This document shows positions 1-43,538 of a stretch of 43,538 nucleotides of DNA, piece by piece. The DNA comes from an uncultured Asticcacaulis sp. (lineage in GTDB: Bacteria > Pseudomonadota > Alphaproteobacteria > Caulobacterales > Caulobacteraceae): the NCBI GenBank assembly GCA_936940865.1, contig CAKZJB010000225.1, forward strand, positions 1-43,538. The letters run 5' to 3'. A program made the position numbers and the translations under genes. Numbering within the stretch: the stretch's first letter is position 1; every line of letters begins with the position of its first letter. The notes beneath the pieces are model-generated. The model ran no database searches and was not told the origin of the DNA. It saw only the letters and a program-made list of their open reading frames with translations.

Positions 1-248
1 CCAATGCCGCGCGCCTGGCCGAAGGCCTGCGCGGCATCGCCGAGATCGAAGTCACCGGCCAGGACACCAACATGGTGTTCCTGCGCCTGCCACCCGAACA
101 CTGCGCGCCGCTGGAAGCGCACCTGAAGGCAAAGGGCATCCTGATCCAGGCCCTGTACGGCACGCGCCTGGTGACGCACCTGGACGTGACGGAAGGCGAC
201 GTAGCAACGGTGATCGCCGCGGTGAAGGATTACTTCAGCCGGCGTTGA
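1..248 (+). CDS. ltaE: Low-specificity L-threonine aldolase, C-terminal fragment (cut by window edge)
   Basis: Only the last 81 codons are present (frame from base 3, stop TGA at 246-248). The fragment contains DTNMVFLRLP and GTRLVTHLDVT, which match the C-terminal small domain of PLP-dependent threonine aldolases such as E. coli LtaE (TNMVF... VRLVTHLDVS). These enzymes cleave L-threonine and L-allo-threonine to glycine and acetaldehyde in the cytoplasm. The active-site lysine lies upstream of the window. The gene ends 15 bp before the left REP of a RAYT element and is convergent with the RAYT gene. Identification rests on short but characteristic motifs. Confidence 0.8.
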   Translation, partial: NAARLAEGLRGIAEIEVTGQDTNMVFLRLPPEHCAPLEAHLKAKGILIQALYGTRLVTHLDVTEGDVATVIAAVKDYFSRR

Positions 249-263
249 ACCCAAGCAACCAAG

Positions 264-294
264 GTAGGCTGGGACGAGCGCAGCGAATCCCAGC
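264..294. repeat. REP sequence, left copy (RAYT-associated)
   Basis: 31-bp sequence starting GTAGGCTGGGACGAG. It begins with GTAG followed by an imperfect palindrome (GCTGGGA ... TCCCAGC). Its reverse complement matches 876-906 at 30 of 31 bases. A GTAG tetranucleotide at the foot of a hairpin is the known signature of REPs recognised by RAYT transposases. The pair brackets the RAYT gene at 333-863. Confidence 0.85.
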
Positions 295-332
295 AAAACC
301 CCAAATCTCCAGCCAGTTGGGCGCTTCTTTGT

Positions 333-863
333 TTATTCGAACTCCAATTCCCGAACTTCATCAGATGCGGCCCAATCCGATGGATACCAGCCTCGTTTCA
401 CGCAATTTGCAAACGAGGAATACGCCCATTCCGAGGGACTGCTTGCATGGCCGTGCTTCACCGGGTTGTAGTGAATGTAGTCAAGATGCCGACCATAGTC
501 TGCCTCGTCGCGAATGGTGTGCTCCCACAGACGGCGTTGCCAGATGCCTCTCTCTCCCTTCCTCGCACGACTCGGCGAGATGCGCTCTCCTTGAGCCACG
601 CTGCGGGAAAAACGGGCTTTGATCAAACGCCAGCGAGTAGAGAAATCAGCGTCGTTTTCCGGCAACTGCCAGATACAGTGCAAATGGTCGGGCAAGACCA
701 CTATCGCATCAAGCAGGAATGGATGCGCCTGGCGCACATGCCGGAAAGCGCTCCTCAGGTCAGCGATGTATTCGATCAGCAACGGCCTGCCGTGGCGATC
801 GGCAAGATTGACCGTGAAGAAATAAGCCGCCCCGGAGGCGCGGCTGCGAATGTAGGTGCGCAT
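333..863 (-). CDS. rayT: REP-associated tyrosine transposase (RAYT, Y1/IS200-like)
   Basis: 176 aa. Single-strand-specific Y1 HUH transposase of the REP-associated group, thought to bind and cut REP hairpins. The metal-binding HUH motif is LPDHLHCIW (H60, H62), and the catalytic tyrosine is expected in LDYIHYNPVKHG (Y129). Length is normal for RAYTs. RAYTs are usually single-copy, domesticated and flanked by REPs, and here mirror-image REPs lie 38 bp beyond its stop and 12 bp upstream of its start. A short Shine-Dalgarno AGGA sits 3 bp before ATG. The element separates ltaE from a 3'-truncated xylB, so its arrival or later rearrangement may have caused the truncation (inference). Confidence 0.9.
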   Translation of the reverse strand: MRTYIRSRASGAAYFFTVNLADRHGRPLLIEYIADLRSAFRHVRQAHPFLLDAIVVLPDHLHCIWQLPENDADFSTRWRLIKARFSRSVAQGERISPSRARKGERGIWQRRLWEHTIRDEADYGRHLDYIHYNPVKHGHASSPSEWAYSSFANCVKRGWYPSDWAASDEVRELEFE

Positions 864-875
864 GCTTCCTGGGAC

Positions 876-906
876 GCTGGGATTCGCTACGCTCGTCCCA
901 GCCTAC
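876..906. repeat. REP sequence, right copy (RAYT-associated)
   Basis: Inverted copy of 264-294 with a single mismatch, with GTAG on the bottom strand at its outer end (906-903). Together with the left copy it gives a symmetrical REP-RAYT-REP unit of 643 bp. It ends 8 bp from the stop codon of the truncated xylB. Confidence 0.85.
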
Positions 907-913
907 AAAGCAC

Positions 914-2095
914 TTAGGCCAAGGTCACGCCGGCCGCGCTGCGCCTTGCCTTGGCGCGCGCCTCCTCGATGCTGTCGGCCAGCGCCAGGGCCACCCCTTG
1001 CAAGGTCGACAGCGCCAGCGACAGCGCGTCGGTCGAGGCCGTCAGCCCGAAGAAAACGCCCTTGGCGTGGGGATTGTTGTGCGGTGTGCGTTCGCCGGTG
1101 AGATAGGGCAGGAAGAGTTCCGGCGTATCGGTGCGGCCCGATTGTTCGAGCGCGGTCAGCACGCCCGCCACCGACGGGGCGTTGGTCAAGGCGACGACCC
1201 AGTCGATGCACGACGCACAGTTCAGCATGACCGACATCTGGTGCCACAGGCCGGGCAGGGCGTGGCAGAAGGCGTGGACCGTGCCCGCGACATTGGGGCG
1301 GAATTCCTTCGTGGCGGCGAACAGCACGCCCGATGTGCCGAGCGACAGCAGGGCGTCGCCGTCGTGGATGACGCCGACGCCGACCGCGCCGGCCGCATTG
1401 TCGCCGCCGCCGGCGCAAACCGGTACGCGCGCCATGCCCCAGGCCTCGGCCAGTTCATCGCGCAGGATTCCGGTCGGCGCGTTGCCTTCGTTGAGCCACG
1501 GCATATTGTCGGTGGTCAGGTCGCAGGCCTTGAGCATGGGGTCGGACCATTTGCGCTCGGCGACGTCGACCCACAGCGTGCCCGAGGCATCGGACAGGTC
1601 GGTGGCGGCCTCGCCCGTCATGCGCAGGCGAATATAGTCCTTGGGCAGCAGGACCAGGTCGGTCTCGTCCCAGGCCTTGGGTTCATTGCCCTTGACCCAC
1701 AACAGCTTGGGGGCGGTGAACCCCGGCATGATCAGGTTGCCGGTCAGGTCATGGGCGCGCGGTTCGCGGCGCTTGAGTTCGGCGCATTCGGCGCCGCTTC
1801 GGCCGTCGTTCCACAGGATGGCGGGGCGGATGACCTTGCGTGCCTTGTTGAGCAGGACGGCGCCGTGCATCTGGCCCGACAGGCCGATGGCGCGGACCCT
1901 GGACCGGGCGCCGGCGTCCAGCTGGCTGACGGCGCTGTTGGTCGCCGACCACCAGTCGGACGGATCCTGTTCCGACCACAGGGGGTGGGGATGCGAGACA
2001 GTCAGGCCGGCGCGCGATTCCGCCGCGACCTCGCCCTTCTCATCAATGATGACGGCCTTGATGCCCGACGTTCCGACATCGATACCCAAGTACAT
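914..2095 (-). pseudogene. xylB: Xylulokinase, 3'-truncated
   Basis: 393 codons. FGGY-family kinase that phosphorylates D-xylulose to xylulose 5-phosphate. The N-terminus MYLGIDVGTSGIKAV (phosphate-binding loop), HPHPLWSEQDPSDWW and GLSGQMHG are closely XylB-like, and GGGDNAAGAVGVG and LGTSGV of the second domain are intact. Normal XylB is about 480-500 aa. This one stops after AGVTLA, just where VTLIGGGARS, the adenine-pocket loop, should begin, so roughly the last 100 residues are missing. The stop codon lies 8 bp from the RAYT-flanking REP. The missing segment is not found on the far side of the element. Probably inactive, because the lost region contributes to ATP binding. RBS GGGAGGAAC precedes ATG. 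Confidence 0.85.
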
Positions 2096-2182
2096 TGTAA
2101 GTTCCTCCCGCCCTGAATAGTCTTTCGGACGTGCGGGCGCACGCGTCCGTGGGCGCAGAATGCTTTCGGCGCGTTATGGGTA

Positions 2183-2188
2183 ATTATA
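2183..2188 (-). promoter_or_regulatory. Candidate -10 box (TATAAT) for xylB
   Basis: A perfect TATAAT on the bottom strand in an AT-rich stretch, 88 bp upstream of the xylB start codon. No good -35 hexamer is seen 16-18 bp upstream, consistent with a regulated promoter or a chance match. Confidence 0.4.
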
Positions 2189-2242
2189 AAAACGAACGTA
2201 ATACTGTGGCTTTGGACGTACTGGCTTTATGTGTTGGCGTCT

Positions 2243-2256
2243 TGGTAGCGCTAACA
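2243..2256. promoter_or_regulatory. LacI/XylR-type operator upstream of xylB
   Basis: TGGTAGCGCTAACA (reverse complement TGTTAGCGCTACCA) is a near-palindrome with the central CG typical of LacI-family operators. From memory it matches the xylose motif bound by the LacI-type XylR of Caulobacter crescentus. It lies 147 bp upstream of the xylB ATG and about 55 bp upstream of the candidate -10. No regulator gene of this family is in the window. Confidence 0.65.
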
Positions 2257-2412
2257 TGAGCTATAAGGGCCATTCCTTGCCCGCATTGTCAAGTGCTAAA
2301 ATACGGTTATTAAATAAAGCAATTTTCGAAAATAGTAGAGGTGCGGAATGCACGGCTCCGCCGCGAGGCGGTGGGGATGGGGCTGCAAAGCGGACCGCGC
2401 GCGCGATGAATG

Positions 2413-2457
2413 GATTCGGCCATCGCGCCGGCGCACCGCCTGCGCGATGGCCGAATC
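2413..2457. repeat. Perfect 16-bp inverted repeat
   Basis: GATTCGGCCATCGCGC at 2413-2428 is perfectly complementary to 2442-2457 across a 13-base loop. No T-run follows on either strand. It lies in the non-coding stretch between xylB and the M16 peptidase gene. The rest of 2257-2498 shows no gene I recognise. Could be a protein-binding site or an RNA structure; function unknown. Confidence 0.7.
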
Positions 2458-2498
2458 GTGCGGCTCATCCCGGCTTTATGCGTAGGCGGTGCGGAGTA

Positions 2499-2632
2499 AT
2501 ACCAACGGCGATTGGCATTGACTCGATCGCCGTTGGCAAGGGCGACTGCCCGCCGCCGCCAATGCGGCGAGCCATGCGGCGTCTGAGCTAAAAAAACGAA
2601 TACCAACGGTCATTCTTTATGACCGTTGGTAT
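2499..2632. repeat. ATACCAACGG repeat, long copy 1
   Basis: 134-bp element with 10-bp terminal inverted repeats ATACCAACGG / CCGTTGGTAT. It contains two hairpins: an outer-end one (CCAACGGCGAT ... ATCGCCGTTGG) and a perfect 14-bp stem at 2600-2632. It is about 94% identical to the element at 22785-22919, and related single-hairpin copies lie at 20126-20166 and 42521-42560. It starts 21 bp after the M16 peptidase stop codon. MITE-like or REP-like by structure. Confidence 0.85.
2590..2632 (-). terminator. Intrinsic terminator carried by repeat copy 1
   Basis: On the bottom strand, 14-bp perfect stem (2632-2619 with 2613-2600, 5-base loop) followed after CG by seven Ts (2596-2590). It would end transcripts leaving the M16 peptidase gene. 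Confidence 0.7.
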
Positions 2633-2652
2633 AAGGACGTTGGCGTCTGCGC

Positions 2653-5493
2653 CTACTTTCCTGCCGCCGGCTTGACCGTGACATGGATTGCCGAATCGTC
2701 CCTGAGCCATTTTGCGGCCAGTTCGCTCAGCCGCTTGCCGTCGATGGCCTTCAACTGGTCGTCGAGGTCGAGATAGGTCGTCCGCGCCCTTGGATCGGAT
2801 GCAAGGTCGATCATCAGTCCAAACCAGTAGCCGTCGGTCAGCCGCGCCTTGGCGTTGCCTTGCAGTATGGGCTGACGCACGCGCTCGATCTCGTCGCGCG
2901 TCGGCGGATGAGCCTTGATGTCCGCGACGATTCTGCTCACCGCGGCCCGGAAGGCGCCGTCGTTTTCGGCCTTGATCGTCGCCATGATCTCGAAATAGCC
3001 GAAACCGGTGTAGTCGGTGTCCATGGCGCTGAAGGCGCCGGGCGAATAGTCGGCGCCTTCCTTTTCACGGAGTTGGTCGAACATGCGGTTCTGGACGACG
3101 CCGGCCAGGATAAACAGGCCGCGCGCCGCGGCCGTATCGGCATAGAAGTCGGTGGTAGGCCACAGGATGGCGCTGACGTTCTGGTCGGCGCGTCCGTCGT
3201 GGGTGAAGACGTACTCGTGCTGTGCCGCCGGGAATCCTGTCGCGTCGGAGCCGGGCGCGAACGGCGTGACGGCCGGCCGCGGCGGCAGGGTGCCGAAGGT
3301 CGCCGATGCCGCCGCCACGGCCTTGGCTTCGTCGACATCGCCGACGATGGTTACGGTGACCGGCGTGTCCCTCAGGCTGTCGCGGAAAAGGGAGGCGACG
3401 TCGTTCCACGGGATCGAAGGCGCCCGCGCGACGAGATGCGTGTCGTAGCGCCAGTCGCCGGGGTGAAGTACGCTGTTCATCTCATAGCCCAGCACGCCGC
3501 CGGGCGTCGAGCGCAGCGTGCGCAGCTGTTCCGGGATGTAGGCCTGATATTGTGCATAGCTCTGGCCGCGCAGGCCCGGATCGGTGGCATAGGCCATCAG
3601 GACCTGCATCTGGGTATCGAGGTCGGCAGGAGTCGTCTGCCCGCCGATCGATGAATGCCGCGAGGTCATTACGTAGCTGATGTTGACGCTTTTGCCGGCC
3701 AGGCTGCGCTGCAGGTCGCTGATGTCGAGCTTTCCCAGCCCCCCGCCGACGAAAAAGTCGGAGAAGGTAAGGGGCAGGGGGCGTGGCGTCTTCGGGTCGA
3801 AGCGGCGGGTGCCGCCCGCGAAATCGACCTGCACCATCACCTGGTTGGCCGCGTATTTCATGGGCTTGACGTTAAGAACCACACCGTTCGGGTAAACATA
3901 GTGGACGAAGCCGAAATCCTTGTCGGTCGTGTGGGTGGCCGGCGGGACGGGGGCGCCGAACGACGTGTAGGGCCAGTCCTTGCGTGCCGTGTCGGCATAG
4001 GCGGCCGCCTGCGTCCCCTGGATGCGGCTGTACTCGGCCATAACCTCCTGGGGTTTGAAATCGGAGATGTCGTCGCCGTAGTCGGTCAGGACCGGGCCGT
4101 CGCCGGCGAACAAGGTCTTGAGGCGGGCGTTCAGTTTATCCTGCGTCAGCGCCTCGGGCAGGGCGTCTATGATCTTCAGCGAATCGGTCAGACCCAGGGT
4201 GACGGTATTGTTGTCGATATTGGTCAGGACGGTGTTGGCAATGCTGCTATTGTCCCGCGTCGCATAGCTTTTTTCGAGATTGCTGCGCAGGTTGGGAATT
4301 ATCACCTGCACCATGGCAGCCTCTTCCTTCGTCACGCCGTGGTCTGCAAAACTGCGGAAAACGTCCCAGGCCTGGGTGAAGGCGGCCTTCGACTGGCCGG
4401 GTTTAGGGACGACGCTGAGGTAAATATTGCGGCCGGTCTTGTAGTGCTCATAGAAGCCGAGCGAGGCCGAGGCGAACTGCGCCTCGCCCGACTGCTGCAG
4501 CATCTGGAAGCGGTGGTTCAGCAGGAAGCCCAGCACGGAGTCCTGCGTGCTTTCGATATCGCGCTCCTGGCTGTCGGGGCGGGTTTCCGGCGGCCGTACC
4601 CATGTGCCGGACATTTCGCGCGTCAGGCCCTTGAGCGTAAGGTCGAAAATGCGCACGCCGCCGGCTTTATAGGTGCCCCAGTCCGGCTCCTCCGGCGGCG
4701 GAGTCGTGGCCTTCCAGTCGGAGAATTTTGCCTTGATCTGTTTTTCGACGGCGGCCGGGTCGAAATCGCCGACTATGACCAGGGTGGCCAATTCCGGCCG
4801 GTACCAGGTGCTGTAGAAGCGTTTGAGCTCCGATGGCGGTGCGGTCTTGATGACGTCGGTCGATCCGATCGGATCGGAATAGTCGGCCATGCGCAGGCCG
4901 GGATAAATGAACTTGTAGAAGGCCGCTTCGCGGATGTGCACAGGGTTTTCGCGCACGCGTTCCTCGGACAGGACGACGCCGCGTTCGCTTTCGACGTCAG
5001 CCGGGGCAATCGTCATATTGCCGGCGACTTCGCGCAGGATGAGCAGAGCCTGATCCAGCGTCTTTGCGTCGCTGCGCGGGGCGTTGAGCATATAGGTCGT
5101 CGTCGAAGCCGTGGTGAAGGCATTGGCGTCGGCGCCGAAGGCAAAGCCGTTGCGTTCCAGCATCGGCTTGAGCTGGCCGTGCGCAATGCGGGTCGTGCCT
5201 TCGAACGCCATGTGCTCGACGAAATGCGCCAGGCCTTTCTGCGCATCGGTCTCCATCATCGAACCGGCGCGGATACGGAAGAGAACCGAGGCGGTGCCGA
5301 CGGGCGTCGCATTCTTCTGGATGACATAGGTCATGCCGTTGGGCAGGCGTCCGTAGACCTGGCTGGCGTCGGCCTTGAGCGCCGATTGCTCCTGCGGAAA
5401 GGTGACGGCAGGCATCGGATGGCTGGCCGCGGGCAGAGCCGTAAGTGCGGTGGTCAGCAGGCAGCCCGACAGCAGCAGGTCGCGGATGGCCAT
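2653..5493 (-). CDS. M16 family zinc metallopeptidase (insulinase-like), secreted
   Basis: 946 aa from the ATG at 5493, chosen because it gives a signal peptide (MAIRDLLLSGCLLTTALTAL...ASH) and has the RBS AGGGGGAAG; an upstream in-frame start adds 30 residues without signal character. The inverted zinc motif HFVEH (H90, E93, H94) lies in the first M16 domain, with the expected downstream acidic cluster ESERGVVLSEE. A second, inactive M16-like half follows, as in two-domain pitrilysin/insulinase homologues of periplasm or outer membrane. Its role is probably degradation of peptides; substrate unknown. The gene is leftward, followed by a repeat-borne terminator, and separated by 96 bp from the TetR gene transcribed in the same direction. 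Confidence 0.9.
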   Translation of the reverse strand: MAIRDLLLSGCLLTTALTALPAASHPMPAVTFPQEQSALKADASQVYGRLPNGMTYVIQKNATPVGTASVLFRIRAGSMMETDAQKGLAHFVEHMAFEGTTRIAHGQLKPMLERNGFAFGADANAFTTASTTTYMLNAPRSDAKTLDQALLILREVAGNMTIAPADVESERGVVLSEERVRENPVHIREAAFYKFIYPGLRMADYSDPIGSTDVIKTAPPSELKRFYSTWYRPELATLVIVGDFDPAAVEKQIKAKFSDWKATTPPPEEPDWGTYKAGGVRIFDLTLKGLTREMSGTWVRPPETRPDSQERDIESTQDSVLGFLLNHRFQMLQQSGEAQFASASLGFYEHYKTGRNIYLSVVPKPGQSKAAFTQAWDVFRSFADHGVTKEEAAMVQVIIPNLRSNLEKSYATRDNSSIANTVLTNIDNNTVTLGLTDSLKIIDALPEALTQDKLNARLKTLFAGDGPVLTDYGDDISDFKPQEVMAEYSRIQGTQAAAYADTARKDWPYTSFGAPVPPATHTTDKDFGFVHYVYPNGVVLNVKPMKYAANQVMVQVDFAGGTRRFDPKTPRPLPLTFSDFFVGGGLGKLDISDLQRSLAGKSVNISYVMTSRHSSIGGQTTPADLDTQMQVLMAYATDPGLRGQSYAQYQAYIPEQLRTLRSTPGGVLGYEMNSVLHPGDWRYDTHLVARAPSIPWNDVASLFRDSLRDTPVTVTIVGDVDEAKAVAAASATFGTLPPRPAVTPFAPGSDATGFPAAQHEYVFTHDGRADQNVSAILWPTTDFYADTAAARGLFILAGVVQNRMFDQLREKEGADYSPGAFSAMDTDYTGFGYFEIMATIKAENDGAFRAAVSRIVADIKAHPPTRDEIERVRQPILQGNAKARLTDGYWFGLMIDLASDPRARTTYLDLDDQLKAIDGKRLSELAAKWLRDDSAIHVTVKPAAGK

Positions 5494-5589
5494 GATTCTT
5501 CCCCCTCGAAGACGTTTGTTATGCGCAGGGGAAGATGCCGGGGCGCGCCCCTCGATACAAGCCCGGATTGAAACCAGTTCCAAATAAAA

Positions 5590-6216
5590 TCAGACGGAGG
5601 GCGATGCCTGTGCCGGCAGCGGGCAGATCAGGTCGATCATCGCCTCGACGTAGGCGCGCAGGGATTCCGGCGGTTCGCCGGCGCGCATGCGCACCGACAG
5701 GGCCGTGTGGACGCTGGACGCCAGTTTCGCCAGCGTCTTCGGATCGGCATGGGCTGGCAGGTCGCCGTCGGCCTTCGCCCGGGCGAACAGCCACAGGAAG
5801 CCTTTTTCCATGTCCTGGAGCTGGGTCAGGATGGCTTCGCCGACATGGGGGTCGCGGGTGGCGTCGGTCAGGGCCGCGCCGATCAGCAGGCAGCCGCGCC
5901 CGCCGTCCTTGTCCATGACGCGGTAGATGTCGGCGGCGGTGCGGAAGATGCCCTTCATGACCTGCCGGAGATTTCCGGGCGCGCGGAAGGCGGCTTCGTA
6001 GCGCGGCCGCACAGCGGCGACATAGGCGTCGAGCACGCCCAGGAAGACCTGTCCCTTGTCGCCGAACGCGTTGTAGAGGCTGGGCCGGTTCAGCCCCGCC
6101 GCCTCGCACAGGTCGTCGAGCGAGGTGGCGGCATAACCCTTGTTCCAGAAGACCTCGCGCATGGCATCGAGCGCCGTTTCACGGTCGAACTGGCGCGGGC
6201 GGCCGCGCGGCTTCAT
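5590..6216 (-). CDS. TetR family transcriptional regulator
   Basis: 208 aa from the ATG at 6216 (MKPRGRPRQFDRETALDAM). An N-terminal TetR helix-turn-helix is clear in TSLDDLCEAAGLNRPSLYNAFGDK, preceded by the basic RGRPRQFD seen in many family members. The C-terminal ligand domain contains GRGCLLIGAAL. In-frame starts at 6234 and 6243 are possible, but they overlap a palindrome that looks like the operator, so I prefer 6216; its RBS (AAAGAA) is weak. Divergent from the secreted-Cys/MAPEG pair, which it probably represses together with itself. The ligand is unknown. Confidence 0.85.
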   Translation of the reverse strand: MKPRGRPRQFDRETALDAMREVFWNKGYAATSLDDLCEAAGLNRPSLYNAFGDKGQVFLGVLDAYVAAVRPRYEAAFRAPGNLRQVMKGIFRTAADIYRVMDKDGGRGCLLIGAALTDATRDPHVGEAILTQLQDMEKGFLWLFARAKADGDLPAHADPKTLAKLASSVHTALSVRMRAGEPPESLRAYVEAMIDLICPLPAQASPSV

Positions 6217-6223
6217 CGATTCT

Positions 6224-6245
6224 TTTTGTACCATTTTGCACAAAA
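6224..6245. promoter_or_regulatory. Candidate TetR operator
   Basis: 22-bp imperfect palindrome with 6-bp arms TTTTGT / ACAAAA, lying immediately upstream of the TetR start and 65 bp upstream of the divergent gene. A second half-site-like TACAAAA occurs at 6279-6285. TTGACT at 6249-6254 and TATATT at 6261-6266 could be promoter elements for the rightward operon, but their spacing is not canonical. Confidence 0.5.
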
Positions 6246-6310
6246 TCCTTGACTGGGGGATATATTATGCCATTCAGTACAAAATACCACAGGGAATTCT
6301 GGAGGCTGAA

Positions 6311-6631
6311 ATGTACGTGCGGACCCTCGCCATAGTGGCGGTAATGTCTTGTTTTACCACGATATCCTTGCCGGCCGTCGCCGGTGACGCGGACGAGGGC
6401 GCAAGCCTGACCCTGGCCGCGCCGGCGCCCAAGGCAGATTACATCATCGACGGCTCGCACTGGGTATGCTCGGGCACCGGCTGCCAGGCCGGCGCGGTCG
6501 ATGCCATGCCGGCGGTGCGCAGTTGCAAGCACGTAGCGGCCGCGATCGGCGCCGTGACGGCGTTCACGTGGCGCGGCAAGACCCTGAGTGACGCCGACCT
6601 CGCTGTCTGCAACGCCGCCGCGCGCAAATGA
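6311..6631 (+). CDS. Small secreted Cys-containing protein (CC_3452-like)
   Basis: 106 aa from ATG 6311, with RBS GGAGG 5 bp upstream. A signal peptide (MYVRTLAIVAVMSCFTTISLPAVAG) is followed by a short domain with four cysteines (WVCSGTGCQAG ... VRSCKHVAAAIG ... LAVCNAAA). The Cys spacing and the ending DADLAVCN resemble small secreted proteins of Caulobacterales and sphingomonads annotated as CC_3452 family; this is from memory and the function is unknown. Its stop overlaps the MAPEG start (ATGA), so the two are translationally coupled. Confidence 0.75.
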   Translation: MYVRTLAIVAVMSCFTTISLPAVAGDADEGASLTLAAPAPKADYIIDGSHWVCSGTGCQAGAVDAMPAVRSCKHVAAAIGAVTAFTWRGKTLSDADLAVCNAAARK

Positions 6632-7053
6632 CGGCGGCGCAGTCTCTGCTGGCGGCCGTTTTCGCCCTGGCGTTACTGCACCTGATGATGGCGGGGGCGC
6701 TCTATGCGACGCGCATCCCGGCCATGATCCGGATGCGGATGAGCGCCCAGGCGACCTTGAAGCCTGGCGCGCTCGACAGCCTGCCGGCCTGGGCGCGCAA
6801 TGCGGCCAGAAATTACAACAACCTGGCCGAGGCGCCGACGGTCTTCTACGCGGTCGCGCTGGCCCTGACGGCGATGGGCCGCGCCGACGCGGTGTCGGGC
6901 GGACTGGCCTGGACCTATGTCGGCCTGCGCTACGTCCATTCGGCCATCCAGGCGACTTTCAACCGGGTGATCGTGCGATTCGCGGTCTTTTCCCTGTCGT
7001 GGGTCGTGCTCGGCATCATGATCGTGCGCGGGCTATTCAGCGTCCTGGCTTAA
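6628..7053 (+). CDS. MAPEG family membrane protein
   Basis: 141 aa with four predicted membrane helices. The MAPEG (membrane-associated eicosanoid/glutathione metabolism) pattern is visible in RNYNNLAEAPTVFYAVALAL and AWTYVGLRYVHSAIQATFN; the NxxE-P segment is the family's glutathione-site motif. Bacterial members are small inner-membrane proteins of uncertain, possibly glutathione-dependent detoxifying, function. Starts at the ATGA overlap with the preceding gene, giving a two-gene operon facing the TetR regulator. Confidence 0.85.
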   Translation: MTAAQSLLAAVFALALLHLMMAGALYATRIPAMIRMRMSAQATLKPGALDSLPAWARNAARNYNNLAEAPTVFYAVALALTAMGRADAVSGGLAWTYVGLRYVHSAIQATFNRVIVRFAVFSLSWVVLGIMIVRGLFSVLA

Positions 7054-7154
7054 TCCTCGGGCTCCTGAAACGCGCTGGCCCACATCACGAAGGTCAGGCC
7101 GGCCATCGACCCAAGGGCAATGCATTGCGCAAGATCGGGGGTAAAGTCCAACAT
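7050..7154 (-). CDS. Putative 34-aa membrane peptide
   Basis: Small ORF MLDFTPDLAQCIALGSMAGL... ending WASAFQEPED. It has one hydrophobic helix, an acidic tail, and a good Shine-Dalgarno (GGAG 8 bp before ATG). Its stop codon overlaps the MAPEG stop on the other strand. Too short for reliable prediction; the RBS, helix and charged tail suggest it is real. Confidence 0.45.
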   Translation of the reverse strand: MLDFTPDLAQCIALGSMAGLTFVMWASAFQEPED

Positions 7155-7244
7155 CGGCGTTACTCCATGCTCCGTATCCGGGGAAAGTCTCGCGCAGCCG
7201 CAATCAGGATTCGATCCGGTTTGGCTGAGGGTTTTGTAACGGTA

Positions 7245-7293
7245 CGAAGGACCGCCTTGCCGGGGCCGTCGCTTCCGGCAAGGCGGTCCTTCG
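7245..7293. repeat. Perfect 19-bp stem hairpin
   Basis: CGAAGGACCGCCTTGCCGG (7245-7263) pairs perfectly with 7275-7293 over an 11-base loop. No clear T-run is present, so it is not a standard intrinsic terminator, but it separates the MAPEG/34-aa peptide region from the next gene. The remaining bases of 7155-7381 hold nothing else I recognise. Confidence 0.7.
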
Positions 7294-7381
7294 CCTGTGT
7301 TCGTTTACCCGCGTTAACTCTGCGGTGATGGAACCGGCGCATTCTGTCGGTCAGTGGAATGCGTAAAAGCGGGGCGAGACG

Positions 7382-7591
7382 ATGTCGGCGTTGAAACTGA
7401 CGGCAAGACCATACCGGCGGGAGGCCGCGCATCTGCGGTTCCAGGCCGACGTGCTGCGCGAAGTGGCGCGCAGCCTGGCTCAGCAGGGCATCGAGGTGGG
7501 CTTTATCGAGCGCGAAGCCTGGATCTGCGGCGTCGAAGCCAGCCTTTTGATGCAGGGCGTGCCGCCGAAAACCGCAGGCGGCCCGATATGA
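7382..7591 (+). CDS. Hypothetical protein, 69 aa
   Basis: Basic, soluble small protein (MSALKLTARPYRREAAHLRF, then ADVLREVARSLAQQGIEVGF). The amphipathic helical stretch is typical of a folded protein, and the frame is open where a second frame overlaps it. The RBS GGCGAG is mediocre. Not recognised. The alternative overlapping frame starting at 7354 has an R/G-rich, shadow-like composition and was not chosen. Confidence 0.5.
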   Translation: MSALKLTARPYRREAAHLRFQADVLREVARSLAQQGIEVGFIEREAWICGVEASLLMQGVPPKTAGGPI

Positions 7592-7693
7592 TATAGTTCG
7601 CCGGAAACGCGAAGGTTGTTTTCAGCTACGCATTCGCGTATCGATTTCTAACGGCAAATCAGTTTATTATGCCCGGCAAAACCGGAGGCATCT

Positions 7694-8038
7694 ATGCGCA
7701 GGCTGGAAACGGATGGGGCAGTCTTTCTGTCGGAACTGGCGGACGACGCCGAACTGCGCGCGGATATTCTTGAGGAGCCTGTACGCGGGCGCGACGCGAT
7801 TACCCGGGTCTTTGCGCGCCTTGAAACCATCTTCACCTCGCAAACCGTCACCTACGAGCAGCGCGACAATCAACGCGACTACCGCGTCTGCCGCGCTGTC
7901 CTGACGGACGGCAGTCCTGTCGAAATCACGACCGTGGCCATTCGCGATTCGAGCGGCTGGGTCAGTTCCATCGCCGTGGCCTATTACCCCTTGCCGCGCG
8001 CCAGGGCGCTCGCCGCCAGGGTGCTTTCCGACACCTGA
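7694..8038 (+). CDS. SnoaL-like / NTF2-fold protein
   Basis: 114 aa with RBS GGAGG 6 bp before ATG. The pattern of an N-terminal helix, VRGRDAITRVFARLETIFTS, then four strands ending SSGWVSSIAVAYYPL fits the NTF2-like alpha+beta barrel (nuclear transport factor 2/SnoaL superfamily). Such small domains bind or isomerise hydrophobic ligands, but no catalytic residues can be assigned. Stands alone between small unknown genes. Confidence 0.7.
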   Translation: MRRLETDGAVFLSELADDAELRADILEEPVRGRDAITRVFARLETIFTSQTVTYEQRDNQRDYRVCRAVLTDGSPVEITTVAIRDSSGWVSSIAVAYYPLPRARALAARVLSDT

Positions 8039-8106
8039 GGGCGCCCGGCGTGGACACGGCGCCGGAGGGGCGGTAATAAATCCGTCGTTGCCGAGGGGGA
8101 TATCCA

Positions 8107-8391
8107 ATGAATGCCGCTGCAGGACCGGTCATCGAGGTGTCGCCGAAAGGCGGCTTTCGCGTCACTTTGAACGGCGTCAGCGGGGAAGGCGCGACGGTCG
8201 CCGAGGCGCTGGCGCAATGCCAGGCCATCGCGAAACAGACCCACCACACGGAAAAGGGCGATGAAACCCTCGAAGCGCAGACGGCTGCGCGCCAAAGGGA
8301 GTTGCTGGCCAATAACGGCGCGATGCTGGGCAACCAGCTTCAATTCACGCTGATGGGCGGTGGTCCGGGATTCGGCCGTTTCCTGCCGTAA
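8107..8391 (+). CDS. Hypothetical protein, 94 aa
   Basis: Starts MNAAAGPVIEVSPKGGFRVT after the RBS GAGGGGG. Predicted short beta-rich N-terminus (VIEVSPKGGFRVTLNGVSGEG), then a helix with HH and a Gly-rich C-terminus (LMGGGPGFGRFLP). Codon use is like its neighbours, so it is probably a real cytoplasmic protein. Family not recognised. Confidence 0.55.
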   Translation: MNAAAGPVIEVSPKGGFRVTLNGVSGEGATVAEALAQCQAIAKQTHHTEKGDETLEAQTAARQRELLANNGAMLGNQLQFTLMGGGPGFGRFLP

Positions 8392-8528
8392 TCCGCCATC
8401 TTGACGGCTTCCTGACGGCATTCGACGGCAATCATTCTTGGGGCCTGAGACAAAACCGGGGGTGGCGGTATCGAACCATTACACGCTCTGCGACATCATT
8501 GAGCCATACAGCGTTACCGGGGAAAATC

Positions 8529-8804
8529 ATGCCTGCGCCGTTCATCACGACCGTGCTCGATCTGCTGCCGTCGGGGCATATCGATCCCGAGACCGGCTGT
8601 CAGATCCTGAGCGACGCCATAGCCCCGGAGGTGGGTGTGGGCACGCCCAGCGGCCTGCTGCGCCGGTTGAAGCGCTATTTCAGGGCCCAGCTTCAGGCCC
8701 TGTTGTCGCAGACCGCCGACCGCGTCGCCGTGGAAACGGCGCTGCAGCGGGTGTTCGACCTTGCGGCCGCTCATGACTATCCGGCCCTGGCCGAATTGCG
8801 CTGA
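8529..8804 (+). CDS. Hypothetical protein, 91 aa
   Basis: ATG 8529 preferred (RBS GGGGAA, start MPAPFITTVLDLLPSG); an in-frame start 30 bp upstream lacks an RBS. Contains a basic amphipathic helix (LLRRLKRYFRAQLQALL) and ends DYPALAELR. No family recognised. Its stop abuts the halogenase stop base to base (8804/8805), a tight convergent end. Confidence 0.55.
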   Translation: MPAPFITTVLDLLPSGHIDPETGCQILSDAIAPEVGVGTPSGLLRRLKRYFRAQLQALLSQTADRVAVETALQRVFDLAAAHDYPALAELR

Positions 8805-10319
8805 CTACATGGCCGGTTGGGGGCGGCCGTGGGCGGGCGGGGCGGCCAGGTAGGTGCGGATAAACTGCTCCTGGGGCGGCAAAGCCGCGACGGCGTGGTC
8901 GATCCTGTCTTTTATGGACGACAAGGCCTGTCGCAACTCCGTATCGCTCATCATGCGGGCCAGGCGGTGCCAGGTTTTCGGCGCGATGCGCTGGCCCATC
9001 ATGACCTGAACCCATGAATCGGCACGGAAGAGGTCGCCGGCATCCTGATAGGCTTCCGCCGTCTCGCGGAACAGTTCCATCCGCTCTTGCAGCGTGTCCG
9101 GCACCGGCATGGCCTGGCGGTCGCGCCAGAAGGCCGTGTCATCGCGCTCCGTCGCCTTGTAATGAAGGATGACGAAATCCCGGATGCGCTCGAGCTCATG
9201 GCGCGCCAAAGCGTTGTAGCGGTCGATCAGGGGCTGGTTGACACCGCTGAAGGGGAAGAGTTGCGCCAGGCGCGTAACGCCCACCTGGAACAGGTGAATG
9301 GAAGTCGACTCCAGCGGTTCGATAAATCCGGACGACAGGCCCAGTGCCACGACGTTCTTGTTCCAGGTCAGGCGGCGGGTACCGGTCTGGTAGCGGATCA
9401 GGCGCGGCTCGAACAGGGGCTCGGCGTCGAGCATGCCCGCGAAGCGCTGGCGCGCGTCTTCATCGGACAGGTACTGGCTGGAATAGACCAGGCCGTTGCC
9501 CACGCGGTTCTGCAGCGGAATGCGCCAGCGCCAGCCTTCGCCATGCGCAATGGCGCGGGTATAAGGCATAAGCGGCCCGCGGCTCTCGGTCTGGACGGCC
9601 AGAGCCCTGTCGGTCGGCAGCCAGTGTGACCAGTCTTCGTAACCGGTTTTCAACGCCCCTTCGGTCAAGAGCGCGCGGAAGCCGGTGCAGTCGATGAACA
9701 GGTCGCCCTCGATGCGCTGGCCGGATTCCAGATTGAGCGCCGTCACGAATCCCGTCTCACTGTCCTGGTCGACGGTCTGGATACGGCCTTCGATACGCTT
9801 GACGCCGATCTTTTCGCTTAATGTCCGCAGGAAACGACCGTAAAGCACCGCGTCGAGGTGATAGGCGTAGGACAGGCGTGAGCCTTCGCCCCCCTGGAAC
9901 CGTCCCTGTTCGGCGGCCTGGTATTCGAAGCCATAATTGCCGTAATCGCCGACCAGGCCGCGGGAGCGGGCTTCGAGCCAGACATGGTGGAACTGCGCCA
10001 TCCAGTTCGATACGCCCATCTCTCCGAAGGCGTGGAGATAGCGGTCCTTGTCGCGCCCCCAGTTCTCGAACGCGATGGCCAGCTTGTGGGTGGCATTGGT
10101 GGCGCGCAGGAATTCCCGCTCGTCGATACCCAGGAAGCTGTGGAAGGTGCGGATGGTCGGAATGGTCGATTCGCCAACCCCGACGATGCCGATCTCTTCC
10201 GACTCGACCAGGGTGATGTCGAGAAGCGGGCCCAGGAACCGGCTGAGCGCCGCCGCTGCGCACCAGCCCGCGGTCCCGCCGCCGGCTATGACCACTTTTT
10301 TAACGGGCTTCCCCATCAT
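8805..10319 (-). CDS. Flavin-dependent tryptophan halogenase family protein
   Basis: 504 aa. FAD-binding GGGTAGWCAAAAL (residues 13-25) is followed by VGVGESTIPT, the catalytic lysine K79 in NATHKLAIAF, the halogenase signature WRWRIP (263-268) and EPLES (E337), matching PrnA-type K79, WxWxIP and E346. These enzymes use FADH2, O2 and halide to make HOCl/HOBr, which is channelled to the lysine and then to an indole. The set of motifs suggests an active enzyme. It is the last gene of SapC-cupin-halogenase, downstream of a TonB receptor. Relatives in such loci (e.g. BrvH of Brevundimonas) halogenate free indole in vitro, but their native substrate is unknown. Start ATG with GGGAG 6 bp upstream. 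Confidence 0.92.
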   Translation of the reverse strand: MMGKPVKKVVIAGGGTAGWCAAAALSRFLGPLLDITLVESEEIGIVGVGESTIPTIRTFHSFLGIDEREFLRATNATHKLAIAFENWGRDKDRYLHAFGEMGVSNWMAQFHHVWLEARSRGLVGDYGNYGFEYQAAEQGRFQGGEGSRLSYAYHLDAVLYGRFLRTLSEKIGVKRIEGRIQTVDQDSETGFVTALNLESGQRIEGDLFIDCTGFRALLTEGALKTGYEDWSHWLPTDRALAVQTESRGPLMPYTRAIAHGEGWRWRIPLQNRVGNGLVYSSQYLSDEDARQRFAGMLDAEPLFEPRLIRYQTGTRRLTWNKNVVALGLSSGFIEPLESTSIHLFQVGVTRLAQLFPFSGVNQPLIDRYNALARHELERIRDFVILHYKATERDDTAFWRDRQAMPVPDTLQERMELFRETAEAYQDAGDLFRADSWVQVMMGQRIAPKTWHRLARMMSDTELRQALSSIKDRIDHAVAALPPQEQFIRTYLAAPPAHGRPQPAM

Positions 10320-10343
10320 GTCCGTCTCCCATCCCGTGTGTTA

Positions 10344-11375
10344 TTATCGGTTCAGCTTATTGAGCAGGGTCGCGCGCAGGCGCCGTGCCGACCTGTCGTC
10401 GAGCGTACCCAGGGCCCCTTGCGCATGTTCCGGCAGGTGTGCCGCCGGCCGGCCGGCCGGGCCGAAGATATAGTAGTCGAACAGGGCCCGCCACGACTGC
10501 TTTTCCGCTTCGGGACGATCGCGCAGGGACAGCATGCCGTGCAGCAGCGTGTTCCACGGCGTGTCCATGAAGGCCGGCGACGTGTTCCACCAGTAGTTTA
10601 CCAGGATGTTGAATGGTTCGAGCGCCTCGACATGGTGCCACCACAGGGCGGGATAGAAGAGGACGTCGCCGGGTTCCAGGTCGGCGACCTGGCCGGCGGC
10701 CATGGCCTCCCGGAAACCGGGAAATCGCTCGAAATCGGGAGTGTTGAAATCGACCATGCTGACGACCTGGCCGCCGGGCGTCGGTTCCAGCGGACCGGGA
10801 TAGAGGTTCGCCACCTGATCGGGCGGGAAAAGCGTGAAGCGCCGGCGGCCGACGGCGCAGACGGCCAGGTTGTGCGACATGTCGAAATGCGCCGTCGCCG
10901 TGGTGCGGTTGCCGATCCAGATGCTGCCAAGCGGCGGATTGCGCTCGAACATGGGATGGTTGAGCACCAGGTCGTTCCGGCCGCGAAAGCCCGGCAGGTA
11001 GATGTCGAGGTCGGTCGAGCCGATGTAGAAGGATGGCGGGTTCGGGTCGTCGAGATGCGCGGCGATTTCGGCGAGGACGGCTTCCAGGCCGGCGCGGCTG
11101 CCGGAAAAGTTCACGCCGGTGATATCGGCGTTGTAGAAGAAGCGGCCCTTGATCTCGGGCGCGCCGCGATAGGCGGTCACGGGCCGGCCCTGGTAGAAGC
11201 CCTTGACATGCTCCATCGCGGCCTGGGGCGAGGCGAGGCCGGCCTCAACCAGCGGCCAGTCGCGGGCCACGCCCTTCATGATGACGGCGTCCTGGGCCGC
11301 CATCAGGTCGTCATAGGGAATCCTGTCCGGAGATACGCCGGTCATGACCCGGGTTTTCGTGGCAATGCCGCTCAT
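10344..11375 (-). CDS. Cupin-like (JmjC, cupin_8) domain protein
   Basis: 343 aa from ATG 11375 (MSGIATKTRVMTGV; RBS GGGAG), 20 bp after the SapC stop. The iron motif HFD (H163, D165) and the distal histidine in LWWHHVEAL (H247/H248) fit a Fe(II)/2-oxoglutarate JmjC-like hydroxylase; NLVNYWWN-type strands follow. RRRFTLFPPDQVANLYPGPL is characteristic of cupin_8 proteins next to halogenases. The likely reaction is hydroxylation of a protein or peptide; target unknown. An upstream extension within SapC is less likely. Part of the leftward operon with SapC and halogenase. Confidence 0.88.
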   Translation of the reverse strand: MSGIATKTRVMTGVSPDRIPYDDLMAAQDAVIMKGVARDWPLVEAGLASPQAAMEHVKGFYQGRPVTAYRGAPEIKGRFFYNADITGVNFSGSRAGLEAVLAEIAAHLDDPNPPSFYIGSTDLDIYLPGFRGRNDLVLNHPMFERNPPLGSIWIGNRTTATAHFDMSHNLAVCAVGRRRFTLFPPDQVANLYPGPLEPTPGGQVVSMVDFNTPDFERFPGFREAMAAGQVADLEPGDVLFYPALWWHHVEALEPFNILVNYWWNTSPAFMDTPWNTLLHGMLSLRDRPEAEKQSWRALFDYYIFGPAGRPAAHLPEHAQGALGTLDDRSARRLRATLLNKLNR

Positions 11376-11395
11376 CGGGGCGGATACTCCCTGTC

Positions 11396-12109
11396 TCAGG
11401 AATGGCGCCGGTGCGTTTTCAGCTCTATCAGCCTGCGCACGTTTCCGGTCGAATGGATGGCACAAAAGGCCAGGGCGAGGAAGCCGGAACGGTTGAGATT
11501 TTCAAGGGTTGCGGCATCGAGTCGCGCCAACGCGTCCTGGCTGACCGAAAAGAAATCCGTGAGCTCGTAGCTGGTGCCTTCGTCGATCCTGATTTCGATA
11601 TTGACCGGCGCCAGCAGGCCCGCGGCCTGGAAGGCGGCGAACATCGCGTCGGCGGTCGCCATGCCGGCGTGCAGGGTCCTGAGCGCATTCAGGACACGCT
11701 CCAGGGCCGGGGCATTGCCGCCATGGGGCAGGAAAAGCGGATCGCCTTCCGTGCGGCTGATGCGGGGGTGACCGGTGTCGACCATGATCGTCCGTTCGGG
11801 GCGGTCTTCCGCGCTGCGCAGGCCGATGCTGAAAGGGCCGCGCGCCTGGATGGCGGGAATGTAGCGGGCGTGCCAGCCGGTCTCGTCGAGGAAGAGGTTC
11901 TCGTCCGCCTCAAGGCCCAAAAGCGCGAAGGCCTGGAAGCCGCCATTGCCGGTCTGGCGGAACAGGATCGGGTATTCGCGCTGGACGTCGGCGAATTCGG
12001 CAGGCACCACCAGCGCCAGGTTGATATTGTCGCCGAGGCTGCCGGCCGGCCGGGAAATCAGCCTCAGGTCATGGTGCTCGACATTATCCAGCATGACGGT
12101 CTGGCTCAT
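11396..12109 (-). CDS. SapC family protein
   Basis: 237 aa from ATG 12109 (MSQTVMLDNVEHHDLRL; RBS GAGGAAA). Conserved segments VVPAEFADVQREYPILFRQ, NLFLDETGWHARYIPA and YELTDFFSVSQDALARL mark the SapC family, named for a Campylobacter S-layer secretion gene. In Caulobacter and Xanthomonas relatives it sits between TonB receptors and cupin/halogenase genes. No signal peptide is visible, so it is probably cytoplasmic; its activity is unknown. First gene after the TonB receptor, but separated from it by an intrinsic terminator. Confidence 0.88.
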   Translation of the reverse strand: MSQTVMLDNVEHHDLRLISRPAGSLGDNINLALVVPAEFADVQREYPILFRQTGNGGFQAFALLGLEADENLFLDETGWHARYIPAIQARGPFSIGLRSAEDRPERTIMVDTGHPRISRTEGDPLFLPHGGNAPALERVLNALRTLHAGMATADAMFAAFQAAGLLAPVNIEIRIDEGTSYELTDFFSVSQDALARLDAATLENLNRSGFLALAFCAIHSTGNVRRLIELKTHRRHS

Positions 12110-12188
12110 GGGCGTTTCCTCGAAAGTGTCGTTGCCCGGGCGTTTTAGGCCCGTGACGGGAAAAGGGATATCGATTCTTGCAGTACGC

Positions 12189-12220
12189 AAAAAAAGGGCC
12201 GCGGCTTGCCCGCGGCCCTT
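12189..12220 (-). terminator. Intrinsic terminator after the TonB receptor
   Basis: Bottom-strand hairpin with an 11-bp perfect GC-rich stem (AAGGGCCGCGG with CCGCGGCCCTT, 5-base loop) followed by seven Ts at 12195-12189. It lies between the receptor and sapC, so the downstream three genes depend on read-through or their own promoter. Confidence 0.9.
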
Positions 12221-12248
12221 CCAATTACGGCTTAAACCGTAAGGCGGT

Positions 12249-15200
12249 TTAGAACTTGTAACGCACGCCCAGTTGGTAGCGCGTGTCGAGTTCCTGCGCG
12301 AAGTACAGGTTGGTCTTGTCGCGGCCGTACTGACGGATGTGTTCCTTGTTCAGGTTCAGGCCTTCCAGGGTGATCTGGATCTGCGGCGTGACCGTGTAGT
12401 TCAGAGCCGCGTCGATAACGCCGAAGGGCTCGAAGTACTGCGGATCGCCTTGCGAGCCGACATTGGTGGCAGCGATATAGCTGTCACGCCAGTTGTACGA
12501 CACCCGGCCGGACCACGGACCCTTGTCGTAGATGGCCGTGATATTGAACGTGTTCGACAGGCCGAGCAGCGGGAACTGCTGGGTGCCCGCAGGGGCCGAG
12601 TTGTCGAACTTGATGTCGCCGTTGACGGTCGTCAGGCTGCCCGAGAGACCCAGGCCCGTATCGCCGAAGAAGTGCTGGAACGCCAGTTCGATACCGTGGA
12701 TATTCGCGGTCTTGTTGTTGACCGGGATATTGGTGTCGAAGGTGAACAGCGGATCGTTGGCGTCGGCCGTGATGTCGTAGGCGGCGAGCGTCGAGTCGAC
12801 GAACGCCTGGTTCAGGTTGCCGCTGCCGTCCTGGTTGGCCTGGTATTCGGTCTTGGCGGCGTTCTGGTCGCCGTTGTGCTTGATCAGCAGGGCGGTCATC
12901 GTGAAGATGTTCACGTCGGTCGTGGCCTGGCTGATCGAGCTGAGCAGCGAAGCGGCCGTGCCGGAGCGCGAGCCGGTCTTGCCGGACGACGGGTCACGCA
13001 GGCCGAACCAGTTCGACTGAACGCGGCCGGTACCTACGAAGTTGTCGACGTCCTTGTTGTAGTAGCCGAGCGAAACGTAGCTATCCTTGCCGTAGTACCA
13101 TTCGACCGAGAAGTCGACGTTCGACGACACCAGCGGCAGCAGGGCGGGGTTGCCCGAGGCGGCTGTCGGGTTGGTGCCGTTGATGGTCGGGCGCGGCGGC
13201 GTGCCGACCGACGTCGTGGCGTACATGTTGCCGTAAGCCGGACGGGCCATCGTCTTCGAGAACGACGCGCGGGCCACGACATGGTCGTCCGGGTGCCAGG
13301 TGAAGTCGAGGCTGGGTAGCCAGTTGTTGTACTTGCCCTTGCTCGAGATCGTCTGAACGCCCGTGCCGAAGTCGACGGTGAAGTCGTTGTCGGCCGTCCA
13401 GCGGATCGCCGTCGGGATGCTTTGCAGCGCCGAGGCGGTGACGTCGGTCGATTCATAGCGCAGGCCGGCGACCACGTCGGCGGGCTTGCCCAGGAAGTCG
13501 CCCTTCATCTGGAACTGGGCGTACACGGCCTTGACCTGCTCTTCGATGGTGTTGGCCGTCAAGGAGGTGTTCGGGATCTGCGTGTGATACAGGGACGATG
13601 CAGCCATCGCCTTGTAGATGTCCAGGGCATTGCCGCGGAAGGCGATGTCCGACTTGCCGACGTTGAAGTCCTTGAACAGCGAGCCGAGGTTGTAGGTCTC
13701 GACCAGGCCCGGCGCGTATTGCGCGACGTCGCCCGGATGCGAGATGCCCCAGTCACCCAGCGCCTGATAGGTGCTGCCGGTGGTGGTGGTCATGGTCGAC
13801 TTCGAGACATCGACGCCGGCGTTGAAGCGGCTTTCGCCGTTCAGGTCGTAGCTGTAGTCGGCCTTGAACTCGTCGATCTTGTTGGTCTGGCTGTTGGTCG
13901 CGGTACGGCCGACCTGGGTGCCGAGGTCGCCCACGTCAAGCTTGCCGTTGTTGTTGCCGCGCAGGGCGTCGTTGACGGTGAAGTCCTGTACGGGGATGCC
14001 GCTGCGGAAATCGACCGAGTGCTGCGAAATGACCGGGGCGCCGAGCGAGATCAGGACCGACGAGGTGCCGTCCGGATTGTTCGGCAGAACCTTGCCTTCC
14101 GAGCTGTGGGCGTCGACGCTCAGGGTCGAGCGGTCGTTGATCGACCACTTGGCGTTGACGCCGAACGACGACAGCGTGTTCTTGAGGCCCATGAGCTGCT
14201 GCTCGAAGCCTTCGTCCTTCACGCCGTTTTCGTTTTCCTGCAGGTACAGGGCGTTATAGATGCCGGAAGCGCCCTTTTCGAAGGTGATCTTGTCGAACGG
14301 ACGGTTGAACCAGTTGGTTTGTTCCGAACGCTCTTCCGAGGCCTTGTTTTCGATGTACAGGGCATCGACCGTGAACAGCAGCGCTTCCGACGGACGGAAC
14401 TGAGCCGTGGCCATCAGGTTGGTGCGCTCGTTATGCGTTTCGGAGAAGGCATAACGGCTGTCGTTCGGATAGGCGATCAGCGAGCCGGCGGGCGGCGCGT
14501 TGGTGATCTGGGTCAGCAGCGTGTTGCCCGAGTAGCGCAGACGGCCGGAGGACGGCGCGTAGAACTGGTCGTAGGTGTCCAGGTTCCAGTTGTTCTGCGT
14601 GGCCTGACGGGACGCCACGTCCTTTTCGGAGTACTGACCGAACAGGGCGACGCCGAAAGTCTTCGCATCGTTGGTCCACTGGTAGGCGCCGGACACTTCC
14701 GGGGTCCACTCCTTGCCGTTGACCATGTTGTCGCCGTGCAGCATCTTCGCCGACAGCGAGCCCGACGAACCGGCCTTGCCGATCGGACGCAGGGTCTTGA
14801 TGTTCAGCGTGGCGCCGATGCCGCCCGAAGCGACGTCAGCCTTGCCGGTCTTGTAGACTTCGAAGCCCGAAACCAGGTCCGAGGCCAGGTTCGAGAAGTC
14901 GAAGTTACGCGAGCCGCCGCCGGCATAGGCGTTGCCGGTGCCGATCAGGGCGATCGAGGCGGCCGGCATGACACGGCCGTTCAGCGTCGTCAGGTTAAAG
15001 CCCGGGCCGAAGCCGCGGACGGTGACGGTCGAACCCGAACCGTTCGTACGGTCGATCGAAACGCCCGGAATGCGCTGGACCGATTCAGCCAGGTTCGTAT
15101 CCGGATACTTGCCGATGTCTTCGGCCGAGATGGCGTCGACGACGCCGGAAGCGTTCTTCTTGATGTTCATGGAGCGCTGCAGCGAGCCACGGATACCCGT

Positions 15201-15341
15201 GACGACGACAACGTCCGAATCGGCCTTGGCCGGCGCCTGGGCGAAGACCGGCGCGGCCATCGTGCACAGGGCCAGGGTCGAAACCCCGGTGAGCACGGCG
15301 GCGCGCACCGACTTCCCTCTATTACGCTTTACTGTATTCAT
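12249..15341 (-). CDS. TonB-dependent outer-membrane receptor (Xanthomonas/Caulobacter type)
   Basis: 1030 aa from ATG 15341 (RBS GGGAG), giving a signal peptide (MNTVKRNRGKSVRAAVLTG ... APVFAQA). A TonB-box-like DSDVVVVTG and the plug domain SAEDIGKYPDTNLAESVQRI, PGVSIDRTNGSGSTV follow, then a long beta-barrel ending in aromatic RYQLGVRYKF, required for outer-membrane insertion. This is the TIGR01782-like class that imports plant oligosaccharides in Caulobacter and Xanthomonas. The flanking GH67, ManD and SapC-cupin-halogenase genes suggest a (glucurono)xylan oligosaccharide substrate (inference). Preceded by an 893-bp non-coding region with a LacI-type operator. Confidence 0.93.
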   Translation of the reverse strand: MNTVKRNRGKSVRAAVLTGVSTLALCTMAAPVFAQAPAKADSDVVVVTGIRGSLQRSMNIKKNASGVVDAISAEDIGKYPDTNLAESVQRIPGVSIDRTNGSGSTVTVRGFGPGFNLTTLNGRVMPAASIALIGTGNAYAGGGSRNFDFSNLASDLVSGFEVYKTGKADVASGGIGATLNIKTLRPIGKAGSSGSLSAKMLHGDNMVNGKEWTPEVSGAYQWTNDAKTFGVALFGQYSEKDVASRQATQNNWNLDTYDQFYAPSSGRLRYSGNTLLTQITNAPPAGSLIAYPNDSRYAFSETHNERTNLMATAQFRPSEALLFTVDALYIENKASEERSEQTNWFNRPFDKITFEKGASGIYNALYLQENENGVKDEGFEQQLMGLKNTLSSFGVNAKWSINDRSTLSVDAHSSEGKVLPNNPDGTSSVLISLGAPVISQHSVDFRSGIPVQDFTVNDALRGNNNGKLDVGDLGTQVGRTATNSQTNKIDEFKADYSYDLNGESRFNAGVDVSKSTMTTTTGSTYQALGDWGISHPGDVAQYAPGLVETYNLGSLFKDFNVGKSDIAFRGNALDIYKAMAASSLYHTQIPNTSLTANTIEEQVKAVYAQFQMKGDFLGKPADVVAGLRYESTDVTASALQSIPTAIRWTADNDFTVDFGTGVQTISSKGKYNNWLPSLDFTWHPDDHVVARASFSKTMARPAYGNMYATTSVGTPPRPTINGTNPTAASGNPALLPLVSSNVDFSVEWYYGKDSYVSLGYYNKDVDNFVGTGRVQSNWFGLRDPSSGKTGSRSGTAASLLSSISQATTDVNIFTMTALLIKHNGDQNAAKTEYQANQDGSGNLNQAFVDSTLAAYDITADANDPLFTFDTNIPVNNKTANIHGIELAFQHFFGDTGLGLSGSLTTVNGDIKFDNSAPAGTQQFPLLGLSNTFNITAIYDKGPWSGRVSYNWRDSYIAATNVGSQGDPQYFEPFGVIDAALNYTVTPQIQITLEGLNLNKEHIRQYGRDKTNLYFAQELDTRYQLGVRYKF

Positions 15342-16234
15342 CTCGTTCTCCCAACTTGATTGAAGTCTTGAAACTTCGGCATTGCTGCGTCGGCCACAAT
15401 TGCGGAACAAGGCAAGAGCTGCGTACATACAACCGGCGCGCGCACGTCAAGCGGGCGCGTCCGATCGAGTATCAATGTGCGCAGGGAAATCCCTTGCGTT
15501 CTCCCGTCAATCCAGATTCAGATCCCAAGTATTCGGTGACCCGATCTGCTTTTTATGTGGTGCCAGCAGACGTACCATGACAACGCTGTCGACGCTAGAT
15601 AGCGGTAACGGAATTGACACTTGTTTTCGTTCGTCCGTTGCAATTTGGACACAAATCGCTTCCGGCGCGGGGGTAATTTCCTGATTTTATTACCAAAACA
15701 GGAATACCCATGATGTGGCGCCCAAGGCTTCCGCCAAGGATTCGCCACAAAGACGAAAAGTGGCATTGACGCTATGGAAAACGCAAGTCACACGCGGACA
15801 CACCTATTTTTTATTTTAAATATAAGTATTTTGAATTTTGTTTCTTGTGGTTGTCTTGTCTGGAATTTTGGATATTTCGGCAAAATAAACAAATAAAATC
15901 AATAGATTTTATAAATGGAAGCGATTTCACGTATGTTCCTTCCCGGCGTTCGGAGCGGTCCATTGACGGAAATTTGAAGTCGGAAATTCAGTAATAATAC
16001 AATTTCGTCGGCACGGACCAACCGGGTCGGACGCGCCCCCATTTCACAATTATTGCAACTGCGATGATAAGCGCAACCCGATAGAGTGCATTGCTTTCCG
16101 CTACCGACGCGCCAATAGTGCCAGTTGATTTCGCTGCATTGCCGCGAAAAACGCGTTCCGCGAATCACCGCGTACGGGAACTTCGAATAGTCCGGGAGTA
16201 TTTGTGCAATAATATTATAATTAAGAGCGCGGTC
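15342..16234. other. Long non-coding region with AT-rich island
   Basis: No gene-like ORF on either strand. 15780-15920 and 16195-16225 are strikingly AT-rich (runs such as TATTTTTTATTTTAAATATA) within a GC-rich genome. The region presumably holds the receptor promoter and its regulatory sites; the LacI-type operator at 15578-15591 is the only site I can name. Confidence 0.6.
15578..15591. promoter_or_regulatory. LacI-type operator upstream of the TonB receptor
   Basis: TGACAACGCTGTCG is a 14-bp near-palindrome around a central CG (5 of 7 pairs match), as in LacI-family operators. It lies 237 bp upstream of the receptor ATG. It differs from the xylB-type site at 2243, so a different regulator is likely. 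Confidence 0.45.
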
Positions 16235-18390
16235 CTATTTGCCTTGCCCCGGTGCGTAGGGGAAGGCCAGGCCCTCGTAATAGCCCAGTGATTTTTCGGG
16301 CGCGGCGTAGCCCTGTGGCAAGGGGAGGCCGGACTTGCTTTGAAAGTAAGCGATCGAGGCGTCGCGCCACCATCTGGCTTCGCGCGCCTGGATGCGCAGA
16401 TTGCTCGCCACCGCCCCGAAGCGCTGCGCGTCGACATACGGGCGCATCGTTTCCCAGGTCGCCTGCATGGCGCGGACCTCTTCGACGCCCTGGCCGTAGG
16501 TGATGACCATGTCGTCCCACAAGGTGTGTCCGTCTCTCATTTTGAAGGTCCACGGCACGTGGTGGAACCACAGCAGGTATTTCGGATCGATCGTCCTGGG
16601 ATCGGCCCATTGTTTCGCGGCTTCGGCGGCGTATTGCGACAGGGCGTTCGACCCGGTCTTCGTGCGGTCGAAGCCGATGCCGTTGGCATCGGCTTTCGCG
16701 TAGTAGCAGGGGTTCCATTCCGGCCGCGCCAGGTCGCACACCCATGGGCCCGGGCCATAGTGGTGGCCGGTCGCCATCTGATGATGCAGGCCCAGCGGCG
16801 TCATGTATTTCACCACGGTTTCGCGCGACGCCATCATCATGCCGGTGACCGGCTTCACGAAGGCGGGGTCGTTGGAAAACGTCATGCGCGCCCAGTCTTC
16901 GGCGATGGCGCCGAGTCGTCCGGGTTCCACGCCAGCCGGCCGAAGCCGTACCAGTCGGCCTGGTTGAAGTCGGAGCCCGACCAGTTGCGGTCCGAGCCGG
17001 TATTGGCCACGCCCGCCATGCCGGTAAGCGGATGGTTGCCTATGCCGCCTTCGATGACCTTGGCGACCGTCGTGCCCGGCCCCTGGGCGAAGGTGTCGGC
17101 CTTCAGCGTTTCTTCGTATAGCGCCGTCGAATAGACGAGGTGCGTCGCCTGGCCGAGATATTCCTTGGTAATCTGGACTTCCAGCATCTCATTGGTCTTC
17201 GGCATGGCGCCGAAGAGCGGATGAAAGGGCTCTCGCGGCTGGAAGTCGATGGGCCCGTTCTTGATCTGCAGCAGGACGTTCGGCGCGAACTGGCCGTCTA
17301 GCGGCTGGAATTCATAAGAGGCCTGCTTGGCGCGATCGCGGGCGTCGTGCTCGGAATAGACGAAGGCGCGCCACATGATGATGCCGCCGTGCGGGCCGAC
17401 GGCTTCGGCCATCATGTTGGCGCCGTCGGCATGGGTGCGGTGATAGTCGCCGGGGCCGGGCTGGCCTTCGGAGCTGGCCTTGACCAGGAAGCCGCCGAAA
17501 TCGGGGATGGCGGCGTAGATCTCGTCCGCCTTGGCCTTCCACCAGGCGCGGACCTCAGGATCGAGCGGATCGGCGGTCTTGAGATGACCGATCTCGATCG
17601 GCGCCGAAAACCGCGCCGACAGATAGACCCTGATGCCGTAGGGCCTGAGCGTGTCGGCGATGGCGCGCGTCTTTTCGATATAGGGGGCGGTCAGGCTGTC
17701 CGGCTTGGCGTTGACATTGTTGAGCACCACGCCATTGATGCCGACCGAGGCGTCGGCGCGCGCATAGTCTATATAGCGCGGGTCTTTAAGGTCGGGCAGG
17801 CGCCACCAGTCCCAGATCGAACGGCCCGCATAGCCGCGCTCGACCGTGCCGTCGAGATTGTCCCAGTGATCGAGCACGCGCACCTTGAGTTTCGGCGCAT
17901 CGGCGATGTCGAGCGCGTCCACAGGTTTTCGCGTTTCGATCAGGCTCAGGTAACGGAAGGCGCCGTACAGCACGCCCTTGTCCGTATTGCCGGCGATGAC
18001 GGTGACGGCGTGGCCGCCGACGGTCGCCGTGCGGATGACGAAGCCCTCGTCGCCGAGTTTGGCCAGGGGCAGGTTCAGGCTTTTTACAATGTCCGATGAC
18101 GCGGGCGTGCCGATGACGATGGCGCCGTCGGAAAGCTGTCCGGCCGTGACGTCCCCGGCCAGCAGGCCCGACAGGCCGCGCTTCAGTTCCGACACGGCGG
18201 CGGTGATGGTGGGGCTTGTACCCGCGGCGACGATGGTCGTTGCGTGGGCGCGGTAGGCGGGCAAGGTGGCCGCCTCGACCGGGCGGTAGCGCAGCCAGAG
18301 GTCGTAACCGTCCTCGGCCCGGGCCATGCCGGCGTTCAGACACAGGGCGACGCTCGCGGCGGCCATCAGCCGCAACCGGAAACCAGCCAT
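16235..18390 (-). pseudogene. aguA: GH67 alpha-glucuronidase, split by a frameshift
   Basis: Signal peptide ([20 protein letters not shown]) and GH67 body. The catalytic acid lies in [15 protein letters not shown] (E308), and the general-base residues lie in [18 protein letters not shown] (D382) and [11 protein letters not shown]. The first frame ends at TGA 16882 after [16 protein letters not shown]; the rest, [17 protein letters not shown] to FPYAPGQGK, continues in another frame to TAG 16235. Adding one base near 16905-16915 rejoins them as a normal protein of about 718 aa. A single-base loss or a sequencing error would explain this. GH67 removes 4-O-methyl-glucuronic acid from the ends of xylo-oligosaccharides. 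Lies 27 bp downstream of manD in one operon. Confidence 0.88.
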
Positions 18391-18417
18391 CGTTTCACTC
18401 CCACAACGTTGTTATAT

Positions 18418-19704
18418 CTACCAGTTGAACATGGTGCCGTCTTTCAGGCGGTTCACCGGCAGGTAGGCGCGCTTGTACGGATAGAGTTTCGCCTTGTCCT
18501 CGTCGAAATCGACGCCCAGGCCCGGCGCTTCGGAACAGTACATGAAGCCGCTCTCGAACCGGTAGCTGTTGGGGAAGACCTCGTAGGTGGCGTCGGTGTG
18601 GCGCATGAATTCCTGGATGCCGAAGTTCGGGATCGACAGGTCGAAATGCAGTGCCGCCGCCATGGTGACCGGCGACAGGTCGGTGGCGCCGTGACAGCCG
18701 GTCCGCACATTGTGCAGGTCGGCCAGCATGGCGACCTTGCGCAGGTGCGTGATGCCGCCCGTGTGAACGATGGTGGCGCGGATATAGTCGATCAACTGGT
18801 TCTGGATCAGGTCCTTGCAGTCCCAGATCGAGTTGAAGATTTCGCCGACGGCCAGCGGCGTCGTCGTATGGCTCCGGATCAAACGGAAATTGTCCTGGTT
18901 CTCGGCAGGTGTGGCGTCCTCGATCCAGAAGGGGCGGAAGGGTTCCAGGTCGCGGCCGAGCCGGCCGGCCTCGATCGGCGTCAGCCGATGATGGACGTCG
19001 TGCAGCAGGTGGACGTCTTCGCCGAGCGCCTCGCGTGCCGCCGCGAACAGTTTCGGCACCACGCGCATATAGGCCGCCGTGTCCCAGACGTCCTCCGCCG
19101 GCAGGTCGCTGTCGGCGGGTTCGTAGAATGTCTTGTGCTTGGAGACGCCGTAGGTGGCGTCCAGGCCCGGCACGCCGCACTGGATGCGGATCGCCTGATA
19201 GCCCTTTTCCTTGTATTCCAGCGCGGCCTCGACCGTGTCCCCGATCGATTTGCCGTTGGCGTGGCCATAGACCATGACGGCGCTGCGGCAGGCGCCGCCC
19301 AGCAGCTGATAGACCGGCAGGCCGGCGATCTTGCCCTTGATGTCCCACAGCGCCATGTCGACGGCGGCGATCGCCGACATGGTGACCGGGCCGCGCCGCC
19401 AGTAGGCGCCGCGATAGAGGAACTGCCAGATGTCCTCGATCTGGTGGGCGTCGCGCCCGATCAGGCAGGGAATGACGTGCTCTTCCAGGTAGGCGGCGAC
19501 GGCCAGTTCGCGGCCATTCAGCGTGGCGTCGCCGATGCCGTATATGCCCTGGTCGGTCTCGATCTTGAGCGTGACGAAATTGCGGCCGGGGCAGGTGACG
19601 ATGACGCGGGCGGCGGTGATGCGGGCGCGAACGCCGCTCTTGGACGCGGAATCATCGGACGCGGAACCGTCGCGTCCGAAGCCATCCTGGCGGCTGGTGT
19701 CCAT
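18418..19704 (-). CDS. manD: D-mannonate dehydratase (enolase superfamily)
   Basis: 428 aa. Converts D-mannonate to 2-keto-3-deoxygluconate in the glucuronate pathway. [20 protein letters not shown], the metal-site [20 protein letters not shown] and AVGEIFNS (Asp, Glu, Glu ligands with His of HDVHH), and [10 protein letters not shown] (catalytic-type His) match Novosphingobium ManD/RspA enzymes. Start ATG 19704 (GTG 19707 also possible; AGGAG upstream). Homologues usually begin near ITAARVIV; here about 30 extra Ser/Asp/Gly-rich residues precede it, encoded partly by the direct repeat GGACGCGGAA (19642, 19657). First gene of manD-aguA, divergent from a GntR regulator. Confidence 0.9.
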
Positions 19705-20070
19705 CACGCTGCTACTCTCCTTGACTTCATGCCTGTGGCCGTGGGCTGCGGCCATAGGTCAAACCAATTCCAGATTGGACCGCCATGCGGCGGAATGCAA
19801 GCGATTTTGCTGGCCTCGCGGTCTTTCGCGTCTACCGGGGCGCGGAATCGAAGCGTCCGCGGTGTAGCGAGGAATACCGGACACCTCCGCACGGCCATGT
19901 GGCCAGCTATGCCAGTGCAATGAAGATTAAACGGAAACCATGCGCATGTGCCGAATATTTTTTCGGGGGAAAATACTTCCGGTCGCGAGCTGTGATGGTA
20001 TGGCAATCTGAAGCCGGGGGACCGTTGCCTTGGGCGATATCCCGGAAGGGCCGACATTGTCTGCGAATGA

Positions 20071-20083
20071 ATGGTCAGACCAT
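20071..20083. promoter_or_regulatory. GntR/FadR-type operator
   Basis: ATGGTCAGACCAT is a perfect palindrome around CAG. It fits TGGTNNNACCA, the form bound by FCD-domain GntR regulators (FadR, LldR, UxuR types). It lies between manD and the GntR gene at 20331, so it is the likely site of auto- and operon regulation. Confidence 0.7.
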
Positions 20084-20125
20084 GTTCCGGCGACAGGCCT
20101 GTTTTTCGCCACCAATGCCTGTGTG

Positions 20126-20166
20126 ATACCAACGGCGATTGGCTTTGACTCGATCGCCGTTGGTAT
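20126..20166. repeat. ATACCAACGG repeat, short copy 3
   Basis: 41-bp hairpin ATACCAACGGCGAT ... ATCGCCGTTGGTAT. It equals the left hairpin unit of the long elements at 2499 and 22785. It sits in the manD-gntR intergenic region, not next to a stop codon. Confidence 0.85.
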
Positions 20167-20330
20167 GAGCGCCATCTTTGTCCTGTCCCTTTCCGGTGTC
20201 GCCGCAGTGACGCCGATCGATTTCGCCAGTGGTCAGGACATTCGGCCCGTGCGCCTCCGTTCGCGAATCCAGTTGAAAGGCGGCGGCGAACCGGCATATT
20301 GATCCTTGTCATCATTCAGCCAGCCAGCCG

Positions 20331-21083
20331 ATGTCGGAACCCAAGAAACTTTATCGCCAGATCGCAGACTCCATCGCGGCGGACATCGAATCGGGCCGGT
20401 ACCAGCCTGGCGACCGCCTGCCGACCGAGCGCGACCTGGCCCAGGCTTATGGTGTCAGCAGGCCCAGCATGCGCGAGGCGCTGATCGCGCTGGAAATCCG
20501 CGGGCTGATCGAAGCCAAGCATGGCGTCGGCATACTGGTGCTGGAACCGCCGGTGCGCTCGGCGCAACCGGACGCGGAAATCGGCGCCTTCGAATTGATC
20601 GAGGCCCGCCGCCTGTTCGAAGGCGAGGTCGCCGCCATGGCCGCCACCCAACGGACTGACGAGAATATCGCCGAATTGGAACGGCTCCTCCTGGCCATGG
20701 GCGATCCCGACCAGGAAAAGGCCGAAAAGGCCGACCGCGACTTCCACTTCGTCATTGCGCAATCGACCGGCAACGGCGCCCTGGTGGCGACGGTGGAAAC
20801 CCTGTGGGACTGGCGCTACCGTTCGCCGTTCGCGCGCAATATCCTTGAGCGCGCCGCCGACCTCGGCATGACAGACCGCATTTCGGAACACCGCGAGATT
20901 CTCGAGGCGTTGAAGGCCGGATCGGCGCCCAAGGCGCGCAAGGCGATGCACGCCCATATGGACCGCGTCATCGAGCACCTGTTGCGTGCGACCGAGCTGG
21001 AGGCCGTCGAATCCGCCAAGAGCCAGTCGGACGCCCAGCGCGCCGCCTTCGCCAACCGGTTCCGGGCGCTGCACCACCCTTGA
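20331..21083 (+). CDS. GntR family regulator, FadR (FCD) subfamily
   Basis: 250 aa. The N-terminal winged helix has the GntR signature YQPGDRLPTERDLAQAYGVS and RPSMREALIALEIRGLIEAK. The C-terminal all-helical FCD domain has EARRLFEGEVAAMAA, DRDFHFVIAQSTGN and SEHREILEALKAG, with the Asp/His pattern that binds metal and carboxylate ligands. Divergent from manD-aguA, so it probably senses glucuronate, mannonate or fructuronate, as UxuR/ExuR do (inference). The RBS before ATG 20331 is weak. Confidence 0.9.
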   Translation: MSEPKKLYRQIADSIAADIESGRYQPGDRLPTERDLAQAYGVSRPSMREALIALEIRGLIEAKHGVGILVLEPPVRSAQPDAEIGAFELIEARRLFEGEVAAMAATQRTDENIAELERLLLAMGDPDQEKAEKADRDFHFVIAQSTGNGALVATVETLWDWRYRSPFARNILERAADLGMTDRISEHREILEALKAGSAPKARKAMHAHMDRVIEHLLRATELEAVESAKSQSDAQRAAFANRFRALHHP

Positions 21084-21228
21084 GTCCTCTCCCGACCCGG
21101 ACAAATGCTCCGTACCCGGAAGAGTGTGGAGAAAAAAAACCTGTTGTTTACAAATCGGGCGCACCGTCGCCAGGATGAATTCGTGACGCTCTTGTGAGTC
21201 TCGAATTGTCCGGGGCAGGTACCAGTAG

Positions 21229-21930
21229 ATGGTAAAGGTTATTGCGGTTGCGTCCTACAAAGGCGGTGTCGGGAAATCAACACTGTCGGTAAATCTCGCG
21301 GCCGCGATACAGGGACTGGGGCTTCGTACCGCGCTCTTCGACATGGATTGCCAGGAAAGTTCGCTCGGCTGGTTCGGCCGGCGTCCGCCGTCGGATTTGC
21401 GTGCCGAGGCGGTGGCCGCGGAGGTGCTGGGCATCCGTATCGCCGTGGCGGCGATGAATACCGACATGATCGTCATCGACACGCCGCCGCGCGCCAGCGT
21501 CGAGGCGGAGGAGGCCATCGCCCACGCCGACATCGTGCTGACGCCGTGCCGGCCCTCCCTGCCGGACCTGGAAGCGATCCGCCGCACGGCAGCCCTCCTG
21601 GCGGAAACGGGCCGCACCGGCTATGTCGTGATCAATGCCGCTCCGCCGACGGCCACGGCCATGATCGAGGACACGCGTGGGCGTGCCCTGCGCCCCGGCA
21701 TGCGGCTCGCGCCGACGGTGCTGCGCCAGCGCTGTGGCTACCGCGCCTGCTGGGGGTTGGGCCGCGGAGTGACCGAATTCGAGCCCGGCGGCAAGGCGGC
21801 GATGGAAATCCGGGGCCTTACGGATTTCGTCCTGCATGCGCTGGACGTCGTCTCGCCGGCCATCCTGCCGATCCTGCATGACGCCGGCCCGTCAGGGTTC
21901 CAGTCGCACCGTGCGGGTGCGGTAATTTAG
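21229..21930 (+). CDS. ParA/MinD-family ATPase, orphan
   Basis: 233 aa. Deviant Walker A KGGVGKST (residues 11-18), FDMDCQESSLGWFGRR (Walker A'), IVIDTPP (Walker B) and the late ADIVLTPCRPSLPDLEAIRR are the ParA signature. Such ATPases dimerise on ATP and position plasmids, chromosomes or protein complexes on the nucleoid. No parB-like gene or parS site is nearby, so a chromosome-encoded cargo-positioning role or a plasmid remnant is possible. Its last 39 bases overlap, on the opposite strand, the end of the aspartyl-protease gene. Confidence 0.9.
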   Translation: MVKVIAVASYKGGVGKSTLSVNLAAAIQGLGLRTALFDMDCQESSLGWFGRRPPSDLRAEAVAAEVLGIRIAVAAMNTDMIVIDTPPRASVEAEEAIAHADIVLTPCRPSLPDLEAIRRTAALLAETGRTGYVVINAAPPTATAMIEDTRGRALRPGMRLAPTVLRQRCGYRACWGLGRGVTEFEPGGKAAMEIRGLTDFVLHALDVVSPAILPILHDAGPSGFQSHRAGAVI

Positions 21931-22752
21931 CGTGACCCGATAATTCTGGAGAAAGCGGGCGCCCAGCGCCGCCTCGGCCTTCAGCGGCGACGTGCCGAAG
22001 GTGCCGTATACGGTTTCGGGATTGTCCTTGCGAATCCCGCCCGCCACGACGCCAGGCGCGCGGCCGATCCTGACCCCTTGTGCACCGGCATAGCCGTATC
22101 CCGTGACCGGAACAGCCTGTGCGGCATAGGTTTCGAGCCCGGCAAGCCTTACCGCCGCGGGCGTGGCGAACAGGTCGTACTGGCCGCCGCTGTCGATCAG
22201 GGCCGTCATGCGGTGCCCGGCGATCGCAATGGGCACGGTCGGGATATTGGTGTCGAGCCCCATCGGCAGATCGCAGGAGCAAGGCTTTGACGCAGCGGCG
22301 AACCTTACCGTCTGATTCGGGTAGTCGATGACCAGGATGCGCCCTTCCAGAAAGCTGTAGCCCAGGACGCCGGCCAGTGGCTTGCCGTCGGGGCCCGTCA
22401 TGCCCTTGAGCCGGCTGGCGGAAAACTCCACGCGGCGGGATGAGGCGCCCGCCGACAAGTCCGCCGACGTATTGAAGAACTCGATGCGTTCGGTGCCGAT
22501 GCCGGTGGCGGAGCCCACGCCGGGCTTGAGTTTCAGGCCCAGGCTTGTGGCGTAGTCGAGATCGATGGCCGAAGGCGAGGTGCCGTCGTCGAGGTCCATC
22601 CACACCGGCGCGGCGCCGTTGACCGATACCTGGATATAGACAAGGCCGTCGTGGAACACGGCGGGCAAGGAAATGTCGGCCTGTTGTGCCGGCGCGGAGG
22701 CGCAGCCGGACAGAAGGAAAAGCGCCAGAGCGGCGACGGCGGAAAATCTCAA
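21892..22752 (-). CDS. Retropepsin-like aspartyl protease, lipoprotein
   Basis: 286 aa from TTG 22752, chosen because it has GGAGG 5 bp upstream and gives a lipoprotein signal (FSAVAALALFLLSGC, lipobox cysteine 17). Upstream in-frame codons run into the 22785 repeat. Two retropepsin/pepsin-like halves are present: VWMDLDDGTSPSAID (D55/D56-G57) and MTALIDSGGQYDLF (D187-S-G). The second has the canonical DSG; the first reads DDG instead of D-T/S-G. Predicted to act in the periplasm, anchored to a membrane; substrate unknown. The 3' end overlaps the ParA gene. Confidence 0.75.
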   Translation of the reverse strand: MRFSAVAALALFLLSGCASAPAQQADISLPAVFHDGLVYIQVSVNGAAPVWMDLDDGTSPSAIDLDYATSLGLKLKPGVGSATGIGTERIEFFNTSADLSAGASSRRVEFSASRLKGMTGPDGKPLAGVLGYSFLEGRILVIDYPNQTVRFAAASKPCSCDLPMGLDTNIPTVPIAIAGHRMTALIDSGGQYDLFATPAAVRLAGLETYAAQAVPVTGYGYAGAQGVRIGRAPGVVAGGIRKDNPETVYGTFGTSPLKAEAALGARFLQNYRVTLNYRTRTVRLEP

Positions 22753-22784
22753 TGGGCCTCCAGGCGTGATTTTCGGGCAGCATA

Positions 22785-22919
22785 ATACCAACGGCGATCG
22801 GCTTTGACTCGATCGCCGTTGGCAAGGGCGACCGCCCGCCGCCGCCAATGCGGCGAGCCATGCGGCGTTTGAGCTGAAAAAAACGAATACCGACGGTCAT
22901 TCTTTATGGCCGTTGGTAT
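22785..22919. repeat. ATACCAACGG repeat, long copy 2
   Basis: 135-bp element, about 94% identical to 2499-2632 and in the same orientation, with the same 10-bp terminal inverted repeats. The ends extend to a 12-bp TAATACCAACGG / CCGTTGGTATTA. It starts 32 bp upstream of the lipoprotein gene start and ends 29 bp after the AsmA stop codon. Confidence 0.85.
22877..22919 (-). terminator. Intrinsic terminator carried by repeat copy 2
   Basis: Bottom-strand hairpin (22919-22906 with 22900-22887, two mismatches relative to copy 1's perfect stem) followed by seven Ts (22883-22877). It lies just downstream of the AsmA stop codon. Confidence 0.65.
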
Positions 22920-22948
22920 TAGATGGGATCTGCGTCGAAACGATGGCC

Positions 22949-25135
22949 TTATCTGCGCACCGTCGCCGGCACGGCCTTCGGCGCCGCCCGCGTGGTCGTT
23001 GGTGCGCCCTTGGACCTGGCTTCGCCCATCAGCGTGCCGCAATCGGCGTCCTTCTGGCCGCCGCCGGCAATAAAGGGGATGGCGGCCAGCGGCGCGCTGA
23101 CGGTCGAAAGAATGGCGGCCAGGCCGCCTTGGGCGACGGCGGGGCCGGCGTCGATGCCGAAGGTCGGCGCGGTCAGGTGGCCGCCGATGACGATGGGCGC
23201 CTTGATCCGCACCAGGCGGAACGGCTTGGGCTTGCCCTTGAAGGTGAACTTCATGCTCTCGTCATTGAGGTTGACGTGGCCCGAGCCATTGACCAGCACG
23301 ACGCCGGTATCGAAAACGATGTTCCGCGCCTGCATCACGCCGTTGTGGATGCTGAAGTCGGCGATGGCGCAGCGGACCTCCGTCCGGTGCGGATCCTTGT
23401 TGAGCAGCATGAACAGGCCCTTCGTGGCGTCGATGCCCATCAGTTCGGCGAAGCTCTGGCGGATCATGCCGGCGGGCATGACGACGACCATGCGGCCGTC
23501 GGCGGAGCCTGCGGCCTTATGCACGGAATTGCCCGCGCCTGTGGCCTTCAGCCGGGCGTCGATGACGCCCTCCAGCGGCTTGCCGGCCTGGGTGATGAAC
23601 TGCTCGACATGCAGCCCGGTCAGCCGCATGTCGACCGTGTTGGACTGGACGGCGCCGCGCGCGTCGATCGCGGCGGTGCCGGTCAGCCGGCCCTGCGGGA
23701 AGCTCATATCGATGGGATCGAGCGCCAGCAGGCCGTGGTCGAGCTTCACGCCCAGGCTGACGGCGCGCAGCGGCAGGTGCGGGGTGGCGACGACCGACTG
23801 CGCGCGATAACGGACCCGGGCATCCATGCCGCGGATGCGCTCGGCATCCAGCGAGGCGTCGGGCAGCAGGCGCCGGCCGGTGGTGGCCTGCGGCGCGGCC
23901 GCCAGGTGCGGCTTCGACGGCGCGTTGGCGGAGGTGGCGCCGAACAGCGAGCCCAGGTCCCTGAAGTCGAGCTTCGTCGACCGCAGGTCGCCGGTCAGGT
24001 CGGGCCGGCCCGTTTTGGCGATATCGACGGTCAACACGCCGTGCAGATCGCTGCCGCCGACGCGGCCGTTGATGCCGGTCACGTGATAGGTCCGGTCGTC
24101 GCGCGCGACATTGGCGGCGATCGAATAGGCAGGGGTATTGGGCAGCGCCAGGCCCGTCAGGTAGTATAGGTCGGCCAGGTCGCGGCCCTTGACGGTCACG
24201 GCGCCATCGAGCTGCCCCAGGTTGAACACGTGCAGCACGCGGCCCCTGGCCGTCATCACCGTGTCGCCGGCCCTGACATACATGTCGAACGGATAGGGGC
24301 GGCCGGTATGGACATCGAGCAGCGGTCCGCCGGTCGCTTTCAGATCGAAGGCGGCGCCGTTGAGCCTGCCTGTGCCCAGCAGGGCGAACGGCTGGCCGCC
24401 GCCGCTGGCGGTTTCATTGGCGTTGACCGTCGCCGTCATGCGCAGCCTGCGCTGCACGCTGGTCATGGCGAGGTGGCCGTTCCTGATGATGAAATTCCTG
24501 ATCGGCGGCAGCCTGGCGCCCTTGCCGGTATCGGTGCCGTCGCTGAAATCCCAGTTCGCCCGGCCGGTCCCGTCCTGGTAGAGCGTGACGACGGGATGGT
24601 CGACCTCGAGCCGCGGCAGGACGGCGTGCAGGACGAGGAGCGGCAAGAGTTCGGCCGTGACGGTGATGCCGTCGATTTCGGCCATGTCGCCTTGCGGCGC
24701 GTCCTTTTCGGCCTTTTGCCAATCGGGCCGGCCGACCTTGAGGCCGGTCACGGTGGCGGTGGGCGTCCAGCTCCAGATGTGGACGCGCAGGTGACCGTCG
24801 ATGCGGACGGGGCGATGCAGCTTGCCGGAAATGACGCTGGCCAGCGGCGGGCGCAGCCAGTCCCAGTCGAAGATCATCAGGAAGATCAGCAGCGCGACCA
24901 GCAGGATGGAGAGGATGCCTCCGGTCCAGCGCACCGGCGCCGGCAGCCCGGTCCAGCGGCCTTTCAGGCCTGTGCGGCCTGTGCGGTCAAGGGGTTGGGG
25001 CGCGGGGCTCGGGTCGTGGAGGGGTTCCGGCGGACGCGCCGGCTGGCCGGCTGCCGTATCCGGCGTTCCGGGGGCATCCGCATCCTTCTGATGCGGGCGA
25101 TAGGAAAGGTCGTCACTGCTCACGGCCGCCTCCAC
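22949..25135 (-). CDS. AsmA family protein
   Basis: 728 aa. A Pro-rich cytoplasmic N-terminus (about 65 residues) is followed by one membrane helix (ILSILLVALLIFLMIFDW, about 74-91) and a large periplasmic beta-rich domain. RPVRIDGHLRVHIWSWTPTA and TVTGLKVGRPDW are the AsmA start motif; the C-terminal NIVFDTGVVLVNGSGHVNL and FTFKGKPKPFRLVRIKAPI are the AsmA C-terminal region. AsmA-like proteins bridge inner and outer membranes and affect phospholipid transport and outer-membrane assembly. The Pro-rich cytoplasmic tail is longer than usual. Confidence 0.9.
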   Translation of the reverse strand: MEAAVSSDDLSYRPHQKDADAPGTPDTAAGQPARPPEPLHDPSPAPQPLDRTGRTGLKGRWTGLPAPVRWTGGILSILLVALLIFLMIFDWDWLRPPLASVISGKLHRPVRIDGHLRVHIWSWTPTATVTGLKVGRPDWQKAEKDAPQGDMAEIDGITVTAELLPLLVLHAVLPRLEVDHPVVTLYQDGTGRANWDFSDGTDTGKGARLPPIRNFIIRNGHLAMTSVQRRLRMTATVNANETASGGGQPFALLGTGRLNGAAFDLKATGGPLLDVHTGRPYPFDMYVRAGDTVMTARGRVLHVFNLGQLDGAVTVKGRDLADLYYLTGLALPNTPAYSIAANVARDDRTYHVTGINGRVGGSDLHGVLTVDIAKTGRPDLTGDLRSTKLDFRDLGSLFGATSANAPSKPHLAAAPQATTGRRLLPDASLDAERIRGMDARVRYRAQSVVATPHLPLRAVSLGVKLDHGLLALDPIDMSFPQGRLTGTAAIDARGAVQSNTVDMRLTGLHVEQFITQAGKPLEGVIDARLKATGAGNSVHKAAGSADGRMVVVMPAGMIRQSFAELMGIDATKGLFMLLNKDPHRTEVRCAIADFSIHNGVMQARNIVFDTGVVLVNGSGHVNLNDESMKFTFKGKPKPFRLVRIKAPIVIGGHLTAPTFGIDAGPAVAQGGLAAILSTVSAPLAAIPFIAGGGQKDADCGTLMGEARSKGAPTTTRAAPKAVPATVRR

Positions 25136-25183
25136 GCGACGGAAGGCGAAAGGGTGGGCCGCCAGGCATCAGGATTCGATCGG

Positions 25184-25213
25184 AAAATGCCCCGGCTTTG
25201 GTTGCCGGGGCAT
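25184..25213 (-). terminator. Intrinsic terminator after the 27-aa peptide gene
   Basis: Bottom strand: 10-bp stem (ATGCCCCGGC / GCCGGGGCAT, 7-base loop) followed by TTTT. It lies 4 bp after the stop codon of the small ORF at 25218. Confidence 0.65.
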
Positions 25214-25217
25214 CGGA

Positions 25218-25301
25218 TTACGGGTGCGCCATCATGATGAGGACCAGTGAAAGCGAAACGATCGCGCCGGTCCCGATGATGGCAATACACTTGGCCAGCA
25301 T
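25218..25301 (-). CDS. 27-aa single-helix membrane peptide
   Basis: MLAKCIAIIGTGAIVSLSLV... ending MMAHP. It has a strong Shine-Dalgarno (AAGGAGG 6 bp before ATG), one hydrophobic helix and its own intrinsic terminator downstream. The compact RBS-ORF-terminator unit between two other terminators makes a real small protein likely. Family unknown to me. Confidence 0.6.
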   Translation of the reverse strand: MLAKCIAIIGTGAIVSLSLVLIMMAHP

Positions 25302-25328
25302 CTGCGCCTCCTTTTGGAATCGGGGAGG

Positions 25329-25354
25329 AAAAAAGCCCCGCGGGTCGGCGGGGC
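25329..25354 (-). terminator. Intrinsic terminator after the glycine-zipper gene
   Basis: Bottom strand: GCCCCGC / GCGGGGC 7-bp stem, 6-base loop, then six Ts (25334-25329), 17 bp after the stop at 25371. Confidence 0.8.
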
Positions 25355-25370
25355 CTGGACGCGTCAGGGC

Positions 25371-25811
25371 TTACCAGTTGTTGTCGTCGTCGTAGCGGCG
25401 ATAGTGCCGGTCGCGGTCGTAGCTGTTGTAGTGGCGATCGTAGCGGTTGTCGTAGCTGTTGTAGCCGCCGTAATACCTGTTGTCGTAGCGATAATTGTTG
25501 TCTCGGTAGGCGTAGGAACGGTCGTAGCCGTTGTCGTAACCGTAGGTGCGGCACTTGGTCGAATCCTTGCCGATGCTGGAGCCGACGACGCCACCGATGA
25601 CGGCGCCCAAAACGGTGCCGGCGCCGCGGTTGTGGCCGGAAATGCTGTTGCCCAGGGCCGCGCCCGCGACCGCGCCCACGACGGCGCCCGTCGTCTGGTT
25701 GTCCTTGGCGCGGCTGTAGCAGCTTTCGGCCGAGGCGAGGCCCGGCAGGGTGAGGGCGGCGGCCGCGGTGATGACGGCAGCGATCGAAGCGGTTTTGGTC
25801 AGGGTCTTCAT
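25371..25811 (-). CDS. Glycine-zipper (2TM) secreted protein with Tyr/Asp-rich tail
   Basis: 146 aa from ATG 25811 (RBS AGGAGC; signal peptide ending PGLASAES). A glycine-zipper segment follows, TTGAVVGAVAGAALGNSISG and GAVIGGVVGSSIGKDSTKC, as in the SlyB/RcnB-like glycine-zipper 2TM family that inserts into or spans envelopes. The last about 60 residues are an unusual Tyr-Asp-Asn-Arg-rich low-complexity tail (NYRYDNRYYGGYNSYDNRYD-like). Function unknown. Closed by its own terminator. Confidence 0.8.
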   Translation of the reverse strand: MKTLTKTASIAAVITAAAALTLPGLASAESCYSRAKDNQTTGAVVGAVAGAALGNSISGHNRGAGTVLGAVIGGVVGSSIGKDSTKCRTYGYDNGYDRSYAYRDNNYRYDNRYYGGYNSYDNRYDRHYNSYDRDRHYRRYDDDNNW

Positions 25812-26070
25812 GATGGTTGCTCCTTGAACTTCGGCGTCTTGCCGATCCTGGGAACCACAATAAGCCCGCCGACCTGAACGCAGTTTGAGCGGCGCGTTCA
25901 TCTGCGTTCATCGCGGCGCGAGGGATGAATGCGGCCGTGCAGTTGCGTTTTTCGCGAAATTTTGCGCGTTATAGCTGTGTTAACGCTTGAGGTGGTATCG
26001 TTTGCATAACGGCCCCCCAGCCGCCAGGCGTCGTCCCAACGTTTCCTCCGCGTCGCCGTCTCCCTTCTGT

Positions 26071-26100
26071 GGCCGCCCGATGGGCGGCCTTTTCTTTTTT
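26071..26100 (+). terminator. Strong rightward intrinsic terminator without an upstream protein gene
   Basis: GGCCGCCC / GGGCGGCC 8-bp stem with a GAT loop followed by TTTTCTTTTTT on the top strand. No rightward protein gene precedes it: 25812-26070 has no credible top-strand ORF. It may end a small RNA (see findings). A candidate weak promoter TTGCGT (25943) with TATAGC (25970) has too long a spacer. Confidence 0.75.
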
Positions 26101-26157
26101 GGCGGAAAAAGCCTCCGGCCAGGCACCCTCGTCTTCAGGCACGTCAGGGATGACGCC

Positions 26158-26250
26158 ATGACCGCGAAGTCCTTTTGTCTCACGCTGGTGATGCTGGTCC
26201 TGGCGGCGTCGGCCGCGACACCGGCGTCCGTGGCGGCCTCCCGGCACTGA
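26158..26250 (+). CDS. Doubtful 30-aa signal-peptide-like ORF
   Basis: MTAKSFCLTLVMLVLAASAA... ends SRH at a TGA. It looks like an Ala-rich signal or single-helix peptide with a moderate RBS (AGGGA). It lies downstream of the 26071 terminator and is convergent with the DHFR-like gene 3 bp away. May be chance. Confidence 0.3.
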   Translation: MTAKSFCLTLVMLVLAASAATPASVAASRH

Positions 26251-26253
26251 CCT

Positions 26254-26799
26254 TTATGCCGGCTGATAGGCCAGGCGAACGGTCTCGTCGTCGATCCGTT
26301 CGTGCGATATCAGGCGTAGCGGCGGTCGCGCTTCATGAAAGAACGGCTTTCCCTGCCCGAGGACAAAAGGCCGGATGTGAAGTTGATATTCGTCGATCAG
26401 GCCGAGCCGCGTCATCAGGCCTGCGATTTGCGGGCCGGAGACGCTGATGGTTCCCTCGGTCCGCGCCTTGATGTCGCGGATCTGCCTTTCGATATCGCCG
26501 GTGACAAGACGGGCGTTCGGTCCGACGCTGCCGAGCGTGCCCGAGACCACCCATTTGGGCAGGGCGCGCCAGGCGGCGGCGAATTCGCGGAACGCGTCGC
26601 TCCATTGCGCGTCGTCGTCGTCCCAGTAGCGCATGACCTCGTACATTCGCCGGCCGTAAACGGCGCCGGCGTGGCTGCGGACGGTATCGATCCAGTAGCG
26701 GAAGAGCCGGGGGCTGGGCATCGGCATGACAAAGGTGCCGTCGATGTCGTCGACATAGCCGTCGACCGACACGTTCATTCCGAAGACAAGCTTTGCCAT
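26254..26799 (-). CDS. Dihydrofolate reductase / RibD C-terminal-like protein
   Basis: 181 aa from ATG 26799 (RBS AGGAGC). MAKLVFGMNVSVDGYVDD is the N-terminal strand typical of RibD_C proteins; RRMYEVMRYWDDDD, LPKWVVSGTL and SVSGPQIAGLMTRLGLIDEY follow, with HIRPFVLGQGKPFF near the end. The family uses NADPH to reduce riboflavin-pathway or related substrates, but stand-alone members are mostly uncharacterised. It ends 3 bp from the doubtful ORF at 26158 and is downstream of the XRE/DUF2975 pair. Confidence 0.85.
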   Translation of the reverse strand: MAKLVFGMNVSVDGYVDDIDGTFVMPMPSPRLFRYWIDTVRSHAGAVYGRRMYEVMRYWDDDDAQWSDAFREFAAAWRALPKWVVSGTLGSVGPNARLVTGDIERQIRDIKARTEGTISVSGPQIAGLMTRLGLIDEYQLHIRPFVLGQGKPFFHEARPPLRLISHERIDDETVRLAYQPA

Positions 26800-26845
26800 G
26801 ATTGTTGCTCCTGTTGCCATGCCTCCGCCCGGCGGTGCATCGCTT

Positions 26846-27076
26846 CTAATCTTCCACCGAAAGGTCCGTTTCGTCACGGTCGTATTCGATCAGGTCGCCC
26901 GGCTGGCATTCCAGGATCAGGCACAGCTTGGACAGTGTGTCGAAGCGCATGCCCTTGACCTTGCCGGTGCGCAGCAAAGACATCTGCGTCTCGCTGATTC
27001 CGATCTGGGCCGCCAGGTCGCGGGCGCGCACCTTCTTCCGGGCCAGCATGACGTCGAGGGTTACGCGGACGGGCAT
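26846..27076 (-). CDS. XRE-family HTH regulator (small, Cro/YozG-like)
   Basis: 76 aa, essentially one helix-turn-helix domain: VTLDVMLARKKVRARDLAAQ, IGISETQMSLLRTGKVKGMR, and LSKLCLILECQPGDLIEY. The latter is typical of the small XRE proteins that partner DUF2975 membrane proteins. Its ATG overlaps the DUF2975 stop (TGATG), so it is translationally coupled and probably regulates its own operon. Confidence 0.9.
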   Translation of the reverse strand: MPVRVTLDVMLARKKVRARDLAAQIGISETQMSLLRTGKVKGMRFDTLSKLCLILECQPGDLIEYDRDETDLSVED

Positions 27077-27570
27077 CAGACGAACTGCTCCAGCTCGGTC
27101 TTGAGCGCCACGCCCCTTCGCGCCAGCAGATACAGGGTAAGTCCGATCAGGCCGATGGTCAGGTTCTCGATATCCAGGTTGAAATGCAGGCCGCTGAAGC
27201 CGCGCAGATTGTCGTCCAGCCATTTGGCGAAGGACGGCGCCAGGGCCAGGGCGGCCGCCGCGCCCATCATCAGGCAGCGGCCCGTGCTTTTCAGCCCGCG
27301 CACCATGTTGGGACCGAAGGCGTCGCCGCGGCCCATGCGCGCGAAGACGTTGGACAGCTCCCACAGGGCGCAGAGGTAGAAGCCCGGCGCCAGGATCGAC
27401 GACAGCCAGAAGCCAAATACCTTAAGCACATTGGCCCGGGCATCACCCATGACCCAGGTTATGGTCCTGTATTCGACCACGCACTGGGTAATCAGGGTCA
27501 GGGTCAGGCCAACGACGACAATCTTGAGAATCATGCCGCCGGCGTGCGGCGAAAGCGGGCGAACGGACAT
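27076..27570 (-). CDS. DUF2975 four-helix membrane protein
   Basis: 164 aa from ATG 27570 (RBS AAGGAG). Four hydrophobic helices, with MVRGLKSTGRCLMMGAAAAL and DIENLTIGLIGLTLYLLARR characteristic of DUF2975. The pair DUF2975-XRE (coupled TGATG) is widespread; in Firmicutes similar pairs (YoaS/YozG) are of unknown function. Probably an inner-membrane protein whose expression the XRE protein controls. Confidence 0.88.
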   Translation of the reverse strand: MSVRPLSPHAGGMILKIVVVGLTLTLITQCVVEYRTITWVMGDARANVLKVFGFWLSSILAPGFYLCALWELSNVFARMGRGDAFGPNMVRGLKSTGRCLMMGAAAALALAPSFAKWLDDNLRGFSGLHFNLDIENLTIGLIGLTLYLLARRGVALKTELEQFV

Positions 27571-27654
27571 GGTGGTCTCCTTGACGTAAAAGGTAAAATT
27601 ATTTGCGTTAGACATATAAAAATTTAAATTTAACTTAAAGTCAATGATAATTTG

Positions 27655-27900
27655 TCCACGCAGATGTGGCCCGACGCGCGCCGTCAGGATCGCGATCGGC
27701 TCGGGTTTGCATGAATTCGTAGTCGTCGGGAATATCGAGGCAGACCAGCCGCGCCGTTTTCAGATGCGGCTTGAATTCGCGGCTCACCCGTTGCGGTGGA
27801 TCTTTTCCATGACGAAGACGATGTCTTCGAAATGCTCTGGTGTCAGCGGAGCGACGGCGTCGTTGTTCACACCTGCCGGCTCGCCTGTCGGGCTTGACAT
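27655..27900 (-). pseudogene. Remnant of a low-molecular-weight protein-tyrosine phosphatase
   Basis: Bottom-strand fragments in three frames: AGVNNDAVAPLTPEHFEDIV + FVMEKIHR, then SREFKPHLKTARLVCLDIPD + DYEFMQ, then PEPIAILTARVGPHLRGQI. Together they match the C-terminal two-thirds of COG4551-type phosphatases (PLTPEH...FVMEKAHR...LVCLDIPDDYEFMQP). At least two frameshifts lie near 27785 and 27715. The P-loop C-x5-R-S is eroded, with only SSPTGE left near 27895 and the segment to AGVNN deleted. Clearly a dead gene. Confidence 0.8.
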
Positions 27901-27955
27901 TGTTTCACTAAAGAACGTAGCTACCCCTTATAACACAAAATTGGAGGATGCCGAA

Positions 27956-29581
27956 ATGCTGTCGAGACGCACTCTTTTCACCGGGGCGGCAGGCCTTGGT
28001 GTTGCCGGGAGCCTGACGGCCGGCGTGTCGCTGGCGGCGCCGGCGGACGGGCCGTTCAAGGCCGACTGGGGTTCGCTGGCCGCGCAGTACAGGACGCCGG
28101 ACTGGTTCCGTGACGCCAAGTTCGGCCTGTGGGCGCACTGGTCGGCGCAGTGCGTGCCCGAGGCCGGCGATTGGTACGCCCGCAACATGTATATGCAGGG
28201 GCAACGGCAATACGACCATCACCTCAAAACCTACGGCCATCCCGCCGACACGGGCTTCATGGAGATAGACAATCTCTGGAAAGCCCAGAACTGGAATCCG
28301 GACGAACTGCTTGATCTCTACAAGGACGCCGGGGCGAAGTATTTCGTCGCCCTGGCCAACCACCACGACAATTTCGACAATTACGCCTCGAAGTTCCACG
28401 ACTGGAATTCGACGCGCGTCGGTCCGATGAAGGACCTGATCGGCATCTGGGCCAAGGCGGCGCGGGCACGCGGCCTCAAGTTCGGCGTGTCGAACCATTC
28501 GGCCCATGCCTGGCACTGGTTCCAGGTCGCCTACGGCTACGACCCGGAAGGTCCGCGCGCCGGTCAACGCTACGACGCCTGGAAGCTGACCAAGTACGAC
28601 GGCAAGGGCAAGTGGTGGGAGGGTCTCGATCCGCAGGAACTCTATGCCGGGGCCGTGATGCCGATGCCGGATGGTCTCACCTCGATCAAGGCGGCGAACG
28701 ATTTCCACGAGGCCCACGACCGCACGTGGGACGAAAATCCGCCGCTGGCCAACCCGGCCTTTGTCCGGCAGTGGTACCTGCGCTGCAAGGACCTGATCGA
28801 TTCCTACCAGCCCGACCTGATTTATTTCGACAATACCGAACTGCCGCTCGGCCAGGCTGGCCTGGATATCGCGGCTCACTATTATAACGCGTCGCTGGCC
28901 AGAAGCGGCAAGGTCGACGTCGTAATCAACGCCAAGAACTTGACCGACGACCATCGCGCGGCCCTGGTTGAGGACGTGGAGCGCGGTTTCCGCTCCGGCA
29001 TCGAACCGCTGCCCTGGCAGACCGACACCTGCATAGGCGACTGGCACTACAATCGCGAGCGCTACGAGAAGAAATCCTATCTCGGCGCCGAAGCGGTGAT
29101 CCACCGCCTGTGCGATATCGTGTCGAAGAACGGCAACCTCCTGCTCAGCATCCCGGTGCGTGGCGACGGCACGATCGATTCCGAGGAACGCAGGATCGTC
29201 GAACAGATCGGTTCGTGGACCAAGCGCTTCGGCGACGCCATCTACGGTACGCGGCCCTGGACGGCGGCGGGCGAAGGGCCGACCGAAGTCGCCGGCGGCA
29301 TGTTCGGCGAAAGCAAGCTGAAGGGCTTCACGCCACAGGACATCCGCTTCACGACCAAGGCGGGCGCGCTCTACGCCATGACGCTGGGCCGCCCGGGCGA
29401 GACGGTTACGATCGAGTCTCTTGCCAGGCATTCGGTGCGCCGCGTCGAGGTGGTAGGTCATCCCGCGCCGCTGGCTTTCCGCCAGGACGGCAAGGGGCTG
29501 CATGTTACCATCCCGGCCGGAGCGTCCCACGACTTCGGCGTGGCGCTGAAGATCATCGGGCGGGGGCTGGTGGCTGCCTGA
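27956..29581 (+). CDS. GH29 alpha-L-fucosidase, Tat-exported
   Basis: 541 aa with RBS GGAGG 8 bp before ATG. A twin-arginine signal MLSRRTLFTGAAGLGVAG suggests folded export to the periplasm. GH29 motifs: WFRDAKFGLWAHWSAQ, YFVALANHHDNFDNY, LKFGVSNHSAHAWHW, and SYQPDLIYFDNTELPLG, which holds the expected Asp nucleophile; DIVSKNGNLLLSIPV is the family's C-terminal catalytic-domain end. Removes terminal alpha-L-fucose, e.g. from xyloglucan side chains, or another alpha-L-sugar. Stands alone between a pseudogene and a secreted protein; no sugar operon with it. Confidence 0.9.
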   Translation: MLSRRTLFTGAAGLGVAGSLTAGVSLAAPADGPFKADWGSLAAQYRTPDWFRDAKFGLWAHWSAQCVPEAGDWYARNMYMQGQRQYDHHLKTYGHPADTGFMEIDNLWKAQNWNPDELLDLYKDAGAKYFVALANHHDNFDNYASKFHDWNSTRVGPMKDLIGIWAKAARARGLKFGVSNHSAHAWHWFQVAYGYDPEGPRAGQRYDAWKLTKYDGKGKWWEGLDPQELYAGAVMPMPDGLTSIKAANDFHEAHDRTWDENPPLANPAFVRQWYLRCKDLIDSYQPDLIYFDNTELPLGQAGLDIAAHYYNASLARSGKVDVVINAKNLTDDHRAALVEDVERGFRSGIEPLPWQTDTCIGDWHYNRERYEKKSYLGAEAVIHRLCDIVSKNGNLLLSIPVRGDGTIDSEERRIVEQIGSWTKRFGDAIYGTRPWTAAGEGPTEVAGGMFGESKLKGFTPQDIRFTTKAGALYAMTLGRPGETVTIESLARHSVRRVEVVGHPAPLAFRQDGKGLHVTIPAGASHDFGVALKIIGRGLVAA

Positions 29582-29665
29582 CGAACAGCCTTGCAAGCCG
29601 GTTATAATCGCGCCTTAATTCAGGAGCATGACGGGTGTAAGAAGCTCCCCGTCGGAGGTTGTACC

Positions 29666-30322
29666 ATGCTTGCGTCCCGTATCGTCCTTTCGCTTGCCCT
29701 GTTGCTGGCCGTGCCGTGCGTCGCCACGGCCGACGATGAAGTCGTGGCGTCGAATGCGCGCGCCAAGACTCTGCCGACCGAGGCCGACATCGCCAAGGCC
29801 AAGGCCGATGCGGCGGCTGCGGCGGCCAAGCCCGCGGTGTCGCAGGACCTTATGATCGCCCGCCTGAACCAGGCCGCGCCGGCGTCCGACCGCGCGCCCG
29901 CCGCCTATGCCGAAGCCGCGCCGCAGCCCGACACCCGGCGCCAGATCCATGGCGGCGCGGGTGTTTCCATCGGCACCGGCGGCTATCGCAGCGGCTACGT
30001 CTATTCGCTCATACCCGTCGGCGAAACCGGAACGCTCGGCATCGCCGTCAGCCAGACCGATTTCGGCAAGACCTATGTCCCCTATGGCTATGGTTACGGC
30101 TATGGCTATCCGGGCTACGGCCGCTACGGATATGCGCGCGGCGGCCGGATGCAGTCGCTGGCCCTGTCCTACAGCCAGGACGAGACGAGCGAGACGCACG
30201 ATCCCTCGACGCCCGAAGGCTGCGCCCCGGGCTTCCGCGACGGCGACCGCTACCTGGAGCCGCTGTGGGTGACGCGCCTGCACAACGACCAGTCGTGCGC
30301 GGCGTCCGCGGACAAGCCTTAA
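29666..30322 (+). CDS. Secreted Gly/Tyr-rich hypothetical protein
   Basis: 218 aa, start MLASRIVLSLALLLAVPCVA with signal peptide and RBS CGGAGG. An Ala-rich helical part (about 25-80) is followed by GAGVSIGTGGYRSGYVYSLI and a Gly-Tyr run (YGYGYGYGYPGYGRYGY) around 160, and the C-terminus has two Cys. Possibly an envelope-associated protein; no known family recognised. Candidate -10 TATAAT at about 29603. Confidence 0.6.
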   Translation: MLASRIVLSLALLLAVPCVATADDEVVASNARAKTLPTEADIAKAKADAAAAAAKPAVSQDLMIARLNQAAPASDRAPAAYAEAAPQPDTRRQIHGGAGVSIGTGGYRSGYVYSLIPVGETGTLGIAVSQTDFGKTYVPYGYGYGYGYPGYGRYGYARGGRMQSLALSYSQDETSETHDPSTPEGCAPGFRDGDRYLEPLWVTRLHNDQSCAASADKP

Positions 30323-30338
30323 TCCTTGCGGCTTTCAA

Positions 30339-30362
30339 ATTCTCTGACTAAAGTCAGAGAAT
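30339..30362. promoter_or_regulatory. Perfect 11-bp-arm palindrome over the MarR-GNAT start codon
   Basis: ATTCTCTGACT - AA - AGTCAGAGAAT, a flawless 24-bp palindrome whose right arm includes the first bases of ATG 30361. The TGACT/AGTCA core is MarR-operator-like. Autorepression by occlusion of promoter or RBS is the likely role. Confidence 0.85.
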
Positions 30363-31239
30363 GGATCAGCTTCAGCATATCCGGCGTTTCAATCGCCTCG
30401 TGACACAACGCATCGGTGTGCTTCAGGCCAGTTATCTCGGCCAGGGGCGGCCCCTGGGCGAGGCGCGGCTGCTGTTCGAGATCGGAGAGGCCGGCGCCGA
30501 TATCCGGGACCTGCGCATGCGGCTGGATCTCGACTCCGGCTATGTCAGCCGCACCCTGCGCGCCCTGGAGGGGCAGGGACTTCTGACGGTCGAAAAGTCG
30601 CCCGCCGACGGCCGCGTCCGCATCGCCCGGCTGACGCCAAGGGGCGTGGAAGAGGTCCGTACCTACGACGCCCTGTCGGACAGGATGGCGCGGTCGCTGA
30701 TCGAACCGCTCGACGACGGCCAGCGCGCCCGGCTGGTGGCGGCCATGGGCGAGGTCGAGCGCCTCTTGCGCGCCTCGGCGGTGACCATCCAGGTCGAGCC
30801 GCCTTCAGGTCCGGATGCGCGCGCCTGCGTCGGCCATTATCTGCGGGAATTGTCCGAACGTTTCGATAGCGGCTACGACCCGGATAATGCCGCGCCTGCC
30901 GACGACGCCCAGTTCACGCCGCCCGCGGGCGTCTTCGTCGTCGCCCGGCTCGATGGCCGCGCCGTCGGCTGCGGCGCGCTGAAGAGGCCCATGGCCGGGA
31001 CCGGCGAGATCAAGCGGCTGTGGATCGATCCTGCGACGCGCGGCCTCGGCATCGGTCGCAGGCTTCTGACGGCGCTTGAGGACATGGCCCGCGACATGGG
31101 CCTGTCGCGGGTACGGCTCGACAGCAACCGGGCGCTGACCGAGGCCATCGCGCTCTACGGGAAATGCGGCTATGCCGAGGTCGCTCGTTTCAACGACGAT
31201 CCCTACGCCCAGATGTGGTTTGAAAAGCCGCTGTCATGA
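30361..31239 (+). CDS. Fused MarR regulator / GNAT acetyltransferase
   Basis: 292 aa. The N-terminal MarR winged helix (residues about 1-145) has RDLRMRLDLDSGYVSRTLRA, GLLTVEKSPADGRVR, and the C-terminal GNAT domain (about 150-292) has the acetyl-CoA-binding RLWIDPATRGLGIGRRLLTA and ALTEAIALYGKCGYAEVARF. The fusion suggests a regulator that also acetylates a small molecule or protein. The operator palindrome overlaps the start codon, and the SD is weak (AGAGA), so the transcript may have a very short leader. Confidence 0.92.
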   Translation: MDQLQHIRRFNRLVTQRIGVLQASYLGQGRPLGEARLLFEIGEAGADIRDLRMRLDLDSGYVSRTLRALEGQGLLTVEKSPADGRVRIARLTPRGVEEVRTYDALSDRMARSLIEPLDDGQRARLVAAMGEVERLLRASAVTIQVEPPSGPDARACVGHYLRELSERFDSGYDPDNAAPADDAQFTPPAGVFVVARLDGRAVGCGALKRPMAGTGEIKRLWIDPATRGLGIGRRLLTALEDMARDMGLSRVRLDSNRALTEAIALYGKCGYAEVARFNDDPYAQMWFEKPLS

Positions 31240-31385
31240 CATTCTTTATCCGCGGACGGGGCGCGGTCATCGATTTCGATATCGAACCCGGGCCGATAGG
31301 GCGGTTTCAACGGTAACCGGTTATTTTGCAATGCAGCGAACGTTTCCTTTACCAACCTACTGTAGAGTTGTACCAGGAGGGTGGT

Positions 31386-31844
31386 ATGGACAAGGCGTAT
31401 CGATTCACTTTCTACGTCGACACGGACCACCGCGTGCTGGTCGTGCGGCTGATCGGCGCCATGCCGGCTCACGAATTCCTCAACCGGCTGTTCGAGGCCT
31501 ACGACACGGTCGCCGAGCCGTGGACCTATAACCGCATCATGGATTTCCGTCGCTTTCGCGGCCTGTTGAGCGCGGACGATATCGCCGAAATGGGGCGCCG
31601 CTGGATGGCCATGGCGCCGCCCGACTGCAAGCGGACGCGCCTGGCGATCGTCGGCAGCGGCATGGGACCCGACAGCGGCGGGCCCACGGTTTCCCCGCAC
31701 GTTCCCAATCGCCTTGTCTGTCATTTCAGCGACTACCACCTGGCCCGCGACTGGGCCATTTCGACCGATGAGGCCGCCGTTCGCGAAGACGCGGGCGAAT
31801 GGGCGATCATCGGCGCCGATCACGACCTGTCGATCCAGGCCTGA
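31386..31844 (+). CDS. Hypothetical STAS/SpoIIAA-like protein
   Basis: 152 aa with RBS GGAGGG. Alternating strands and helices (RFTFYVDTDHRVLVVRLIGA, EFLNRLFEAYDTVAEPWTYN, RLAIVGSGMGPDSGGPTVSP) suggest a STAS-like or SpoIIAA-like fold; this is a guess. It ends 163 bp before the two-component cluster and may be read separately. A TAACCGGTTA palindrome lies upstream at 31314-31323. Confidence 0.5.
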   Translation: MDKAYRFTFYVDTDHRVLVVRLIGAMPAHEFLNRLFEAYDTVAEPWTYNRIMDFRRFRGLLSADDIAEMGRRWMAMAPPDCKRTRLAIVGSGMGPDSGGPTVSPHVPNRLVCHFSDYHLARDWAISTDEAAVREDAGEWAIIGADHDLSIQA

Positions 31845-31900
31845 CGCGCGAAGTTTGCGGCATCCTTTCACCCGAAGGTTGTTTCTTTCGGTTTCTGTTT

Positions 31901-31906
31901 TATAAT
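31901..31906 (+). promoter_or_regulatory. Candidate -10 box for the two-component operon
   Basis: TATAAT 102 bp upstream of the kinase GTG start. The -35 region is unclear. A weak inverted repeat (CCGAA ... TTCGG) lies just upstream. Confidence 0.35.
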
Positions 31907-32007
31907 CCGACCGGAGCGGCACCGGGAATCGCCGCGTGGCTTTTGGGTGTAACGCGTCGGGTGCCGGACGTGGACCGGCGCGGCGTGTGCGCAGGAGATC
32001 GAGTCTC

Positions 32008-33162
32008 GTGGATTCAACGCTTTCCGGTGCCGCGGCTCAAGGGGGCACGATCCGGGGTTTCGCCGACGCCGAGGGTCTGTTCCGGGCCTTGATGGCCGGG
32101 GTCACCGACTACGCCGTTATCGTCCTCGATACCGAGGGCAGGGTCGTCATGTGGAACGACGGCGCGCGGAAGCTCAAGGGCTATGCCGCCGACGAGATCA
32201 TGGGCCGAAATTTCGCGGTCTTCTATACGCCTGGGGACCAGGCGGCGGGCGTGCCGCGGGAAGCCCTGCGCGTCGCCGCGGCGGACGGCAAGTACGAAGA
32301 CGAAAGCCTGAGGGTCCGCAAGGACGGCTCCACCTTCTGGGCCAGCCAGGTCGTCAGCCCGATCCGGGACGGTGACGGCCGGATCACCGGCTTCGTGAAG
32401 GTGACGCGCGACATCACCGCGCGCAAGGCCGCCGAGGCCGAAATCCAGGATTATGTCGAGCGGCTGAAGCGCAGCAACCAGGAACTGGACGACTTCGCCT
32501 ATATCGCGTCGCATGATCTCAAGGAGCCGATCCGGGGCCTCAGCAACAACGCGAAATTCCTCCAGGAAGACTTTGCGGACGTGGTGGGCGACGACGGGCG
32601 GCGCCGGCTCGACCGGATGATCTACCTGTGCGGCCGCATGGAATCCCTGGTCGACGACCTGCTCTATTTTTCGCGTCTCAGCCGCCAGGACCTGGCTGTC
32701 CAGGGCGCCGACCTCAACCGCGTCATCCGCGATATCGAGCTGATGATGGACACGACCCTGCGTGAACGCAGCGCCGTCATCGTCATTCCGCGCCCCCTGC
32801 CGACAATCGTCTGCGACGTGCCGCGCGTCACCGAGCTGTTCCGCAACCTGATCACCAATGCCGTCAAGTACAACGACAAAGCCGAAAAGCGCATCGAGAT
32901 CGGCACGGCCGGCCATGAGGGGCCTGCGCCGGTCTTCTATGTCCGCGACAACGGCATCGGTATCGAGCCCCGCTTCTTTTCCGACATCTTCCGCATCTTC
33001 AAACGCCTCAACGAGGAAAGCGACACCGTCAAGGGCACGGGCGTCGGCCTGACCTTCGTCAAGAAGATCGTCGAGCGGCATGGCGGCCGCATCTGGCTCG
33101 AATCCGAGCCCGGAACAGGGACCACCTTCTTTTTCACGTTGAAACCCCCGGAGGGACATTGA
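32008..33162 (+). CDS. PAS-domain sensor histidine kinase
   Basis: 384 aa from GTG 32008 (AGGAG 10 bp upstream). One PAS domain (about 23-145: VTDYAVIVLDTEGRVVMWND ... GFVKVTRDITARKAAEAEI), HisKA with ASHDLKEPIRGL (H169), N box LFRNLITNAVKYND, G boxes DNGIGIEP and GTGVGLTFVKKI. No membrane segment, so it is a cytoplasmic sensor. Its stop overlaps the region of the next gene's start, so the next receiver is its likely partner. The H-box style resembles phytochrome-type kinases. Confidence 0.92.
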   Translation: MDSTLSGAAAQGGTIRGFADAEGLFRALMAGVTDYAVIVLDTEGRVVMWNDGARKLKGYAADEIMGRNFAVFYTPGDQAAGVPREALRVAAADGKYEDESLRVRKDGSTFWASQVVSPIRDGDGRITGFVKVTRDITARKAAEAEIQDYVERLKRSNQELDDFAYIASHDLKEPIRGLSNNAKFLQEDFADVVGDDGRRRLDRMIYLCGRMESLVDDLLYFSRLSRQDLAVQGADLNRVIRDIELMMDTTLRERSAVIVIPRPLPTIVCDVPRVTELFRNLITNAVKYNDKAEKRIEIGTAGHEGPAPVFYVRDNGIGIEPRFFSDIFRIFKRLNEESDTVKGTGVGLTFVKKIVERHGGRIWLESEPGTGTTFFFTLKPPEGH

Positions 33163-33164
33163 GC

Positions 33165-33625
33165 ATGCAGGCCATTCCCGTACTCCTCATGGTCGAGGAC
33201 AATGAGGACGACTACGAAGCCACGGTTCGCAGTCTCAAGAAGAACCATTTCGTCAACCCGGTCCACTGGTGCCGAAGCGGCCGCGACGCGCTCGACTTCC
33301 TGGGGCGGATGGGCCGGTACGCCGACGCCGGCGTGCCGACGCCGGACCTGATCCTGCTTGACCTCAACATGCCCGGAATCGACGGGCGCCAGGTCCTGAG
33401 CACGGTCAAGGCCGATCCGAAGCTCAGGCACATTCCGGTCATCGTGCTGACGACGTCAAGCGATGCCCGCGATGTCGAAACCTGCTACGAGATCGGCGCC
33501 AGCACCTATATCCAGAAGCCGGTCAGCTTCGAAGGCCTGACCGAGGCCGTGCGCACCATGAAGGACTACTGGTTCGGCGTCGCGCTTCTGCCCAACCGGG
33601 AGAAGGCCGCGGAAAAGAGTGCCTG

Positions 33626-33626
<1 letters not shown>
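33165..33626 (+). CDS. Single-domain response regulator (Rcp1-like)
   Basis: 153 aa from ATG 33165 (GGAGGG upstream; a TTG at 33159 is an alternative). Receiver domain only, with acidic EDNEDD, phosphorylated D66 (LILLDLNMPGIDG), T in VLTTSSD and K in IQKPVSFE. The long 4-5 loop and Rcp1-like layout match regulators paired with phytochrome-type kinases. No output domain. Its last base overlaps the next ATG (TGATG). Confidence 0.92.
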
Positions 33627-34786
<1,160 letters not shown>

Positions 34787-34797
34787 GCATTTGTTAA

Positions 34798-34803
34798 TAT
34801 AAT
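34798..34803 (+). promoter_or_regulatory. Candidate -10 box for the second receiver gene
   Basis: TATAAT in an AT-rich gap of 120 bp between the receiver-kinase and the next receiver gene, about 100 bp from its ATG. The -35 region is poor. Confidence 0.3.
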
Positions 34804-34906
34804 TTAATTTATGGTTGTTATTGCGCACAATATCGCGCCAAAAATCGCAAAAAATACGACCTTGGACTGTATTTCTGCAGGGGGCGACCAGGAACGGAGG
34901 ACCAGC

Positions 34907-35437
34907 ATGGTCGGCCAGGCGCCATATTCGGATATTTCCAGCACCGGCGCATCGCGCGATTTCCGGCCACGGCTTCCGCAGGCGTCCTGCCTGCGCCAGG
35001 CGCGCGTGCTGCTGGTCGACGACGCCCGCAACGACATCCTGCTGGCCAAGCGCTACCTGTTCGGTTCGCGCGGCATGGGCTGCGATCTTCATACGGCCAT
35101 GTCGTCGCACGAAGCCATGGACGTCATGGTGGCGCAACTGGAACGCGGCGAGCCCATCGATCTGGTCTTGATCGATATCAACATGCCGGGCGAAAGCGGC
35201 TTCCAGCTGCTCGACATGATCCGCGCCCAGCCGAGGCTAGGGCGCGTGCCGGTGGTCATGTGCACGGGGTCGAGCCATGACGTCGATCGCCATCAGGCCA
35301 TGCATCTGGGCGCCGTCGGATATGTCGTCAAACCGCCGTCGCTGGAAAAGCTGCGCGACATTCTCGAGGTCCTGCCCCTGCTCGATATCCAGGAGGACGG
35401 CGAGGGGCTGAGGCTGTCGGCGATCGGGGCCGCCTGA
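34907..35437 (+). CDS. Response regulator, receiver domain with N-terminal extension
   Basis: 176 aa from ATG 34907 (GGAGG 6 bp upstream). Receiver after about 30 extra residues: LLVDDARNDILLAKRYLFGS, D90 in LVLIDINMPGESG, T in VVMCTGSSHD and K in YVVKPPSLEK. No output domain is present, so it must act by protein contact or as a phosphate relay. Not overlapping the preceding gene. Confidence 0.9.
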   Translation: MVGQAPYSDISSTGASRDFRPRLPQASCLRQARVLLVDDARNDILLAKRYLFGSRGMGCDLHTAMSSHEAMDVMVAQLERGEPIDLVLIDINMPGESGFQLLDMIRAQPRLGRVPVVMCTGSSHDVDRHQAMHLGAVGYVVKPPSLEKLRDILEVLPLLDIQEDGEGLRLSAIGAA

Positions 35438-35451
35438 CGGTTCCTGTTTAA

Positions 35452-35485
35452 CGCGAGCGGCCGGATATCGCTTTTTTATTTTTTT
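35452..35485 (+). terminator. Weak terminator-like hairpin and T-tract
   Basis: A short stem (GCGA/TCGC around GCGGCCGGATA) followed by TTTTTTATTTTTTT at 35472-35485. Stem too weak to be sure; T-tract notable. Confidence 0.35.
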
Positions 35486-35515
35486 GCGCTCATTTCCGGA
35501 GGGCTGGTATAGCTG

Positions 35516-38380
<2,865 letters not shown>

Positions 38381-38481
38381 CGGTTGAGTTTCTCGCCCTT
38401 CGGGCGCACAGTTAAGGACCGCTTTAGGTGAGTCGCGTTCCGGACTGACCGAAAGAAGGCGGGAGACAGTGCGCGGAAACC

Positions 38482-38646
38482 ATGAGAGTACCGGACGACC
38501 TTCCCCATGACGTCTCCGTGCGGGACGACGGCATGGAGGTCAAAAAATATCCGTTCCTGTGGACGGTCGTTGTCCTGAGCCCCTTGTGCGCCCTTTTCTG
38601 GTGCGGCGTGATCTGGGGCGTGGCGGCCTGGTTCGGCAGCGCTTAA
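38482..38646 (+). CDS. 54-aa membrane protein
   Basis: MRVPDDLPHDVSVRDDGMEV, then KKYPFLWTVVVLSPLCALFW and a Trp/Cys-rich helix ending AWFGSA: a polar N-terminus and one or two membrane helices. RBS GCGGAAA just upstream. Its stop overlaps the stop of the DUF1697 gene on the other strand. Below usual gene-calling length; no family recognised. Confidence 0.55.
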   Translation: MRVPDDLPHDVSVRDDGMEVKKYPFLWTVVVLSPLCALFWCGVIWGVAAWFGSA

Positions 38647-39170
38647 CCCGCCTCGGCCGATATCCTGTGCAACATGGCCAGGGTGCGGAAGGTCCCGGTG
38701 GATGAGAAACGCCGTGTGCCGAACGCTGTCAGCAGCCGCGTCCGGCCGGGTTGTCCCGGGAAATGGATGAAGAGGTCGCCGTCGACCAGCGCCACGCGTT
38801 CGTCCGCGATATAGGGGGCCAGGTCGCCCGTCACGCTGTCCGGATAGGCCGCGCGCATGATCCGTACCGAAACCTGCGTGAGATCCGTGACATCGGGAAA
38901 CGGATTGGCCCGGATCAGGGCGCGGAGCCGTGCGGCGTCGCGGAGGATGACCGGGACGGTCTTGCCGAAGCGCTTGACGAAGGCGGCTTCCAGTTCGGCT
39001 TCAAGCCCGGCGGCGTCGCGTCTTTCGGCATCGAAGAGGAGGTTGCCCGATGAAGCGACCGTGCGCACCCTGTCATAGCCCAGCTCTTCGGCCAGGCCCT
39101 TGAGATCGGCCATTTTGAGCCGTGCGCCCTCTGGCAGGACGACGGAGTAGAGCAGGGCGATCCACGTCAT
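38643..39170 (-). CDS. DUF1697 domain protein
   Basis: 175 aa. ALLYSVVLPEGARLKMADLK, LAEELGYDRVRTVASSGNLL and FPGQPGRTRLLTAFGTRRF are the DUF1697 pattern (family consensus MALLRGINVGG...SGNVVF); the start here reads LYSVVLPEG instead of LRGINVGG, a divergent N-terminus. Function of the family is unknown. Convergent with the 54-aa ORF, which overlaps its stop by a few bases. Confidence 0.8.
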   Translation of the reverse strand: MTWIALLYSVVLPEGARLKMADLKGLAEELGYDRVRTVASSGNLLFDAERRDAAGLEAELEAAFVKRFGKTVPVILRDAARLRALIRANPFPDVTDLTQVSVRIMRAAYPDSVTGDLAPYIADERVALVDGDLFIHFPGQPGRTRLLTAFGTRRFSSTGTFRTLAMLHRISAEAG

Positions 39171-39267
39171 GATCTTGCAGTATCCTTATTTCCGGGAGGC
39201 ATGCTTCGACTGAAATTTGACGCGTATCGGCGCCTGATGGCTTCACCTTTACGAAAAGGAGACCGCC

Positions 39268-39618
39268 ATGGCCAATCCGGAAATGCTCAAGTCCTGCATC
39301 GCCCTGTGCTGGGAATGCCGCAATGAATGCCAGCATGCCCTGTTCGACCATTGCCTGAAGGTGGGCGGCAGGCACGCCGAAGCGGCGCATGTGCGCATCA
39401 TGAGCGACTGCATCGAGATGTGCCAGACGGCCGCCGACTTCATGACGCGCCGGTCGGACCTGCACGGGGCGGCCTGCGCGGCCTGCGCCGAGGTCTGCGA
39501 AGCCTGTGCCCGGTCGTGTGAAGCGATCGGCGGCGACGGCATGACGCATTGCGCGGACATTTGCCGCCGCTGCGCCGAAAGCTGCCGCGAAATGAGCCGG
39601 ATGCCGGAAATGGCGTAA
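39268..39618 (+). CDS. Cys-rich four-helix-bundle copper-binding protein (Csp/DUF326-like)
   Basis: 116 aa with at least 14 cysteines in Cx3C patterns (SCIALCWECRNEC, DCIEMCQ, CAACAEVCEACARSCEAI, CADICRRCAESC), the pattern of copper-storage proteins of the Csp type. These hold many Cu(I) ions in a helical-bundle tube. No signal peptide, so cytosolic Csp3-like. Followed 26 bp later by DUF4142. Confidence 0.85.
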   Translation: MANPEMLKSCIALCWECRNECQHALFDHCLKVGGRHAEAAHVRIMSDCIEMCQTAADFMTRRSDLHGAACAACAEVCEACARSCEAIGGDGMTHCADICRRCAESCREMSRMPEMA

Positions 39619-39644
39619 TGCCGGCAGGAACAGGGAGGCCGACG

Positions 39645-40130
39645 ATGAAAATCGCAAACCTGCTGGCGGCAATGATGCTGGCCGCGACGACCCCGGCGAT
39701 GGCCGCCGACAAGCCGGATGCCTTTGTCGCCGCCGCGGCGCGATCCAATATGGCGGAAATCGAACTGTCGAAACTGGCCCTGCAGAAATCGCAGGACGCG
39801 CGCGTGCGCGACTTCGCCCGGCGGATGATCGACGACCACATCAAGACCGGCAACCTGCTGGCCGTGGTGGCCAGGCAGGAGCATATCCCGTTGCCGGATG
39901 GCCTCGATGCGGTTCATGCCGCCAGGCTGGCGGACCTGACCGCGATGTCGGCCGGCTTCGATCGCGCCTATGTGGACATCATGGCCGCCGACCACGCAGC
40001 GGCCGTGACGCTGTTCAGCGACTACGCCGGCACGGGAGAGGACCCGTATCTGAAGCGGTTCGCGCAAAATACCCTGCCGGCGCTCACCGCGCACAAGGCG
40101 ATCATCGACGCCCTGCAGGCGATGATGTAG
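39645..40130 (+). CDS. DUF4142 (ferritin-like) secreted protein
   Basis: 161 aa from ATG 39645 (RBS GGGAGG) with signal peptide ending PAMAA. SNMAEIELSKLALQKSQDAR and RRMIDDHIKTGNLLAVVARQ are the DUF4142 pattern of antiparallel helices with His/Glu positions. Predicted periplasmic, ferritin-like fold, function unknown; members often sit near stress or metal genes, as here beside the copper protein (26 bp gap). Probably co-transcribed with it. Confidence 0.85.
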   Translation: MKIANLLAAMMLAATTPAMAADKPDAFVAAAARSNMAEIELSKLALQKSQDARVRDFARRMIDDHIKTGNLLAVVARQEHIPLPDGLDAVHAARLADLTAMSAGFDRAYVDIMAADHAAAVTLFSDYAGTGEDPYLKRFAQNTLPALTAHKAIIDALQAMM

Positions 40131-40194
40131 CGCGTGACATTATTGTCTGAGTATTGTACCTGTCGCTGCCATAAAACAAATCATGGGAGCGGAT

Positions 40195-42189
40195 ATGAAA
40201 AGCGTGGGCGCGGCGGTGCTTGTGGCGTTGGCGGCATGGGGCGCGGCGGACGCGAAGCCGCCGGCGCGCCCCACCTGGATGGCCGACAATGGCAACGGTA
40301 CCTATGCCAATCCGCTGTTCTATGACGAATTTTCCGATCCGGACATGATACGGGTCGGTGACGACTACTACCTGACCGGTACGACCATGCATTCGATGCC
40401 TGGCCTGCCTGTCCTGCATTCGAAGGATCTGGTGAACTGGGACTTCGTCGGCTACGCCGTGGACAAGCTCGACCTCGGGCCGGCCTATCGCCTGGAAGAC
40501 GGGCAGAACATCTACGGGCAGGGCATATGGGCGCCCAGCTTCCGCTATCATGACGGCACCTGGTATATCTTCAGCAACGTCAACCACGCCACGACGCAGA
40601 TCTTCACGGCCAAGAGCCCGAAGGGGCCGTGGACGCGGACGCCGATGAAGAAAACCCTCCACGACCTGTCGGTGCTGTTCGACGACGACGGCAAGGTCTA
40701 TGTCGTCTGGGGCTATCAGGAGATCCACCTGGCCGAGCTCGACTCGACCCTGACCGACATCGTGCCGGGCTCGGAACAAATCATCATTCCCCGCGACGCC
40801 GGCATGGGCGAGGGCAGCCACTTCTACAAATGGGGCGACACCTATTACATCCTGAGCGCCGAATGGAACGGGATGCGCATGGCGGCGGCGCGGGCGGAAT
40901 CGCCGCGCGGGCCGTACGAGGTCAACCGCGCCATCAGCGTCGACGAGGATTTCGGCCAGGTCCAGGGCTATCGCGAGGACGGGGACAGGCCGCCGTTCAG
41001 AATCAACCCGCCCGACCCGTCGAAGCACGGATGGGGCTCGATGCATCAGGGCGGCGTGCTGCAAACCCAGAACGGCGACTGGTGGGGCTGGTCGATGTAC
41101 GATTCCAACTCGGTCGGACGGCTGACGGCTTTGTCGCCGATTACGTGGAAGGACGGCTGGCCCTATTTCGGACTTCCCGGAAACCTGACGCGCACGCCGC
41201 GCGTGTGGGTGAAGCCGAACCTGCCGCAGGACACGCCGCATGCGCCGTATCAGCGCAGTTCCGATTTTTCGGAAGCGACGCTTATGCCCGTCTGGCAATG
41301 GAACCACGTGCCGGTCGACGGCAAATGGTCGCTGAGCGAACGGCCGGGTTATCTGCGCCTGCATGCCCTGCCGGCGACGGGCCTGCTGGATGCGCGGAAC
41401 ACCCTGACCCAGCGCGTCATGGGGCCGCGATCGAGCGCCACCGTCGCTTTGGACGTCTCGGGGTTGAAGGCGGGCGACGCGGCCGGCCTGTCCTTGTTCA
41501 ACCGGCCCTATGGCTGGATCGGCGTCGAGAAGACGCACGGCGGCCTGTCGGTCACGCGCTTCGACGAGCAGACCCAGGCGCCGGTGCGTGAGACGATTCA
41601 CGCGACGCGGATCTGGCTGCGCGCCGACTGCGACTTCCTGACCGAGACGCATACCTTCTCATGGTCGACCGACGGCAAGACCTTTCACAAGCTCGGCGCG
41701 CCGTTCGTCACGCCGTACCAGCTCAAGACCTTCCAGGGTGTGCGCTACGGTGTCTTCGCCTTCAACACCACGGGGCATGAGGGCGGCGTCGCCGATATCG
41801 ACTCCGTCACCGTGCATGAGCCCGATGCCGCAGGCTTAAAGCCTATACCGTTCGGCCGCACGATCTTGCTCGAACCTGCCGGCGGCGGCGCGGGCCAGGT
41901 GCTGACGGTGCTGAATCGCGGCCTTGGCCGTGTGGCGCTGCTGAAGGGCGGGAAGGCGATGACGGTAATGGCCGACGGTTCGGTCGCGTTTGCGGCGGAT
42001 ACGAAATCGCCGGGCCAGACTTTCCAGTGGATGGAGACCCTGACCGGCGAAATCATCCTGATGTCGCTTGAGACCAACCGCTATCTGCGGCTGGACGACA
42101 AAGGCGTCCTGCATGCCGACAGCCCGGGACCACTGCCTGACGGCAAGGACGGCGTGCGATTCAAATGGACGACGATTCAGAAAAAATGA
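40195..42189 (+). CDS. GH43 glycoside hydrolase (beta-xylosidase / arabinofuranosidase type)
   Basis: 664 aa from ATG 40195 (RBS GGGAGC; signal peptide MKSVGAAVLVALAAWGAADA). N-terminal five-bladed propeller with catalytic base in EFSDPDMIRVGDDYYL (D48/D50), pKa modulator in LHDLSVLFDDDG (D157), and acid in GMGEGSHFYKW (E206). C-terminal region (about 360-560) is a beta-sandwich typical of GH43 (FNRPYGWIGVEKT), followed by an extra beta-trefoil-like domain ending NRYLRLDDKGVLH. Likely cleaves beta-xylosyl or alpha-arabinosyl linkages of xylan. Ends convergent with the next gene by a 13-bp overlap. Confidence 0.9.
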   Translation: MKSVGAAVLVALAAWGAADAKPPARPTWMADNGNGTYANPLFYDEFSDPDMIRVGDDYYLTGTTMHSMPGLPVLHSKDLVNWDFVGYAVDKLDLGPAYRLEDGQNIYGQGIWAPSFRYHDGTWYIFSNVNHATTQIFTAKSPKGPWTRTPMKKTLHDLSVLFDDDGKVYVVWGYQEIHLAELDSTLTDIVPGSEQIIIPRDAGMGEGSHFYKWGDTYYILSAEWNGMRMAAARAESPRGPYEVNRAISVDEDFGQVQGYREDGDRPPFRINPPDPSKHGWGSMHQGGVLQTQNGDWWGWSMYDSNSVGRLTALSPITWKDGWPYFGLPGNLTRTPRVWVKPNLPQDTPHAPYQRSSDFSEATLMPVWQWNHVPVDGKWSLSERPGYLRLHALPATGLLDARNTLTQRVMGPRSSATVALDVSGLKAGDAAGLSLFNRPYGWIGVEKTHGGLSVTRFDEQTQAPVRETIHATRIWLRADCDFLTETHTFSWSTDGKTFHKLGAPFVTPYQLKTFQGVRYGVFAFNTTGHEGGVADIDSVTVHEPDAAGLKPIPFGRTILLEPAGGGAGQVLTVLNRGLGRVALLKGGKAMTVMADGSVAFAADTKSPGQTFQWMETLTGEIILMSLETNRYLRLDDKGVLHADSPGPLPDGKDGVRFKWTTIQKK

Positions 42190-42494
42190 AAAAGGACCAG
42201 GCTGCTTAACAGCGTGATAAAAAACGCCGCCGTCCATTTCCGGTAGCGACGGATATAGCCGCGGACTGTCGGACTCATGTCGTCCGGCGTCTGTGCGAAC
42301 AGGACCTCCTGAGTGGAGTTCCTTGAGGAAAGGACGCCTGTCGGCAGCGGCGGCAGGCCCTGGTTACGCAGGTGGATATTGTAATAATGCAGGGCATCGT
42401 TACCCGCGACGGCGAAAATGATGAACAGCACGGGAAGGGCCAAAACCGTACCGACCTTCGTCGCGATCACAAACCAATGGATGAGGGCCTGCAT
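42177..42494 (-). CDS. Two-helix membrane protein, hypothetical
   Basis: 105 aa from ATG 42494 (RBS GGGGAAA). First helix WFVIATKVGTVLALPVLFII, second TAAFFITLLSSLVLFHFF at the C-terminus, with a hydrophilic loop (RNQGLPPLPTGVLSSRNST) between. Resembles no family I can name. Overlaps the GH43 stop on the opposite strand, and the next short repeat lies 26 bp upstream of its start. Confidence 0.6.
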   Translation of the reverse strand: MQALIHWFVIATKVGTVLALPVLFIIFAVAGNDALHYYNIHLRNQGLPPLPTGVLSSRNSTQEVLFAQTPDDMSPTVRGYIRRYRKWTAAFFITLLSSLVLFHFF

Positions 42495-42520
42495 CTGTTT
42501 CCCCTGACAGACGCGCAATT

Positions 42521-42560
42521 ATACCAACGGAGACCGAGTCGAAGTCAATGCCGTTGGTAT
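42521..42560. repeat. ATACCAACGG repeat, short copy 4
   Basis: 40-bp hairpin ATACCAACGG ... CCGTTGGTAT with a perfect 12-bp end pair (TTATACCAACGG/CCGTTGGTATAA). It sits 21 bp downstream of the GIN-protein stop codon. In reverse orientation it shares the GACTCG core with copy 3. Confidence 0.85.
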
Positions 42561-42581
42561 AAAAGCCGAATTGCCAGGCCG

Positions 42582-43406
42582 CTATGAGTTGTCCTTGTCC
42601 TCGCCGTCCTTGTCCTCTTCGGTCGGCTCGACCGTGCCGGAGCCGACGATCTTGCTTTCGACCGTCTTGGGATGGCCGCGGAAGCGGACATCGCCCGAAC
42701 CCGTGACATCCGATGTCAGCTTGTCCGAGGTATTGAGCTCGGCGTCGCCGGAGCCCGACAGGGTGACGCTGGCGTCGGCAGCCGCCAGGGCGGAAAGGTC
42801 GGCGTCGCCCGAGCCTGCGACGGCGAGCGTCAGGGTTTTCGTATGCCCGCCGCCGTTCAGGTCGCCGCTGCCGGTCATGCGGACGTCCATGCTTGGCTGG
42901 TCATAGCCGCGAATATCGAGATTGCCGCTGCCTTCGACGGCGAATGTCTTCACCGAGGGCGCGGTAATGGTGATGTGCAGCCGCTCGGCGCCGTCGTGAA
43001 TGGCTTCCAGCCCGTTGGCGCCCAGGTGGAGCGTCACGATGTCCTGCTGCTCATCCAGCGTCTGGCCGTCGCTCAAGGACAGCCGGCCGTCCTTGAACAC
43101 GACCCGGGCGATCTGCGAGGCCGGGCCGGTGACGCTGATATGGGCGTCCGGCGCCTGGACATAGGTGACGTCTACCGGCAGGTCGATGGTTACGCTGTCG
43201 CCCGCGAAGGCCAGGGTCCTGGTCTCGACCGGTTCGGGCGCCGAAGGTTTGGCGCGGGTGACGCGGACGTGGTCGCCGAATTTCTGCGTGGTCAGCGTCC
43301 AGTCCTGGGTAGCGAGGTCGTGGGTGATGATGGCGCCGGCGCCGGTCAGGCAGGCGACGGCGATGCCGGCGCAGGCGGCGGTGGTGAGAAGCAGAGGGCG
43401 GAGCAT
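42582..43406 (-). CDS. GIN domain (DUF2807) secreted protein
   Basis: 274 aa with signal peptide MLRPLLLTTAACAGIAVACL and repeated beta-helix-like TGSGDL/EGSGNL/AGSGDA/SGSGDA motifs, the GIN-domain hallmark (putative autotransporter adhesin head, DUF2807). It ends in a highly acidic tail (EEDKDGEDKDNS). A secreted or envelope protein of unknown function, often near PspC/envelope-stress genes. The RBS is GGGGAA. Downstream lies repeat copy 4. Confidence 0.88.
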   Translation of the reverse strand: MLRPLLLTTAACAGIAVACLTGAGAIITHDLATQDWTLTTQKFGDHVRVTRAKPSAPEPVETRTLAFAGDSVTIDLPVDVTYVQAPDAHISVTGPASQIARVVFKDGRLSLSDGQTLDEQQDIVTLHLGANGLEAIHDGAERLHITITAPSVKTFAVEGSGNLDIRGYDQPSMDVRMTGSGDLNGGGHTKTLTLAVAGSGDADLSALAAADASVTLSGSGDAELNTSDKLTSDVTGSGDVRFRGHPKTVESKIVGSGTVEPTEEDKDGEDKDNS

Positions 43407-43428
43407 TGTCTATTCCCCAATCAAATCT

Positions 43429-43538
43429 TTAAGCGTCGAGCGCGGGCTTGGCCACGCGGTAATGGAGGCGGGCGTACCAGATGATGCCGTTGACCAGCCA
43501 GATGGAGGCGGCCACCGTCAGGCAGCCGATGGCGGCGG
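43429..43538 (-). CDS. Membrane protein, C-terminal fragment (cut by window edge)
   Basis: Last 35 codons (stop at 43429-43431): AAIGCLTVAASIWLVNGIIW... ending PALDA. One hydrophobic helix and a basic stretch (YARLHYRVAK) are seen. It is read leftward just upstream of the GIN gene (22 bp), so they may be co-transcribed. Family not identifiable from this fragment. Confidence 0.5.
   Translation of the reverse strand, partial: AAIGCLTVAASIWLVNGIIWYARLHYRVAKPALDA

Follow-up and report, generated by a model that had tools for sequence, protein, structure and literature searches.

A family of structured intergenic elements in Asticcacaulis, probably comprising an old solo-core and a young MITE-like 134-bp form

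Introduction

Whether a small structured repeat is a genomic parasite or an element useful to the cell is difficult to decide, because the copies found within a single genome do not separate the two. In the Caulobacteraceae, such a repeat has been described as the Caulobacter CcrM-associated intergenic repeat (CIR; Chen and Shapiro 2003), summarized in PMC2229807 and PMC10969869. The table in PMC2229807 lists CIR with no terminal inverted repeat and with its target duplication as unknown, and according to this 2007 review its function had not been determined. Comparable systems are the pneumococcal BOX, RUP and SPRITE repeats (PMC3049150) and the CGTC-tagged REP palindromes (PMC3733652). Here, we characterize a repeat first noticed in a single Asticcacaulis contig, where it had been proposed to act as a mobile terminator, and follow it through the genus and the surrounding bacterial family.

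Results

The window, i.e. the whole 43,538-nucleotide stretch of DNA analysed here, belongs to an Asticcacaulis genome of 5.07 Mb in 245 contigs. Four repeat copies are present where they were originally predicted, two long ones at 2499-2632 (copy 1) and 22785-22919 (copy 2) and two short ones at 20126-20166 (copy 3) and 42521-42560 (copy 4). The long copies are nearly identical (95% by BLAST, compared with ca. 94% in the first description) and both carry the terminal inverted repeats ATACCAACGG...CCGTTGGTAT. Copy 1 reads on the plus strand as hairpin A (P1, 2502-2536) with GACTC, a GANTC (CcrM) site, in its loop (2520-2524), followed by the covarying stems P2 (GGGC-GACT-GCCC, 2540-2551) and P3 (CGCCGC-CAAT-GCGGCG, 2554-2569, with alternative alleles elsewhere), a tail conserved in the alignment (AGCCATGCGGCGTCTGAGCT, 2570-2589), an A-tract seen in the sequence and by a terminator scan (2590-2596, a T-tract on the bottom strand) and finally hairpin B (P4, 2600-2632) with a 14-bp stem. 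The two outer hairpins of each long copy had been recognized from the start; the inner stems P2 and P3 had been missed. Flank comparison revealed a 3-bp TNA duplication around copy 1, with the TAA at 2497-2499 identical to that at 2632-2634. Copy 2 shows the same layout on the same strand (P1 at 22788-22822 with GACTC at 22806-22810, then the core, the A-tract and hairpin B at 22887-22919), and its flanks are unequal, with TAA at 22783-22785 and TTA at 22919-22921. The terminator scan flagged hairpin B and the T-tract of copy 1 on the bottom strand under its terminator definition, confirming the predicted 14-bp stem followed by TCGTTTTTTT. Copy 2 went unflagged because G.T pairs of its B stem on the plus strand become A.C on the bottom strand.

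Copies 3 and 4 consist of hairpin A alone with a GANTC loop and contain no T-tract. Copy 3 (plus strand, GACTC loop at 20147-20151) is flanked by TGA on both sides, and copy 4 (minus strand, GAGTC at 42536-42540) by TTA and TAA, so that flanks are equal for copies 1 and 3 and unequal for copies 2 and 4. Pfam confirmed the names given to the leftward genes next to copies 1, 2 and 4 (M16, AsmA and GIN-domain). The spacers from their stop codons measure 20, 29 and 21 bp, as predicted for copies 2 and 4; the 21 bp given for copy 1 needs correction. Copy 3 does not follow a stop codon, as its neighbours, a leftward enolase-superfamily gene and a rightward GntR gene, both turn their starts toward it; it is overlapped by a minus-strand open reading frame (19704-20315) without a Pfam match.

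The long copies belong to a larger, genus-wide family that is absent from Rfam. Within the window, the 10-mer ATACCAACGG with up to two mismatches is barely above chance (38 vs 25.3; 1 of 100 shuffles). Over the whole genome it occurs 139 times, compared with 10 times for the reversed control, and BLAST returned about 40 full or partial copies of the 134-bp repeat, two of them identical. A covariance model yielded 112 matches in this genome at E<=0.01, the weakest of which are doubtful, and found matches in 24 of 25 Asticcacaulis genomes, ranging from 2 to at least 148 per genome (the latter in G012, where 148 of 150 scored candidates matched). Matches in relatives mainly cover query positions ca. 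35-97, the middle of the 134-bp repeat, and this middle module (P1-P2-P3-tail) also occurs without the ATACC hairpins. We refer to the latter form as the solo-core.

Signals outside the genus were weak. Of the family's 154 other genomes, 63 gave model matches at E<=0.1, the best scoring 30.6 bits compared with 72-100 bits for the within-genus matches listed, and 17 of the outside matches inspected by eye were mostly other palindromes. BLAST of the core against 174 genomes gave one short match outside the genus (in G114), and a 20-mer scan of the core gave 43 stretches, 27 of them in Asticcacaulis and the other 16 looking like chance. Rfam had no match in the window at or above its curated cut-off. 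In six loci searched at E up to 5, none of the eight matches covers the element, those above the cut-off being two tRNAs and a SAM riboswitch. The 134-bp copy had no match among plasmids and phages, viral contigs searched with the neighbouring M16 protein held no relative, and a literature search (the 10-mer, by title, and repeat topics) found nothing on such a repeat in Asticcacaulis. An orthology comparison via the M16 gene was dropped, as its best identity outside its own genome was 37%.

Some palindromes of other genera were recorded along the way. In genus g7 (L160, L161, L168, L171 and L174), CGTCCCGGCGAAAGCCGGGATCCA-type palindromes with the look of CGTC-type REPs have a flank similar to P3 plus tail, and genome G154 (L163, L170, L182) carries several near-identical copies of a repeated CTCCCCCTCGC...GAGGGGGAG palindrome block. 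Loci L162 and L173 of G039, a 2.0-Mb genome from another genus of the family, show the P1-P2-P3 order and a GACN loop in a different sequence, with hairpin elements in tandem at L173; these elements are possibly distant relatives.

Aligned elements run in the order P1 (a stem of variable sequence), P2, P3 and the fixed tail AGCCATGCGGCGYTTGAGCT, often followed by an A-tract and a further hairpin, with a core consensus of YTCC-stem-GG, CAA, P2 (loop mostly GACY), P3 and AGCCATGCGGCGYTTGAGCT. Among 62 elements other than the 134-bp form, 41 have AAAA no more than 12 bases from the 3′ end, compared with 2.4% over the whole, mostly coding, loci. A further hairpin stands 3′ of 30 of 61 such elements, where shuffles predict 2.0, and 5′ of 8; the former count includes the B hairpins of longer ATACC-ended copies with P3 modules, which this set contains. 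A 37-bp module (GTCCTCAAGGAGCGAAGCGTCAGGAC...) in P3 is present in one to three tandem copies at L200, L202, L227, L237, L243 and L244, and whole elements are sometimes in tandem as well, e.g. three at C221:23700-23956. GANTC is found in P1 of 21 of 26 long-type elements vs 12 of 93 others, and at the loop of one arm in 22 of 25 long copies of the genome studied here. A coding reading of the core (GKGDCPPPLMRRAMRRLS followed by a stop, judged by eye) was rejected: many solo-core copies lack this stop, again by eye, and the length of P1 is not fixed.

The stems are kept while their sequence changes. In an alignment of 33 copies, 92.5% of paired cells can pair compared with 71.0% after shuffling and 32-40% in slid-alignment controls, and both sides have changed in 13 of 19 pairs (8.7 in shuffles), with compensation in all three stems; P1 arms were placed by an inverted-repeat search and 9 bp were kept, which favours P1, whereas P2 and P3 are independent of this choice. 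P1 is the most varied part, with 69 distinct arms among 119 elements. Stem types of P2 and P3 were counted in 84 elements with the 53-base core. Both stems come in several types with full compensation, P2 as GGGC/GCCC, GCGC/GCGC, GGCC/GGCC, GACC/GGTC and others, and P3 as CGCCGC/GCGGCG, CGCGCA/TGCGCG, CGTCGC/GCGACG and CGGCGC/GCGCCG. Many elements (e.g. L048, L054 and L060) have the P3 allele CCGAGC/GCGAGG, where a tandem GA/AG takes the place of two pairs, and this allele itself varies in step (CCGAAC/GTGAGG).

In the long copies, both P1 and the last hairpin end in ATACC...GGTAT. The original prediction saw these ends as possible TA insertion sites; they instead fit a TNA duplication around TACC...GGTA. 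Flanks read TNA in 30 of 32 cases on the left and 31 of 32 on the right, and 23 of the 32 long copies have the identical triplet on both sides, compared with a mean of 10.0 and a maximum of 21 in 20,000 permutations; this leaves 9 with unequal flanks, window copy 2 among them. Three of these 32 represent one site in three genomes, and two that look mis-detected (L342 and L025) were kept. A broader, unfiltered scan gave equal flanks for 26 of 44 long units vs 2 of 28 short ones, many of the latter being hairpin B inside a long copy. The proposed MITE character is supported by the terminal inverted repeats, the 3-bp TNA duplication and the many near-identical copies, and sequence comparison thus supports the view that the long copies behave like a MITE moved in trans, with the duplication read from the flanks.

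Orthologous sites were used to follow single insertions, at genes whose names (TrmH-like methyltransferase and GNAT) were assigned by eye. Downstream of the methyltransferase-like gene, the long element is found in G006, G015 and G019 and only hairpin B in G007; G004, G016, G001 and G013 lack the element there and their spacer does not align. At this site the long element is no more conserved than its flanks. The solo-hairpin derivatives suggested earlier are supported at one site as products of deletion, and window copies 3 and 4 may have the same origin.

The GNAT-like gene is present in 20 of 25 genomes. A solo-core lies downstream of it in G004 and G016, and is absent from G015, G007, G006 and G019 as well as from the more distant G001. 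Since the GNAT-like protein of G004 is closer to those of G015, G007, G006 and G019 than to that of G016, either a gain plus a loss or two gains are needed. Between the two carriers, one P1 pair has changed from C-G to T-A, another P1 pair is broken in G016 and one P2 pair is broken in G004. Comparison with the empty site showed near-duplicates only at the solo-core flanks and no exact target duplication. In G004 (L042/L275), where the element is present, the GNAT-like gene stops within P1 and encodes a different C-terminus. Over 12 orthologous pairs drawn from the fetched loci, two of which share one locus, the element is identical at 903 of 933 positions (97%) compared with 537 of 607 (88%) in the adjacent 25-base flanks; it scores above both flanks in 8 of these pairs, with a tie in another 2 and a value below at least one flank in the remaining 2. 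A thirteenth pair, L098/L296, was left out of these sums (element 79%, flanks 23% and 56%); its P1 differs widely and all three stems still pair. The solo-core is present or absent as a unit and keeps its fold where it is retained, as seen from the covariation, the slower change than in the flanks and the empty site. G000 and G017 (L191 and L318) share an element site beside a gene; P1 and P3 of the two elements are quite different, which may reflect ancient retention or repeated insertion.

The placement survey covered 89 copies of the genome studied here (62 of the 112 model matches plus 27 long copies), with genes called by a simple home-made caller trained on the fetched loci; L025, L028 and L029, which lie at contig ends, were excluded, and the window copies took the place of L001 and L015. 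None of the 89 copies lies inside a called gene; in another genome, L078 holds a solo-core element inside a called open reading frame. The nearest gene end is a 3′ end for 57 of 81 copies. Counted by themselves, sides facing a 3′ end show no excess (62 of 116 and 31 of 54). In gaps between genes of the same direction, elements other than the 134-bp form are nearer to the 3′ end in 23 of 29 cases (p 0.002) and long copies in 12 of 17 (p 0.14).

Discussion

We consider it probable that these repeats form one family of structured intergenic Asticcacaulis elements, with an old solo-core and a young, amplified, MITE-like 134-bp form. The solo-core (ca. 75-110 bp) would be the basic element, tending toward gene 3′ ends. 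In the 134-bp form, P1 and the last hairpin would have turned into ATACC...GGTAT hairpins that serve as terminal repeats, and insertion would duplicate a TNA target, to judge by flanks and not by an empty site. Cutting would be done by a transposase supplied in trans, most plausibly of IS5/IS1031 type, and recombination between the repeated hairpin ends could delete the middle and leave a solo hairpin A or B. Nearby genes may be affected through protection of mRNA 3′ ends, a bidirectional stop of transcription or CcrM methylation at the A loop. Since the folded shape is kept while the sequence changes, the family may serve the cell and not merely be a genomic parasite, although repair of quasi-palindromes by template switching could also keep the stems perfect even if no selection acted on them. 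Within a single genus, one would find a young mobile layer whose target duplications can still be read next to an older one that is kept at orthologous sites with compensatory change. At what point and for what reason a mobile hairpin element turns useful could be tested in such a setting, which also ties the question directly to the CcrM methylation sites of Caulobacterales.

What the elements do at gene ends can be approached through the strand on which they fold. In a mobile-terminator reading, they would have spread and been retained because hairpin B and its T-tract end leftward transcription. Parts of this idea hold up: the T-tract is general, with at least five T in the eight bases after hairpin B on the bottom strand in 25 of 26 134-bp copies, copies tend toward gene 3′ ends, copies 1, 2 and 4 sit 20-29 bp past leftward genes, and the frequent AAAA near the 3′ end of the other elements fits as well. 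However, both orientations are used evenly (the 27 long copies have 15 left and 16 right 3′-facing sides, and the 62 other elements have 13 and 13 that abut within 20 bp), a neighbouring gene ends at the B side in 16 of 27 cases vs 15 of 27 for the other side, which gives no excess on the terminating strand, and copies 3 and 4 have no T-tract at all. In addition, 23 of 30 B hairpins, which share descent, contain G.T pairs and fold better on the plus strand, where there is no T-tract, weakening the presumed terminator strand. P1 agrees with this, as its 69 distinct arms show G.U over A.C by 15 to 3 (p 0.008; 12 to 3 without the long type, p 0.035), so that P1 and B point to the plus strand as the folded one, opposite to the proposed terminator strand. 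We therefore regard termination as an unlikely driver of the family; individual copies, copy 1 for instance, may act as terminators, whereas the family as a whole is not accounted for in this way. The same G.U excess is what would be expected if selection acted on a plus-strand RNA running from P1 to the tail, for which mobility would be secondary and which could work as a 3′-end stabilizer, a protein-binding sponge or a small RNA. Compensatory change at orthologous sites and the tandem GA/AG allele, varying in step within an otherwise paired stem, speak for such an RNA. Against it, P2 stems split 2 to 2 between G.U and A.C, orientation shows no bias toward neighbouring genes and no sigma-70-like promoter was found in 500 bases around copies 1 and 2. 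We see this RNA reading as a serious option that nevertheless remains doubtful. A bolder combination, in which the solo-core would be a new class of structured RNA that also moves and settles at gene 3′ ends, its plus-strand fold being selected at each site with stem sequences entirely free to vary, and would have become the cargo of a MITE that targets TNA and brings in a CcrM methylation site, strikes us as rather unlikely; if true, a domesticated and still-spreading RNA element would act on 3′ ends across a bacterial genus.

For the family with an old core and a young mobile form, the enzyme that moves the long copies is the other point to weigh. IS1031-group elements prefer TNA targets and exclusively generate a 3-bp repeat according to PMC12016507, and MITEs of the IS5/IS1031 subgroup have a 3-bp TNA duplication as do the long copies. 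It is a real possibility, which we would put somewhat short of even, that an IS5-family insertion sequence of the IS1031 subgroup, now lost from the genome or unseen, has the long element as its satellite. The TNA flanks fit such a source. The ends do not resemble the single IS1031-group example compared, which begins GAACCTG... (PMC12016507), since the long copies end in TACCAA...TTGGTA within hairpins. No partner was found either, PF01797 being the transposase family searched: the fetched loci contained no transposase with matching ends and lacked TACC-ended units of 600-2800 bp between equal flanks, and the listing of ATACCAACGG sites covered about the first 100 of 139. One candidate for an autonomous partner, an end pair on contig C51, was discarded; it encloses a host-like gene and further copies. 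A REP/RAYT system, in which the hairpins would be REPs moved by a tyrosine transposase, is in our view very improbable. The siting near 3′ ends does resemble that of REPs (PMC3733652), and the genome studied here has two PF01797 genes. Mobilization by RAYT was nevertheless rejected, as PF01797 genes are too rare (4 of 25 genomes, compared with 24 of 25 for the element) and neither of the two adjoins an ATACC hairpin; distant ATACC-ended units were seen at 2 of 9 fetched PF01797 loci, a long copy at L256 and a short one at L254. This class is not known to generate TNA duplications, which further counts against it. The two PF01797 genes themselves (L248 and L252) encode Y1-type transposases at C166:3010-3336 and C166:4283-4609, ca. 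1 kb apart. In G010, a few hundred bases separate the short ATACCAG...CTGGTAT unit at L254:1074-1126, which has an AGCTC and a T-tract, from a PF01797 gene.

Among described systems, the pneumococcal BOX, RUP and SPRITE elements share with the Asticcacaulis family a short, structured, MITE-like build, a terminator-like form and an enrichment between convergent genes or near 3′ ends (PMC3049150). The 37-bp P3 module in one to three tandem copies recalls boxB in its arrangement. The host is unrelated, the architecture differs and the replacement of whole stems does not figure in the description given there. The CGTC-tagged REPs of PMC3733652 are likewise palindromes near gene 3′ ends, common in Alphaproteobacteria, and have no transposase of their own. 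A CGYC stands before P3, and by eye its tail is like that of palindromes matched in other Caulobacteraceae. As defined in that source, these REPs have a stem of 8-9 bp with AT pairs at positions 1-2 and form one hairpin, whereas P3 has 6 bp without such pairs, the tag is partly paired and the element comprises three to four hairpins. CIR, as portrayed in the two sources named above, comes nearest: both have a linker between two hairpin arms, one of which carries GANTC at its loop, and they share TA ends, a length of ca. 110 bp, an intergenic position and the same bacterial family. The Asticcacaulis linker differs from that portrayal in being a covarying P2-P3-tail module that is also found without arms, and the long copies in having terminal inverted repeats, a TNA duplication and solo hairpins. 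Judged purely by architecture and description, CIR would be the closest known kind, and we do not file the long copies as CIR.
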